The notes beneath the pieces are model-generated. The model saw only the letters and a list, made by a program, of their open reading frames with translations. It did not search any database and was not told where the DNA came from. Positions 1-64,000 of a DNA stretch of 64,000 nt are shown piece after piece. Position 1 is the first letter of the stretch; every line of letters starts with the position of its first letter. A program made the translations under genes and the position numbers. Where the stretch lies: NCBI GenBank assembly GCA_947561395.2, contig OX387193.1, positions 15,686,001 through 15,750,000 on the forward strand, in the 5' to 3' direction. The DNA comes from Buxus sempervirens. Lineage: Eukaryota > Streptophyta > Magnoliopsida > Buxales > Buxaceae.

Positions 1-58
1 CAAATAATTAGATAAGATTATGGTATTTTTTGTGTAGGGAAATGTAAGGTCAAGTATC

Positions 59-2406
59 ATGGTTTCACAGTTGAAGAAGTTATTTTGCTTTTGCCACATC
101 GGTGGCGAAATAGTCATTGGTAATACTGGAGAACTCACCTATGATAATGGTCGGGTTGATGGCTTGGCTATTGATGAACAATTTGAATATAATGATTTTG
201 TTGATTGGGTATGCCTTAAGTTTGATGTTAGTAGAGAAGGATTAACAATGAAGTATACCATTGGAGTCGACAGAAGTCACCTTCTCCCCTTCACGGATCA
301 AGAATCTTTGTCTAATTTGTTATACTTCAATGAAGGCAAGGCAAGTTTGTTCTTATTTCAAGAACAACAACGAGAAGGCTTCACCTATAATATTAGTAGG
401 TAATACTTCTAGACTTAAACTACCAACAAAGTATTAAATATTTCTAGCATGGATATATTATTAATATTTTATTTTATTTACACATGTTAGGCCTTCAATA
501 GTTGGGACGAGCTATCAGCTAACAACATCAGTGAATGTTGATAACATGGTAGCCCAACCCTCTCAAAATCCAGAATGGATGGATGCAAGAGCTTTTGATG
601 GTAGTATTGGGAGTTTGAATTCAAATATGCAGCTTGCATCTAATTTATGGGAACATGAGATTGCTGGGGTGGGTTAGATGTTTCAATGTGCAAAGGATGT
701 TCAAGTAGCACTTCATAAGTTTGCCGTAGCTGGAGGATTCTCGTTCAAACTAATTAAGAATAATGGAGAATGTGTTAGACGGAGATGCTCCATAGAGGGA
801 TGCCCTTGGAAGATAACGGCAAGTTGTCTTAGTGGCTCGAAACTCTTTATGATTAAATAGTACGATGGTAGACACGAGCATATGGCACAGGATTGTATGA
901 ATATAAAGCCTGTAATTAGGTCAAAGTGGGTTGGTAATGTTATTGAGGAAAAAATGCGCCAAACTTCTAGTTATCTTCCTAAGCAAATAGTGAAAGATTT
1001 CAGCATGGATTATGGATTAAACTTGTCATACCATCAAGCATGGCGGGCAAAGGAGGCAGCTAAGCAAGAAATTGATGGTGAGATTATGGACTACTCTTGT
1101 TTCATTTCTTTGATGTGTGAAAAGATAATAGAATCTAACCCAGGAAGTGTGGTAGTGTGTACAATAGGAGAACAATCAAGACTTTGCCAGTTATTTATTG
1201 CATTTCATGTCTCCTTGTATGGGTTCTGTAATGGATGTCGTCCGATTCTTTCATAGATGGAACCCATTTGAAGTCCCTTTTTTGGGTACGATGCTATCTG
1301 CAACCACTCTCGATGCAAATGATGGGATGTTCCCAGTTGCATTTGGAGTGGTCAAGTCAGAAACATTTGAAGATTGGTTTTGGTTTCTACATATGTTGAA
1401 GATGGCATTGGCTGATGGACGTGAGATTGTTATTGTATCAGATAGGAACAAGAATATTATCAAGGTTGTTAATGAGATATTTGATCAAAATGTTCATTCA
1501 CATTGCTATCAACTTTTGAAAGAGAATTTCTTAAGTTTCTTAAGTAAATATACATTATCAAGGCAAGTGAAAACGTCACTTGTGCATCAACTCGATCAAG
1601 TTGCATATACTTAAAGTAAAAGACAGTTTGAAGCTACATTGGGGAGAATGTTTGTCATTTCAAATGAAGCACACAAGTGGGTTGTGGATAGTGAGCCTTC
1701 ACATTGGGCTAATGCAATGTTTGCCAAGAGGCGTTATAGTCAAATGTATTCAAATCTTGCTGAGACTTTTAATGGATGGGTGTTAAAGAAGAGAGAAATG
1801 CCAATATTGCATGCTGTTGAGGTCATACATAGGAAGTTGAGTGAAAGAATGTTTAACCAACAAGTTAAGGCAAGTAAATGGCAATTGGTGGGAAAAAGAA
1901 TTGATGACAAACTAAAGGCAAACATAAAATCCGGTAGCCAGCTATATGCTATACATTGCTTAGAGTTTGAATTTGAGATTGAGTGAAAGAAAAAGGAATG
2001 TGTTGTTGATCTCCAGAACAGGGTTTGTTCATGGAATGTTTGGCAAGCCACAGAACTTCCATGTCAGCATGCATGTAGGGCAATACAATTGAGTAACTTT
2101 GATATCTATGATTATGTGGAGGATTGCTACCATAAGGAGACACAAATGTTGATATACTCCCAACTGATGCATGGCATAGATACAAGTGAGATTCATTTTC
2201 ATTGTTCATCAAATAGCGATGATTTGGGTAATGAGGATGAGCATAGAAATGATGAGCCAATTCTTTTTCCCCCTATAACAAGAAGGCCCCCAAAGCATCC
2301 TAGAAGGAAACGAATGGAATCACAGAGTGTTGATAGGAGACCATTGCATTGTAGTCATTGTAAGGAGGAAGGCCACAATAGGAAAACTTACAGGGCTCCT
2401 ATTTAG
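59..2406 (+). pseudogene. MuDR/MULE transposase (mudrA-like), broken
   Basis: Transposase of a Mutator-like DNA transposon. Seen: a PB1-like N-terminal exon (59-399, 'CHIGGEIVIGNTGEL'), an intron with GT/AG borders (400-490), a MuDR DNA-binding-type segment at about 690-860 ('RRRCSIEGCPWKI'), the MULE catalytic core at about 1240-1610 ('DANDGMFPVAFGVV', 'FEDWFWFL', 'VSDRNKN'), a SWIM-like zinc segment near 2010-2085 ('LPCQHACRAI') and a C-terminal zinc knuckle at 2343-2390. The reading frame is interrupted by in-frame stops at about 675, 858, 1612 and 1984. The frame also changes around 1210-1260, where the conserved IDGTHLK block sits in a third frame. The knuckle's last cysteine is replaced (CSHC..H..Y). 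The element's left end lies outside the window or was not recognised. Family assignment is firm; the copy is almost certainly inactive. Confidence 0.9.
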
Positions 2407-2761
2407 TGTGTTTTCATTTGAAGTATTGTAATATGATATGTTAACAATGGTCTACTTTATTATGGTGTTTGGATGCTTTTTGAACTAGCAACTATGTTCA
2501 ATCATATACTATTTGGAGAACCAAATGTGGCTTATATATGATTATTGTGATTCGTATAAATTATTGCTTTATTTGAATTAGATTATCAATTTGATCACAC
2601 ACCTATTTGGATATATTGTTTGATTACACTTTGATTTCAATGCAATCAGCACAATATTGGTCTTATATGTTTTCATTCCATTATGTTTTCCATTATAAAC
2701 CACTCCTTGAAACAAAACAATAAAATATATTTGGATGACCTCTTTTTGATGATGTAGATTT

Positions 2762-4804
2762 ATGCACAGTACACAATACCATATGGCAGAACAAAGTGCA
2801 CATACAACGGGGGGCGAAGATGCCTATGATGAAGATCAACGTTGTTTCACATTGATTCGGGCATCACGTATACAGTTGGGTAAGATGATGGACGCTGCTA
2901 GAGAGATGCAATGTTGTTTCATGGAGTTGGATCTGTATATCCAAAAATCCCACCCCTAGCTCCCTACAGTGAGCAACCAAGCTCACCCATGATAGGGGCC
3001 AACCATCAAGCTCCATGCAGTATCCTTCTCATGTAGTATCAGAAGTAGGCCACAATGATCAACCAAGTTCACCCCATGATGAGGGTTAACCAGGTTCATC
3101 CCATGTAGTATCGGATGTAGGCCATGGTGAGCAACCAGGTTCACCCCATGATGGGGGTCATATAGTATCTGATATAGGCCATGGTGAGCAACCAAACTCA
3201 TCCCATGATGGGGGTGGTCCATTAGTATCCATGCAATCTCCTTGTCATGAAGTATTAGATGCGGGCCATGAGTCTTGCACCATAAGTCAACCTCCAACTA
3301 GAAAAAGGCGAATAAAAAATAAAGCAACAAAACTTCGTTCTCCATTTGTGATGGAATACAAATTCCCACCACTTCATTCACACAAAAAGCACGTTGTCAA
3401 ATATATATCTTTCTCATAATAATGAGTAAGCACTCCTATACATCCTATTGAAAGATATTGATTGCTTCTGTTTATTGATTTTATTAATATGATTTACTCG
3501 ACAAGTTTCTTTTTGTATAGCTCAATAGTTATAGATTTTGATGTCATTCATGTTACGATGGGCGAGTTGCACTGCTTGATGGATGGGCACATGATTAGCA
3601 GTGTGGTATGGGTAGTAATACAATCCTAACATGTTTTACAATGTTGATTTTTAATGTCGTAATGCAAGTTTCATTCTTATTATGTAGGTGGTGGCAGCAT
3701 ATGCTTTTAGCCTTGTGAAATGGCAACAACTAAACTCGTCTGCAGTTAGTAGGCATTATTGTGCACCCTACATTAGTGTATGTATATCTTACTTTATTTG
3801 AACCTAAACTACAAATTTCACATGTAGTACGTAATGCATTTTACTAATCTAATATGGTAATTTACAGGAAGCAATCATCAAGGGTGAAATTACTGTGCAA
3901 GCTGCCTATAAAATATATTTTGATCCCGAAGTACTTGGGTATGATCTCTGTTCTTGCCAAAATGGTACGTTTTTCTTTTGTTATTATTGATGGCTACAAT
4001 ATCCCGATGGTTTTATTGAAGGTATAGTGTACATATTTCACTTGGTTAAATATGTTCAAATTTTGTTGATCTTTTTACCCATATGTCAGAGGAACCATTG
4101 GTTCCTCGTTGTGCTAAATTTCAAAGAGGGAAGGGTTGAAGTGTTGGATTCCAAAAAATGTAGATGACAAGATATTCATCGGCATATCATTGAAACCTTA
4201 GTATCTTTGCTTATAATGAACAAAAAATTCAATTTTTACCTTCATAACGTTTACTAAAACTCTACACTAGAAAAACATAGCTTGACATTTTTTGGTATGC
4301 AAGAGCAATTTTTTCAGAGTTTGTATGAGTTTTGCAACCCTGGAACACCAATTAGAATTAGACTTTGGAGCAAGCACTATATATCTGTGCCCCATCAAGA
4401 GAACATGTAAATCATATGGTTTATGATTCTTATGCTTTACAGGTTCAACCCATGTACAAATATAACCTTGCTGTCCATTTGTGATGTAGGGTTGATTGTG
4501 GAGTTTTTATGTTGAAATTTATGAAGTTTTGGGATGGGCATGCATTGTCATCCCAATTTGGATAGGTAAGTTATTTATTGTTAATTAAGAATTACTATTG
4601 AGATTTTCCTTATTTCATTACTTGTTTGAGCATATATTTTGGATTCTTACATAGCCACATGTTTTTAAACAGGATAATATTTGGTTATTTCGGAAGAAGT
4701 TGATGGCGGATCTTGTGTTTCATCCAGCAAATAAATTAAAGGAATATATTTCTCATGTTGGGACTCTTGTTAATCTCTTATATGATGAAGATCCTAGCTC
4801 TTAG
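2762..4804 (+). pseudogene. Ulp1-like (C48) cysteine protease gene of the MULE
   Basis: Second + strand gene, 355 bp after the transposase. The first exon starts at 2762 and carries acidic and coiled-looking sequence. Next come repeated peptides (2965-3235), a basic stretch (RKRRIKNKA) and then a C48/Ulp1 protease-like region split over several exons. Recognisable pieces are DFDVIHVTMGELHCLMDG (3536-3600), VVAAYAFSLVKWQQL (from 3689), EAIIKGEITVQAAY (from 3868), NHWFLVVLNF with the expected catalytic His followed by VLDSKK with the Asp (about 4093-4160), and VDCGVFMLKFMKFWDG with the catalytic Cys (about 4490-4545). The last exon (about 4672-4804) ends LVNLLYDEDPSS. Ulp1-like genes are known passengers of plant MULEs (Kaonashi/KI-MULE type). 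An in-frame stop in the repeat part argues that this copy is decayed. All three catalytic residues are still present. Confidence 0.75.
2965..3235 (+). repeat. Degenerate tandem peptide-coding repeat
   Basis: About four units of roughly 60-75 bp that encode variants of VVSDVGHGEQPGSPHDGG. They lie inside the Ulp1-like gene, between the N-terminal exon and the protease part. The units are rich in Gly, His, Pro and Ser, which suggests a flexible linker. Confidence 0.7.
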
Positions 4805-5073
4805 ATGGGGCTCTCAATATTAAACAGAAAGGGTTTTTTTTTCCATATATGTCTCATATATTGTGTTTTGAATACACTTATATTTTGAAATTGGCATTTG
4901 GTATCAAAAGCCTATCCTCCTGAACTAATTACTTTTGGGAAAGCAATACTTGTTCAAGTTTTCCATGGATTATGTGTGATATTTTGCTGAACATAAAGTC
5001 TGTGAAGAAGAAAAAAATCTGAACAAGAAAACCATATGAATTCAGAACACATTGTGGACATTTGTGTATTAAA

Positions 5074-5596
5074 CCATAGAGGGATGCAAATATTTTCATA
5101 GGAGGATACAAGTCCTATCAGACAGGGATACAATTAGTTTCATAGTAAGATGCAATCACACTCATAGGGGGAAACAAGTATAAACATAGAGAGATACAAG
5201 CATTTTCATAGGAGGATACAAAGTCCAGTCATACGGGGATACAATTATTTTCATAGTATGATGCAATCAAACTCATAGTGGGAAACAAGTATAATCATAG
5301 AGGGATGTAAGCATTTTTATAGGAGGATACAAGTCCTGTAATACAAGGATACGAGAATTTTTATAGGAGGATACAAGTATAATCATAGAGGGATACAAGC
5401 ATTTTCATAGGAGGATACAAGTCCAGTCATATGGGAATACAATTATTTTCTTAGTTCACACTCACAGGGAAAAAACTAGCATAGTCAAATGCCGTTATAT
5501 GTCTTGTCATACGGGGATACACGTATTTTCATAGTAGGATGCAATCACACTCATAGGGGGAAACAAGTATAGTCATAGAGGGATACGAATCCTAGT
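5074..5596 (+). repeat. Minisatellite array, forward arm of palindrome
   Basis: Tandem array with a higher-order period of about 111 bp (CATAGAGGGATAC starts near 5074, 5185 and 5296). Each period is made of four related subunits of about 27 bp of the type CATAGNNGGATACAAG. About four and a half to five periods can be read, the later ones more degraded. It begins about 270 bp after the stop of the Ulp1-like gene. Confidence 0.85.
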
Positions 5597-6065
5597 CATA
5601 GAAGGAGATTCATATATTCTATTCACGGAAATGGAATTTATGGAAAGATTACCGATCTTGAAGTCAAACAAAATATGTAGAAAATGAAGCAATTCCCATA
5701 TGTATGTATTGTTCTATTTCAGTGACAATGCCGTTTTGATTTTGGTGAAAAAGTTCAAGATCTATGATCCCTTAAATAGAATATTAGTGATTACTTCCAG
5801 TGACAATTGTTCAGTCTATCAAATAGATAAGTAAAGCTCATATTCTTCTGATTTTTATTTTATCAATCAATCAATCAGATAAAAGAATAAAGAACTAAAC
5901 CTTACCTTACATGAGTCTTTTCTATCCATACCACGAAAGAAAGAAATTTTCTTTTTTTTTAATCTAACATTCTAGTTTCAATCATTGATGATTCCATTGG
6001 AAAAGAAACATGGATTTATCTCACCTATCATTATTAAATTCGTGTCTCTTTAATCAACGAAGTAC
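5597..6065. other. Spacer between the two minisatellite arms
   Basis: AT-rich spacer of about 470 bp with no ORF or repeat that I can recognise. It separates the forward and reverse copies of the minisatellite and lies between the two convergent gene sets. Confidence 0.5.
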
Positions 6066-6380
6066 TTGTTTCCCCTTATGAGTGTGATTGTATCCTACTA
6101 TAAAAACAATTGTATCCCCGTATGACAGGACTTGTATCCTCCTATGAAAAGGCATGCATCCCTCTATGATTATACTTGTTTCCCCCTATGAGTGTGATTG
6201 TATCCTATTATGAAAATAATTGTATCTCCCTATGACAGGACTTGTATCTTCCTATGAAAATGTTTGTATCCCTCTATGACTCTACTTGTTTCCCCCTATG
6301 AGTGTGATTGTATCCTAATATGAAAATCATTGTATCCCGGTATGATTGTACTAGTTTCCCATGTGAATGTGATTGTATCT
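6066..6380 (-). repeat. Minisatellite array, reverse arm of palindrome
   Basis: The same ~111-bp unit as at 5074-5596 but reverse complemented (CTTGTTTCCCCCTATGAG, then GATTGTATCC). Nearly three periods are present. Together with the forward arm it forms an imperfect inverted repeat several hundred bp long. Confidence 0.85.
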
Positions 6381-6710
6381 ATGAAATTTGGTGTTTTTAG
6401 AACCCTTTGTAGAGGTGGAAGCCTTCTATATTTCCAACCAACTTATGCAATTTGGAGTTTTTAGCACCCTTTAGAATTGAATTTCCTGATTTGGATTAGA
6501 ATTGGATTATAGAGGTAAAAAGAATTAACGAAGTTATGTTTACAAACCGCACGGCCTATTAATTCTATACCTTTTCCTTCAAAAAATAAAGTTATATACA
6601 TACATTGAAATATGAAAAGAATGAAATATGTCAAAATATCAAAAGAATTAACGAAAATCTTTTGATTTCCTATTTTACCAAAACTAAATTTTCAAAAACA
6701 TTCAACCATG

Positions 6711-9362
6711 TCATTGGGCTTCCAAGTCACTTCTAGCTTGCGAGGCATTACCCATATCTTTGTGCCTCCCATAGACCTCTCGTACAAGTGCTAATGATGA
6801 CGAATATGCATAACTCATAGTCTGTAATAGCACCTACATATGCTCCAATTGACTAACCACCTCCTAACAAAGTTTGATTATATGGTTAGATTCACAACTC
6901 AAAGAATAAAGAAAATGTAAAACAACAGTTCTTCCAATTAAATCATGGAATTATTTGTGGAAACAAATCTTACAGGGTCAATGTCTGTAATTCGGATCGA
7001 ATATCTTTTATGCATACAGCAGCATCCTCCAAAAAACTTTGGTGTTCAACCTATATAATGCGCCATTACATAAGTCAAAAACGAAAACAAAATAAATGGG
7101 ATTCTAGAACTAATGTACATGTTTGTGAAGTTAAATGACAAATTTCCAAAAAGTATAAGTGAAAATCTTAGAGATGCTTTCTTATAAGATCATTGTTTGC
7201 AATGCAAGTTCTAGTGTCTCCATTGGCAATGCCAGTAGCATCCTCGAATTCAGGAGGATCAACCTACACAACACATCATTAGGGAATTTGAGAATATTAT
7301 AACACAACAACTAAAGCGGGAACCTTCATTAGGGAAACTGTGGAGATACTTTCTTACATGATTGATGTCTGGGATTTTATTTTCAACATACTTCCTCAAT
7401 CTTGTTGGATCTACCTATATAACACACTACATATAAGCAAAATTCTTATTTTAGTGACAAGGCAGTTATAAAATACAATATACCTGTCCACACCCATAAC
7501 CACCAGCAACTTTCTCTGCTTTTTCTCTATTCTTGACACGCTCTTGAGTCCAAACCAACAATCATGGTGTCTGTATTTTAGCCTGGGCCAGACACACAAG
7601 AACATGCTCATAATAAAACAACTGAAAACAAAGGTGGTCAATCATCTTACTTGACACGAATATCTTTAATAAGTAAAATAACATTAGGAATATAACAAAT
7701 ACTATAAACATTTATTGTAAGTCTTCACCTGTAAGAATAAAAGGCAACCACCGATACACTGCTTCTTCTTGATTTGGAAAATTTTTATTTCTTCAAAAAG
7801 CCGGTCAACCACAAATGGTGTCCAATTTAATTCAAATAAACTACCTACATCTACCACAGTATGTAAAAAGGTAATACTGGCATGTAGGTTCGAATTTGGA
7901 CACAAGAGTGAACCTAATGCAAATAAAACAAATGCTCTTTTAAATTCAGGGCCACCTCCTAGTGAACACAACCTAGATTCTAAGTCCGACAGTGGTATTT
8001 CATGCTTCTCAATTTGAAACATATCACGAACCTCATGTATTATATCATCCGGTCTGGAGGTGATGACAAGATGTCCAAGGTGTCTAAGTCCTAGAATAAT
8101 ACTAACATCTACACTGCCTATGGGTATAGAATACTCGCCAATTTTTAGGCTATGGGTATCTACATCTACTTGCTCAATTAACCATGCATATAACTCCCTG
8201 ACAAGGGATGTGCATTGGAGATGGAGAATGGGCCCAAAACCAATCGCATAAATAGCCAATCGCTGGTCTGTCGTAAGCTGTTTGCAACAAGCCATGAACT
8301 TTCTAGGCGAGCATCTTGTCACCACACAAGGTTGCAGTTGCACATAAAGTGCTAATTAAACACAACACGAAGATATTTTGGGAAAAAATCTAATAATAGA
8401 AGTGTAGGACAAAACCTTGACTAGATGATATAATATGTGAGTTGAAGAAAAGCCCATAAATGGTTTTCAAAAATCTATTTTCAGAAGAAAATAGAAAGTA
8501 ACACCAACAATATTTTGGCCTGGCACAACAACAATAGTAGCTCCTAACAACAAAGCTACAACTACAAAACTTTCTGAATTATATCAAAAACATGTTTCAG
8601 TTGGTGTTACCTGCACATTTCTTCTTCTTTTTTGTGCAGGACGCAAAGATTGATACTCTACTATACTTTGGGTCAACAACGCTTGATAGTGCTGCCTTGC
8701 TTCTTGTGCCAAAGTGTCCCACTCTAGTTTTGCATCTCTCATCCCCTACAAATTAAATTATTCAAGATTAATTATTCAGTTTTAAATAAAAGAACCCAAA
8801 TCTAACTTGAATTAGGGGAAGTGAGAAGGAATGACAAAAAACATATATGCCGACATCAGAATTACTGTTCAAGGAGCCTCAAATATAAAGAACACCTAAC
8901 AATATGCTCTATAATATATAATCATTAAGATAAGACTTTGAATGCATGCTTTGCGTTGTGTGATTGTTTCTCCTTCTCTTTTGCGTTCCACAATATACTC
9001 CCTCCTATAAGAAGTACACAAATATTTTTTAAACATATACTAAAGCATATAATAAAATAAAACCTAGTTGCATTTTTCATATTCAATTCTCTTCGTTATT
9101 TTCTATTTATTGTATTCGTAACAACACTATATATAATTGATGAAGCATTTCTTATTTTTACTTAGACTCGTAACAAAGATAAATTTTAATGCTAAATTAC
9201 AAAATTTAATGTTGGATATTTTTCTTACATGAATATAACCCATGAGTTTAATGGTCTTCATGGAGCAACTGATGCAATAGGAGAGGTTGCTGCTGCATCC
9301 TTTGAAATTGAACGAGTTTGTCTTCTTACACGGGATGGATTTAGCACTTTCTTCCTTGCCAT
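6711..9362 (-). pseudogene. Plant-mobile-domain-like gene, multi-exon, broken
   Basis: Gene convergent to the MULE genes, read on the - strand. A likely first coding segment starts at 9362 (MARKKVLNPSRV, basic) and runs into a stop at 9258. Further exons with good splice borders are 8748-8611 (EWDTLAQEARQHYQ, ends in KRRR), about 8354-7729 (RCSPRKFMACCKQL, GFGPILHL, ELYAWLIEQ, ILGLRHLG), 7621-7484 (LFYYEHVLVCLAQAK, ends YGCGQ), 7414-7358, about 7263-7180, 7050-6974 and about 6863-6711 with the stop. The large exon matches the plant-mobile/DUF1985-like region that usually precedes Ulp1 domains in plant transposon proteins. There is an in-frame TGA in the 7621-7484 exon, where the family normally has Trp, and a weak donor after 7186. 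The function is unknown. I place it in the same MULE by context; that is inference. Confidence 0.6.
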
Positions 9363-9432
9363 GACTATTGCAACAAATAAAATGAACATTATAATTACAA
9401 TTTGCAATCCACCCTAGAAAACCAAATAACAC

Positions 9433-11298
9433 AAATAATCCTCACATAAGTTAAGATCTCTTCATTCGTATCTATTGTGCAATGAGAAGTCATTCATCTG
9501 CATAATCTTGTTGGAATTCGCATGAAATAAATTACGCATTGTACTCAGTGCCATAATGCATGCACATGAATTGGTACTAATTCTATATAAAACATAGCTG
9601 ATATTTTAATGAGAAATATTTACCGTTCATTGAATATTGATAGGAACATGACAAAGAAGTTAGTATATGTTATCTAGTCTATGTTATGCACCACAGGTAT
9701 TGTTGGAGATTAATAGCTACAATCCAAAAGGGAAGAAAGATACATATCATATCAATTTAAGCATATTTGTACTAAAATTTAACTTATTTAACTATCTTTC
9801 TCTTAAGCTGTGAAAAGGATAAGAGAGTTTTTCTTTATTTTTTTTGGTGGGGTTGATAGATTGATAAACCAAAAAACTTGGGACGTGTCCACCTCAAGCA
9901 GAGAAATTGTAATTTCTTGACAGCTTTTTAAATTTATATGATGAATGAAAGAAGGGTTTCCATCACTCCTTGATTGCAAGATGGCTGTGTAATGCAATCT
10001 TGTGCACTTGACTAGTAATAGTAACTATAATAATAGATAAATAAAATGAAAAAGAGAAAAGAAATGAACATTGATGGATTCAACAACACCAAGGAAGAAT
10101 AGAATCATGAAGTCCAACAATCTAAATTCAATGTAATGTTAGACATTATGTAAATGAAAATTCAATTGGGTATCCATTACATGGATGAGGATATGAGGAC
10201 AATGATCGGGGTCAAGACAATGGCACGGGTGAAAGAGAGAGATCTGCATTCCCTCTGCTCTGGAATAATATATTTTTTTTAAAGAAATGTTTCCAATTAC
10301 CAATTGGATTTTCTGTGGTTTCATTTTCTATGGTTTTAAATTGGCTATTGCATAAATATTGAATCAAAGGAATTGGTTGCACTGAGTAATTATAAAGACA
10401 TTCTAGATATAGAAGATCTTTGTACTTTTGTAGCTTCTGCTCCTTGGCATGGGAAAGAGTAGCTCATTCTAAGGTAGATTTTCATAATAACTACTGCATT
10501 TCTAGTTGAACTTTACCCTAAAGCATACAGACTTTACAATAAAGTATCAAAATGAGAAAGTTTAATGCAACCAGTTTTACTTAATTTGAGAGTGGAAGTT
10601 ATAATGTCCTTTAATGACCAAATAATCATAAATATTTTCCTTTGGCATGTTTTCGAAGTTTGATTTTGCATTGAGTTGTGAAAGTTTTTGATTGAACCCT
10701 CTCTGTTTGATACCAAAGCCTATATTGGATTTTCTAACACAGACATCTTGTAGGAGAAAAATGAATGCAAAGAGAGAGTAATTGTATCTTTAAGGCAAGG
10801 AAACTTGCTTGGGATAGCATTTGACCCTGAATTAACCATAGACGCTCGATGGTATTTGTTTTGCATTTACTGACTGACTTGTAACAGCAAATAAGTCTTA
10901 GAACCATTCCACATACCTCACTTGAGTTTCCATGTGTTTGCTTGCGCAGGTATAGTTACTTCTTGAAGATGGTCAATGAGGTTGGAGAACAGATCCCAAA
11001 GTCCATCTCTATTGCAAAGGGAGAAAGTAATAGTGACAATCAAGAACCAAGAACTGAAAGGCCCTAAATTCAATGTAGATTCATATGAGGACGTATGGCA
11101 TCTCATATGAACTAGGGAAAAATTAAAAAAAAAATAAAAATAGAAAGCAAGCAAACCTACACGATTACAACAAAATGGAAGTTCACCAAAGCATACATTT
11201 AGGTAGTCAGAGAAATTACCTCAAGAGCAGAAGAGAGATTTCGATCACGTTTCGTGGCAAGAGGAAACCCACCCTTTCTCTTCGCGAATACCTTTGGG
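9433..11298. other. No gene recognised
   Basis: AT-rich sequence with only short random ORFs. I see no domain, tRNA or clear repeat. The right end of the MULE may lie here, but no terminal inverted repeat was identified. Confidence 0.5.
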
Positions 11299-11303
11299 AT
11301 GGG

Positions 11304-14300
11304 TGTCAGCACCTCATTTTTGCACCTAGAAAAATGAAAAAATAAAACCCTAATGGAAAAGGTCAAACCTGAAGGGGTAAAAAATTTGACTTTTTGATTG
11401 GGTGCAAATTGACTACCAAACTTCATACCATTGGAAAGAGGATTCCGATACGAGTCTAACGACACTGAGTTTGCTCAAATCGGAGTCCGGATAAAGAAGT
11501 TATGGGCTGGTCAAATCTGGAAATAGCAGAAATCGGCTTTTTGCAAAACTCTGAATTAGCTGCTCAATTTTATACTAGCAGAAAGAGAATCTCGACACGA
11601 TTCCAACGCAACCAATTTTGCTGGAATCGGGGTCCTCGGATAAGGAGATATGATTAAAACTCGCTCCGGGACGCGACTTTGCACTTCTGCTAAAAAAAAT
11701 CCAAATTTGCTGCTAAACTCTGGCTCAGTGGATAGAGGATCCCAACTTGATTCCAACGCCACTAATTTTGCTGAAATCGGATACCAGATGAAGAAGATAT
11801 GAGCAGTTAAAATTTCGAATAATCTGCACATGTGGCAAAATTTGAAGAAAGGACAAAAAATAAAAATCTAATAATAAAATATTAATATTTTGTAAATATC
11901 TACTAATTAAATTAAATAAAAATCAAAAGGAAAACTAAAAGAGCACATGCGTATAGCAAACAAAAAATCTCAATAAAATATTAATATAGATTAAATATCT
12001 AACAATTAAAATAATTCAAAAAGAAAATCAAAAATCAATGAGCACATGGGATAACTTAGCGGAGAAGAATGCTCAAAAGCCATCATTGGTTCTTTTAAAA
12101 AATAGGGCACATTTTGAAAATGTTGATCATTTGGTCATGGAGTGCAAAAGTAATTGTGTTTTGGTCATGGAATATAAATAGACTTCCTTAGCCCATTTTG
12201 AGGGGAGGTCGGCCATTACATTTGTCTCTCCAACTTTTCTTCAAGGTTTGGCCTCTCCATTCTTCCCCCTCAATACCCTTACACGACCACCCCTTTCTCC
12301 TCATCTTCCATTTAATCCCAAAACCATTAAACCCCTCCAATCTCTTCTTTTCCTTCTTCTTCCTCTCCTAACCTCTTGAAAACAAGGAGGAATCAACTCT
12401 TGGAGACAAAAGGAGGTTTCCAACTTGCTGTCAATTTATTTTTGGGGACCATAACACTTTAAAAAAAAAGGAAAGTAATAGTAAGGCGAGATCCCTAGTG
12501 ACTTTGTGTTCATCATATATTTAATACATAATTTTCTTGAACATATTTCTTTTATTTGTACTAAGATATGCTTTTGCTGTATATTTCTCACTGTTTGCTC
12601 TTTTGGCATGATGTGGGAGTCCCCATGATAAGGGGGACTCCATGTGTGTAACGATGGGAGGAGAGTTGTATTTGCAAGGTAAAAAAAAAAAAAAGGGATC
12701 ATCCGGTTAATCTCCCCTTTTGTTCTCTTTACTCTTATTTCATTTTTAAGAAGGGATTTTCCTCTTTGGCAGATCTTTTGTACCCCTAAATTTTTCTCCC
12801 TCTCTCCTTTCAGTTAGGATGAGATTCTTGTTCCACATGTGTGTTTGTTTTATATGTTTTTTACTTGCTCTTATGGCCATATACTAAGGCTATTTGCATC
12901 CATCTAAGCATGCATACTTTGGCACTTTTTAGTATACTATCCTTCTCCTTATAAATATCAAGATGAAGGTTATGCACACACAAAAGTCTTTTTTAAGAAA
13001 AAAAGAAAAAAAAAGAGATTGAGTTCTCTGTTGTCTACTTTCTTCTTACTTTATAAATTGAAGTAGATGTATTCTTACTTGACATGCTTTCATCATCGAT
13101 TGGTGTTCGTGATCATCTTACCCACTCATGTTAAATACTTCTTTAAGATCTGTTTTCAATTAATTTCTATCTATTGTAAATACTGATATGGGATTTTGTT
13201 TTCATTAAGCCCACTAGGCCACTAGTATATATATCTATATTCTAGATCATTTGAGGTATTTCCAGCTCGCTTTTAAAATCAAGATTGGTCTTTTAAATCT
13301 TTGTTTTCTAGTTACTGTAGCTATGTACTATTTTCATGCATAGTTGTCATCAATTTGTTTGAGTTCTCATACATGATTGTCACCATGTCATTTGATTCAT
13401 ATACTTTCTCTGGTTTTGTTGAACATACATAGATGGTTTGTTCATTTAAACTTGGATTTAGGTCTTCCTTGATTTTTTGGTTTTCCTCCAAGGAGGGGAG
13501 AGATGAGCTTCATATTAATACTAAACAGGGACCCCTAGAGTCCCTGTTTCAAGACCCTAGAGGATGATCAAAGGCAGGAATCATCTCCTGTTCGAAAGCA
13601 CCATGAAGGAAGCCTTTTAGCAAAAATCAAGCCATGAACACCATTGCGCAACTCATGGAAGACAGCGGCCGCCCTGGGAGATGGCCGAGAGAAACCCACC
13701 TACATTCAGGTGTTTCTCGGATTTCGGGCATGGACCGCATCGGGTTTGCGATCAGACCCAATCCGTAAGGTAAAGGTGGTTGGACCCTGAAAGTTTATAA
13801 AACTTGATTTTTCCGACTCAGGTCCATCCGGTTCGATTCAAATAAGATTAGTTTGAACCCTTTGGGCTTTTGGGCTAACCCAAGCCCACTTTTAGTGACC
13901 TGGGTCCATTCAAACCCACCAAGGCATTGTGGGCTCTCCAATGGGGCCCACATCCAGACTGACCCACACTAGGATCCGTTTCATAAATGGGTCTCGGGTC
14001 ACTTGATTAAAAACCCATGGGCCAAGTCCAAGCCCAATGGGCCTTAAAACCTTAAACCCACTCAATTAAATTGCATGTTTAATTAACTTCAAAATTAATT
14101 GATCAAATCCAATAAGGGTTACCCAATAACCCTAATGGGCCATGGGCTTGACTTAAAGCCCAACTTGGCAACCAATGGGCCTTCCAACAGGGCCCGCATC
14201 CGATTCACTTCACTTAAATGGCTAAAAAGATAAAAATGAATAAAAGGAACTTACACCTGCAGAGGTCCCTACCACACTTAATCTGATACATGCTGGGTTA

Positions 14301-14548
14301 GGATTAGGGTGAGACTGAGCTGACTCGAACCAAGAAAATCCAAGGGACCCGTCAGATTGACGGGGCAGACTAGGGTGTTTTTGGACTTCCCCGGACCGTA
14401 ATTGAGAACTTAGCCGGAATCTTGAACTGCAGACCAATAGGCAAATCTAGGAACCCAGGTATTTGTCTGCACCCCATTAGGCAGTGGCGACTCCTGAATT
14501 CCCGAGGCACGCACTCCCAAGTGCACCTTGTGTGTGGCCATGCGCACA
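11304..14548 (+). mobile_element. Solo LTR, Ty3-like (Tat/Ogre-like family)
   Basis: Solo LTR of 3245 bp, TG...CA. It begins TGTCAGCACCTCATTTTTGC and ends near GCGCACA. A perfect 5-bp target duplication ATGGG lies at 11299-11303 and 14549-14553. It contains a TATA-like box (ATATAAATAG near 12172). Its 3' part carries the GTGGCGACTCC motif shared with the other two long LTRs of this family (42666-46454 and 48721-51595). There is no internal coding region, as expected after LTR-LTR recombination. Confidence 0.88.
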
Positions 14549-14553
14549 ATGGG

Positions 14554-15797
14554 GTTAGAATGGTAGAAGGGAATTTTAGGGCTTGTCGATTTGGGAGGAA
14601 GAAAACGCTGGTTTTGTTTTTTTGGGTTTCTTGGACCCAACTAAAGAATGTATTCGGTTGGGTTCATAATGGGTGAGTGGTTCAAGTCTTAATAAGGGAA
14701 TGAGGGTCTCACATGCCTCTCATGTGAGGCCCTTTTGGTAAGTTTAAGGGAAAAGGAGGCCTGAAGTGTCTTGACTTTGACGTACAAGCCTCCTGGGAAT
14801 GACCTCCCAAAAAGGAGGCCTTTCGCGTAATTTTCCCTATTTCATATTAACCATGATGAAACGAACCCCATCACGCTCTATCTGGTTACTAAAGTTGAAC
14901 TAAGAAAATAATAATAATGGAAAGAAAGAGAAGAATATTGGAACCTTTCTAAGCATTGCTCAGGAGTTAATCGTCATCTTGCTGAATGTGCGTGACTTTT
15001 CATTCACACACATTCAGCAATTTCCGTTTTATCCATAACGTTAATAAAACGGTAAATAGGGAAAACCAAAATTAGTTTAAGGAAAGGACAAACCAAACCA
15101 ATAGTAACCAAAAATAAATTAAAATATACAAATTGAAGTGAGAAATTATCACACACGCTCGCCCGACCAGACGGGTGGCGGCATGCATGATTTAAAAGCA
15201 CACCGGCACACAACAATATATAGTATCTCACTTTAGGGGTTGCACCCCTTTAGTGCACACTACTATTAATAAACACAAGAAAGTGTTGATAAACTTCCAA
15301 TGTTGGACTATTGTTCCCATATAAGACAAACACAAGAAGACAAAAAATTTTGAGCCCTTTATAAAACTACAAAACACAACAACGCCCACATGAAAAAAAA
15401 AAAAAAAAAAACAAAACACTGATTGTGAAATGCTCCACATGTCATCATCTCATGTCTTTGATTACTTTGGTTGTCATACTCAACATAGATCCAAAGGGAT
15501 GTTTGTAGCCACAGTGTACCATGTATGTGCGGAGTGTAATATAAGAATATTTCAAGGAAGCTCACAATTGAATAGTGATGTATTGTCTAAGGTATGCTTG
15601 AATATTCGGTTGAGATTCAACAGCTTAATTAGTTGAATACCAAGGCTCTTCAAATCATGAACTGTCTTTGATCAAAGACATTGACGAAAACACAAAGAAA
15701 CACGTGTTGGCTACAGTCAGGTAAAACTGTATAATACTTTTGTTTGATAAATACAAAAGTTATGATTAGAACAACTTGTTCTAATTGTCTTATGTAG
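14554..15797. other. No gene recognised
   Basis: Intergenic sequence with several small hairpins (for example GGTCTCACATG/CATGTGAGGCC near 14705-14733) and a poly-A run near 15391-15410. The stretch after the poly-A resembles text at 19150-19180 (atgctccacatg), probably a shared old repeat. Confidence 0.45.
14979..15020. repeat. Short hairpin
   Basis: Left arm TTGCTGAATGTGCGTGA, a loop of about 7 nt, right arm TTCACACACATTCAGCAA. The arms pair with one mismatch. No further context identifies it. Confidence 0.6.
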
Positions 15798-17010
15798 ATG
15801 AAATTTGATATTGAGGAATCGGGTCACCAGTTCATCCTACAATCGGTGAGCAAAAAGTGGAGGGATTTTAAGTGTGGTATAAAGAGGAAATATTATGACC
15901 CTGAGATGGCTATTCCAGCATTGTATGCCCGTCACCCCGAGGGAGTATTGCACAACCAATGGCGTAATCTTGTGCAATTTTGGACTTCTCAGGAGAGTCA
16001 AGTATAATTTTCTATAAAGAAAATAAGATCTCTTGCATGATTTTATCCACGTTATGTTCTAACCAACTCTAAAATTTTTCTAATGCAGAAAATTAGTGAT
16101 AGAAATAAAATAAATCGTTTGCACCAAGAAATGTCTCATACCTCAGGGACGAAAAGTTTTGCCAATTTAAGGCATGAAGAGGTATATCTCTTTTATGATT
16201 TCATGTAGTATGCTCATTTTTTTTTTCATATTGTATGTCAATACATGCTTTACTAATCTATATATTGTGTTATCAATAGCAACTGAATAGTGCCAGTCAA
16301 GCTCTCCCAAGTAGAGCTGATGTTTTTATTAAGACACACATTAGGAAAGATGGTTCAGCTGTTGATGTATTGTCACAAGAAAAAATTGTAAGTTGAATAA
16401 TTTAATTTTAGATTTGTTTTGGACAATTATAATAGTAAATGTCAGTTCCAATTACTAACAAATGTTTCAACATATTTTGCAGAAACAGATGAAGGAGTTG
16501 AAGGCACAGATGCCAAAGGGCTCACAAGATAGCACGGACCGCTACGATATCTTCTCTCAGGTCATGGGACCTGAGAGAAGTGGTCGTGTTCGTGGTTGTG
16601 GATTAGGCCCCAACCCCACCAAACTTTGGGGGTCATCTTCAGCCTATTTTGATGTCTCGTCTAGTCAGTCAGAAATATGCAAGTTGAAGGACCAAGTTAA
16701 AAGATGCAGGAGCTTAGGAACATAGTTCAAAGCTTATCTAGACAGGTATTTTTTTCTATTTATTTATAGTTTGCCGAAAGATACTTTAGGATGAAACTTG
16801 AATAGTCAAATAATATCTTAGCATCTTTTTATGTAGGTTGGTGAACATTTTAGCCGACAAGAGGCTCCTACAGAACCAGGGAGGTGATCAACTGAGGTAA
16901 TCGTTATTATTAGATATTAATATACCATTAGTTTAACTTTAGGTTTTACTATATTTTTATTGAGTAAATTAAAATACTTTTCAGGAGGGCTCTAACAATG
17001 ATCGATGAAT
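15798..17010 (+). pseudogene. CACTA (En/Spm) second gene, Transposase_24-like
   Basis: Five or six exons with regular GT/AG borders: 15798-16001, 16089-16181, 16280-16388, 16483-16745, 16837-16896 and a terminal piece from 16985. The encoded text (SVSKKWRDFKCGIKRKYY, HNQWRNLVQFWTSQESQ, NKINRLHQEMSHTSG, ADVFIKTHIRKDGSAVD, YDIFSQVMGPERSGRVRGCG) is the plant Ptta/En/Spm-type transposase family found in the second gene of CACTA elements. The product is thought to bind subterminal repeats. The start at 15798 follows an intron-like acceptor, so upstream exons may be missing. A one-base frame slip near 16700 and a stop in the 16837 exon suggest a decayed gene. The matching CACTA 3' tip lies 0.6 kb downstream. 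Confidence 0.75.
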
Positions 17011-17479
17011 CTTAGATGAGTATACTTAACACCTGGTCATGGACAGGTATGTTTAAAGCAATTGGAGCATGTGTATTTAGTCACTTTATTATCATGACTA
17101 TTTTTGGTGTTATTGGTGTTTTCGCAGTGGAGCTTGAAGGTTGTAAACAAATTTTTTTTGTTTTTTTGTTTTTTCTAATCAGGTTTGTAGATGAATTTTG
17201 AACTATCAAAGGTTGTAATGGAAAGTACAAGTTTCAAATTAATGTTTTTTTTAATTTGTAAATTATTATTATTTTTATTTGGTTGAATGGGTGGTTGCAG
17301 GCAAGAGGGAGAGGGAGAGAGAAAAGGGGGGGTGTGTGTTTATTTGTGAAAATAAAAAAAAAACGGGGGTCGTGGGATAGCGCCAAATGCATGGGGGGTT
17401 TATTTGTGAAAATAAAAAAATCGGGGGTCGTAAAAATAAAAACAAAAACGCCCAAAAAAAAAAAAAGACCTGTAGCGGC

Positions 17480-17632
17480 AGGCACGACCGCCACTACGCC
17501 CGTCGCTGAAAGAATCAGCGACGGGCGAATCTTCGGCGGACAACTGTCGTTCCGTTTGATTTTTAGCGGCGGACATTTGGCCTTTAGCGGCGGTCTTAGT
17601 CCGCCGCTAAAAGTGACTTTTTTTGTAGTGTG
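17480..17632 (+). mobile_element. CACTA 3' terminus with nested hairpins
   Basis: The sequence ends in TTTTTTTGTAGTG, the reverse complement of the CACTACAAAAAAA start used by plant CACTA elements. It is preceded by strong GC-rich hairpins: GCCCGTCGCTG/CAGCGACGGGC (17499-17527) and TTTAGCGGCGG/CCGCCGCTAAA (about 17582-17611). This is the likely right end of the element that carried the Transposase_24-like gene. The left end was not found. Confidence 0.75.
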
Positions 17633-17941
17633 ATGTGGGAAAGAACATGTAGTTAGGTGGATGGATCATCCATTCATGTTGAAAACTATGGTTGACCTTT
17701 AGTCTTCAAATCTTTGGATTGGTAGTCATAGTTGCTTGATGACCACGGTTCGTAAGGAATGTGAGGAGATGATCATTGTAAATATGTTTTGTTAGTTACA
17801 TAAAAGATGTTCTATTATATATGCTCATAAATCTCACGTTGATAACGCACACGTAGTACTCTTCTGCTAGTCAAATTCAACGTTAGTGTGCAATAATGAT
17901 CACAGCCTGGTCCTTTTAGCCTTCATAGCAAACCTCGTGAT

Positions 17942-18772
17942 CAAGGTTTTCTAGATCGAGATTGGGGACCAGACCAGTCAGGCCCGATCCCAATACAAAC
18001 TATACTAGACTGGTTGAACCGGCTGGTCCAAGGTGATCCAGCAGAAAAATTAGAAAAAAATTTGATTTGCTTTGGATCGGCTGAATACCTGTCCGGTTAG
18101 GCCAGTCCAGAATAGTACTATTTGGTCCGAAATGGTACCGGCCGATCCAGTCTAGTCCAGTATTAAAAATTCAGAAAGATTTAAAAGTGTCAAGAAAATC
18201 CAAAAAAATAAGAAAATTTTATTTATAAAGGTTATAAATTATAGATGATTGATATAAGATATAATAAAGTTGAAAATCTATGTTAAAATGTCAAATTTTA
18301 ACATATAATTTGATATGTTATAATTATTACAAACAATATGTTATTTTTTTATAATTTGATATATATCGAATTATATGCTATGATAAATATAACATATAAT
18401 ATCAAATTATATGTTATATGTTATTTTTTTGTGATAATATAATTTGACAAATAATGATATATTATAATATTATAATATAAAGATATAATTTGATATTATA
18501 ATATATAATATTAACTTTATTATATTTATATCAATCATCTGTAATTTTTAACAATTATAAAAGATTTTTTTCTGATTTTTTTAGATTCTTTTTGATATTT
18601 TTTAAAATTTTCTGAATTTTACAGATGGGACCGATTATGGACCGGACGGACTATGGACTGGCCGATACCGTTTTAGACCAGTCAGTACCGCTTTGAACAA
18701 GATGCACCGGATCGGTACCGGCCGGTCCAATGTCATCCGTTTTAAAGGATGATCCTAGTCCAGTAAACCATG
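17942..18772. mobile_element. hAT-type MITE with long inverted arms
   Basis: Foldback element of 831 bp with no coding capacity. A perfect 8-bp target duplication CTCGTGAT lies at 17934-17941 and 18773-18780. The ends are CAAGGTTTTCTAG on the left and the complement of CATGGTTTACTGG on the right. The arms are GC-rich with CCGGTACCGGCCG-type words and flank a very AT-rich core (18240-18530). The 8-bp duplication and CA-type ends point to hAT. Confidence 0.85.
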
Positions 18773-18780
18773 CTCGTGAT

Positions 18781-19690
18781 ACACGCTTTGTACCAATTTG
18801 GACAATTCACATCTCCTACAACACATTATGGTGGGGCCCACCATTCACTTCTTGGTGAATGTGTGGGGGTGCATACACCCCACACTATAGACGATTTCCA
18901 TTGCAATTCAAGATGCTTTGGCCGTGAGATGCAACCGGTGTTTTATCGTTATTGTAAATGTTTCAAGTGGGGCCCACACTAAAATAAATGGAAAGGAAAA
19001 TCAGGTAAACATAGCAAAGGGATAAATCGTCTGCCATGTTTAGCTGAATTGTCACTTGCTTTGTTCGTAAGATGCTGCCATGTGGACATCTCACGTTCAT
19101 GTTTATTTGAATTTTCATGTCACCATTTCAAACATTTACAATAATAAAAAAACAATGATCGTGAGATGCTCCACATGACAAATAATGTAGAAGATTTCAT
19201 TCCTACGACAAAAGATTATTGGAAAGGGAAGTAAAGATTCGAATCGAGATCAAATTATCGAAGACTATAATCCGTAGCGACAAAATTAATCGTTGCAGAA
19301 ACCATTCGTCTGACGCATAGATATCACAAGGTACGATGATGTGAAGTTAGTGTGATGTTGCCATGTGTGTCTCTAAACCACAAATATCACAAGGTACGAG
19401 AGACATCACACACGGGCAACACGTCATACTAACTTCACATCATCTACGATGTGAGCCTGCAGTGTATCGACACCTCACATCACAAGATACAAGGTACTAT
19501 AGATAATGGGAACCATTGACCCTGTACTTATGGTCACAATCTGCCATATTTCTTTCATAAGGATAATAGTGATTTGAAAAGTGCATGATTTACGTTTTTT
19601 TGTATTTTTCTGCGTGTTACATGAATTATTGGACAGAACCAAACGTACCACCACCACCCCGGCCCACACAATTAAAACATGTAACGTAGA
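18781..19690. other. Upstream region of the BAHD gene
   Basis: Intergenic DNA with small repeats such as atcacaaggtacga and the hairpin at 19335-19444. No gene is recognised. Confidence 0.5.
19335..19444. repeat. Long imperfect hairpin upstream of BAHD gene
   Basis: Left arm 19335-19374 (GATGATGTGAAGTTAGTGTG onward) pairs with right arm 19399-19444 (ending ACTAACTTCACATCATC). The arms are about 40-46 nt with a few bulges and the loop is about 24 nt. It could be a foldback repeat or a hairpin RNA; the sequence alone does not decide. Confidence 0.7.
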
Positions 19691-19696
19691 ATGCTC

Positions 19697-19779
19697 CACA
19701 TGTTCCACATGTTACATCTCATTCAAACTGTGCAGATTCCACATGTTACGTCTCATTCAAACTGTGCAGATTCCACATG
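19697..19779 (+). promoter_or_regulatory. Tandem CACATG E-box array
   Basis: Four CACATG hexamers start at 19697, 19706, 19740 and 19774. The last three are exactly 34 bp apart because they sit in a tandem 34-bp repeat (CACATGTTAC, then CTCATTCAAACTGTGCAGATTC). CACATG is a CANNTG core bound by plant bHLH/MYC proteins. The array lies about 260-340 bp upstream of the BAHD start codon. Confidence 0.6.
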
Positions 19780-19923
19780 TTATACTTCATTCAAACTTCA
19801 ACGAAAATATGTGTTTTTTCACATTGAAATATATGAAAACACTTCTCTCATTGAAAATAATTTAGAACCTCTCTCTCTCTCTTACGCGTTTTCTTTGTTT
19901 CACACACACTCCCACAGCCTCGC

Positions 19924-19932
19924 CCTATAAGT
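19924..19932 (+). promoter_or_regulatory. Likely TATA box of the BAHD gene
   Basis: CCTATAAGT lies 102-110 bp before the ATG. That would put transcription start near 19955-19960 and give a 5' leader of about 75 nt. It is the best TATA match in the upstream 300 bp. Confidence 0.5.
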
Positions 19933-20033
19933 ACGTTAATCCAGAAACTAAATGAACCAAACCAATCAAACTCTCCCATATCTTCCTCCAATCTGCTCTA
20001 ATCTCCTCTTACTAACGCCAATTTCTGCCATAC

Positions 20034-22705
20034 ATGGCTTCATCCGCATCCTCTCTAGTCTTTTCTGTGCGAAGGCGTGAACCAGTGGTGGTTGCTCCAT
20101 CAAAACCCACACCCCATGAGTTCAAGCACCTCTCTGACATCGACGACCAAGAGGGTGTTCGGTTCCAAATCCCGGTGATACAGTTCTACCGATATGATCC
20201 CAAAATGGGAGACCGAGACCCTGTAAAGGTAATCCGAAATGCACTTGCCGAAGCACTTGTCTTTTACTATCCCTTTGCGGGTAGGCTCCGCGAAGGACCT
20301 GGTCGGAAGCTCATAGTGGAGTGCACCGGTGAAGGTGTCATTTTCATCGAGGCTGACGCCTATGTGACGCTCGAGCAGTTCGGTGACGAGCTTCAGCCAC
20401 CGTTTCCATGCTGGGAAGAGCTTCTCTATGACGTCCCCGGCTCCGGCGATGTTCTTCACTGCCCTTTGTTGCTGATCCAGGTAAGGCAATTTATCCAGGA
20501 AATTATTATGGAGCCGAAAAGTGTAAGTGATTTAGTTATTCAACTAAATGGTCTACATTTAGGCAATTTATACTAAATGTTGGCGATTTAGATAAAATCA
20601 TGTGGCTGCACATAAATGTGTGTCTAGGATATAAATTAACGCAACCAAAATTAATTATAATGGGATGATTTTGGGGTTGTATCACCTACAACAAAGATAC
20701 TTTGTAGAGTCCTACACCAAGATACATAAGTGTAGGGTCCATAGAATATTCACTTGGTGAGCTCCACACGTGACTAATGATCATCCAGCGCAAATTCATT
20801 TTACACCATATACAACAATACACAATGATGTGGAGCCTATGGATTATTCACTTTAATGGATTCACATCAACGTCTTTTGCTTTACATGCTGTAAATGAGA
20901 TCTGCACTACAGAATATGTGCATTTCACACATAAGTGTGTCAATATAAGGTTGTACGAAGCATCTACACAAGGATGGCAATGGTTTGGTTTTACAGAAAA
21001 CCAAAACCGAATCAACGTGTTTACAATGAAGATTGTAGCCGCTATGGTTTACTAATTTTAAAACCAAAACCGTTGAACTTTCGTATTCTTGAAATAGTAA
21101 CCGAACCGAACCAAATCATTTCACCTTTTTTAGAAGTTCGGATGGATTAAATTTTTATTATTTTACTATGACTACACAATGACGCGCTAATGAAAAATTG
21201 TATCAAAAGAATTCATTCCAAAGTATAATAAAAAAGAAAAAGTAACGTAAATTTTTTTGTTTTAGTAACTATTCAAGACCATTCATGATTCAACGCTAGA
21301 AGCGACACACCATCCCCTATTAATGTTTAACCGAAAGTTTATGTATATTATATGTAGTCGGTTCGGTTTCGGTTTGATTTCACATTAAAACCATAATTGA
21401 ACCAAAACCATATCGGTTTTTTCAGTCAAAAACTAAAATCGAACTGAAACCGATTATTAAAAACCCGAAACCGATCCTAATAAAACCGAATTGTTTCCAT
21501 CCGTACATCTACACAACCAATATCTAGAGAGGCCCCAAGGAGCTGCAAACAGCAACAACTCAAATAATTTTCAAAGAAACCTGTAGTAGACACAAACAAT
21601 CGCTACTTGAATGACTTCCAAACATCTCTGAATGAGGTGATGCTGTCAAGTAATCTCTCCCATTTTATTAACAGCTTTGGTGAAACCTAGGCCTTTGCCC
21701 ATTTTTATACGTTTGATCTACATTTATGGTGTACATGATGGATATTGATTGAATTTCTTTTTCTTTATTCAGGTCACCCGTCTCATGTGTGGAGGTTTCA
21801 TATTTGCCGTCCGTCTCAACCACACAATGTGTGACGCAGCCGGATTGGTCCAATTTATGAATGCCGTGGGAGAGATGGCACGAGGCGCGCGTGCACCATC
21901 AATCTCACCCGTGTGGCAGAGAGATCTCCTGAGAGCCCGAAACCCACCACACGTGTCCCATGTGCATCACGAGTACGATGAAGTTCCCGACACGAGAGGC
22001 ACTCTCATGCCAGTTGGCGAAATGGCCCACCGATCCTTCTTCTTCGGCCCTAAAGAGATAACCGCAATGCGTAATCACGTGTCAATGCACCTTCGCACGA
22101 GTTCCAGTGTAGAGGTGCTGACTGCGTGCTTATGGCGATGCCGCACGATCGCTCTCCAACCCGACCCGGATGAGGAGATCCGTTTAATCATCATTGTCAA
22201 CGCACGTGCGAAGTTCAACCCGCCATTGCCGGTCGGATACTACGGAAATGCATTTGCTATTCCGGCGGCATTAACGACGGCGGGGAAGTTGTGTCAAAAT
22301 CCGTTAGAGTACGCCTTGGAACTGGTGAGGAAAGCGAAGAGGGCCGTAACGGAAGAGTACGTGAGATCGGTGGCGGATCTAATGGTGAGCAATGGTCGAC
22401 CCCATTTCACCGTGGTCCGAACCTTCTTGGTCTCAGATGTGACCCGGGCCGGGTTCGCAGAAGTGGATCTCGGATGGGGAAAGCCTGTGTATGGTGGACC
22501 TGCAAAGGGAGGAGTGGGGGCTATTCCAGGGGTGACCAGCTTCTACATACCCTTTAAAAACAAGGGAGAGAATGGGATTGTTGTGCCTTTGTGCTTTCCG
22601 GGTCCTGCCATGGAGAGATTTGTTTTGGAGCTTGAAAGCATGATTAAGGATCCCACAGACGGTCCGACCACAAAAACCCCACCCTTTATTGTGTCTGCAA
22701 TGTAG
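20034..22705 (+). CDS. BAHD acyltransferase, benzyl alcohol O-benzoyltransferase-like
   Basis: Two exons, 20034-20480 and 21773-22705, joined in phase 0 across a 1292-bp GT/AG intron, give 459 residues, the normal BAHD length. The catalytic HxxxD motif is HTMCD (His166, Asp170), just after the intron. The structural motif is DLGWG (about 381-385, usual form DFGWG). Blocks such as [56 protein letters not shown] and [14 protein letters not shown] match the benzyl alcohol/phenylethanol benzoyltransferase and anthraniloyl-methanol transferase clade. These cytosolic enzymes move a benzoyl or similar acyl group from CoA to an alcohol, making volatile or defence esters. The frame is clean and the start sits in the expected family position. 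Substrate is inference; hydroxycinnamoyl or acetyl donors are possible. Upstream lies the E-box array. Confidence 0.95.
20970..21506. mobile_element. hAT-type MITE in the BAHD intron
   Basis: About 537 bp with inverted ends (AAGGATGGCAATGG left, complement of TACGGATGGAAAC right). ATCTACAC is duplicated at 20962-20969 and 21507-21514. Both arms are rich in GGTTCGGTTT/AAACCGAA words. It makes up over 40% of the intron and does not touch the splice sites. Confidence 0.75.
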
Positions 22706-23609
22706 AAGGAGATCTAAAGTCAAATGTGTCCCGTGGGAAAAAAAATTTCTGTTACTAATATAAACCATAATCGACTGCAGTTCTAAATATGAAAAATAAG
22801 AATCTTCAAACAAATAAGAACGGAAAGTTCATAATATACAATCAAATCAAATCCTTATTCGTGAATACATTAATCGAGTGCTAGTTAGAAGAGTAACTAT
22901 TGATTGAAATATTTTCAACAGAAAATATTTTCTGGAAAAAACATTTCTCAGAAAAAAAGTTCATATTTTCTATTTTTCTGGCGTTTGGACATGAAATATC
23001 TTTATTGTTTGTCTACTTTTACTTTCCAAAAATATCCCCACCCTTAATTTTATTTCCTCTTATTTTCAAACTACCTTTGCACCCGTGCACTACTAAAAGT
23101 TGTACTAACGCCCCTCTTCTCTTCCAACCGGTATCTCTTTTCAAACGATAGTTACCAGAATATCTCCAAACGTTACCTCCTTTCAAATGTATAAATAAAA
23201 AGTTGCAATTTATCTTCTTCATGTTCCAAATATCCAATCGAATGTGTCCTATATTGCAAATCTCAAAGAGAAGTGAAGAACCACCAGTTAGTTTTTTCTT
23301 TTCTTTTTTTCATTCATGTCATTTGAATAGTTTTCATATTATTTAATTGAAATTCTTTTAGATAAGAATAAATCATTTTGGAATTATATATTAAAATATA
23401 GGTATAGATAACCATAGTTTAATCTCTAAACCTAGGCATAATAAATAAATATAAAAACAAAATATTATTTTTTAAAGAAGTGATTATGACTTGATTACAA
23501 ATAAAATTTTTATATAATTGCTCATGTAAAGGAAACACAAGGGATCATCATTATCGATTTTTCATCTCGTCTGCTTATTATTTTTGACTTTTAATCTAAA
23601 TAAAATTCC

Positions 23610-23638
23610 CACGTGCAACGCACGTGCATATTTACTAG
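23610..23638 (+). mobile_element. Helitron-like 3' terminus
   Basis: A 7-bp stem with 3-nt loop (CACGTGC AAC GCACGTG) is followed 12 nt later by CTAG and then a T. This is the standard Helitron 3' end layout: a hairpin, then CTRR, inserted between A and T. No convincing 5' TC end was located, so the extent is unknown. Confidence 0.5.
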
Positions 23639-24420
23639 TAAAGAAAAAAAATGGAAAGAGTAGGGATTGAAATAAAAGTATTAAATTTTGGGAAAAGATG
23701 AAATTTTAAATTTTAGTTTTAATCCTTTAACTTTTAAATATATAAAAATTGTCATAAAATTTTATCAAATTTTCAAAATTCAACCCAAGCATTGTTCGAT
23801 TAGGTAACTATTTTAGGTAACTGAACCAAAAAATAGTTTTCCAACATTTTTTGTATTTCAAACTAGCCTCCTGAGCCTTTCCTCAACGAAGCTCCAGCAC
23901 TCTGGCAAAATCTTTGTGTCACGATTCAATAACACCAACAATTACATCGAAGCCTAGTCGCTTTCAGACCAGAAGAGTACTAAAGTTTGTTCTCGGATGG
24001 AAGAAAAGCTCAATCGATAGTCAGAGCGGTAGAAAACCCATGGAAACAGTGTAATAAACGTGAAAGATCTCAGGTTAATCAGAAAAGGAACAGTTGTATC
24101 AGTGATAATAAGACGGGAAGACAGAGGGGGTTCAAAAGCTCATAGACCGCTACTATTTGCAGCAGAAGCTCAAGGAAAGATAAGAAGAAACAAAGATGAA
24201 CAAGAATGGATTTGTGGATTTGTGGATAAGCTCAAGGAAAGATTAGAAGAAAGGATTTGTGGATAGAATAGGAAGAAACGAAGAAGAACAGCGATGATCT
24301 TCTTCTTCGCAACCGGTCTTCAATGGCTGACGAGTCGCTCACCTTTACAACGACAATCTTCTCCTTGAATTTCGATAGGTTCGCACCATCTCAAACGGTT
24401 CTCGACCCTTTTTTTTTTAT

Positions 24421-24461
24421 GGAAAATAACTTCCGCTAAAAATTGGCGGAAGTTATTTTCC
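24421..24461. repeat. Perfect 16-bp hairpin
   Basis: GGAAAATAACTTCCGC and GCGGAAGTTATTTTCC pair perfectly around a 9-nt loop. It probably belongs to an old MITE whose right end is near 24592. Confidence 0.7.
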
Positions 24462-25325
24462 TCTAAATCCTGAGAATGTGGGAATATATTTTTCCCTATA
24501 TTTTATTTTCCCCTGAAACAAACAAACCAAAAATTTTAAAATCCTGGAAATTATTTTTTTTCCCCAAATTTCCGGTGAAACAAACACAGCCTTAATTTAT
24601 TTAACAATTATTTAATGAAAACAATATTCGAACATAAGAAGAATAAAGAAACAAAGAATGGTAATTACGGACAAAGAAGAGGAATAAAACCACCGAAATC
24701 ACTTTTGGCATTAATCTACAAACTCCAGATTAAATGCAGCTAACCCATCAAGCATTTCATGATTAATAGTAATAATCATCACAATTTTTTGACCGCAAAA
24801 TAGTTTTTCAAATTTATTTTTAAAAGAAGGGAATAGTACTTGAACCCCACCAAATAATAGGAGGTCTAACATCTACTAAGTACTAAATTATTAAAAAATT
24901 AAAAACTAAATAAATTAAGGAAGAAAGTAAAAAAATAAAAATAATAAAGTTATAGAAACAAAATAGACTGCTATGCTGAAAAAATAGCAAAGAAAAAGGA
25001 GAAATGGTGCTAATGTTAATTTCTCTTATAACCTAGAGAACACCAACTACCCATCTAAATCCCAAGAAACACATGATGCCACAATATGACATATATGCAA
25101 ATCTTTTCCACCTTCAGAGATGTATCATATACAATCTCAAGTATTAAAACACAAATTTTCTCACAACCCAAGCAACACAAATAAAAATCATCAATTCACA
25201 ATAACCAAGTCAACATTTATCTCAGAAAACTAGATAAACAAACACTAAAATGAATAGGTATGCAAAAACACCAATCAAGGATTTGGGCAGAGTTTCCCTT
25301 TTTCTTCAAGAGTCTTAGACCTCCA

Positions 25326-26488
25326 AACACTACAAAAAAGCGGGTCAAAGAGGGCGAATTTTTCCCAACAACTTTAAAACCGCCAGCAAAACCTGGTTTA
25401 CCCGGCGTTTTTTAAATGCCACAGGCAAAAATACCTAAACCCCCGAACCCTTCATTTTTTTCTCCTCTTTCTAGCGCCCTCAAATTTCCAGCACCCTTTT
25501 TGTTTCATGCGTACCTCTGGAAAGCTTGTTTCCTTGTTTCTCCTTTGGTTTTCTTCCCTAACCCTAAATTGATCAGAGCACATTCATGTTCTTCATTGCT
25601 ACCAAGGTTCCACATTGCCATTTCCGCGCTTCTTCTCCATTGCCAAGGTTCAACATTGTTTTGTTTCCCGCAACAAAGGGGAGATGGCGACGAGGAGGGC
25701 AACCAGGTACGATCAAGACCATTTTGTTCTCCATTGCTTTTGTTCTCCATCTCTATGGCATCAATCTCCATATACGGATCAAGACCCTTTGGAAGCCTAG
25801 GTTTTGATCTCCCTGTTTTAGGTTCTTGCTCCTAAGACGTGTTCGGCATGTGGTAGTTCATTTTTTGCCCAAGTGAGGGCTTCTCGCCCAATCAAAAATT
25901 CATATACTTCTTGCTCCTAAGACATGTTCGGCATGTGGTAGTTCATTTTTTGCCCAAATGGGGGCTTTTCGCCCTATCAAAAATTTCATAAAAATATTGT
26001 TTATGCATTCTAAACCCTCCCTAGCATGTTATATAAAAATTTGTATGCAAGATTTTGGATTTGGAACTCTCAAATGAGGTGTTTGTTTGAGAAACCAAAT
26101 CAATCGTTTCGGTTTCTAACACCAAACACATGACCATGAGTAGCAATTTTTAGATGGATTTATACCTATTTGAAAATTTTGAAATCTATATTATTTTTTT
26201 GAAGACTCTTGGAATGGGAATAAGCTCTAGAATTGGGATGTTCGGTCTAAAAGACCAGACGCTTCTATTTGGTCGTTTTCCGAATTGAAATGGGAATAAG
26301 CTCTAGAATTTGTTACTTTGTATAGTGGTTGAGTTCCCTTTCATATTTTTCATTCTTTAGAAATTGTCATTGAGATGCCACTATATTGATTGAAGAATTT
26401 GAGCCCATTGCTTTTAGTTTTGAGTGATTGAGCTCACACCAGCACACATCCATATGTCTATAAGGGCTTTGGAACTGATGCTGATACT
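25326..26488 (+). mobile_element. CACTA element 1, 5' end fragment
   Basis: Starts CACTACAAAAAAGCGGGTC, followed by the AACCGCC/GGCGTTTT subterminal text shared with the CACTA start at 35520 and its continuation at 51596. No transposase is visible between this start and the LTR unit at 26494. Sequence after that unit (34941-35519) may be its continuation. The 3' end was not found. Confidence 0.65.
25823..25992 (+). repeat. 85-bp tandem duplication
   Basis: Two copies of a unit beginning TTCTTGCTCCTAAGAC, with starts at 25823 and 25908. They differ by a few bases and lie inside the CACTA 1 fragment. Confidence 0.85.
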
Positions 26489-27043
26489 ATAAGTGTAAAA
26501 TCCCAGATTTTAGTAATAAATAAATAAATAAACTAATGGTTAATAATATGCAGGAGATGAAATTTTGGTTCAACCTGGAGGAGTTCAAGATGGACCGAGG
26601 AGAACATGGGAAGCTAATATAAGGTGAGAATTTTTGGTTTAATCTTGGGAGAAGTTTAATTACAATTATGCAAATTATTATAGTGAAGAGTTTATTAAAG
26701 TATAGAAATAAATAAAGGGAGTTGGTCGAACCCAAGGAGAAGGGTTTGACCCAAAGGTTTAGTTGGTTTAATGGCTTGATTTTAGTTGGTTCAAGGATTA
26801 ATTGGGTTGAGTGGTTTGGTTTAATGAAAGATGGTATTTAAGTAAAAGGTTTTAACACAATAAAATAACCTAGCTAATATTGCATGAGTAACCCACGTCC
26901 AACTCAAAATAGAATCAACCGCACGATCTATTCTTCTCCTAGTTGCCTTGTGATCAAACCAAACCCTAAAGCACCTGTTGGAGCCGTCTTAGAGAAGAAG
27001 GAGGAGTATTTTCATGCACAAAGAACTCAAGTAAGAGCCAAAT

Positions 27044-30009
27044 TGTAACGCCCCGAACCCGGGTCAGTGCAAACCGGCACCCAATCCGAACCCGGTTCAC
27101 TACTGTAACAACCCAAGTCTGGTTCAACAACCAAACTCGTGATGTTACCACGAAGCTGGAGCCAGATACAAACCAAGATTCACAATAATTTTAAACTTTA
27201 CTAATTAATTACATCAGAGTTATGGTGGCCAATAAAACAATTCTTTATTCAATAACATCAATTCAGTTTAAAATAACGTTTATCAAATCAACATGCGACA
27301 TTAATACCAATTATAATTCTACCCATCAAATTTAAAACCCCATCTTCGCGATCTCTCCAAGAAACCTGAAAAATAGGGGAAAACGGAATGAGATTTACAT
27401 CTCAGCAAGCAGCAGGTGCATGCAAGTAAATAGTCTCATTTAGGCAAATAGTCATGAGGTATACGATTAATCAACGATAAGGCGATGAATTCAAATCAAC
27501 ATGGCCAATTCCAAATAAAGCGATAAAACCGATAATCATGTATAAATACCAATAACTTGATATTAACGGGGTAAAACCGACAAAGCGATAAAACATGTGC
27601 CATTGCAGGACTCACAAAGATGATAAGTATTTGAGATGACATTCAACTAACTGCTATACCACCGTACGGCTTAGGGGCAGTGCTACTTAATGATACTCAA
27701 GCCCCATGCAGCGCAGCTATAGACAAGAGCCGTAGTCACCAACTTATTGCATACGAACTCAACAGAGTTGGCATGTACCACCAGCATGCAGCACCAGAAT
27801 CAATATATGGAGATGGTCGCTTATCCACATGTACAGGGAATCACCAGCAGCGTACCAGGGTGTCCCTCCAGACATAGGACCTTCCCAGAGCAAACTAACT
27901 TGCAAGGGAAGCGCGTTTATATATAGGAATAACTCAACCCAAACTAAATACCACTTAGCTAACCAGCCAAAACTATGGATCCATATACAGCTAAGCCCAT
28001 TGACACAAACCACAATAAAACCACATACGGGAGGACACGCTAATGTAGGAGGCATCACACTTTTACCCGTAAAGGATTGCACATCTCTACACAGAGGATT
28101 ACCCATCTCTGCCGTAAAAGTTAGTATTAACTCAACCACAGAAGCTGTATCACCCAACCGTAAAAGTAAAGTGAACAACATCATACCACATACCAAACCA
28201 TATCCAAGTATTCCATTCCATGTGAAAATCATGATTCAATCATTACAAATCCAATTATAGGCTTTTTCAGGATAACATATGCAATTCTTCAAAATAAAAC
28301 TCATGTTTCATAAGTTCGATAAAACTCAGAGTTTATGCAATTACAGTAGCCAATATTCTTATTAAAAGCTCAAAATAAAGTAAATCCAATCTTACTTAGA
28401 GTTTTCCTTATTAATCCCTTTTATTAGAATCCAATTTCCTATCTTAACACCTAAGCTAGTTTCTATTTAAAATTTTATGTATTTTATTTCCCCAGCATGT
28501 TCTACAGACCTAAAATAAAGTTTAGAAGATGTTTATAAGCTATAAGTACCAGTAGTATTATTTCTAGCAATATCTATACCCTTTGCCCCTTTTATAGACA
28601 AACCTTTCATTGAAACCTTCAATTTATTGGTTAATCTTTTCAATTTAATTTTATAATTTTTATACCTTAATTAGGTCCTTATAAAGATGCTAACATGCTT
28701 AACTAATCAGAAAAATTATTGTATATTTATTCATATTACAAAATCCCCAAAATCTGTAAATTTTACATAGAGCGCCGACCTCTACAGGGCTAGGCGATCC
28801 TAGGCGCTCGTGCAAAATTAAACAATAAATTTCCAGAATTGCAAAATTCGGATTTTTATGCTTTTGCTATATGTTTCTTTGGTCTAAATTAATCTAATAA
28901 CATTTTAAAACATTCCTAAAGCCTTCTAGATTAATTCTTGTTAATTAAATACCCTCCTACTTTTATTTACATAATCAAACTAAGTTTTCTTCTTTAATTT
29001 GATAAATCCATCAAGAATACCAATCATGAAAATCTAAGCACTTTGATTCCATGTAAATACAATTCCGACTAATCCATTCTAACCATATGAAATCACAGAA
29101 AACAAAATCATGCAGTTCCTCACATTTTCCAAGGTTACTACTTGCATTATACGCTAAAATCCTTCTTCCATTGAAGCTCCTAATTCTGGACCTTACTTTT
29201 GCTCCCAAACGCACCAAGCTAGAGTCTCCCAATTAAAATCTCCACCGTACACAATGTAGTTCCATCAGTGATGAACAAAACCCCCAAATTTGAAGGCGAT
29301 CCACCACACGGATCTTACCCAATCATGATTTGATGATGGCTGGTCAGACATCTCCATTAGTAACCTCCTTCCTTTCTCTCCCTCTTTTCTCTCAATACTA
29401 AACCCACGAAAATTCTCTCTTGCCTAACCTTAATCTCCTATTTATATTAGGCTTTAGAAGTCCTAAACCAACCCTAATTGGCTATTTTAATTTGGGCTAA
29501 CCCAACCATGGTCTAGTTAAAGTCTAACCCTTTTTAATTTAATTCCTACTTTTTCTCCACTTTTTATTTTTCTACTTAAACATTAATAATTTAATCTCTT
29601 ATCATCTAAACTCCTATTTACAACCTATTTTCGTGCATAATATTTAATTAAACTTTAATATCACCTAAAACCTTATTTTCTCCAAATTAAGACGTGAAAT
29701 CTCCTAATTACCCCTTTTTCCCACTTTTAGGCTTTTATTAATTCCTTTTAATTTCTAACTTGTCAAAATAATTTATTTTCTTCTATTTTCAAATTCTAGT
29801 TATTATTTAATGATCTATTTATTAATTATCCTTTTCTAAAAATTACCAAAATACCCTTTTTACTCTTTTAGGTTAATTTCATTAAAATTCTTTCTTTATT
29901 TACAATTTATGACCTATTTGAATTATTTACCCTCTAAATCTTCACTTAACTCATATTTTCTTTTATTTATTATTTATTTATTTATTAGGTGAAAATTCGG
30001 GGTTTTACA
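27044..30009 (+). mobile_element. LTR unit A inside unit E
   Basis: 2966 bp, starts TGTAACGCCCCGAACCC and ends GGGGTTTTACA. A perfect target duplication CAAAT lies at 27039-27043 and 30010-30014. It contains the box TGAGATTTACATCTCAGCAA (27389 on) and a GC-rich palindrome patch (28770-28813). Non-coding and best read as a solo LTR. Later than E because it lies within E. Confidence 0.88.
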
Positions 30010-30559
30010 CAAATAGATATAAGTTTCTGTTGTGGAGATTTGAGTATGATTAAGAGTCTTAAAAGTGAGATTTTTGAATCTAGACGTGATCGAGGTTTGT
30101 TGGGATCGTTTGGCAAACTTTGGGGTGATATTTCGTGGCTCTTAGAGAAGGTTTAAGTTCCTAAAACCAGGTAAGCAATCCTTTGACGCTTGCATAAAAT
30201 CTAAATTCGTGTTTAGACGATATTCATGGTTATTCAGTGTTTTGATGCATTGATTTTGTTATTTATGATGTTTTAAGTGTTGGGAATTGTTCTAGCATGT
30301 TATTAAAGTATTTTAAATGATTTAGAATGGTTTTGATGCATTGAATATTGAGTTGTTGAATTTTTATGGAATTTCGCGAAGTTACGGATTTTTCACGTAT
30401 CGGGCCACCTGAGTAGTCGCTCGAGCGCCCTATGTAATTATTCCAAAACCCAAGAGCAATTTTACCCAGATTCAACTGCTGCTAGAATAGTCGCTCGAGC
30501 GACCTATCGAGTGACCTACCTTGAATTAACCTATTCTGTAAGGCCGATCGAGCGCCCTT

Positions 30560-33532
30560 GGCCGAACCCGGTCAGTGCAAACCGGCACCCAACCCGAACC
30601 CGGTTCGCTACTGTAACAACCCAAGTCTGGTTCAACAACCAAACCCGAGGTGTTACCACGAAGCTGGGGTCAGATATGAACTAAGATTCACAATAAAATT
30701 AAAAAAAAAATTTAATTACATCAGAGTTATGGTGGAAAATAAAACAATTCTTTATTCAATTTAATCAATTCAGTTTACAATAAAATTTGTTTAATCAACA
30801 TGTGACATTAATATCAATTACAATTCTACCCATCTTCGCGATCTCTCCAAGCAAACTTGAAAAATAAGGGAAAACGGAGTGAGATTTACATCTTAGCAAG
30901 TAGCAGGTGCATGCAATTAGAAACAGTCCAATGTAAGCAAATAGTCATGAGGTATTCGATTAATCAACGATAAGATGAGAAATCCAAGTTATCCATGGCA
31001 ATTCCAAATAAAGTGATAAAATAGATGATCATGTACAAATACCAATAATTGGATGTCAACGAGGTAAAACCGACAAAAGCGATAAAACACGTGCCATTGC
31101 AGGACTCACAAAGATGATAAGTATTTGAGATGACACTCAACTAACTGCTATACCACTGTGCGACTTAGGAGCATTGCTACTTAATGATACTCAAGCCCCA
31201 TGCAACGCAGTTATAGACAAGAGCCGTAGTCACTGACTTATTGCGCACGAACTCAACAGAGTTGGCATGTACCACCAGCATGCAGCATCAGAATCAATAC
31301 ATGGAGATGGTTGCTTATCCACATGTACAGGGAATCACCAGCGGCGCACCGGGGTGTCCCTCCAGACATAGGACCTTCCCGGAGCAAACTAACTTGCAAG
31401 GGAAGCGCGCTCGCATATAGGAGTAACTCAACCCAAACTAAATACTACTTAGCTAACCAGCCAAAACTATGGATCCATATACAATTAAGCCCACTGACAC
31501 AAACCATGATAAAACCACATATGGGAGGACATGCTACTATAGGAGGCATACACACTTTTACCCGTAAAGGATTACACATCTCTACACAGAGGATTACCCA
31601 TCTCTGCCGTAAAAGCTAGTATCAACTCAACCACAGAAGCCGTATCACGCAACCGTAAAAGAAAATCTAATAACATCATACCACATACCAATACATATCC
31701 AAATATTCAATTCCAAGAGAAAACCATGATTTAATCCTTAAAAATCCAAATAAAGCCTTTTTCGGAATACATATGCAATTTCCCAATTATATTCAAAATA
31801 AAACTCATGTATCATAATTTTGATAAAAATCAGAGTTTATGCAACTCGAGAAACCAATATTCATATTTAAAGTATAACCCAAAAGTAATTCAAGTCTTGC
31901 TTAGAGTTTTCCCTATTAATCCCTTTATTTAATCCAAGTCCTCATATTGTTACCTAAGATAGTATTTATTCCAATTTTCTGTATTTACAATTTCCAGCAT
32001 ACCCTCAGATCTAAAATCAGGTTTAGAAGATGCTTTTAATCCATAAATACAAGCTGGTATCATTCCCATTGTTTACCTTCAAATTAGTCCATTTCATATT
32101 CTATCCTACCCTTAGGACCTCCAATTACTTGGTTATTTCCAAAATATAATTTTATAAATTTTTATACTTTAATTAGGTCTATATAAAGATGCTAGTATGC
32201 TTCACTTATTAGTAAAATTATTGGATATTTATTCGTATTACAAAAATCACTAAAATCTACAAATTCTGCATAGAGCGCCTACCTCTACAGGGCTAGGCAG
32301 TCCTAGGCGATCCTAGCTGCTCGTGCAATTTTTAACAGAATTTCCCAGATTTGCAAAGTTCGGATTTTTAGGCTTTTGTTATATGTTTCCTTAGTCTAAA
32401 TTAATCTACTAACATTCTAAAACATATCTAAAGCCTTTTAGGTTAATTCTTATTAATTAAACATCATCCTACGATTATTTGCATGATCAAACCAAATTTT
32501 CTTCATTACTTTAACAAATCATTCAAGCATACCAAACTCTAAACTATAAATCCTTTGATTCCATGTAAATCCAATTCCGATTAATCCGTTGAAATCATAC
32601 TAAATCACAGAAAACGAAATCATGCAATTCCTCTAGTTTTCCAATGGTTACTACTTGCCATATACTCTAAAATCCTTCTTCCCTTGAAGCTTCTAATTCT
32701 GGACCTGACTTTTGCTCCCAAGTGCACTAAGCTAACGTTCTCTAATTCAAATCTCCACCGTTCACATTGTAGTTTCATCAATCATGAACAAAACCCCCAA
32801 ATTTGAAGGCGATCCACTATACGGATTTTACCCGATCATGATTTGATGATGGCTGGTCAAACATCTCCATTAGCAGCCTTCTTCCTTTCTCTCCCTCTTT
32901 TCTCTCAATAATAAACCCACGAAAATCCTCTCTTGTCTAACCTTAATCTCCTATTTATATTAGGCTTTAGAAGTCCTAAACCAACCCTAATAGGTTCCTT
33001 TAATTTGGGCTAACCCACCCAAGGTCTAATTAAAGTCTAACCCATTCTAATTAATCCCTACTTTTTCTCCACCTTATATTTTTCTACTTAAACATTATTA
33101 ATTAAATCTCTTTTCATCTAAACTCCTACTTACAACCTATTTTCGTGCATAATAATTAATTAAACCTTAATATCACATAAAACCTTATTTCCTCCAAATT
33201 AAGACTTGAAATCTCTTAATTGTCATTTTTCCTCATTTGGGCTTTTATTGATTCCTTTTAATTTCTAACTTGTCTAAATAAATTATTTTCTTCTATTTCC
33301 TAATCTTAGTTATTATTTAATAATCTAATTATTAATTACCCTTTTCTGAAAATTACCAAATTACCCTTTTTGACTAATTTCCTCAAAAGTTCTTCTTTAT
33401 TTACAACTTCTTACCTATTTGAATTACTTATCCTCTAAATCTTCACTTTTTATTTTAATTATAACTTTACTCATATTTTCTTTTATTTATATATATTTAT
33501 TTATTTATTATGTGAAAATTCGGGGTTTTACA
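30560..33532 (+). mobile_element. LTR unit B inside unit E
   Basis: A close relative of unit A in the same orientation, ending GGGGTTTTACA at 33532. The left junction is less clear and no clean target duplication was found. It shares the conserved box (30880-30916) and a GC-rich patch (32272-32325). Non-coding. Confidence 0.8.
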
Positions 33533-34940
33533 GCTCGAGCGACCAGTTTGTCAAATTTTGGAAAACTTGTCTTTTCAACCTAGTTTTCACTACGTAAGTG
33601 TTTTTATCCAAATTTAACCTATGTACCATCAAGATTGGGGTATTTGGGAAGTGTTTGCACTAGCGGATGATTAAAATTCAATTTTATAAATATTTTGGGC
33701 AGATATTTCTAAAGAGGCACTTTTACTTGATTCTATTGTTCCAAAGGAATTTACTTATAACCAAGGTTGGTTTTGTGAGTTCATACGCCTGTATTTGGGT
33801 GATATGAAGGTATATTGTGCATCGATGGAGTCGATAAACATTCGGGACATATTGACCCGTTGAAACCTGGAGTTTTGGACATATGACTTGGTGCATTCTA
33901 TTTTCGTTTTGGGTCACTGGTGTGACAAGGCTGGTGCCTGATTTATTGTTTCTCGCATGGGCGGATTTGGTTACAGATATGGTTCTGTATTTTTGTGGGT
34001 GTTATTGAGAAGTATGTCCATTACCCTGGTTGGTTTTTCTCACTAATAAGTGGACTTAGCAATTATATGGATCCATAGAATAGCTAGTATGTGAAATGTG
34101 TATTAGAGGGATTTGAATTCTGTATCTGAGGCATTCCATCATCTCGAGGATGGTACTGCTCCTGGATTGGTCAATCGCTACGTTACCCACTCCTAGATTG
34201 GTTGGGCCGTACATGCTAACTCATGGTTGGGTTCTTCCGTTGGTGTTGAATAGCCAGACTGCAAGGCAGCTGGTTCATCGTAATTCGGTTAGGTAGCATA
34301 TTGGCACATGTCTACTCTCTTTTTCTGGTATACTATTTCATGAATCTCATGAGGTGGACAAATTATATTTCATTGTTGTCTTGATTCTTATTGTGATTAT
34401 TCGGATTAAGTGTTGCATATTTTATTGTAGTCAACTATTTGCATGACTGCTTACTGAAATGTTGTTTCTCACATTATTGTTTTATCGGTTTTATTTTTAG
34501 ATATTCCTGGAGAGGACGTTGTTGGGGTAGAGACTCCGGGGGATTACTGTGATTACCAGGAAGAAGATTATTTCATTCCTGTGTAGGTCCAGGAGGATAT
34601 GGAGAGACATTTAGATTTATTTTTTTAGAGATTATGTTTAGTATTTTAATTGAGGAGTTTGATGATATTTGAAGGATGATTGGTATCTTTATTCCATACC
34701 CTTGGTGGATGATATTTATGTTATTTAGTTGAACCCTTTCCAGACTTCATAGATGAAATATAAAAGGATTATTTTGGTAGTTTAATTCCGTGCTTTCTGA
34801 AAGATGTTTTTATTTCCGCACTCTGATATAATAAATGAAATTGATTAAGTCTGGAATAATTGTTTTGGGTCATTTTCCCTAACGAACAAAATTTGGGTTT
34901 ATGTGTGTGAATAAACCTGGATCTGGGGCGTTACAATAAG

Positions 34941-35519
34941 GGCCTTGAAACTTCATGCTTCTGGGGTATGCCTCTACAACTTGAAGTGTATCCTATCCTT
35001 AAGCACTTTTTTTGACTCACAAAGTTATAATGGTAACCAATACAGCCCTTAGTTTGGCCTAATAAGAAAAAAGAAAAAAAAAGGAAAAAGGAAAAAAAAT
35101 GAATTTCAATTGGGACATATCTTGTTTCTCAATTGATTTTGTGTTAGATGTATCTCAGGTTAGTAATGTTGGGTAGTTTTGGTTTATGGTTAATTTATTT
35201 GCTTTTCCCCTTTATTTTGGTGGTGACATTGGAAATGAGGCTTCCAAGATTACAAGAGGGTTTTCATGTCAATCATACTGAGAGCCTTGACTGTAACAAG
35301 GACCGAAGATCAAAAATGTCGGAATTGGGTTCCTATTGCAAAATTGGTTAGTCTCAAATGAGGTGTTTTTCAGAATTGGGTTCCTAATGAGTAGCACCAA
35401 ATTGTTTTTTTTAATTGTATTCTTTAATAAGTAGCACCACATTTTAGGTCTTGCTTGACATTCAATAAAATTAATAAAGATATCTTTTTGTTTTATCTCT
35501 TTTTGTATTCTCAAACATG
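34941..35519. other. Stretch between LTR unit E and CACTA 2
   Basis: About 580 bp with no ORF of note. It is probably the old sequence that E entered, perhaps more of CACTA 1. Confidence 0.4.
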
Positions 35520-35601
35520 CACTACAAAAAAGGGGGTCAAGGAGGGTGAGTTTTTGTCTGCGGTTGTTAAACCGCTGGTAAATGTGGGTTTTCTCGGCGC
35601 T
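35520..35601 (+). mobile_element. CACTA element 2, 5' terminus
   Basis: Starts CACTACAAAAAAGGGGGTC with GGTTGTTAAACCGC subterminal text. It is interrupted by the Ty3 element after GCGCT and resumes at 51596-51601 with the text expected from CACTA 1 (compare 25395-25430). So the start at 35520 and the transposase at 52 kb belong to one element. Confidence 0.8.
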
Positions 35602-35696
35602 TGTGCATACCTGTTTTCGCACGACGAGGCGCACGTGAGATTGCGTGCCTCAGGGCATTCGAAGTCACCACTGCCTGATGGGGTGCAGGAAAACAC

Positions 35697-38600
35697 CATG
35701 CAGCGCAGTTATAGACAAGAGCTGTAGTCATTGACTTATTGCGCACGAACTCAACAGAGTTGGCATGTACCACCAGCATGCAACATCAGAATCAATACAT
35801 GGAGATGGTTGCTTATCCACATGTACAGGGAATCACCAGCGGCGCACCGGGGTGTCCCTCCAGACATAGGACCTTCCCGGAGCAAACTAACTTGCAAGGG
35901 AAGCGCGCTCGCATATAGGAGTAACTCAACCCAAACTAAATACCACTTAGCTAACCAGCCAAAACTATGGATCCATATATAGCTAAGCCCACTAACACAA
36001 ACCATGATAAAACCACATATGGGAGGACACGTTACTGTAGGAGGCATACACACTTTTACCCGTAAAGGATTACACATCTCTACATAGAGGATTACCCATC
36101 TTTGCCGTAAAAGATAGTATCAACTCAACCACAGAAGCCGTACCACTCAACCGTAAAAGAAAAGCTAATAACTTCATACCACATACCAATCCATACTAGA
36201 ATATTCAATTCCAAGTGAAAAATATGATTCAATCCTTAATAATCCAGATGAAGCCTTTTTTCAGAATTGCATATGCAATTTCTCAATTATATTCAAAGTA
36301 AAGCTCATGTATCATAAATTCAATAGAAATCAATATTTCTCCAATTCCATAAACCAATATTCCTATTAAAGCTCAAAATAAAGGAAATCAAATCCTACTT
36401 AGAGTTTTCCTTATTATTCCCTTTATTAGAATCCAATTTCCTATCTTAACACCCAAAGTAGTTTCTATTTAACTTTTCTGTATTTTTATTCTCCAACATG
36501 TCCTACAGACCTAGAATGAAGTTTAGAAAGTGTTTTTATCCTATAAATTCCAGTATTATTATTTATCTCAATATCCATACCATTTGCCCCTTTTATGGAC
36601 AAACCTTTCATTATAACCTTCAATTTATTGCTTAATCTTTCCAAATTAATTTTATAATTTTTATACCTTAATTAGGTCCTTATAAAGATGCTCACATGCT
36701 TAACTAATTAGAAAAATTATTGAATATTTATTCATATTACAAAATCCCCAAAATCTGAAAATTTTACATAGAGCGCCGACCTCTACAGGGCTAGGCGATC
36801 CTAGGCGCTCGTGCAAAATTAAACAGAAAATTTCCAGATTTACAAAGTTCTGATTTTTATGCTTTTACTATATGTTTCTTTGGTCTAAATTAATTTAATA
36901 ACATTTTAAAACATTCCTAAAGCCTTTTAGATCAATTCTTATTAATTAAATACCCTCCTACATTTATTTACATAATCAAACTAAGTTTTCTTCTTTATTT
37001 CAACAAATCCATCAAGAATACCAATCATGAAAATATGAACACTTTGATTCCATGTAAATACTATTCCGACTAATCCATTCAACCCATATGAAATCACAGA
37101 AAAAGAAATCATGCAGTTCCTCACGTTCTCCAAGGGTTACTACTTGCCTTATATGCTAAAATTCTTCTTCCATTGAAGCTTCTAATTCTGGACCTTACTT
37201 TTGCTCCCAAACGCACCAAAGTTAGAGTCTCCTAATTCAAATCTCCACCGTACACATTGTAGTTCCATCAGTGATGAACAAAACCCCCAAATTTGAAGGC
37301 GATCCACTGTAAGGATCTTCCCCGATCATGATTTGATGATGGCTGGTCAGACATCTCCATTAGCAACCTTCTTCCTTTCTCTCCCTCTTCTCTCAATAAC
37401 AAACCCACGAAAATTCTCTCTTGTCTAACCTTAACCTCCTATTTATATTAGGCTTTAGAAGTCCTAAACCAACCCTAATAGGCTACTTTAATTTGGGCTA
37501 ACCCAACCATGGTCTAATTAAAGTCTAACCCATTCTAATTAATTCCTACTTTTTCTCCACTTTTTATTTTTCTACTTAAACATTAATTATTTAATCTCTT
37601 ATCATCTAAACTCCTATTTACAACCTATTTTCGTGGATAATATTTAATTAAACTTTAATATCACCTAAAACCTTATTTTCTCCAAATTAAGACGTGAAAT
37701 CTCCTAATTACCCTTTTTCCCACTTTTAGGCTTTTATTAATTTCTTTTAATTTCTAAATTGTCAAAATAAATTATTTCCTTCTATTTTCAAATTCTAGTT
37801 ACTATTTAATGATCCATTTATTAATTACCCTTTTCTGAAAATTACCAAAATACCCTTTTAATCTTTTAGGCAAATTTCATTAAAATTCTTTCTTTATTTA
37901 CAACTTATGACTTATTCGAATTAATTATCTTCTAAATCTTCACTTTTTATTTTAACTAGGACTTAACTCATATTTTCTTTTATTTATTATTTATTTATTT
38001 ATTAGGTGAAAATTCAGGGTTTTACTGTAACGCCCCAAATCTGAGTCACAAGGAAAACTCGTAACTCGTCTCCAGAGGTTATTATAAATAGCAGGATCGC
38101 ACTATCAGAGTAAGGAAACATGACTTCAATATTATTACGAAACAGAGTACGCTACAATAAACCCAAGATAATAACTCACATGGCCCAATAAACAACCCGC
38201 AGGTATCGGCTCTCCATATGCATCTGAAAAGAACAAAACAACACAGAAGGATGAGATACGAATATCTCAGCAAGCAGCACATGCATGCACAAATACAATT
38301 TTACCAGTTGTAAATTATGGTCGAATAATCACACGAGAAAGCAGGAAATAACTCGATGGAACCTGCGAAACCCTTAGTAATTTATTTGACACAAGGGTAT
38401 AGTAAAATAAATTAAACTGTACGTATTTAAAATCGGAATACCTTTGTCAACAAAATTCCAATCGGTTTCAATGAAACAATATCATTATATCCATACTCCG
38501 AGAAAACCAAATTCCACTACAATCCAATAATATCTAAACCAGATAAATAAAAATAATCCCACACTGGTCAATGTCATGCAAATATTTGATTGGTTAATCA

Positions 38601-40299
38601 ACATGCCAGAGCGACCTCCACACCTCCATGTACACAGTTCCGGCCTACTCAGGGTTTCGGATACTCTGAAATGACGGCCTACTCAGGGTTTCGACATTGA
38701 CAACAAGGCCTACTCAGGGTTTCTGGCTGCTCTACACCAGTCGTGGCAACACTCTATGACCATGCCATTACTCCAATAAAATAAAAGCATCACACTACTA
38801 AGCATTGACTCTGGATCCAGGATAAGCTAAACCAAAACAGTAAATCATCATATAATCTCAATTCCAACATCAAAATAAAACAATACATGCCACATCATGT
38901 ATAACTCAACACAGTTCATCACATGTCCCTCTGGACCAGAACGGTACCTCAAGTACTTTCAGTATTTCCCCAAATTCATAACACATGCTCCTTTGGAAAT
39001 AAAACTCAGTTACTTACACCAAGAAAATCTTTACAATACATTCAGAATTTGCCAACAAGTAAAACTAGGATTTAATAAATTCTCAACCAAGTACAGTGTA
39101 TAAAACAAGGAGGAAACTAAAATAGGAACTCCTAGTGTTAGGTACCCAATACATCAACTACAAATAGCCTAAAATTTGCCTTGGAAGCTTCTAAGAATTT
39201 CCAGAATTTCCACTAAATTTTCTCATAGAAATTGAATAGATAATATTGATTCTACAGTCCTAAACAAGTGATTGGTTAAGTTTTTGAACCCTCAAATCAT
39301 CAAAACCCAGTTTGGTTTAGTCAAACATGCAATTCGGCAAGATATGGGACCATGCGCTGACCTCCTGCGCTAGGCGCGAGGTCGGCGGATAGGTCATGGG
39401 TCGAAAATTGAGTATGCGCCTACTTAAATTCAAGTGAGCGTGAGCTAGGCATGAGGTGGGCGTGAGGTTCACGCGAAATGCGCGTATGCATTTTGAGTTC
39501 GCGCGAGCTCGGCGGATAGGGCAATTAGTCCTTGCGCCCACTACCTGAAGTCGGCGCCAGTGAGCGCCAACTGGGCGGATAGTAACTGTATTTTTCGACT
39601 CTCTGTTATTTCTAGATCTACATCTCTGGCCGAACTTTTTCGGTCTGCAACAATTTCTTTAGTCTCCTAATATCCCCAGAACACATTCAAACTAGTTTTG
39701 AAATTAATCTAAACACATTTTTATTTATCATCATTCAGTTCTAAATAAACTCATGCTCGGACGAAGTTCTTCCAGAAATCACTCATGCATCAGAATAAAC
39801 TCACGAATAAACACAAAACCCCAGTTTTAAAACGATGTTACTCACCGGTATTGAGGATCTTCTTCTAGCTTCCACCCCTTTTGATGGAGTCCTCTCGAGA
39901 TCCAAGTTGTTTGGCCGCCGCCCTAATTACAGGGCAGCAACTTTTTCCCCAATCTCCAAAAATTTTTATATTAGTTATCTATTTATAGACGTCGCAAGGT
40001 TTAACCTAGTTTACCCCCGGTATTAAATTAACCCTCGGGATTCCATATCTACCCCTCATTCAACTTGAGGTTACCCGAATTACTTATTTGCTAATTCCCT
40101 ATTTACTACAATATTTTTAAGTTCGCAATTAATTATGTAATAATATTCTACTTATTTTCTTTGCCAACTAATGACCACAATCTCCAGTAATAAATAAATT
40201 TTTGATTAAACCTAACAATAAATCCATGTGTCCATATACTTATATATATATTTTTTATTTTATTTTTTTTCTACTCAAAATTGGGGTTTTACATTTACA
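35697..40299 (+). mobile_element. LTR unit C, partial, split by unit D
   Basis: A partial copy of the A/B type running 35697-38025, with its last base after the insertion of D (40299). Its first third is nearly identical to unit B and its remainder resembles unit A; the switch is near 36330-36380. It has the GC-rich patch at 36771-36815 and no coding region. Confidence 0.75.
38026..40293 (+). mobile_element. LTR unit D, inserted in unit C
   Basis: 2268 bp, starts TGTAACGCCCCAAATCTGAG and ends GGGGTTTTACA, with target duplication TTTAC at 38021-38025 and 40294-40298. It is a different subfamily from A/B/C but shares the conserved box (38252-38290). It has three direct repeats of GGCCTACTCAGGGTTTC (38642-38722) and a GC-rich palindrome patch (39352-39580). 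Solo-LTR-like and non-coding. Confidence 0.87.
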
Positions 40300-42250
40300 C
40301 TGCCGATTGACGAATCCGAGCCAGGGGTCCACCTTGGGACCGTAGTCCTCCCGAGCTGCCCACTCCTCGGACTGGGGATGAAGGAGAATCACTGATCCAT
40401 CCGCAGTTGTTCGAGTGTTGGGGTCCTGTGACCTCTTCACTGCTTTGCGGATCATCCTCGAGAGCACAGACGTAGACTTCGACCTTCTTTTCAACCTTAG
40501 ATTCCTCAGTGGGAGCAAGTGGAGTGTCTTCCTCCTCTCCTTTTCCAGCGTCAATTTCTGCTGGCAGTTTGATCCCCTCTTTGAGATATACCCTTACTAC
40601 TTGACCTGACCCTCCGATCAACACTGACGGGTCAAGCTACCCCTTATCACCATTACTGTCGTCCACCTGATTCACTGAGTTGCTGGTGGATGCCTTGGAA
40701 TGATCTGGGAGTGGATTGGTGGCAGTAGCTGTAGCAGGAGCTGTTGCTGGGTGATCGACGGAGATGCGTTTGCTATCGATCAAGTCTTGTACATCATGTT
40801 TTAAATCCCAGCAACGATTGGTGTGGTGTCCAAGGGCTCCCATGTGGTATTCACAGTACTCATTATCATTGTAGGTGTGACTGTTGGTTGGCTAGTGGGT
40901 CGGCTGCTTCTTCTGCAAATATCCTTTCTTCAACAGGGTTGGAAGTAGCTCTGACAATGGGTAGGGGAGACGTGTGAATACCCTGTTACACCTTGCTTGC
41001 ATTTCCTCTTTGGTCCACCTTGGCTGTCCTGCAAACTGCTCTCCTTGGCCATTGTTTTGGTTTTCCCTCCTGTCTGGTGCTGAGAAATGGAAAGGCCTGT
41101 TTTGTTGGACGTAATTGACGGTCTCGTCCTCCTTCTTCCTTTCCGTACCTCTCCCACCAACAGGGCTCCTTTTTTACTCAGAAAAACCTGTCATTCTGCC
41201 GGACTTAACTCCGTCTTCTATCCTGGTTGCTCCAATGTCGAGATGAACAGTGTTACCATCTCTTTTTCCAACATGGGGGGGTTGGACCATGGCAGCCATT
41301 TCCTGCCACCTCTTAGCATATTCTCGGATGGACTCGGTGCTTTTCTTGGACAACTTTTGTAGTTCCATCCGTGTGGGCAAGACCTCAGTGTTGAATTTGA
41401 AGTGCTCAAGAAAGGTGCTTGCCAAATCATCCCAAGTTCTGATTTGACTCTTGTCCAGACTGACGAACCACTTCTGTGCTGATCCTGTCAACAAACATTG
41501 AAAGAATTGAATCATGATTCTTTCATCATGCGCATATTGGCACATGTCTCCATAGTATGCTCGTAGATGCGACAGCGAACACCCACTTCCATCAAATTTC
41601 ACAAAGTCTGGGCCTTTGAACTTTGGTGGAAATTACAAATTAGGGAAAAATCCCAGTCTGTCCAATGAGGCTTCCTTTGACACAGGACCTCGGTTCACAT
41701 TCTGCATCTGTTCTTTTAGGGCTTGTAAATCGGCCAGCATCTGGGCTATGACATTAGCCAATTCTTGTGCTCGGTGCAACTCTTCTTCTTCGTGCCCCAT
41801 TCCCATCACTTGTTGCTGTGGAATAACAGGGGGTGTCGGAATCCTCAACGATAGCTCTGGCAAAGGTTGGGGAATTGGCTACTTTGGTGGCTACGGATTC
41901 AATTACGGAACTGCTGCTGGTGGCTACTTTGGAACGATTGGCAATGGCTGAGGAGTCAACTGCTGTGGCAGTGATATTGGTGGCTCCTGGGGAGGTACCT
42001 GCTGTCGTGGAGGTGTTGGCAACTGTTGCTGCTGTTGTACGAGCTATGGCGGCATTTGCAGTGTTTCCATTTGCTGCATCATGGTTGCCATCATGGTTGT
42101 AATGTTGGCCATTTGCTGGTTAATTCCAGTGATCACTGGATGGTCTTCCAGATTTTCTTGCTCCTGAGGCAGTGGAGGTAGTGCTTACTCTTGTCCCTCA
42201 GCAGGATCCATCTGTAGTTTTCTTCTTGAACATAGGAGGTACGGGCTGCG
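40300..42250 (-). mobile_element. gag region of the Ty3 element, fossil
   Basis: Retrotransposon gag text read on the - strand: KFDGSGCSLSHLRAYYGDM, WFVSLDKSQIRTWDDLAS, YAKRWQEMA, then further on GALGHHTNRCWDLKHDVQDL and DHSKAS. The order and wording fit plant Ty3 elements of the Tat/Ogre type. The upstream part is rich in Gln and Pro. Broken in several places. No protease, RT or integrase text follows, because units D and C begin immediately. Confidence 0.8.
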
Positions 42251-42365
42251 ATAAGCAATCTTGATACCTTTAGAAAATAAAGGAGGAAACAAGTCAGTAC
42301 AAAGAATTCATTTTATATTGAAACATAATGCATGTAATGCATGCCAATGCATATTATTAATGATT

Positions 42366-42660
42366 TTTTTATTTGATTGGAATGTGGAGACTTGAAGAGT
42401 TGATTTCCACTTGATTGGATTCTAGAAACGCGAAGCGTTGATTTCCAGAGGATTGGCTTGAGAGCTTAAAGAGTTGATTAAAGATTTTGAGGTTGTGGAA
42501 ACGCAAAGCGTTGATTTCCACAGGGAAACTTAAAGAGCTGATTTCCTGATTATTTGATTTGGGTGTGGAGACTCAAAGGGTTGATCTCTAGAGCAGCGGA
42601 AACACAAAGCGTTGATTTCCAGAAGGTTAATTTATGAAATTCTAAGAGATGATTAAAGAT
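42366..42660 (-). repeat. Leader hairpin array, left part
   Basis: About eight units of GGAAACGCGAAGCGTTGATTTCC type (CGC-GAA-GCG core, GGAAA/TTTCC arms) in the leader of the Ty3 element. The array is continued at 46461 after the inserted solo LTR. Confidence 0.8.
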
Positions 42661-43640
42661 TTGGGTATGCGCGAGGTCGGAAAATGCCGCACCGTGGGGC
42701 GCACGGATTCATGCGTGCCTTCGGATGGGTAAAACAGGAAGGTTGGAGTCGCCACCGCCTGATGGGGTGCAGACGGACACCTGGGTGCCTAAGTTTGTTT
42801 ATTGGGCTAGTCTGTGGCTTGAGATTCTAAGTAAGGTCTCGGTTACGGTACGGGGAAGTCCATAGACACCCTGGTCAGCCCCGTCGGTTGACAAGTCCCA
42901 TAGATTTCCTGGTTTGAGTCAACTCGGTCTTCACTCACCCGTTTCCTAATCTAGCATGTAATTTAGTTAAGTCTGGCGGGACTACCTGAGTGGTGTGGGT
43001 CCCTTCAATTGATTTTATTTTGCTTAATTAAGTGGTCTGAGTCTGAGTGAGTGGGACCTGTTGGAAGGCCCACGGTGTCCTTGGTGGGCTTGGTTAAGCC
43101 CACATATCCCCTGGTAGGCCTCCATCTAAGCCAACGAGGCCCTTTGGGCTTAGGTTAATCTCCTTTGTTTTATTTAGGGTTTAGCTTTGAAGATTTAAAT
43201 TAAGTTTTATTTCAGGTGGGCCGGATCAGTTTGTGGGCCCATTAAGGGGGCCACACAAGTATTTCCAAGTATTTTAATTTATCTTGGGCTTAATTTTCAA
43301 CATGGGCTAGATATTGGGCTTGGGGCCTGTTAGTCCAGACTTCGGCTGGAAAGCCCAAGGGTTTCTTGAGGTTGGGGTTTCAACCCTTACTTGTTTGGTT
43401 AGTGGGCTTGGTGGGCCCGGTAGGCCCTGGCCCGTGGTCTCGGCCAAACCATGCTGAATAAACATCATGTTTCCAATCGGGTTCTTTGGGTGGGCCGCAT
43501 TGGGCTTGGCCCACTCAGTTTGGTTGGTTAATTTATTTAAGTTGCATGCTTGTATTCTATCACGTTTGTCGAGCTTGGAGGGCCCCGTTTGGAAGGCCCA
43601 CAAGTGTTCCTGGTTGGGCCGGTGGTCCAAGTCCCATGTG

Positions 43641-43856
43641 GGGTTTCCGGGTGACCCGGAAACCCTAGTGGCCTGCTAGGTTTGATTGCAAAGATCACTA
43701 GAATGAAGCAAGGTCAAGGAATGCAACAAAATGGCATCTTCTGCCATGTAGCCGACCTTGAAGGTCGGCTACACACAAACCCTAATGTAGCCGGCCATGA
43801 AGGTCGTCCACATACACCAAACAGTGTAGCCGACCTTCAAGGTAAGGTCGGCTACA
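43641..43856. repeat. Hairpin words, set 1 (solo LTR)
   Basis: Perfect palindromes with one-base centres: 43641-43665 (arms GGGTTTCCGGGT/ACCCGGAAACCC) and 43747-43773 (arms TGTAGCCGACCTT/AAGGTCGGCTACA). Variant units of the second word follow at 43786-43812 and 43825-43856. Confidence 0.9.
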
Positions 43857-45636
43857 CACAAGTTTCAGGTGATCTGACTTGAGTTGTCGGATCAACCTGA
43901 AACTGCACTTTTTGGGGTTTTGCAATTGGGGTGGCTTTCCTGGGCTCCCTAGGAAGGTTCTAAGATTTTGTGGGCCCTTGGGAAGGCCCACACAGGTTCT
44001 GGAGATGGGGAATCCCCCATCTTTAGTCTCCTTTGGTGGTTTCTACAGCAAGGAAAGGAGAGGGCGGGGGGTGGGGGGGAGGAGGAGGAGGGAGGTTGCC
44101 TCCTCCCACTTGAGCCACCTATAGCAGCCGAGCAGGCACCATGTTGTCCCTATTTTGGTCCCTCGATTCATACAAAACAGCAAACCAAAATCAATGAGAA
44201 ATCCCCCTAACCAAAGGGCTCAATTTATACTTTAACCCAAGATAATGTACACTCATGCTTCCACTCGGTTTATTCCTAAAGCAGGGAAACTCATGCATGC
44301 ACTCAAGACAACCAAGCAACAAAGCATGTCATGTAAACACCAATAAAAAGTAACTAAGAAACCTGCTGTAGATAGGGGGGATAGCAACTGTAAGTGGGGG
44401 AAAAGACCTGTCCACCATGCTGGAAATAACAAGAACAAGGCGGGGGAGGCAACCTAGCATGTCACTAGTCACTAAGTTGTGGACATGTTCATGCCCTTGG
44501 TGTGTGCAAGTGGAGAGACATACCATGCAACTATGAATGCAGAAAATACATGCTGCAGGCGCCTTCTATAGTAGCTAGTAATGATGGTTTTAACATGGCC
44601 GACGAGGATGGGAAGTGCATAGGGAGTGGGGGAAGGGCTGCCTTCATGCATGACACTTAATGGGTTGCCCTGGGGGTGCAGGTAGTTGGGTGAGCTTTCT
44701 GGGAACAGCAGCTATGGAGGGGGATTTAGGCATGCTAAAGAGGCTGGGAACATCATAAACCTGGGTAGGGGGGGGGGGGGGGGGGGAGAAATCCTAACTC
44801 AATGCATGCCTGTACCATGAGCTATGAAACACAGAAACAGCATACATTAGAAAGAAACAGTAGCTGAAGAACACAAGGAAAATCATGGCATGAAGAAGGG
44901 GAGCATGCAATATTAATGGGGAGGGGGATAACCTAGCATAGATATGCACATTTCATGAATCAAGAGACACTGAAAGAAGCAGCACATCACTCAAGACGAG
45001 ATGGAATGAACCAAATGGGGAGAAAGGATAGGAGGGGGCTTACATGGGGGTACATGAGATTTGCTCTAGAAGGAACACACTTCCTCCAAAAAAAATATAA
45101 TAAAAAGAAGACCAAAACAGCAGCTTAAGTGACACAAAAGTGTAGGGAGAATTTCTCACTCCCTCCTTAGAACCCAACGTAGACCTCTCCCTTACTTGGA
45201 GACTTCCATGCAGTGACAATGAGAAAATGATACATGCAAAATTAGCCTTAAAATAGATTTTATGCCATGGAGGAAAACAAGCTCATTAGACACTTTAGAA
45301 AGACTTCATTTTGATATATGCGCAATAAAACATGGCAAAAATCCTTACCTTTGGGTTTTAAGCTCTCCTTGTGGTGTGTAAGCGACTCTTTGCAACAAAA
45401 ATCGAAGCTGGAAGCTCTCCTCCAAGTTCCAACAGCAGCAACTCCTCCCTTTGTTCGAGTGAGGTTGAAGGAAAAGAAAGGAACCAAGTGGTTGAAGAGT
45501 CTTAGGGTGATGTAGTGAAGGTGTGGAGGGCAAGAGGCTTGAAAGCAAGGGGGTTTAAATCAACTTGGAGGGGAGAAATGGTATTAAGGCCAACAACCCT
45601 CGGCCAGGGGGGTTGCTGGCCTTTTTATAGCAAAAT

Positions 45637-45875
45637 TTTGTATCCGACAATACTACACTTCCTTTGTATCCGACATTCAATGTCAGATACACTACACTTC
45701 TTTTGTATCCGACATAAAATGTCGGATACAAACACAATTATTTCAAAAATTGAATTTTGTCAGTGAATCTGTCGGCAAATCCGCGCGAATCTCGCGGGCG
45801 AATCCTTTGTATCCAAAATTCAATTTCAGATATGAAGAAACACATGTATATCCGACATTATATGTTGGATACAAA
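45637..45875. repeat. Hairpin words, set 2 (solo LTR promoter)
   Basis: Four to five units of the word TTGTATCCGACAT/ATGTCGGATACAA with short AT centres (about 45637, 45664-45690, 45702-45732, 45806-45834, 45844-45875). They begin directly upstream of the LTR TATA box on the - strand. Confidence 0.9.
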
Positions 45876-46460
45876 AAGACAAATTTTCGATATTTATAGA
45901 TTGCCCCTCGGATTTGACTAATTTGACCAATTTGATAATTGCAAATTTCCCCTTGGCTATTTGCAGATTAATCCCTGAGATATTTTGAACATTTTGGATA
46001 TTTACGAATTAATCCCCGAGATATTTATCTACGTTTTCGTCACGTGTGCTGCTCTTTTGCCACGTGTGCAGTTTCCAGCATTACTACCTGAAAACCTCAA
46101 CTGCTCATAATTTCTTCATCCGGACTCCGATTCTAGCAAACTCAGTTGCGTTAGAACCGTATCGAAGTCCTCTATTCATTAGGGCTGGACTAAATAGCTG
46201 ATCTGGGGCTTAGCAGAAAGTCAATTTTTGCTCCCCTTCAAGTTTGACCGGCCTACAAATCCTTCATCCAGACTCCGATTCCAGCAAACTCGGTTGCGTT
46301 GGAACCGTGTCAGGGTTCTCTATCCATTGAGATAAAGCAAGGTGGTCAATTATCACTTGATCAAAAAGTCATCTTTCGCCCCTTTAGGGTTTGACTTTCC
46401 AGCTAGGGTTTGCATTTCCAGCACTTTCGGGAGCGCAAAAATGAAGTGCTTACATTGGGA

Positions 46461-46925
46461 TTACGGAAATGCGAAGCGTTGATTTCCACAAGGGGCTCTG
46501 GAAACACAGGGCGTTGATTTCCAGACAACTGGAGATTTGGGAAACGCGAGGCGTTGATTTCCCAGAGTAGCGGAAACGCAAAGCGTTGATTTCCACTAGA
46601 AGTTCTGGAAACGCAGAGCGTTGATTCCCAAAAGATTTGAGAATTTGGGAAACGCGGGGCTTTGATTTCCCAGAGTAGCGGAAACACAGAGCGTTGATTT
46701 CCACAAGAAGTTCTGGAAACATAGAGCGTTGATTTCCCAGAGCAACGGAAACGCACAGTGTTGATTTCCACTAGAATTTCTGGAAACTCAGAGCATTGAT
46801 TTCTAGAAGATTTGAGAATTTGGGAAACGCGGGGTGTTGATTTCCACTAGGTTTAGGGTATGGAGACGCGAAGCGTTGATCTCTACATGGAGCTCTAGTA
46901 ACGCGAAGCGTTGATTTCTAGAGGG
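46461..46925 (-). repeat. Leader hairpin array, right part
   Basis: About thirteen units of the GGAAACGCGAAGCG/TTGATTTCC type, spaced 27-50 bp. Arm changes are paired: GGGAAA with TTTCCC, TGGAAA with TTTCCA, GGAGA with TCTCT, CTAG with CTAG. Same array as 42366-42660. Confidence 0.85.
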
Positions 46926-48720
46926 TTTGAGATTAGAAGTTGACTTATGATAATTTGACTTATTTGATCTTTCTTTTCTTTTTCTTATTTTTCTTCTTTT
47001 CATTTTATTTCCCTTTTATTTCTCCCTTTTTTCCTCAATTTGACCGATGGCCATCGGCAAGGATTAGACTTGTCCTTGATTTTTCTAATTCATTATTTTG
47101 GGCTGGGTTATAGCCAATTGATCTCACAAATTTTTTTTAATTAAGCTGGAACTGATTAAGGTACAGAGAATTGGAGTCATTCCTTGCCCCAATGCACACT
47201 CGGAAGCAATTTTAATCTTGGGAATTTAAAAAATTTTCATTTTTTTTTCTTTTGAAAAATGATTTGATCAAGCATGCTTATGCAGATGATCTTGAATTGT
47301 GTGCACTTGATGCACGAAAATGCTTATACAAAATTAAAGTCAAGGTTAAATAATATTACCATTCAAACAAAGATCTGTACAATTAAAAGTTGTGTGCACA
47401 ATCCTAAAAAGGTTGGTGCCCAGCAGGGAATGACTCCTAGACGTACTTGTGTATGGAAACACATCCGAGTCCTAATCGGCCTTCTTTCATCTGCCTTTGC
47501 CTTCAGGTGTCAGATCAAAGAAAATTTACAATTCGCCAACGAGGGCGAAAATTACAAGAAATCTACAAAAAATTTGCAAAGAATTCATCTTAAGGGCTAT
47601 TGGGAGCCCAAGAGAAGAGTACAAGTTTGCTTCAAGACAGGTAGGCTGAATTCCTAGATTTAGGGTTTTGTGCCCCTGTTCTGATCTGACCTACTTTTGC
47701 CTTATTGTTTGATCTAGCCTACTTTCATCTGCTCACAAGGCTACTCAATGGGTCAAGGCCCACGGTTCACAGGACTCAATGCATGGATCTGGGGTAGCTT
47801 CCCTGATCAAGATTCGAGTAGCATCCTAAATTAGGGCTAACGCAACCCATGATCTAGGACTCATTCAGTTGGATGCAAAAGGGCGGGGGTTGCTGCCGCT
47901 GATGGACTCTTGAATTTTAAATTGATTTTATTCATCTTCACTTCCATCATTCGCATCTCATTCATACTGCATCCACAAAGCTACGGTTTACCAGAAACAA
48001 TAGGTGAGGAAAGGGTACCCAGCCCGAGACATTCACCTACAAGTGTTTGAGTCAAGTACTAGACCCTCGCGTATCATGGCAAAAAACCAATGGTGCAAAG
48101 GAATCCTGAAACCTGGGGAGATGGGTTTACCCTGCTTTCCCCGGCAAGCCACGAGAGCGTGGGGCTAATACCATCCCAAAAATAAGTTCATCGGAACAAA
48201 AGGGTGGCTTCTAGGGAGGTCTAGGTTTTGGTGAAGAAGAGCAGCATTCCATTCCATTTCACAAAAGCATTCAAATCGGATCATTCACGCAGTCTCCCTC
48301 GTGCGTGTCACCCCACGCAATTATTATTCAAAACAGTAAAGCTCATCCATGGTGTGGTGAGTGCCCTGTGTGTAGTTGGGCAGAGTACTGTGTCTAATTG
48401 GGTGAATTTCGGATATTTGATTGGTAAAGGGTTCCCTGCTATCTCTTTATAGCGACGTACAGAATTAGTACGCGATACGATGTTCCAAGAGAGTCCCCAG
48501 ATAAGTGGAGGGGTCACAATGGTCCCGCTTAAAACCCACAAACTTTAGGCTATTATCTCGTCCTTTGTAACAGGACTCCCCAGAATACGTAATTACATGT
48601 ATTTCGTATTTCACTAAGGTTAGACAGCAAGTATTGCCTAAACCGATCTATATCCATCTATGTTGACCTTTTAAACCAGGGTCCGACTGGGTTGAGAGGT
48701 CCCCAGCGGAGTCGTCAAGT
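46926..48720 (-). other. Leader of the Ty3 element, non-coding
   Basis: Sequence between the 5' LTR and the hairpin array. Next to the LTR is the GACTCCGCTGGGGACC motif (- strand, 48698-48713), typical of the priming region of plant Ty3 elements. No ORF is supported. Confidence 0.6.
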
Positions 48721-49497
48721 TGTTCGCACCTTTTTTCGCACGACGAGGCGCACATGAAAGTGCGTGCCTCAGGACATTCGGAGTTGCCACTGCCTGATAG
48801 GGTGCAGGCAGACACCAAGGTACCTATTCAGGTCTAATTTAATTGGTCTACGGCTTTTTAGAGATCCTGGCTAAGTTCTCGATTACGTCCGAGGACATCT
48901 CAACCTACCCTGTCGGTCTGACGGGTCCCTCGGGTCTCCCTGGTTCAAATCAACTTAATCTCACCCAATTCCTATTCCTAGGCCAGCATGCATATTTTTT
49001 TGGTATGAGTGGGGACCACCAAAGGTGTAAGTCCCCTTTATTTTAATTGATTTTATCTTTTTAATCCTTTGTGAAGTGGGTCGGATGTGGGCCCCATTGG
49101 AAGGTCCATGGGATTCTGGATTGGGCTTAAGTCATGCCCAAGGCCCATTAGGGTTATTGGGTAACCCTATTATTGGATTTGGTTGTTCGATTTTTGGATT
49201 TAATTATATTTAAAAAATTTAGTGGGTTTAAACTTTTAAGGCCTACTGGGCTCGGATTTGGCCCATGGGAAATTAACCAAGAGGCCTTGGTCCATTATCA
49301 AAAAATGGATCATGGTTTGGCCGGATTGGGTGTGGGCCCTGTTGGAAGGCCCACAAAGCTTTGGTGGGCCCAAATGGGCCAAAGTCTCAAAATGGGCTAG
49401 GTTGACCCAAAAATCCCAATTGGTTCATATTAAATTTATTTGGGTGGAACCGGGTGATCTGGGTCCAAAAAATGGATTTTCATGTGTTATTTGGGCC

Positions 49498-49580
49498 TGA
49501 CTGCACATACTATGCAGTCAGGGCTGATCCGCACATGGAGTGTGGTCGGGTCTAATCTGCATATGGAGTGCAGATCTGAC
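49498..49580. repeat. Hairpin words, set 3 (5' LTR)
   Basis: Three units: GACTGCACATA/TATGCAGTC, GATCCGCACATG/TGTGGTC and ATCTGCATATGG/TGCAGAT. They sit at roughly the position of set 1 in the related solo LTR but with other sequence. Confidence 0.75.
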
Positions 49581-50735
49581 CTGAATCTCAAAGACGGCCA
49601 CAATCTCCATGGGGGGACATCCGCCAACTTCCCTCCGCGACTTGCTATGGGTTCCAAAACAACCCCATAGTGGTCCAAACCTCCATTTTTGCACTCAAAA
49701 TGCATTCTTTTTCTTCATTCATGCATGCATACATCTAACTACTCAAGCACTATCACATAAACGGAACTAACAGTGGAATCTATGTATGAAAAGCGTCATG
49801 TGACACACAATAATAACAAATGTAAAGATGTTAATTAAGAAACCAAGTACGCTTTTGAAATCTGATTGAAGATACTAAAAGTGAAAGATCTATGCTGATG
49901 AACTGAGAAAAACATGATGTTAATGTTTATAAAACAATTTTAAACAAATTTTAAACTTGCTTTTCATATGCGATGAGTGAAGGTGATTAAAAGAAATATA
50001 TAAACAGTGAATGATGGTGATCAAGTTTGTGCATGTGATGCTTTTCATACACATAAGCAAGGAATAAAAAGAGTATTCAATGAGTAAATGGCTTATTCCA
50101 ATGAAGGGAGAGAGAGAAGCAGGATTAAGGGTACAACAGATGTATGCAAAGAGGACAATCTCCTCTTAAAGAATAAATCGACAAAAACGAGAGATGGGTC
50201 TAAGATGAAATAAACATAAACCCTCTCCTCCTTTGGTTTTACTTTATACAACAAGGACTACCTCTTCCTCCCACTTTTTTGTATGGGGGAGTCCTCCTTA
50301 CCATGAGGACTCCCATAGCATGCACAAGGAGATCAAATGGTTAGAACAAGGCAATAAAAGATAGATTTAAAGTAAATAAAAGAAAACATGTTCAAAAATT
50401 TTGATTTAAATATATGGTGTGTACAAAGCAAGCAGAAACCTTACCTTGCTATTACTTCTTCTTTTTGAAGTGTTGTGGTCCTCCTGTTAATGTGGACAAC
50501 ACTTCAGAGCTTCCTTTGGTTCCAAAAAATGGTCATTTCATGGTTTTCAAAGGGTTAGAAGAGAGAGAGATGAAAAGGATACTTTCAAGGGCAAAATAGG
50601 AATTAAAAAGGGTTTTAGAGAGTGGGGAATAGGTTGAAGTGGTTTGTAGGTCTCCAAATGGGCTGCGTAACGGTAGGGGGAAGAAGCTCTCTCCAAACAA
50701 TGGCTGATGGGGCCTATTTATAGGCAAAATTTCTG

Positions 50736-50906
50736 GAACCGCACTCTGAACCCCACTTCAAGTGCGGTTCCTCTTGATCCGCATTTGAAATGTGGACAAC
50801 ATTTAAAACATGCGTATCTGCTTGAATCTTCCAGCTGTCGCTAAGGGTAAGATCAAATCCACATTTTAAGTGCGGTTTAGGCCAAACTGCACTTCAAATG
50901 CGGATG
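50736..50906. repeat. Hairpin words, set 4 (5' LTR promoter)
   Basis: Four units of the word ATCCGCACTT/AAGTGCGGAT and variants, starting just upstream of the TATA box on the - strand. Position matches set 2, sequence does not. Confidence 0.8.
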
Positions 50907-52019
50907 TGCACGTTTTTAAAATGTGTGATTTCAAACCACTTATTCAATTTGATTAATAAATCAGATTTTGTCCGATTTTCTTAGATTTTTTTTTATTATT
51001 TTATAAAAAAATTATTTTATTCCTGATATTTTATTTGCTTCACCTTTTTCTACTTTTTCGCCACGCGAGCAGTTTTTGTGAAACTTTGACTAGCCATAAC
51101 TTTTTCATCTGATGTCCAATTATAGCAAACTCAGTGGCGTTGGAATCAACTCAGAATTCCCTATCCACTGAGCTAAAGTATGGCAACAAATTCTGATTTT
51201 TAGCAGAAAGCCAAAATTGCTCCCCAGAAAACAATTTTGCCCATAACTTCTTATCCGGGACCCCGATTCCAACAAACTTAATTGCGTTGGGTTCGTGTTG
51301 AGATTATCTATCTTCTGGGAGCAAGTTGGGCAGCTGAACTTGACTTGATCAGAAAGGCAACTTCTACTCCCCTCAAGCTTGACCGGCTCATAACTTCTTC
51401 ATTCAGAATCTGATTTGAGCAAACTCAGTTGCGTTAGAGTCGTGCCGGAATTTTCTTTTTAATGGGAAGAAGTATGGTGGTCAATTTGCACCTGATAAAA
51501 AAAAAGTCAATTTTTGGCCCCTTTAGGGTTTGAATTTTTCAGATCAGAATTTCATTTTTTTACACTTTTGGGGGTGCAAAAATCAGGTGCTAATAGCGCT
51601 TTTTAAAAGCCACTGGCAAAACTCGCACAAAACCCCTTTTTTGGTTTTCTTCCTTATTTTTCTTCAAGCAAATTTGGGCAGCATCCTATAGTGGGATTTG
51701 CCTTGTCTCATTGGTTTATTTAAGAGTGGCATCATGGTTGTTTTATTTATTTATTTTTTTTTGGCCACTTATTATTACCCTTTATTTGCATTTTTCTCTT
51801 TTTTTTTGTTCATGTATAAGGCTAAGTGAGTGAAAGAATAGTTATATAATTAGGTCAAGAGTTTTAAAATAATCATACATTTATATTGAATATTTCTTTT
51901 ATCATAGGGTTGTAAAATTTCTTTCTAACATCATAAGCTTGTGGTGTTCTTAATTTTTTTAGAGTATTTTCAGAAAGATCAATAGAGGATTCAGGACATT
52001 TATCTCCAACTACTACATC

Positions 52020-55000
52020 ATGGATAGGTCTTGGATTCATAAGCATAGGTATTTAATCCTTTAAATCAGTAATTTAATTCAGTTTGAATTGTTAACACAC
52101 TAATTAACTTGAATATTTTTATATGGATGAGGCAGGTTTAGTCAAGAATACGTGGAAGGGGTAAAGGGTTTTATTGAGCTAGCCTTTGCTCATGGAGCAA
52201 CTATAGATTGAAAGTTGAAGTGCCCGTGACCAAAATGCAATAATGTGTTGTACCAGACTAAGGTTAATGCATTTGAACACATGATATGTGATGGATTTGA
52301 TCCAAGCTATAAGATATGGTATTATCATGGGGAGGTCGATGTAGATCATTCAATTTCGATAAGGGTTGATATAGAGGATGTAATAGCGGATGATAACAAT
52401 AGAGGTGTTGAAATGGAGGCTTTGGTGAATGATGTTTTAAGGGCCCATAATTTAGCAACAGAAACAGATGGTGCGGGGCAAGGAACAAGTATTCAACCTA
52501 GTTCTAGTGTTAGTAAGTTTGAGAAATTATTACATGATGCTGAGCTTGAGTTGTATCCCTGTTGTAAGAGGCACACAAAACTATCATACATTATCAGATT
52601 ATATCATATAAAGTGCCTAGGTGGGTGGAGTAACAAGTCGTTTAGCTTGATGCTTGAGTTGTTGACGGAGTTACTCCTAGAGGAGTCGACGTTGCCGGAT
52701 AATCTTTCACAAATAAAGAAGATTATTTCTGACTTGGGTCTCAATTATAACAAAATTGATGCTTGCCCGAATGATTGCATGTTATATTAGAAGGAATCTG
52801 CTACCAAAGAATCATGTGAAATTTGTGGCACGTCGAGATGGAAGTTTGAGGATACAAATTCTGGTGGGAGAGAAAATAAGAAACCGACAAAGATTCAACG
52901 TCATTTCCCATTGAAACCGCGTCTCCAGAGGCTTTACATGTCACCTAAGATTGCTTTCAACATGAAATGGCATGATGAGGGGTACTAAAGATGAAGTGTT
53001 AAGGCATCCTGCAGATTCACTTGCATGGAAAGCCTTTGACATCATGAACCCAACAGTTGCTGCAGACTCTCGAAATGTTAGAGTTGGGTTAGCAAGTGAT
53101 GGCTTCAATCCTTTTAGGACAATGAGTATCACCCATAGCACATGGCCTGTGATTTTAATCCCATATAATTTGCCGCCATAGTTGTGCATGAAGCATCATA
53201 ACATGATACTTTCATTACTTATACTAGGCCCGTCTGGCCCTGGTAATGACATGATGTCTATCTGAGACCTTTGATAGATGAATTGAAAGAACTATAGGAT
53301 TTTGGGTTAAACACTTACGACGCTTCTAGGCAAGAAACATTTAAACTACATGCAGGCCTATTGTGGACCATCAGTGATTTTCCAGGCTATGCAATGCTGT
53401 CAAGATGGAGTACTAAAAGGAGGTTCGCATGTCCTTCTTGTCATAAGGACACTTGTAGTCATTATTTGTGCCATGGGAGGAAGCAGTGTTACATGGGGCA
53501 TCGCCATTTTTTACCAACTGAGCATAGCTTCCGCAAATAGAAAAAGTCTTTTGATGGAACTGTGGAGACCAGAGAAGCTCTAATTCTGTTGGATGGGTTT
53601 GATATATTGGATCAATTGAGTGGCACCATGAATACTTTTGGCAAGAAGATTGTAAGGAAAAGAAGAAAAAGCACCCAAGAAACAACTATGCCTTATAATT
53701 GGAAAAAAGAGAGAGTATATTCTTTGAATTGCCATATTGGAAGTATAATCTATTAAGGCACAATTTAGATGTGATGCACATTGAAAAGAATATTTGTGAT
53801 AATGTTCTTGGGACACTATTGAATATTGAAGGGAAATCGAAGGATGGTTTAAAGGCACGTCTTGACTTGGTAGACATACATGTAAGACACGCACTTCATC
53901 CACAATTACTTGGTGATGGCAACAAAGCATGTCTACCTACTACTTGCTTCTCAATGAATACGACCGAGAAAGATGTGTTTTGTAAGGTGCTGAAGAGCTT
54001 GAAGGTCCCAGATGGTTATTCATCCAACATTTCATGGCGTGCAAATTTCAAAGAGCGTACAATATATGGACTTAAAAGCCATGATTGTCATGTCATAATG
54101 CAACAAATTTTGCCTGTTGCTATCTGAAGGATGCTGCTGAAGAATGTAACATCTATACTACTAGAACTCAGCAATTTCTTTCGTGCACTAAGTTCAAAGA
54201 CACTCCAAGTTGAGGAATTAAGAAGCATAGACAAGCGCATCGCACTAACTATTTGCAACTTGGAGAAGATCTTTCCTCCGGCATTTTTTGATATTATGGT
54301 GCACTTACCCATTCATTTGGCATCAAAGGCAATGTTGGGTGGGCCTGTCCATTACCGATGGGTGTATCCTATAGAAAGGTATGCCTTTAATTTCTTTCAG
54401 TAAGATAATGTCTTGATTAGCACTTACTTTGGCTTTTAAAAATTTTTTTCAATTGTAGGTTTCTTTTCACTCTAAAGTCTTACATGCATAATAGAGCCCA
54501 ACTAGAGGGATCAATTGCTCAAGGATATATAGCAAAGGAATGTCTTGTATTTTGTTCAAGATACTTACAAGAAATTGAAACAAAATTAAACCAGCCTGTA
54601 AGAAATTGTGATGAAAGTATAATTGCGGGTGTGGAATCATTTCAATTGAGCCACAGAATGGACACAAGCACATCGTTACATTCTATTCAATAATGAGAAG
54701 GTTTCAAGCTACATAAAGTAAGAAGATGCTTAGTTCAAAAGCTGTACATGTATTACAATTTTATTATTACCTTAGATCTAAGTAGTTGTCATTATCTTTA
54801 CAGGCAACATATTAGAAATCTTCAAATGGAAAACACCAGAATAAGTCCTCGTGAATTATAGAAGTTTCATAATGAAAAATTCATCGATTGGTTTAAGAGT
54901 CAAGTGAGTTATGATCATTATTGAGAGTTAGTATAATATATAGACGATTTCTTATTAACTATTTCTATTTTGAATAGTTTGACATGTTGAAGGAAGCCAA

Positions 55001-55754
55001 AAGGCTGTTGCCAGAAGAAATTGAATTTCTTGCCCAAGGCCTGTATTCTGTAGCAAATAGGTTTAAGGGGTACGTAATTAATGGGTACAGGTTTTGTACA
55101 ATTGAGAAGGAGAAATGGAGTAAAAGTCAAAATAGTAGTGTTGCAATCAATGCAAGCACCACAAGCTATGAAAGTGCAAAAGATAAAGCCCTCACAACAG
55201 GCAACTTAAGCTATTATGGTCGTCTAATGGATATTATGGAGTTGAAATATTCTGAGAGCCTTAAGTTCTTGTTATTTAAATGTGATTGGGTTGATGTTGG
55301 AGGGCAAGGAAAAGGAATTAGAATTGATGAGTTTGGGTTTACACTTGTAAATTTCAATTGATTATTGTGTTCTAGGTATCATGTTATAGATGAACCGTAT
55401 GTGGTAGCATCCCAAGCAAAGCAAGTTTTCTACGTGCAAGATCCTATTGAAGAAGATTGGAATGTTATTATGAAGACCAAACCAAGGGACTTGTTTGATA
55501 TGTTTGGGGATGGGGATTCATTTCTTGAGGGTGAGCCGTACGGTGCTCGAGTATTTAACGATCTAGAACAAAACATTGATGACAGAGTCAATTGGATGAG
55601 AGAAGATGAACCCCTGAAACAGTTGATGCACCTCCGAATGTGCTTATTACTGAGGAGAGATAAGATTCTGATTAGGATTGATGCTCTCTCTCCCTCTCTA
55701 TCTCTACTATCTTTTTTCTCATTTCACATTATTTTTACGTTTATGTTTAATTAA
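52020..55754 (+). pseudogene. CACTA 2 transposase (TNP2-like), broken
   Basis: Transposase of En/Spm-CACTA elements. The start at 52020 (MDRSWIHKHR) joins by a GT/AG intron (52049-52135) to FSQEYVEGVKGFIELA, the transposase-associated domain. Next are KCNNVLYQTK and WYYHGE, then the TNP2 core (CKRHTKLSYIIRLYHIKC, WSNKSFSLMLELL, PLKPRLQRLYMS, ASDGFNPFRTM, FACPSCHKDT), the DUF4218-like part (53750-54700: MHIEKNICDNVLGTLL, KSHDCHVIMQQ, HLPIHLASKAMLGG) and the DUF4216-like part (54984-55600: SLKFLLFKCDWVD, VFYVQDP). Stops interrupt the frame near 52209 and 52226, within the CPCPKC motif, and again near 52788 and 53179; there are several frame changes. Family certain, copy inactive. It belongs with the 5' tip at 35520. 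Confidence 0.9.
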
Positions 55755-55878
55755 AACATCATTTTTTTTGTCATTTTATCTATGCCCTGTTTTCCATTCC
55801 TAACATGGTAGGCTACTAGTATAGTTCCTTCCATGTATTGTGTGCAAGAAAATGCAATCTCATAATCAAAATCCATAT

Positions 55879-58609
55879 TGTCACGACCCGAAACCGGGTC
55901 TGCCCCTCCAAGGCACAAACCCGTCCTAGACCGTCACAAGTGGGCCATTGTACTTGATAAAATACGAAGAATTTAAAACTTTTTCCTAACAAGTGCAAGT
56001 GATAGTACAATTCATGCTTGTGCGTATCAAAAGTGTAATTGTATATTAGAAATATAACAAGTTTGGTGGACTGTAAGGTAACAACAAAATGATGGGTGAC
56101 TAATCACACCTCTCAGTTAGAAGGGTTTACAAGTCCAAAATAAACTATACATAAACAATAGAAATAAAGCCTAAAGCCTATAGAAGTCTTCCTCTCTATA
56201 TCCAATGGCATTTTCCTTGCCTCTATCCCTAGCCCGGTCCTTCACACCGGACGATGATGGATCTGAAAATAAGAGACAAAACAACTGTGCGACGGATGTC
56301 TCAGTAAGCAACACATGCATGCACAAGAAAACACAGTTTAGGCATATATCAATCGGTTAAATCATGACATGCGGCTATTTGAAATCATAAAGAAGATATC
56401 ACAGATCAGTGCCATACAAGTTGGTGCATGCTTGTGCGTCTGTGTACAAGTAATCCATTAATTAACAATCCCCATTCAGTCTTATCACTTGATTATCTAG
56501 GATGTTATATATATAATACACATGGCCCATCTAGCTTCACCGATTACATATGCTGGCTAGGCATCTACGCCGATTACCCTTGACGTACAGGCATCCATTC
56601 CCTATTACCCATGGCGAATGGGCATCGACCACCGATGTTGCTGGTGTCGGGATGATACAACAATATAAAACCAAACAATAGTAACTTAGCCATGGCATAT
56701 ATATACAACAAACCTAGTTAAGTCTATTGATTCATATCTTAAGGGTTCATTATGCTGATGTGTCCATTTATCAAATTCACAACAAGTATAACAATAAAGA
56801 ACGAGAATAATAACACTTCACATATCCAAGCTTGAGTGGAGGATGCTAGTTCTCTATCTCCAAGTTAGGATGAACAATGGTTCACTACCCCAACTGAGAT
56901 GAACCGCACACACTACCCACCAAGACTTACTGTTCAGTTACTTATGTCAATACCACATGCACACTTGCATGGAAAGTGCTCGAGGGTAGCCCATAGCCTT
57001 ACCCGAGTTAATCTTGGGTCAAGCCCTCTATTCAATATAAGTCGATGTCATTGGGGTCACTGCCCTCTCATTCATGGTGTCAATATCAATGGGCTACTGC
57101 CCTTTCATCTCATATTACAAGTAACGGGCCAAAGCCCTTGATGTCATGAGAATTTAATACAGGCCAATGCCTTTCATATCATATGTTAAATACCAGGCCG
57201 AAGCCCATCATATCATGTGTGGTGTATTCCCAATGAAGTCAATGGTAAGGATTGGTTTTCCCAGAAATCTCTAAATTCCATGACTCATTGAGGCAACCAA
57301 TGCCCCAACTTTTTTGACACTTGTACAACTTGGTTTTGGTTCTTGATTTCTACTTTTAAGGGTTTTTTGGAAGGTGCTCAAAGTAACGGAATCAAATTAT
57401 CCTACTTCTATAGGAATCTGGGATAGAAACTCTTTGTAAGACCTTCTTTGGCAAAACGTACACAAAATCCTTGTTATTTGAAATTTTGAGGTACTTCCAG
57501 TTGGAACACTTCCTTGACACCTAACTCTCACCTATACATAGGTTGGATTTGAATAAAAATAATTTGTAGTTTGATCTGGGCTAAAAACTCAAAAATTGGA
57601 AAATCTGTACAGGATGCTCGATAGGTTGCTCAAACGGCCATCGAGCAGCTAGAAATTTGCTCTCAAGTTCTCTGTTTCAGGCAGATCGCTAGAGCAAGCG
57701 CTCGAGCTGCCATGCCTTGGGTCTTTACCTAAAATGGTCGCCCGATGCCGCGCTCAAGCAGCTGTTCAGGCGACTGGGTTTCTTTGACAGTTCGCATCCG
57801 AATTTTTGGGATTTGAGGTTTTTCTCAAATCTCACTTGTTTTTAGTGTTTTTGGGCTTTAAATTACTCCTAGCATGTGGGGAAAACTATTTCCTACAAAA
57901 CCCCTAAGAAAAATCTCTCCTATTGGCAAGAATAAACGAATTTACATTCAAACCCTAACTTCTACATTCCATATACGATTTTGGCCGAAAATTGAAATAA
58001 GGGTTGGGGTGGTGTTGCTTACCTCTTGCAATCACTTAAGCACATTTCCTAGCTCCCTTTGCAACTCACGAACCAGCACCTCCTTGGTTCTTGGTTGGTT
58101 TCTCACAAATCTCCAGGCAAAGCTCCCAAACGAAAATGCCCTTCTTTGTTGTTCTTCTTCTTTTTCTTGCTAGCAACCTCTTCCAATGGGTTTAGAAATG
58201 GATGTGATGAGAGGGGAAGAAAAAAATGAGGAGAAGGAGATGAAGAAGATGAGAGTGGGAGAGAAGGGAGTGAAGAGAGAAAAAGGTTGGGAAAAGGGTG
58301 TTGGTCGAATGGGCTTCCCTTTGGTTTCTTCACTTAAGTGACTTCCACAAAATACCAAATATTACCAGTTTGCCACTCCCCTCCTATTTGCACATAACAC
58401 TAGCACTTAGCCATTTTGTCTCATCTCTAAAATAACCTGCCCAATCATTTAGGAATTTCTCAAGGAAGTAAGGCTCACCTTTATACATCACTGTTGAGCC
58501 GGGGCTTAGCCACTTTGACTGGCTTCAAGTGTGGGCTCCTCCAACTTCACCTACACAATAAGCTTACTGATTAGGGTGTGCTAAGGGTATTGGAATCCGG
58601 GGTTTCACA
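55879..58609 (+). mobile_element. LTR unit F, solo-LTR-like
   Basis: 2731 bp, starts TGTCACGACCCGAAACC and ends CGGGGTTTCACA. A perfect target duplication CATAT lies at 55874-55878 and 58610-58614. It has the conserved box (56289-56325), four degenerate ~50-bp units with GGGC/GCCC palindromes (57050-57215) and CG-rich palindromes (57608-57775). Non-coding. It sits just beyond the CACTA 2 transposase. Confidence 0.87.
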
Positions 58610-58983
58610 CATATTAACAAAGAACACAAGTGATTCAGGTATTAATTATAGTATAAATTAAACCAAATAAGTTTATTTGTTTTATTGGTTACATATGTTT
58701 GTCAAGTCTTATACACAAATCTTATACCCAAAATTAATACGTTATTTGCTTCACCAACTTATGCTAGTCAGCTGAACAAGATTCATTATTATTATTTTTC
58801 CTTCTGTCGGTGTATAGAAGAATGATTTGCCAGTATAAAGGAAAGATGCATTACTTTGGTTGCTTTTACAGATTTGTGAATCGAAGCTTAAACCCCTGTA
58901 TTTAGTTGCCCTTCTACAAGAATTAAAAGGGGAGAAGTGCATTGTTTTCTCGTCATCTGTGAAATCAACTCACAGGCTCAACA

Positions 58984-59371
58984 CCTTGTAGACATAAAAG
59001 TGTCTAGAACCTTCCAACTCAAGTCTAAAGCATGAAATGGGGTAATTTGGCCAATTTCGGAGGCCAATTTGGAGAATTCCCACCTCCAAGACAGAGGTAT
59101 AGAAGTAAATAAGTGAAAACTCACGAGGTTTTCAATTTGGAATAAAACACATGTATCCGACAACTCAAGTCGGATACAAACAGAAATCTTTGTATCCGAA
59201 ATAATATTTCGAATACAAAGAAAAAGGCTTGTATCCGAAATTTAATTTTGGCTACAAAAGAAAATACTTTTATCCGAACTTTAATTTCGGCTACAAAAAG
59301 AAATAATTGTTTTTATGATTTCAGCCAATTATTCGTCATTTTATACAATGTAATTTTGGGTGTCTACAAGG
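58984..59371. mobile_element. Small element with inverted ends and hairpin words
   Basis: The ends are CCTTGTAGACA and its exact complement TGTCTACAAGG, about 388 bp apart. On the - strand it reads TGTAGACACCCAAAATT, a common LTR-like start, so it may be a short LTR rather than a MITE. No clear target duplication was found. Four hairpin words of the GTATCCGA type lie inside (59152-59299). Confidence 0.5.
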
Positions 59372-59527
59372 AGGCACCCCCTCAAATATGAACGCATTTC
59401 TAGTCTTCTACATCACCCAAGCAAAATTAGCCACCTGTGTGAAGAACTTGAACCTGTTGAAATCAGCCGAAGGTTTGGGGATAATCAATAATTGAGAAAA
59501 CCATTGGAAAAAAGGTGAATGCTGCCC

Positions 59528-61930
59528 CTAGGTTTGTGTTGCACCCCCAATAGCCTTGAACCAGATTACCCGCACAACTGGGCAATAGAGTAGCAAATGA
59601 TCTATCAACTCACGAGCTTCTTGGCAAAAAATACAATTAGCATCAATGAACCCTATACGATCATTGAGCAAATTAGCAGTCGGCACTCCACCACACAAGC
59701 ATTTCCATAAGAAGAGTTTAATCCTATTTGGACAATATAATTTCCAGCAAGTGGCCCACATAGAATCAATGATCAAATCATTTATACCCAGGAGGAGGTG
59801 GTAGGTACATGCTATCGAGAATTTTCCAGATGGCGTTGGAGACTAGTGTATGATGTTGTATGTTCCCTGAGACTCAATTCCAGTTGCTAATATATTCCTG
59901 ACCACTGTGGGCTCCCAGAAGGAATTCAACAAAGTAATGTCCCAATAACTTGAATCCCAATTAATCAACTAATCCACTGTGGAAATAGTAAAAAATTCTT
60001 GGTTTTTCAGAATTGACAAATCTGTCTCAAGAGCTTGAACCCAACAATCTTCCAGCACACTTATATTTCTTCCATTCACCACAGTCCACACTGTCCCTCT
60101 CTTGATCCATGATTTCAAATCATGAACCTGCTTCCAACCAAAGGAATGATTGGGCCTACAAGACACTTCCAGGAAGTTTGTAGCTGATAGCTAGGTGTTC
60201 TTCATGACCTTTGCCCAATGTCCCTTATGGTTAGATGCCAATTGCCATGCCGCCTTCAAGATGAGGGCATTATTCATCACTTTCGCCCTTTTGATATTCA
60301 TGACACCTTGCATCAAAGGGAGAGTGACCCTTTCCCAACAGACTGTATGCATACTCCTTTCCTTAGAGCCATTGTTCGAGAGGAAACCTCTCGTTAATTG
60401 ATTGATTTTTTCAGTCCCCTTCAGAAGACTATAGCAACTCATGTAATGCACTGTTTAAGCATTCCGCACCGATTGTATGAGCACCACATGACCCATTTGA
60501 GACAACATTTGAGCCTTCCACCCCAACAGCCTATCATTGAGTTTTTCAAGGAATTTTCCATAGTTACTTGCCCTTGGCCTTCTTCCCAAATTTGGTACAC
60601 CGAAGTACGAATCAATGGAGTTTGATCTGGTGACGTTAAAGATCCTCCTGATAGATAAATGCCCTTGTTTAGCCGTGTTACGATAGAATTACAACGAGGA
60701 TTTAGCTCTATTAATTTCCTGACTAGATTCCGTGCAGTATCTATGGAGGATTCAAACAAAGTTGTGCGCTTCTCTATCCGATGTAAATCCATATATTGTC
60801 ACATCATCGGCATACATCAAATGGGATAAAGGCATAGCTCTAGCTCTTAGAGTGATTCCTCTGAACCTTCTGTTAAGTTCTGCTCTAGAAATGGCCACCG
60901 ACAAGACCTGTTGACAAAGTATGAATAGGTATGGGGAGAGGGGGTCCCCAAACCGGAGACCCCTTCCTGCAGTAATGTGACCCACAGTATAGCTGTTGAA
61001 GAGAACACTGTAAGAAACTAACCTCACACATGTCATAATAAGATTTCTCACATTGCAATTGAAGCCATAGGATGACAAGACTTTTTCCAGAAAACTCCAA
61101 TTCATTCGATCATACGCTTTGGAGAAGTCAATCTTTAGAGCATACATTCCTTGATCAAGATTCTTAGAAGCTTTTGTCCTTTTAGATTTCTTCCTTTTGG
61201 GTTTCTTCCCTTTCTGGAGCAGGTGACCAATTTCATGGTTAATCATGATAGTCCCGGATGGATCTGTTGGGCACAAAAGCAGACTGCATAGGAGAGATCA
61301 TTTCCTAAAGGTAAGGCTGGATTTTGTTAACCAAGAGTTTTGCAATAATTTTGTACACATAATTGTAGAGGCTTATGGGGCGGAAATCCTGAACTTTCCT
61401 AGGATGGGGAGATTTCAGAATAAGAGATATAAGGGTGTGGTTGAGACCCCTCGGCATGGCCCCAGAAGAGAAGAATTCTTGGACAGTCTTCACCACGTCT
61501 GCTCCAACGACATCCCAGAATGAGTGGAAAAAAATGCCTTGGATATCCATCCGGACCCGAGCACTTGTAAGGACCCAGATCCTAGACAACATTCCAAATC
61601 TTAGTAGGAGAAGGCATCTAGCTAATTAGGCTATTCTGATCAGCAGAAATTACATTCGGAATGAGACCCGGAAGATCCATATCACCCCAATGGTCCTCCT
61701 GTTTATACATATCAGTGAAATACATCTCCACAGTCACTCAAGCTCCTTCCGGGATGAGATCTCTTGATTATCCACATTTTTAAGGGAGAAAATATGATTT
61801 TTCTGCCTTCTAAACCAAGTGGATCTGTGGAAGAACTTGGTATTACCATCCCCCTCTTTCAACCATCTGATGCGCAACTTTTGGAACCACAAAGTTTCCT
61901 GTTGGCCAAGGACAGTGGCTGCTTAATTAG
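59528..61930 (-). mobile_element. L1-type LINE (RT and zf-RVT), broken
   Basis: Non-LTR retrotransposon ORF2 remnant read on the - strand. In order: RWLKEGDGNTKFFHRST (about 61890-61840), the RT start (LISLILKSPHPRKVQDFRPI, 61592-61305), the RT core (MYALKIDFSKAYDRMNW, FGDPLSPYLFIL and the active site LMYADDVTIY, 61276-60752), the thumb/connection part (to about 60191), and the zinc-binding zf-RVT region (IKLFLWKCLCGGVPTANLL, CIFCQEARELIDHLLLYCP, 59776-59528). The frame changes near 61290, 60770 and 60450, with stops near 60188 and 59967. The endonuclease part and poly-A tail were not found, so it is truncated at the 5' side and dead. It is of the type common in dicots. Confidence 0.9.
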
Positions 61931-63732
61931 AGCCAAGACAATTGATCCAAGTAATGTGTTTAATCACCAGCAATAAATTCCTCCTCTGCCTGCAATTAGT
62001 TTCATGGGTGACTGAATCTGCTTAAAAAAGAAGACAATAAATGAATACAAAATAAATAATTGTAGAGAACCCAAAGTTAGGATTATCTCTTCTTGAACCC
62101 ATTGAAATAAATAAATCATTGTGTTTATCACTTTTGCTTTTTTCTAAATTTTTTTGCTTCTTTCTTCTTCCTTTTCCCTTTTGTTTATCTGTGAGCATGT
62201 AATGAAAAGGATGTCAATAAAATACCTGATTTTTCAGAATAAAATACAAATAGAGCCCAATATGAAACTTTACAAACCACTGTAAATCGTGAGAACCAGG
62301 TGCTTATAAACAAACCATGGGGTTCATTGTTAGATTTGAGATGCCAATGTTTCAAGGATTCAACAATTTTCGTTTTTGCTTCAAAAAAGTAATTTCCTAA
62401 TGAAAATTAATTTGTAAAAAGAACAAAAATTAATCACTTAAAAATTCAACAACAAAGTGATTATAAAGCTTAAAAAAACATTATTTGTAAAAAACATTAT
62501 TGGCGTAAGGGTAGAGCGAGAGTGAGGGTTGCTTTGTTTAGGAGGAGTTTTTTAATCTTCCCATCTGACGTTCTTCATCACACTATTTTTGAGTATGAGG
62601 CTTATAAACTCTTCACTATGGCTGGAAACTCTAGCAGCAAGTTACATGATATGCTAGAAGTCATTTTTTGTCTGCAAAAGGACATTCCAATGTGTACAAA
62701 ACTGATTATGATGCATTCAACCCCATGGCTAGAAGCATGCGCTTTCTATAAATTTATGATCCCCTTTCAGACTCATGACCAGAGAACCTGGAAACCTTTC
62801 TAAATATAATGTTGAATCATAAGGTTGGTCATATAATCCCTAAACCATGATTACTCATGGAACTCTTTAGTATTTTTAACGTGGTCCTCTAAACAGCCAA
62901 ATATTGTATCTTGTCTGCGTTGCAAATCCTTACACATTGGCTTGTAAGTTATACAACTGCAAAACCCAAATAATTGGTATGAAAATAGGAGATAAGGTTG
63001 CAAGTTGACTACCACTAACATATCTAGACCAGTTGTAGATCACTACCATGTTTCCTGATCTAATCCATTCAATTGCACTGTTATGGACAAAGTCCAATAG
63101 CAGTCCTCAATCCCATTACCACTACCATGGGTTCAAATGGCTAAGTAAGCAACGTAAACCAACTAAGTAATCGAATTATGATTGCCTAATACCATCAATC
63201 TACCACCCAACATGCATGCAGTAAAATCCAATTAACCATCTAAAAGAACAATTCGACAAATATTATGGAACGAAATTCAACGTTTCTTAACAAAAAATTG
63301 AAAATACATAAGGCAATAAAGTTTACCAAGAAAGCAAACACATCTAGGCTCTAACTAAAATTGACTGAACATGAAACGTTTGGGACTAATGGAAAGAAAG
63401 AAGAGAAAAAAATTTAATCAGTGCGAACTGAAGAAAAGAAATAGGATACAAAAACACATACTTGATCCGGAAGAGTAGTCGTTGAAGAGGGCAATTTTTA
63501 ACCAACTCGAACTGAATCGACTCCAACGATTCAGAGGGCGTGACGACAGTTCTGGAAAACCCATCTCGGAGGATTTGGATCACTGGGAAAGCTCCTTCCT
63601 TTTCCAGAGAGATCGCCCTTCATTCGGTCATTCTCTTTCTTGGTTTGTTTGGGTTTCAGTTCTCTATAACATATGACATGGGGGAAAGGAAAAGACATTG
63701 AGACGGGGAATTGAGGAGAAAACTCATACCAG
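61931..63732. other. No gene clearly recognised
   Basis: AT-rich flank of the LINE. One weak candidate is a - strand first exon starting at 63583 (MIQILRDGFSRTVVTPSESL) with a GTATGT donor near 63465. I do not recognise the product and the rest of such a gene is not seen. Confidence 0.3.
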
Positions 63733-64000
63733 CAATACAAAAAAAATGTTGGATTTAGGGGCGGTCCATTAAAGGACTTTTAGCGGCGGTCATTAAAGAC
63801 CGCTCCTAAAAGTCATTTTTTTTTCTATTTTATTTCGGTCTTTTTCTTCCAGCTCCCTCTTACTCTCTAACGCCCTCCCAAGCTCCCTCTGCAAGCTTCG
63901 GAAGCTCTAACGGCGGAATTTCCTTGTTTTTGCGGTTGATAAAGGCAACTCCACTTCCGAAATCAAGCTATTCAGATTTTCTTTTCTTTCTACTTTCATT
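63733..64000 (+). mobile_element. CACTA-like 5' tip, runs off the window
   Basis: AATACAAAAAAAATG (one mismatch to the CACTACAAAAA start) is followed by hairpin text: TTTAGGGGCGGTC, CTTTTAGCGGCGGTC and GACCGCTCCTAAAAG. It resembles the tip at 17582-17632 in mirror orientation and continues past the right edge. Confidence 0.55.

Follow-up and report, generated by a model that had tools for sequence, protein, structure and literature searches.

Arrays of CCG-N11-CGG palindromes upstream of the TATA box in related Ty3-type LTRs of Buxus sempervirens: putative dimer sites with half-sites that differ between subfamilies

Two related long terminal repeats (LTRs) in a stretch of 64,000 nucleotides from B. 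sempervirens (contig OX387193.1, positions 15,686,001 to 15,750,000; here called the window) carry clusters of short palindromes next to the TATA box, which raises the question of what these palindromes do and how fast they are replaced. In a sequence-only reading of the window they were placed directly upstream of the TATA box, at 45637-45875 in a solo LTR (family A) and at 50736-50906 in a 5' LTR (family B). Both positions were confirmed on the minus strand. The LTRs concerned are:

42666..46454, minus strand, solo family A LTR that interrupts the leader of the B element
45620..45629, minus strand, TATA box of LTR A (TATAAAAAGG)
48740..51597, minus strand, 5' LTR of family B (ends approximate), belonging to the element with gag at 41174-41632
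50713..50722, minus strand, TATA box of LTR B (TATAAATAGG)
41174..41632, minus strand, gag of the B element (PF03732, E 2.4e-13, above the cut-off)

LTR A is 3.8 kb long and is flanked by the 5-bp repeats TTGGG (42661-42665 and 46455-46459). The leader of the B element has similar repeats on both sides of LTR A, supporting insertion at this point. LTRs A and B are homologous (71% match between 46102-46450 and 51238-51591). The site-by-site map, including a second, U5-side array in each LTR and an array of an abundant third family (C), is as follows:

45638..45650, minus strand, array A site S5, a single half-site left (whole in another copy, L101)
45665..45691, minus strand, array A site S4, CCG-N11-CGG type (CCGACATTCAATGTCAG)
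45702..45732, minus strand, array A site S3 (CCGACATAAAATGTCGG)
45781..45797, minus strand, array A CG-rich middle palindrome, also 17 bp (CCGCGCGAATCTCGCGG)
45808..45834, minus strand, array A site S2, decayed and placed by alignment (CCAAAATTCAATTTCAG)
45847..45873, minus strand, array A site S1 (CCGACATTATATGTTGG)
43747..43856, minus strand, second array of LTR A, with three TGTAGCCGACCTT-type sites, of which CCGACCTTGAAGGTCGG is the first
50737..50746, minus strand, array B site S5, half-site
50749..50769, minus strand, array B site S4
50777..50797, minus strand, array B site S3
50857..50877, minus strand, array B site S2
50885..50905, minus strand, array B site S1 (CTGCACTTCAAATGCGG)
49499..49575, minus strand, second array of LTR B, in which three decayed sites have half-sites of CCGCA type but other centres
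59152..59299, minus strand, array of family C (element 58988-59369), same grammar with CCGA half-sites

A palindrome scan given no word in advance found three palindromes in array A (shuffle mean 0.35, maximum 2 in 200 shuffles) and two in array B (mean 0.23, maximum 3). Since the B copy in the window is decayed and its two palindromes lie within the shuffle range, it is weak evidence alone, and the case for family B is carried by its relatives. Five sites just before the TATA box were also found in the A2 block, in two B2 blocks and in B copies such as L013, two lying upstream and three downstream of a CG-rich middle. Per LTR, the sites seen numbered five in U3 and at most four in U5. The site period was 28 bp in B and B2, and about 39 bp in A and C.

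The words of the two arrays had been described as entirely different, which did not hold. Both are 17-bp sites of the form CCG-N11-CGG: a half-site of CCG plus 2 bp of specificity bases, flanked by outer bases, is followed by a 7-bp centre and then by its own inverse, which puts CCG and CGG rigidly 11 bp apart. The half-sites of array B are AACCGCACTT and ATCCGCATTT, and ATCCG is found in array A too. Spacing 11 gave the best fit at 120 of 123 sites in A (28 copies), 120 of 121 in C (30 copies) and 94 of 102 in B (31 copies), in copy sets that include the window's own copies and leave out four duplicate loci. In a scan of exact CCG-Nn-CGG over 34 B-type copies (n = 5 to 20), n = 11 occurred 48 times in U3, against at most 6 at any other n, and 41 times in U5, against at most 11. 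Genomic matches to TGTATCCG-N(7-15)-CGGATACA numbered 23,911, of which 39 had N12-15 (N7-10 being counted together with N11), and all 68 distinct sites among the matches listed had N11. Genome-wide, CCG-N11-CGG was counted 163,369 times, compared with 43,280 for N10 and 40,613 for N12. Against a reversed-pattern control (126,325 at N11) the excess was only 1.3-fold; the reversed pattern is frequent in its own right (143,005 at N10, 105,655 at N12) and is therefore a poor baseline, so the same pattern at N10 and N12 was used instead. A literature search for CCG-N11-CGG in three spellings found no paper.

The two bases next to CCG covary between the arms. In two listed site sets, the arms agreed at position +1 in 47/50 and 58/68 sites and at +2 in 47/50 and 48/68, and with all listed sites this agreement was reached by none of 5000 arm shuffles. 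When one site per locus was kept, agreement was 12/13, 11/13, 16/20 and 15/20, reached by 18, 11, 165 and 2 of 5000 shuffles, respectively. At +3, covariation was absent (20/50 and 17/68). With a fixed asymmetric centre, the +1 pairs in the first 100 of 3,824 sites were G..C 68, A..T 26, G..T 2 and A..C 4, where independent arms would give 58.8 symmetric pairs. Correction between arms after insertion was considered and ruled out: the CCG/CGG arms decay independently, their symmetric pairs matching independence.

The fixed 11-bp spacing together with the +1/+2 covariation suggests that the arrays are clusters of putative sites at which a sequence-specific protein binds DNA as a dimer (probability about 0.6), and the dimeric transcription factor sites proposed earlier remain the favoured reading. 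The same covariation, stopping at +2 and leaving a loop-like 7-nt centre, would also be produced if the palindromes folded as hairpins in U3/U5 RNA, serving 3'-end formation, packaging or as a siRNA source, with the symmetry as stem and the centre as loop. This is considered unlikely. G.U pairs on the sense strand were not in excess over A.C (51 vs 96 in A, the reverse; 57 vs 46 in C; 59 vs 52 in B); the 2 G..T and 4 A..C pairs of the fixed-centre set may lie on either strand. Moreover, in U3 of A and B the centre mostly reads TTnAA or TnnnA, whose matching bases lie too close together to pair, and a stem needs neither a fixed CCG nor a fixed 11-bp distance.

Within families the half-sites are shared. 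All 28 A copies had at least one site fitting TGTATCCG-N11-CGGATACA at no more than 3 mismatches, and the exact B U3 sites carried CCGCA in the left arm in 44/48 and in the right arm in 43/48; that most members of a family have the same word is what the sequence-only reading had named as contrary to its proposal of rapid replacement. Among exact B U5 sites, 33/41 had CCGCA in both arms, and those 33 contained 25 distinct 7-mer centres. Divergence by transversions, with blocks covering less than 300 bp of the reference left out, was lower in CCG/CGG than in the linkers (A 0.035 vs 0.074, B 0.039 vs 0.101, C 0.013 vs 0.070). The 7-bp centre outpaced the linkers in A (0.179) and C (0.114), and the +1+2 bases of A (0.099) were not slower than the linkers. 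Because half-sites are common within families and the CCG anchors evolve more slowly than linkers, the term hypervariable fails at this level. The expectation that words change faster than their flanks while keeping symmetry therefore did not survive within families, and was borne out in part between subfamilies, where the specificity bases are less alike than the linkers.

Duplicate or overlapping loci (L034, L065, L067, L027) were dropped before the site, divergence and subfamily counts, and partial blocks before the A/A2 and B/B2 comparisons (22 of 28 A and 24 B copies retained). Identity between A and A2 was 0.60 in linkers and 0.30 at the most changed specificity bases (+1+2); between B and B2 it was 0.54-0.58 and 0.15-0.27 (-1-2), respectively. 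CCG/CGG identity was 0.80-0.86 in both comparisons, and both arms of sites were altered alike. One subfamily arm count kept only arms that were equal or CA/TA, which favours symmetry; it was repeated without that filter. What appears to be a single B2 LTR had CCGTA in both its U3 and U5 arrays (6/6 half-sites at L110, 8/10 at L111), which lie about 0.85 kb apart and have different centres. The best reading of these differences is that half-site specificity was probably exchanged between subfamilies. Against the dimer reading, the symmetric changes may be few ancestral events passed to many copies.

Ordinary descent from an ancestral palindrome array, with families drifting apart and turnover at the background rate, would account for the five sites being in register between A and A2, for the plan shared with B and for a half-site common to most copies of a family. 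It is very unlikely, as drift is not expected to alter the same bases in both arms, nor to lower specificity bases to 0.30 and 0.15-0.27 beside linkers at 0.54-0.60 while CCG stays at 0.80-0.86. Mutation without function is likewise improbable. Template switching at hairpins during reverse transcription could copy one arm to the other, making a symmetric change in one step, and slippage could spread the word and generate the repeats every 28 bp or about 39 bp. However, CCG and N11 were retained despite turnover of the specificity bases, the anchors are slower than linkers by transversions, and genomic copies gave no sign of arm-to-arm correction at CCG/CGG. Neither slippage nor copying of whole units explains CCGTA in both B2 arrays, each with its own centres.

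Several observations count against dimeric protein binding. A third LTR in the window, at 11304-14548, lacks any CCG-N11-CGG-type site and has a TATA box. Symmetric pairs at +3 in B (C/T) numbered 34, compared with 47 under independence, i.e. less symmetric. Asymmetric centres common to more than one family occur (for instance CAACTCAGG), and a pure homodimer model does not require them. The U5 half-sites of family A, AGCCGAC (window) or CCGAA (L007, L008), differ from ATCCGAC in U3, so that agreement between U3 and U5 is not strict. Finally, B and B2 are more alike in the centre (0.69-0.80) than in the linkers, indicating that the U3 centre is not simply free.

The pol order of the one A2 element examined was RVT_1, RNase H, RVT_3, then Integrase_H2C2 and rve, i.e. 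the Ty3 order. In Ty1/Copia elements, to which tobacco Tnt1 belongs, integrase precedes reverse transcriptase. Pol was above the Pfam cut-offs, and gag scored 21.4 bits, below the cut-off of 24.1. With gag, reverse transcriptase-RNase H-integrase (from this one element) and target repeats of 5 bp on the window's solo LTRs (TTGGG, ATGGG), the elements have the features of Ty3 LTR retrotransposons. A second RNase H-like domain is a hallmark of the Tat/Retand lineage, and RVT_3 was present in the A2 element. A profile search of the genome for TRP28 (PF04195) gave no match, as did the control genomes, and PF04195 was absent from the six A2 antisense ORFs scanned. In the Pfam scan of this A2 element for an encoded DNA-binding ORF, only gag and pol were recognised, and this lack of a binding protein also counts against the dimer reading. 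Of the first six ORFs, three gave a match: A2 pol, the window gag and, below its cut-off, the A2 gag. Among a further seven, window ORF 7702-8355 matched PMD below the cut-off, and a Subtilosin_A match (13.8 bits) was by chance. LBD-type proteins are candidate readers of CCG; a literature search on them in this role found no usable site data.

If the arrays are docking sites for a dimeric protein, each monomer would read CCG and the adjacent bases, and the geometry of the dimer would set the 11-bp distance. The array would recruit the protein, by which the LTR promoter would be driven or derepressed. Once a lineage came to rely on another paralogue or allele of this protein, the specificity bases of its half-sites would be replaced by selection on the copies still active, and dead copies would then decay arm by arm. 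A broader scheme is put forward tentatively and is rather doubtful: several LTR families may have one promoter code in common, CCG-N11-CGG, in which two bases of each half-site can be swapped. Subfamilies may have switched jointly in two arrays, following a diversifying dimeric protein, encoded by the host or by the element, that would license the LTR or lift its silencing. This would be for retrotransposons what VANC coevolution is for VANDAL. Genome-wide, N11 exceeds the neighbouring spacings by roughly 120,000 sites, part of which may lie outside LTRs; they would amount to a reservoir of dimer sites ready for use. With so exact a site grammar the protein could be searched for directly, and the testable question is which protein plant LTR promoters depend on and whether element lineages change partners.

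The palindrome-rich LTR promoter region of maize Sirevirus elements was reportedly linked by Bousios and colleagues in 2016 to element evolution and host silencing; those elements are Ty1/Copia, whereas the A2 element is Ty3. In the available part of the Sirevirus study (PMC2829016), many palindromic RM boxes are clustered upstream of the LTR TATA box, as here, with a CGG-CCG signature in all but one of 13 elements and words that mostly differ between elements. Its authors suggest nuclear factors, whose binding a substitution in the symmetric motif may alter. RM boxes are called Sirevirus-specific there and vary in length and spacing between elements, unlike the 11-bp distance fixed across families here; that part of the paper describes no covariation, no switch between subfamilies and no further array in U5 that shares the half-site. 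RM boxes are also marked by at least eight copies per element and by CpG islands. In the portions available of two VANDAL studies (PMC5735166, PMC10398659), VANC-target motifs are short and form tandem arrays in noncoding transposon parts, with units diverging together and turnover tied to a sequence-specific protein. VANDAL elements are DNA transposons that encode their own anti-silencing protein, which binds the array and takes methylation off, and their motifs all run in one orientation, whereas the present arrays are LTR palindromes, and in one A2 element Pfam recognised nothing beyond gag and pol. The BII boxes of the Tnt1 LTR are repeated promoter boxes that bind defence-induced host factors, with subfamilies regulated differently; no palindrome or fixed-spacing grammar was met in the available part of that paper (PMC3316501). 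Zn2Cys6 homodimers, which read paired (everted) CGG triplets (PMC5559640), are a fungal protein class and serve as an analogy only, for the origin of rigid spacing. Retand (Ty3) elements with antisense TRP28 ORFs have LTRs of 315-1,194 bp in the part seen of PMC11963269, compared with 3.8 kb for LTR A. As far as the available part of PMC2829016 goes, the closest known kind is the palindromic CGG-CCG box of Sirevirus LTRs, and palindromic promoter boxes, described as a Sirevirus trait, are now found in Ty3-type elements, where their geometry is rigid and their symmetric switches can be counted.

The anatomy of the two LTRs given in the sequence-only reading was correct with regard to the position of both array blocks relative to the TATA box, the solo state of LTR A, and LTR B:

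Block A (palindrome array of LTR A, by sequence reading): plus strand, just after CCTTTTTATAG; on the minus strand, just upstream of TATAAAAAGG
Block B (palindrome array of LTR B, by sequence reading): plus strand, just after CCTATTTATAGG; on the minus strand, just upstream of TATAAATAGG
LTR A: 42666-46454, solo, TTGGG 5-bp repeat at both flanks
LTR B: about 48.74-51.6 kb

LTR A has inserted into the B-element leader, with similar leader repeats on either side, and the B-element gag lies beyond it at 41174-41632 (PF03732). The leader between LTR and gag carries a further near-palindromic tandem array of GGAAACGCAGAGCGTTGATTTCC type (42373-42650 and 46465-46940). Directly after the TATA box of LTR A is a 34-bp imperfect palindrome (45588-45621; plus strand GGCCAACAACC..GGTTGCTGGCC), which would sit at the transcript start.

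The arrays of LTRs A and B had been described as entirely different words at a homologous site, but window scan and family spacing counts showed a single site type, CCG-N11-CGG. When the whole window was scanned for CYG-Nn-CRG with a near-symmetric inside, six sites were found at n=11 (four in LTR A, one of these on the U5 side, and one each in LTR B and the C element), no more than four at any shorter spacing, and none at all at 10 or between 12 and 19. A spacing of 11 fitted best for 120/123 sites of family A (28 copies), 94/102 of B (31) and 120/121 of C (30). Across the 676-Mb genome (247 contigs), CCG-N11-CGG occurred 163,369 times, against 43,280 for N10 and 40,613 for N12; the excess over the reversed-pattern control (126,325) was only 1.3-fold, the reversed pattern being common in its own right. 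The pattern TGTATCCG-N(7-15)-CGGATACA gave 23,911 sites (control, 3), of which N12-15 contributed 39, and all 68 distinct sites among the matches listed were N11. For CCGnnnTTnAAnnnCGG there were 18,217 sites versus 614 for the reversed pattern.

Arm symmetry was assessed by shuffling arms among sites 5000 times, a procedure that leaves the relatedness of copies in. Among the matches listed, the arms of CCGnnnTTnAAnnnCGG sites agreed at +1 and +2 (counted inward from CCG) in 47/50 cases each, and those of TGTATCCG-N(7-15)-CGGATACA sites in 58/68 and 48/68, values reached by 0/5000 shuffles. Agreement at +3 was no higher than shuffled (20/50 and 17/68, respectively), and no covariation was seen at +4 or +5 (26/68 and 9/68, second list only). 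With one site per locus the +1/+2 symmetry was weaker but still present: 12/13 and 11/13 in the first list (reached by 18 and 11 of 5000 shuffles), 16/20 and 15/20 in the second (165 and 2). With the centre fixed as CAACTCAGG, the first 100 of 3,824 sites had G..C at +1 in 68, A..T in 26, G..T in 2 and A..C in 4, where 58.8 symmetric pairs are expected under independence. In the fetched copies the +2 pair covaried in A (109/120 vs 76.4 expected) and C (113/120 vs 72.3), and the C/T position of B at +3 did not (34/94 vs 47.0). The centre was almost always nTTnAAn in B U3 arrays (upstream of TATA); in B-type U5 arrays (34 copies), CA stood in both arms at 33/41 exact sites, around 25 different centres. 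Because +1 and +2 covary, +3 does not and U5 centres vary, the unit is a half-site, CCG plus two bases, repeated in inverted form at a rigid distance across a centre of 7 bp whose sequence varies in U5 arrays.

With regard to an RNA hairpin, no excess of G.U over A.C was observed on the sense strand (51 vs 96 in A, 57 vs 46 in C, 59 vs 52 in B). The CCG and CGG arms decay independently of each other, and arm-to-arm correction of genomic copies was therefore rejected.

It had also been proposed that the words change faster than their flanks. Within families this did not hold: by transversions only, used to avoid methylation decay (27 A, 25 B and 28 C copies), CCG/CGG columns were below linkers (0.035 vs 0.074 in A, 0.039 vs 0.101 in B, 0.013 vs 0.070 in C). 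The centre lay above linkers for two families, at 0.179 in A and 0.114 in C, but not for B (0.068), and +1+2 of family A, in which CCGAC and CCGAA sites both occur, was no slower than linkers (0.099). Between subfamilies the proposal stood in part, for +1+2 in A/A2 and for the outer bases -1-2 in B/B2. In the copies used, which throughout are a non-random sample from best-hit lists and the start of contig C1, identity between 22 A copies and A2 (one element), the five sites of the two being in register, was 0.86 for CCG/CGG, 0.96 for -1-2, 0.60 for linker, 0.37 for centre and 0.30 for +1+2. Between 24 B copies and three B2 blocks it was 0.80-0.84, 0.15-0.27, 0.54-0.58, 0.69-0.80 and 0.51-0.57, respectively, the +1 base alone being changed within +1+2. 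The B2 evidence comprises L064, L108, L109 and L110/L111; L108 and L109 follow the 2+3 plan of A and A2, with CCGTA in 10/10 half-sites each, and L064 has CCGTA in 9/10.

LTRs have a second array on their U5 side, at a distance of about 0.85-1.9 kb. Of the 37 B-type rows, 21 yielded U5-side sites, two yielded no U3 sites, and several loci stop short of the U5 side; the U5-side sites read CCGCA as in the U3 array, in both symmetry-filtered and unfiltered counts. In B2, CCGTA occupies 6/6 U5-side half-sites of L110 and 8/10 U3 half-sites of L111, with differing centres; these loci share an orientation, are separated by 0.8 kb, and are taken as parts of a single LTR. One U5-side site of A2 (C1:5921250 and 5935892) has one arm ATCCGGC and the other ATCCGGT. 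Agreement is not strict in family A, whose U5 sites are AGCCGAC, or CCGAA in L007 and L008.

Related elements were also noted. A third LTR of this kind (11304-14548; 73-74% to LTR B over three stretches) is solo, plus-strand in sense, flanked on both sides by the 5-bp repeat ATGGG, and has TATAAATAG at 12173-12181; the window scan found no CCG-N11-CGG site in it. The C element (58988-59369; TGTAGACA/TGTCTACA ends) has the same palindrome grammar as the A and B arrays and belongs to an abundant family (1,351 first-look candidates); in its relatives L099, L102 and L104 the array is followed, about 150-165 bp downstream, by TATAAATAG. Two distinct LTR families, A2 (L101, C1:5934400-5935400) and C (C-type LTRs of C1), have an asymmetric 23-mer, TATCCGGCAACTCAGGCCGGATA, in common without a mismatch, and its orientation with respect to TATA is opposite in the two. 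At 5070-5454 and 6063-6379 are two oppositely oriented arrays of 22-bp units (CATAGAGGGATACAAGTATTTT / TTGTATCCCCCTATGAAAATGA), which may mark the termini of a DNA transposon; TTGTATCC is common to them and the A and C half-sites.

The A2 element on C1 is apparently full-length, its site words recurring after 14.6 kb; between its LTRs, gag is matched weakly and pol (RVT_1, RNase H, RVT_3, Integrase_H2C2, rve) has Ty3 order. A domain search of ORFs in this element and the window recognised no extra DNA-binding ORF. One window ORF (7702-8355) weakly matched the plant mobile domain (PF10536, 30.6 bits; cut-off 34.9).

The arrays are putative sites for a DNA-binding protein partner. No paper on CCG-N11-CGG was found under three spellings, a result of little weight because literature coverage was partial. 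According to PMC2829016, Sirevirus LTRs carry palindromic CGG-CCG boxes; its authors suggested nuclear factors for them and noted that altering the symmetric motif may alter the partner. The arrays described here may work like these boxes. They are not counted among them, however, because the A2 element has Ty3 gene order and the spacing geometry is fixed. Motif arrays whose repeat units diverge together are known from VANC targets (PMC5735166).
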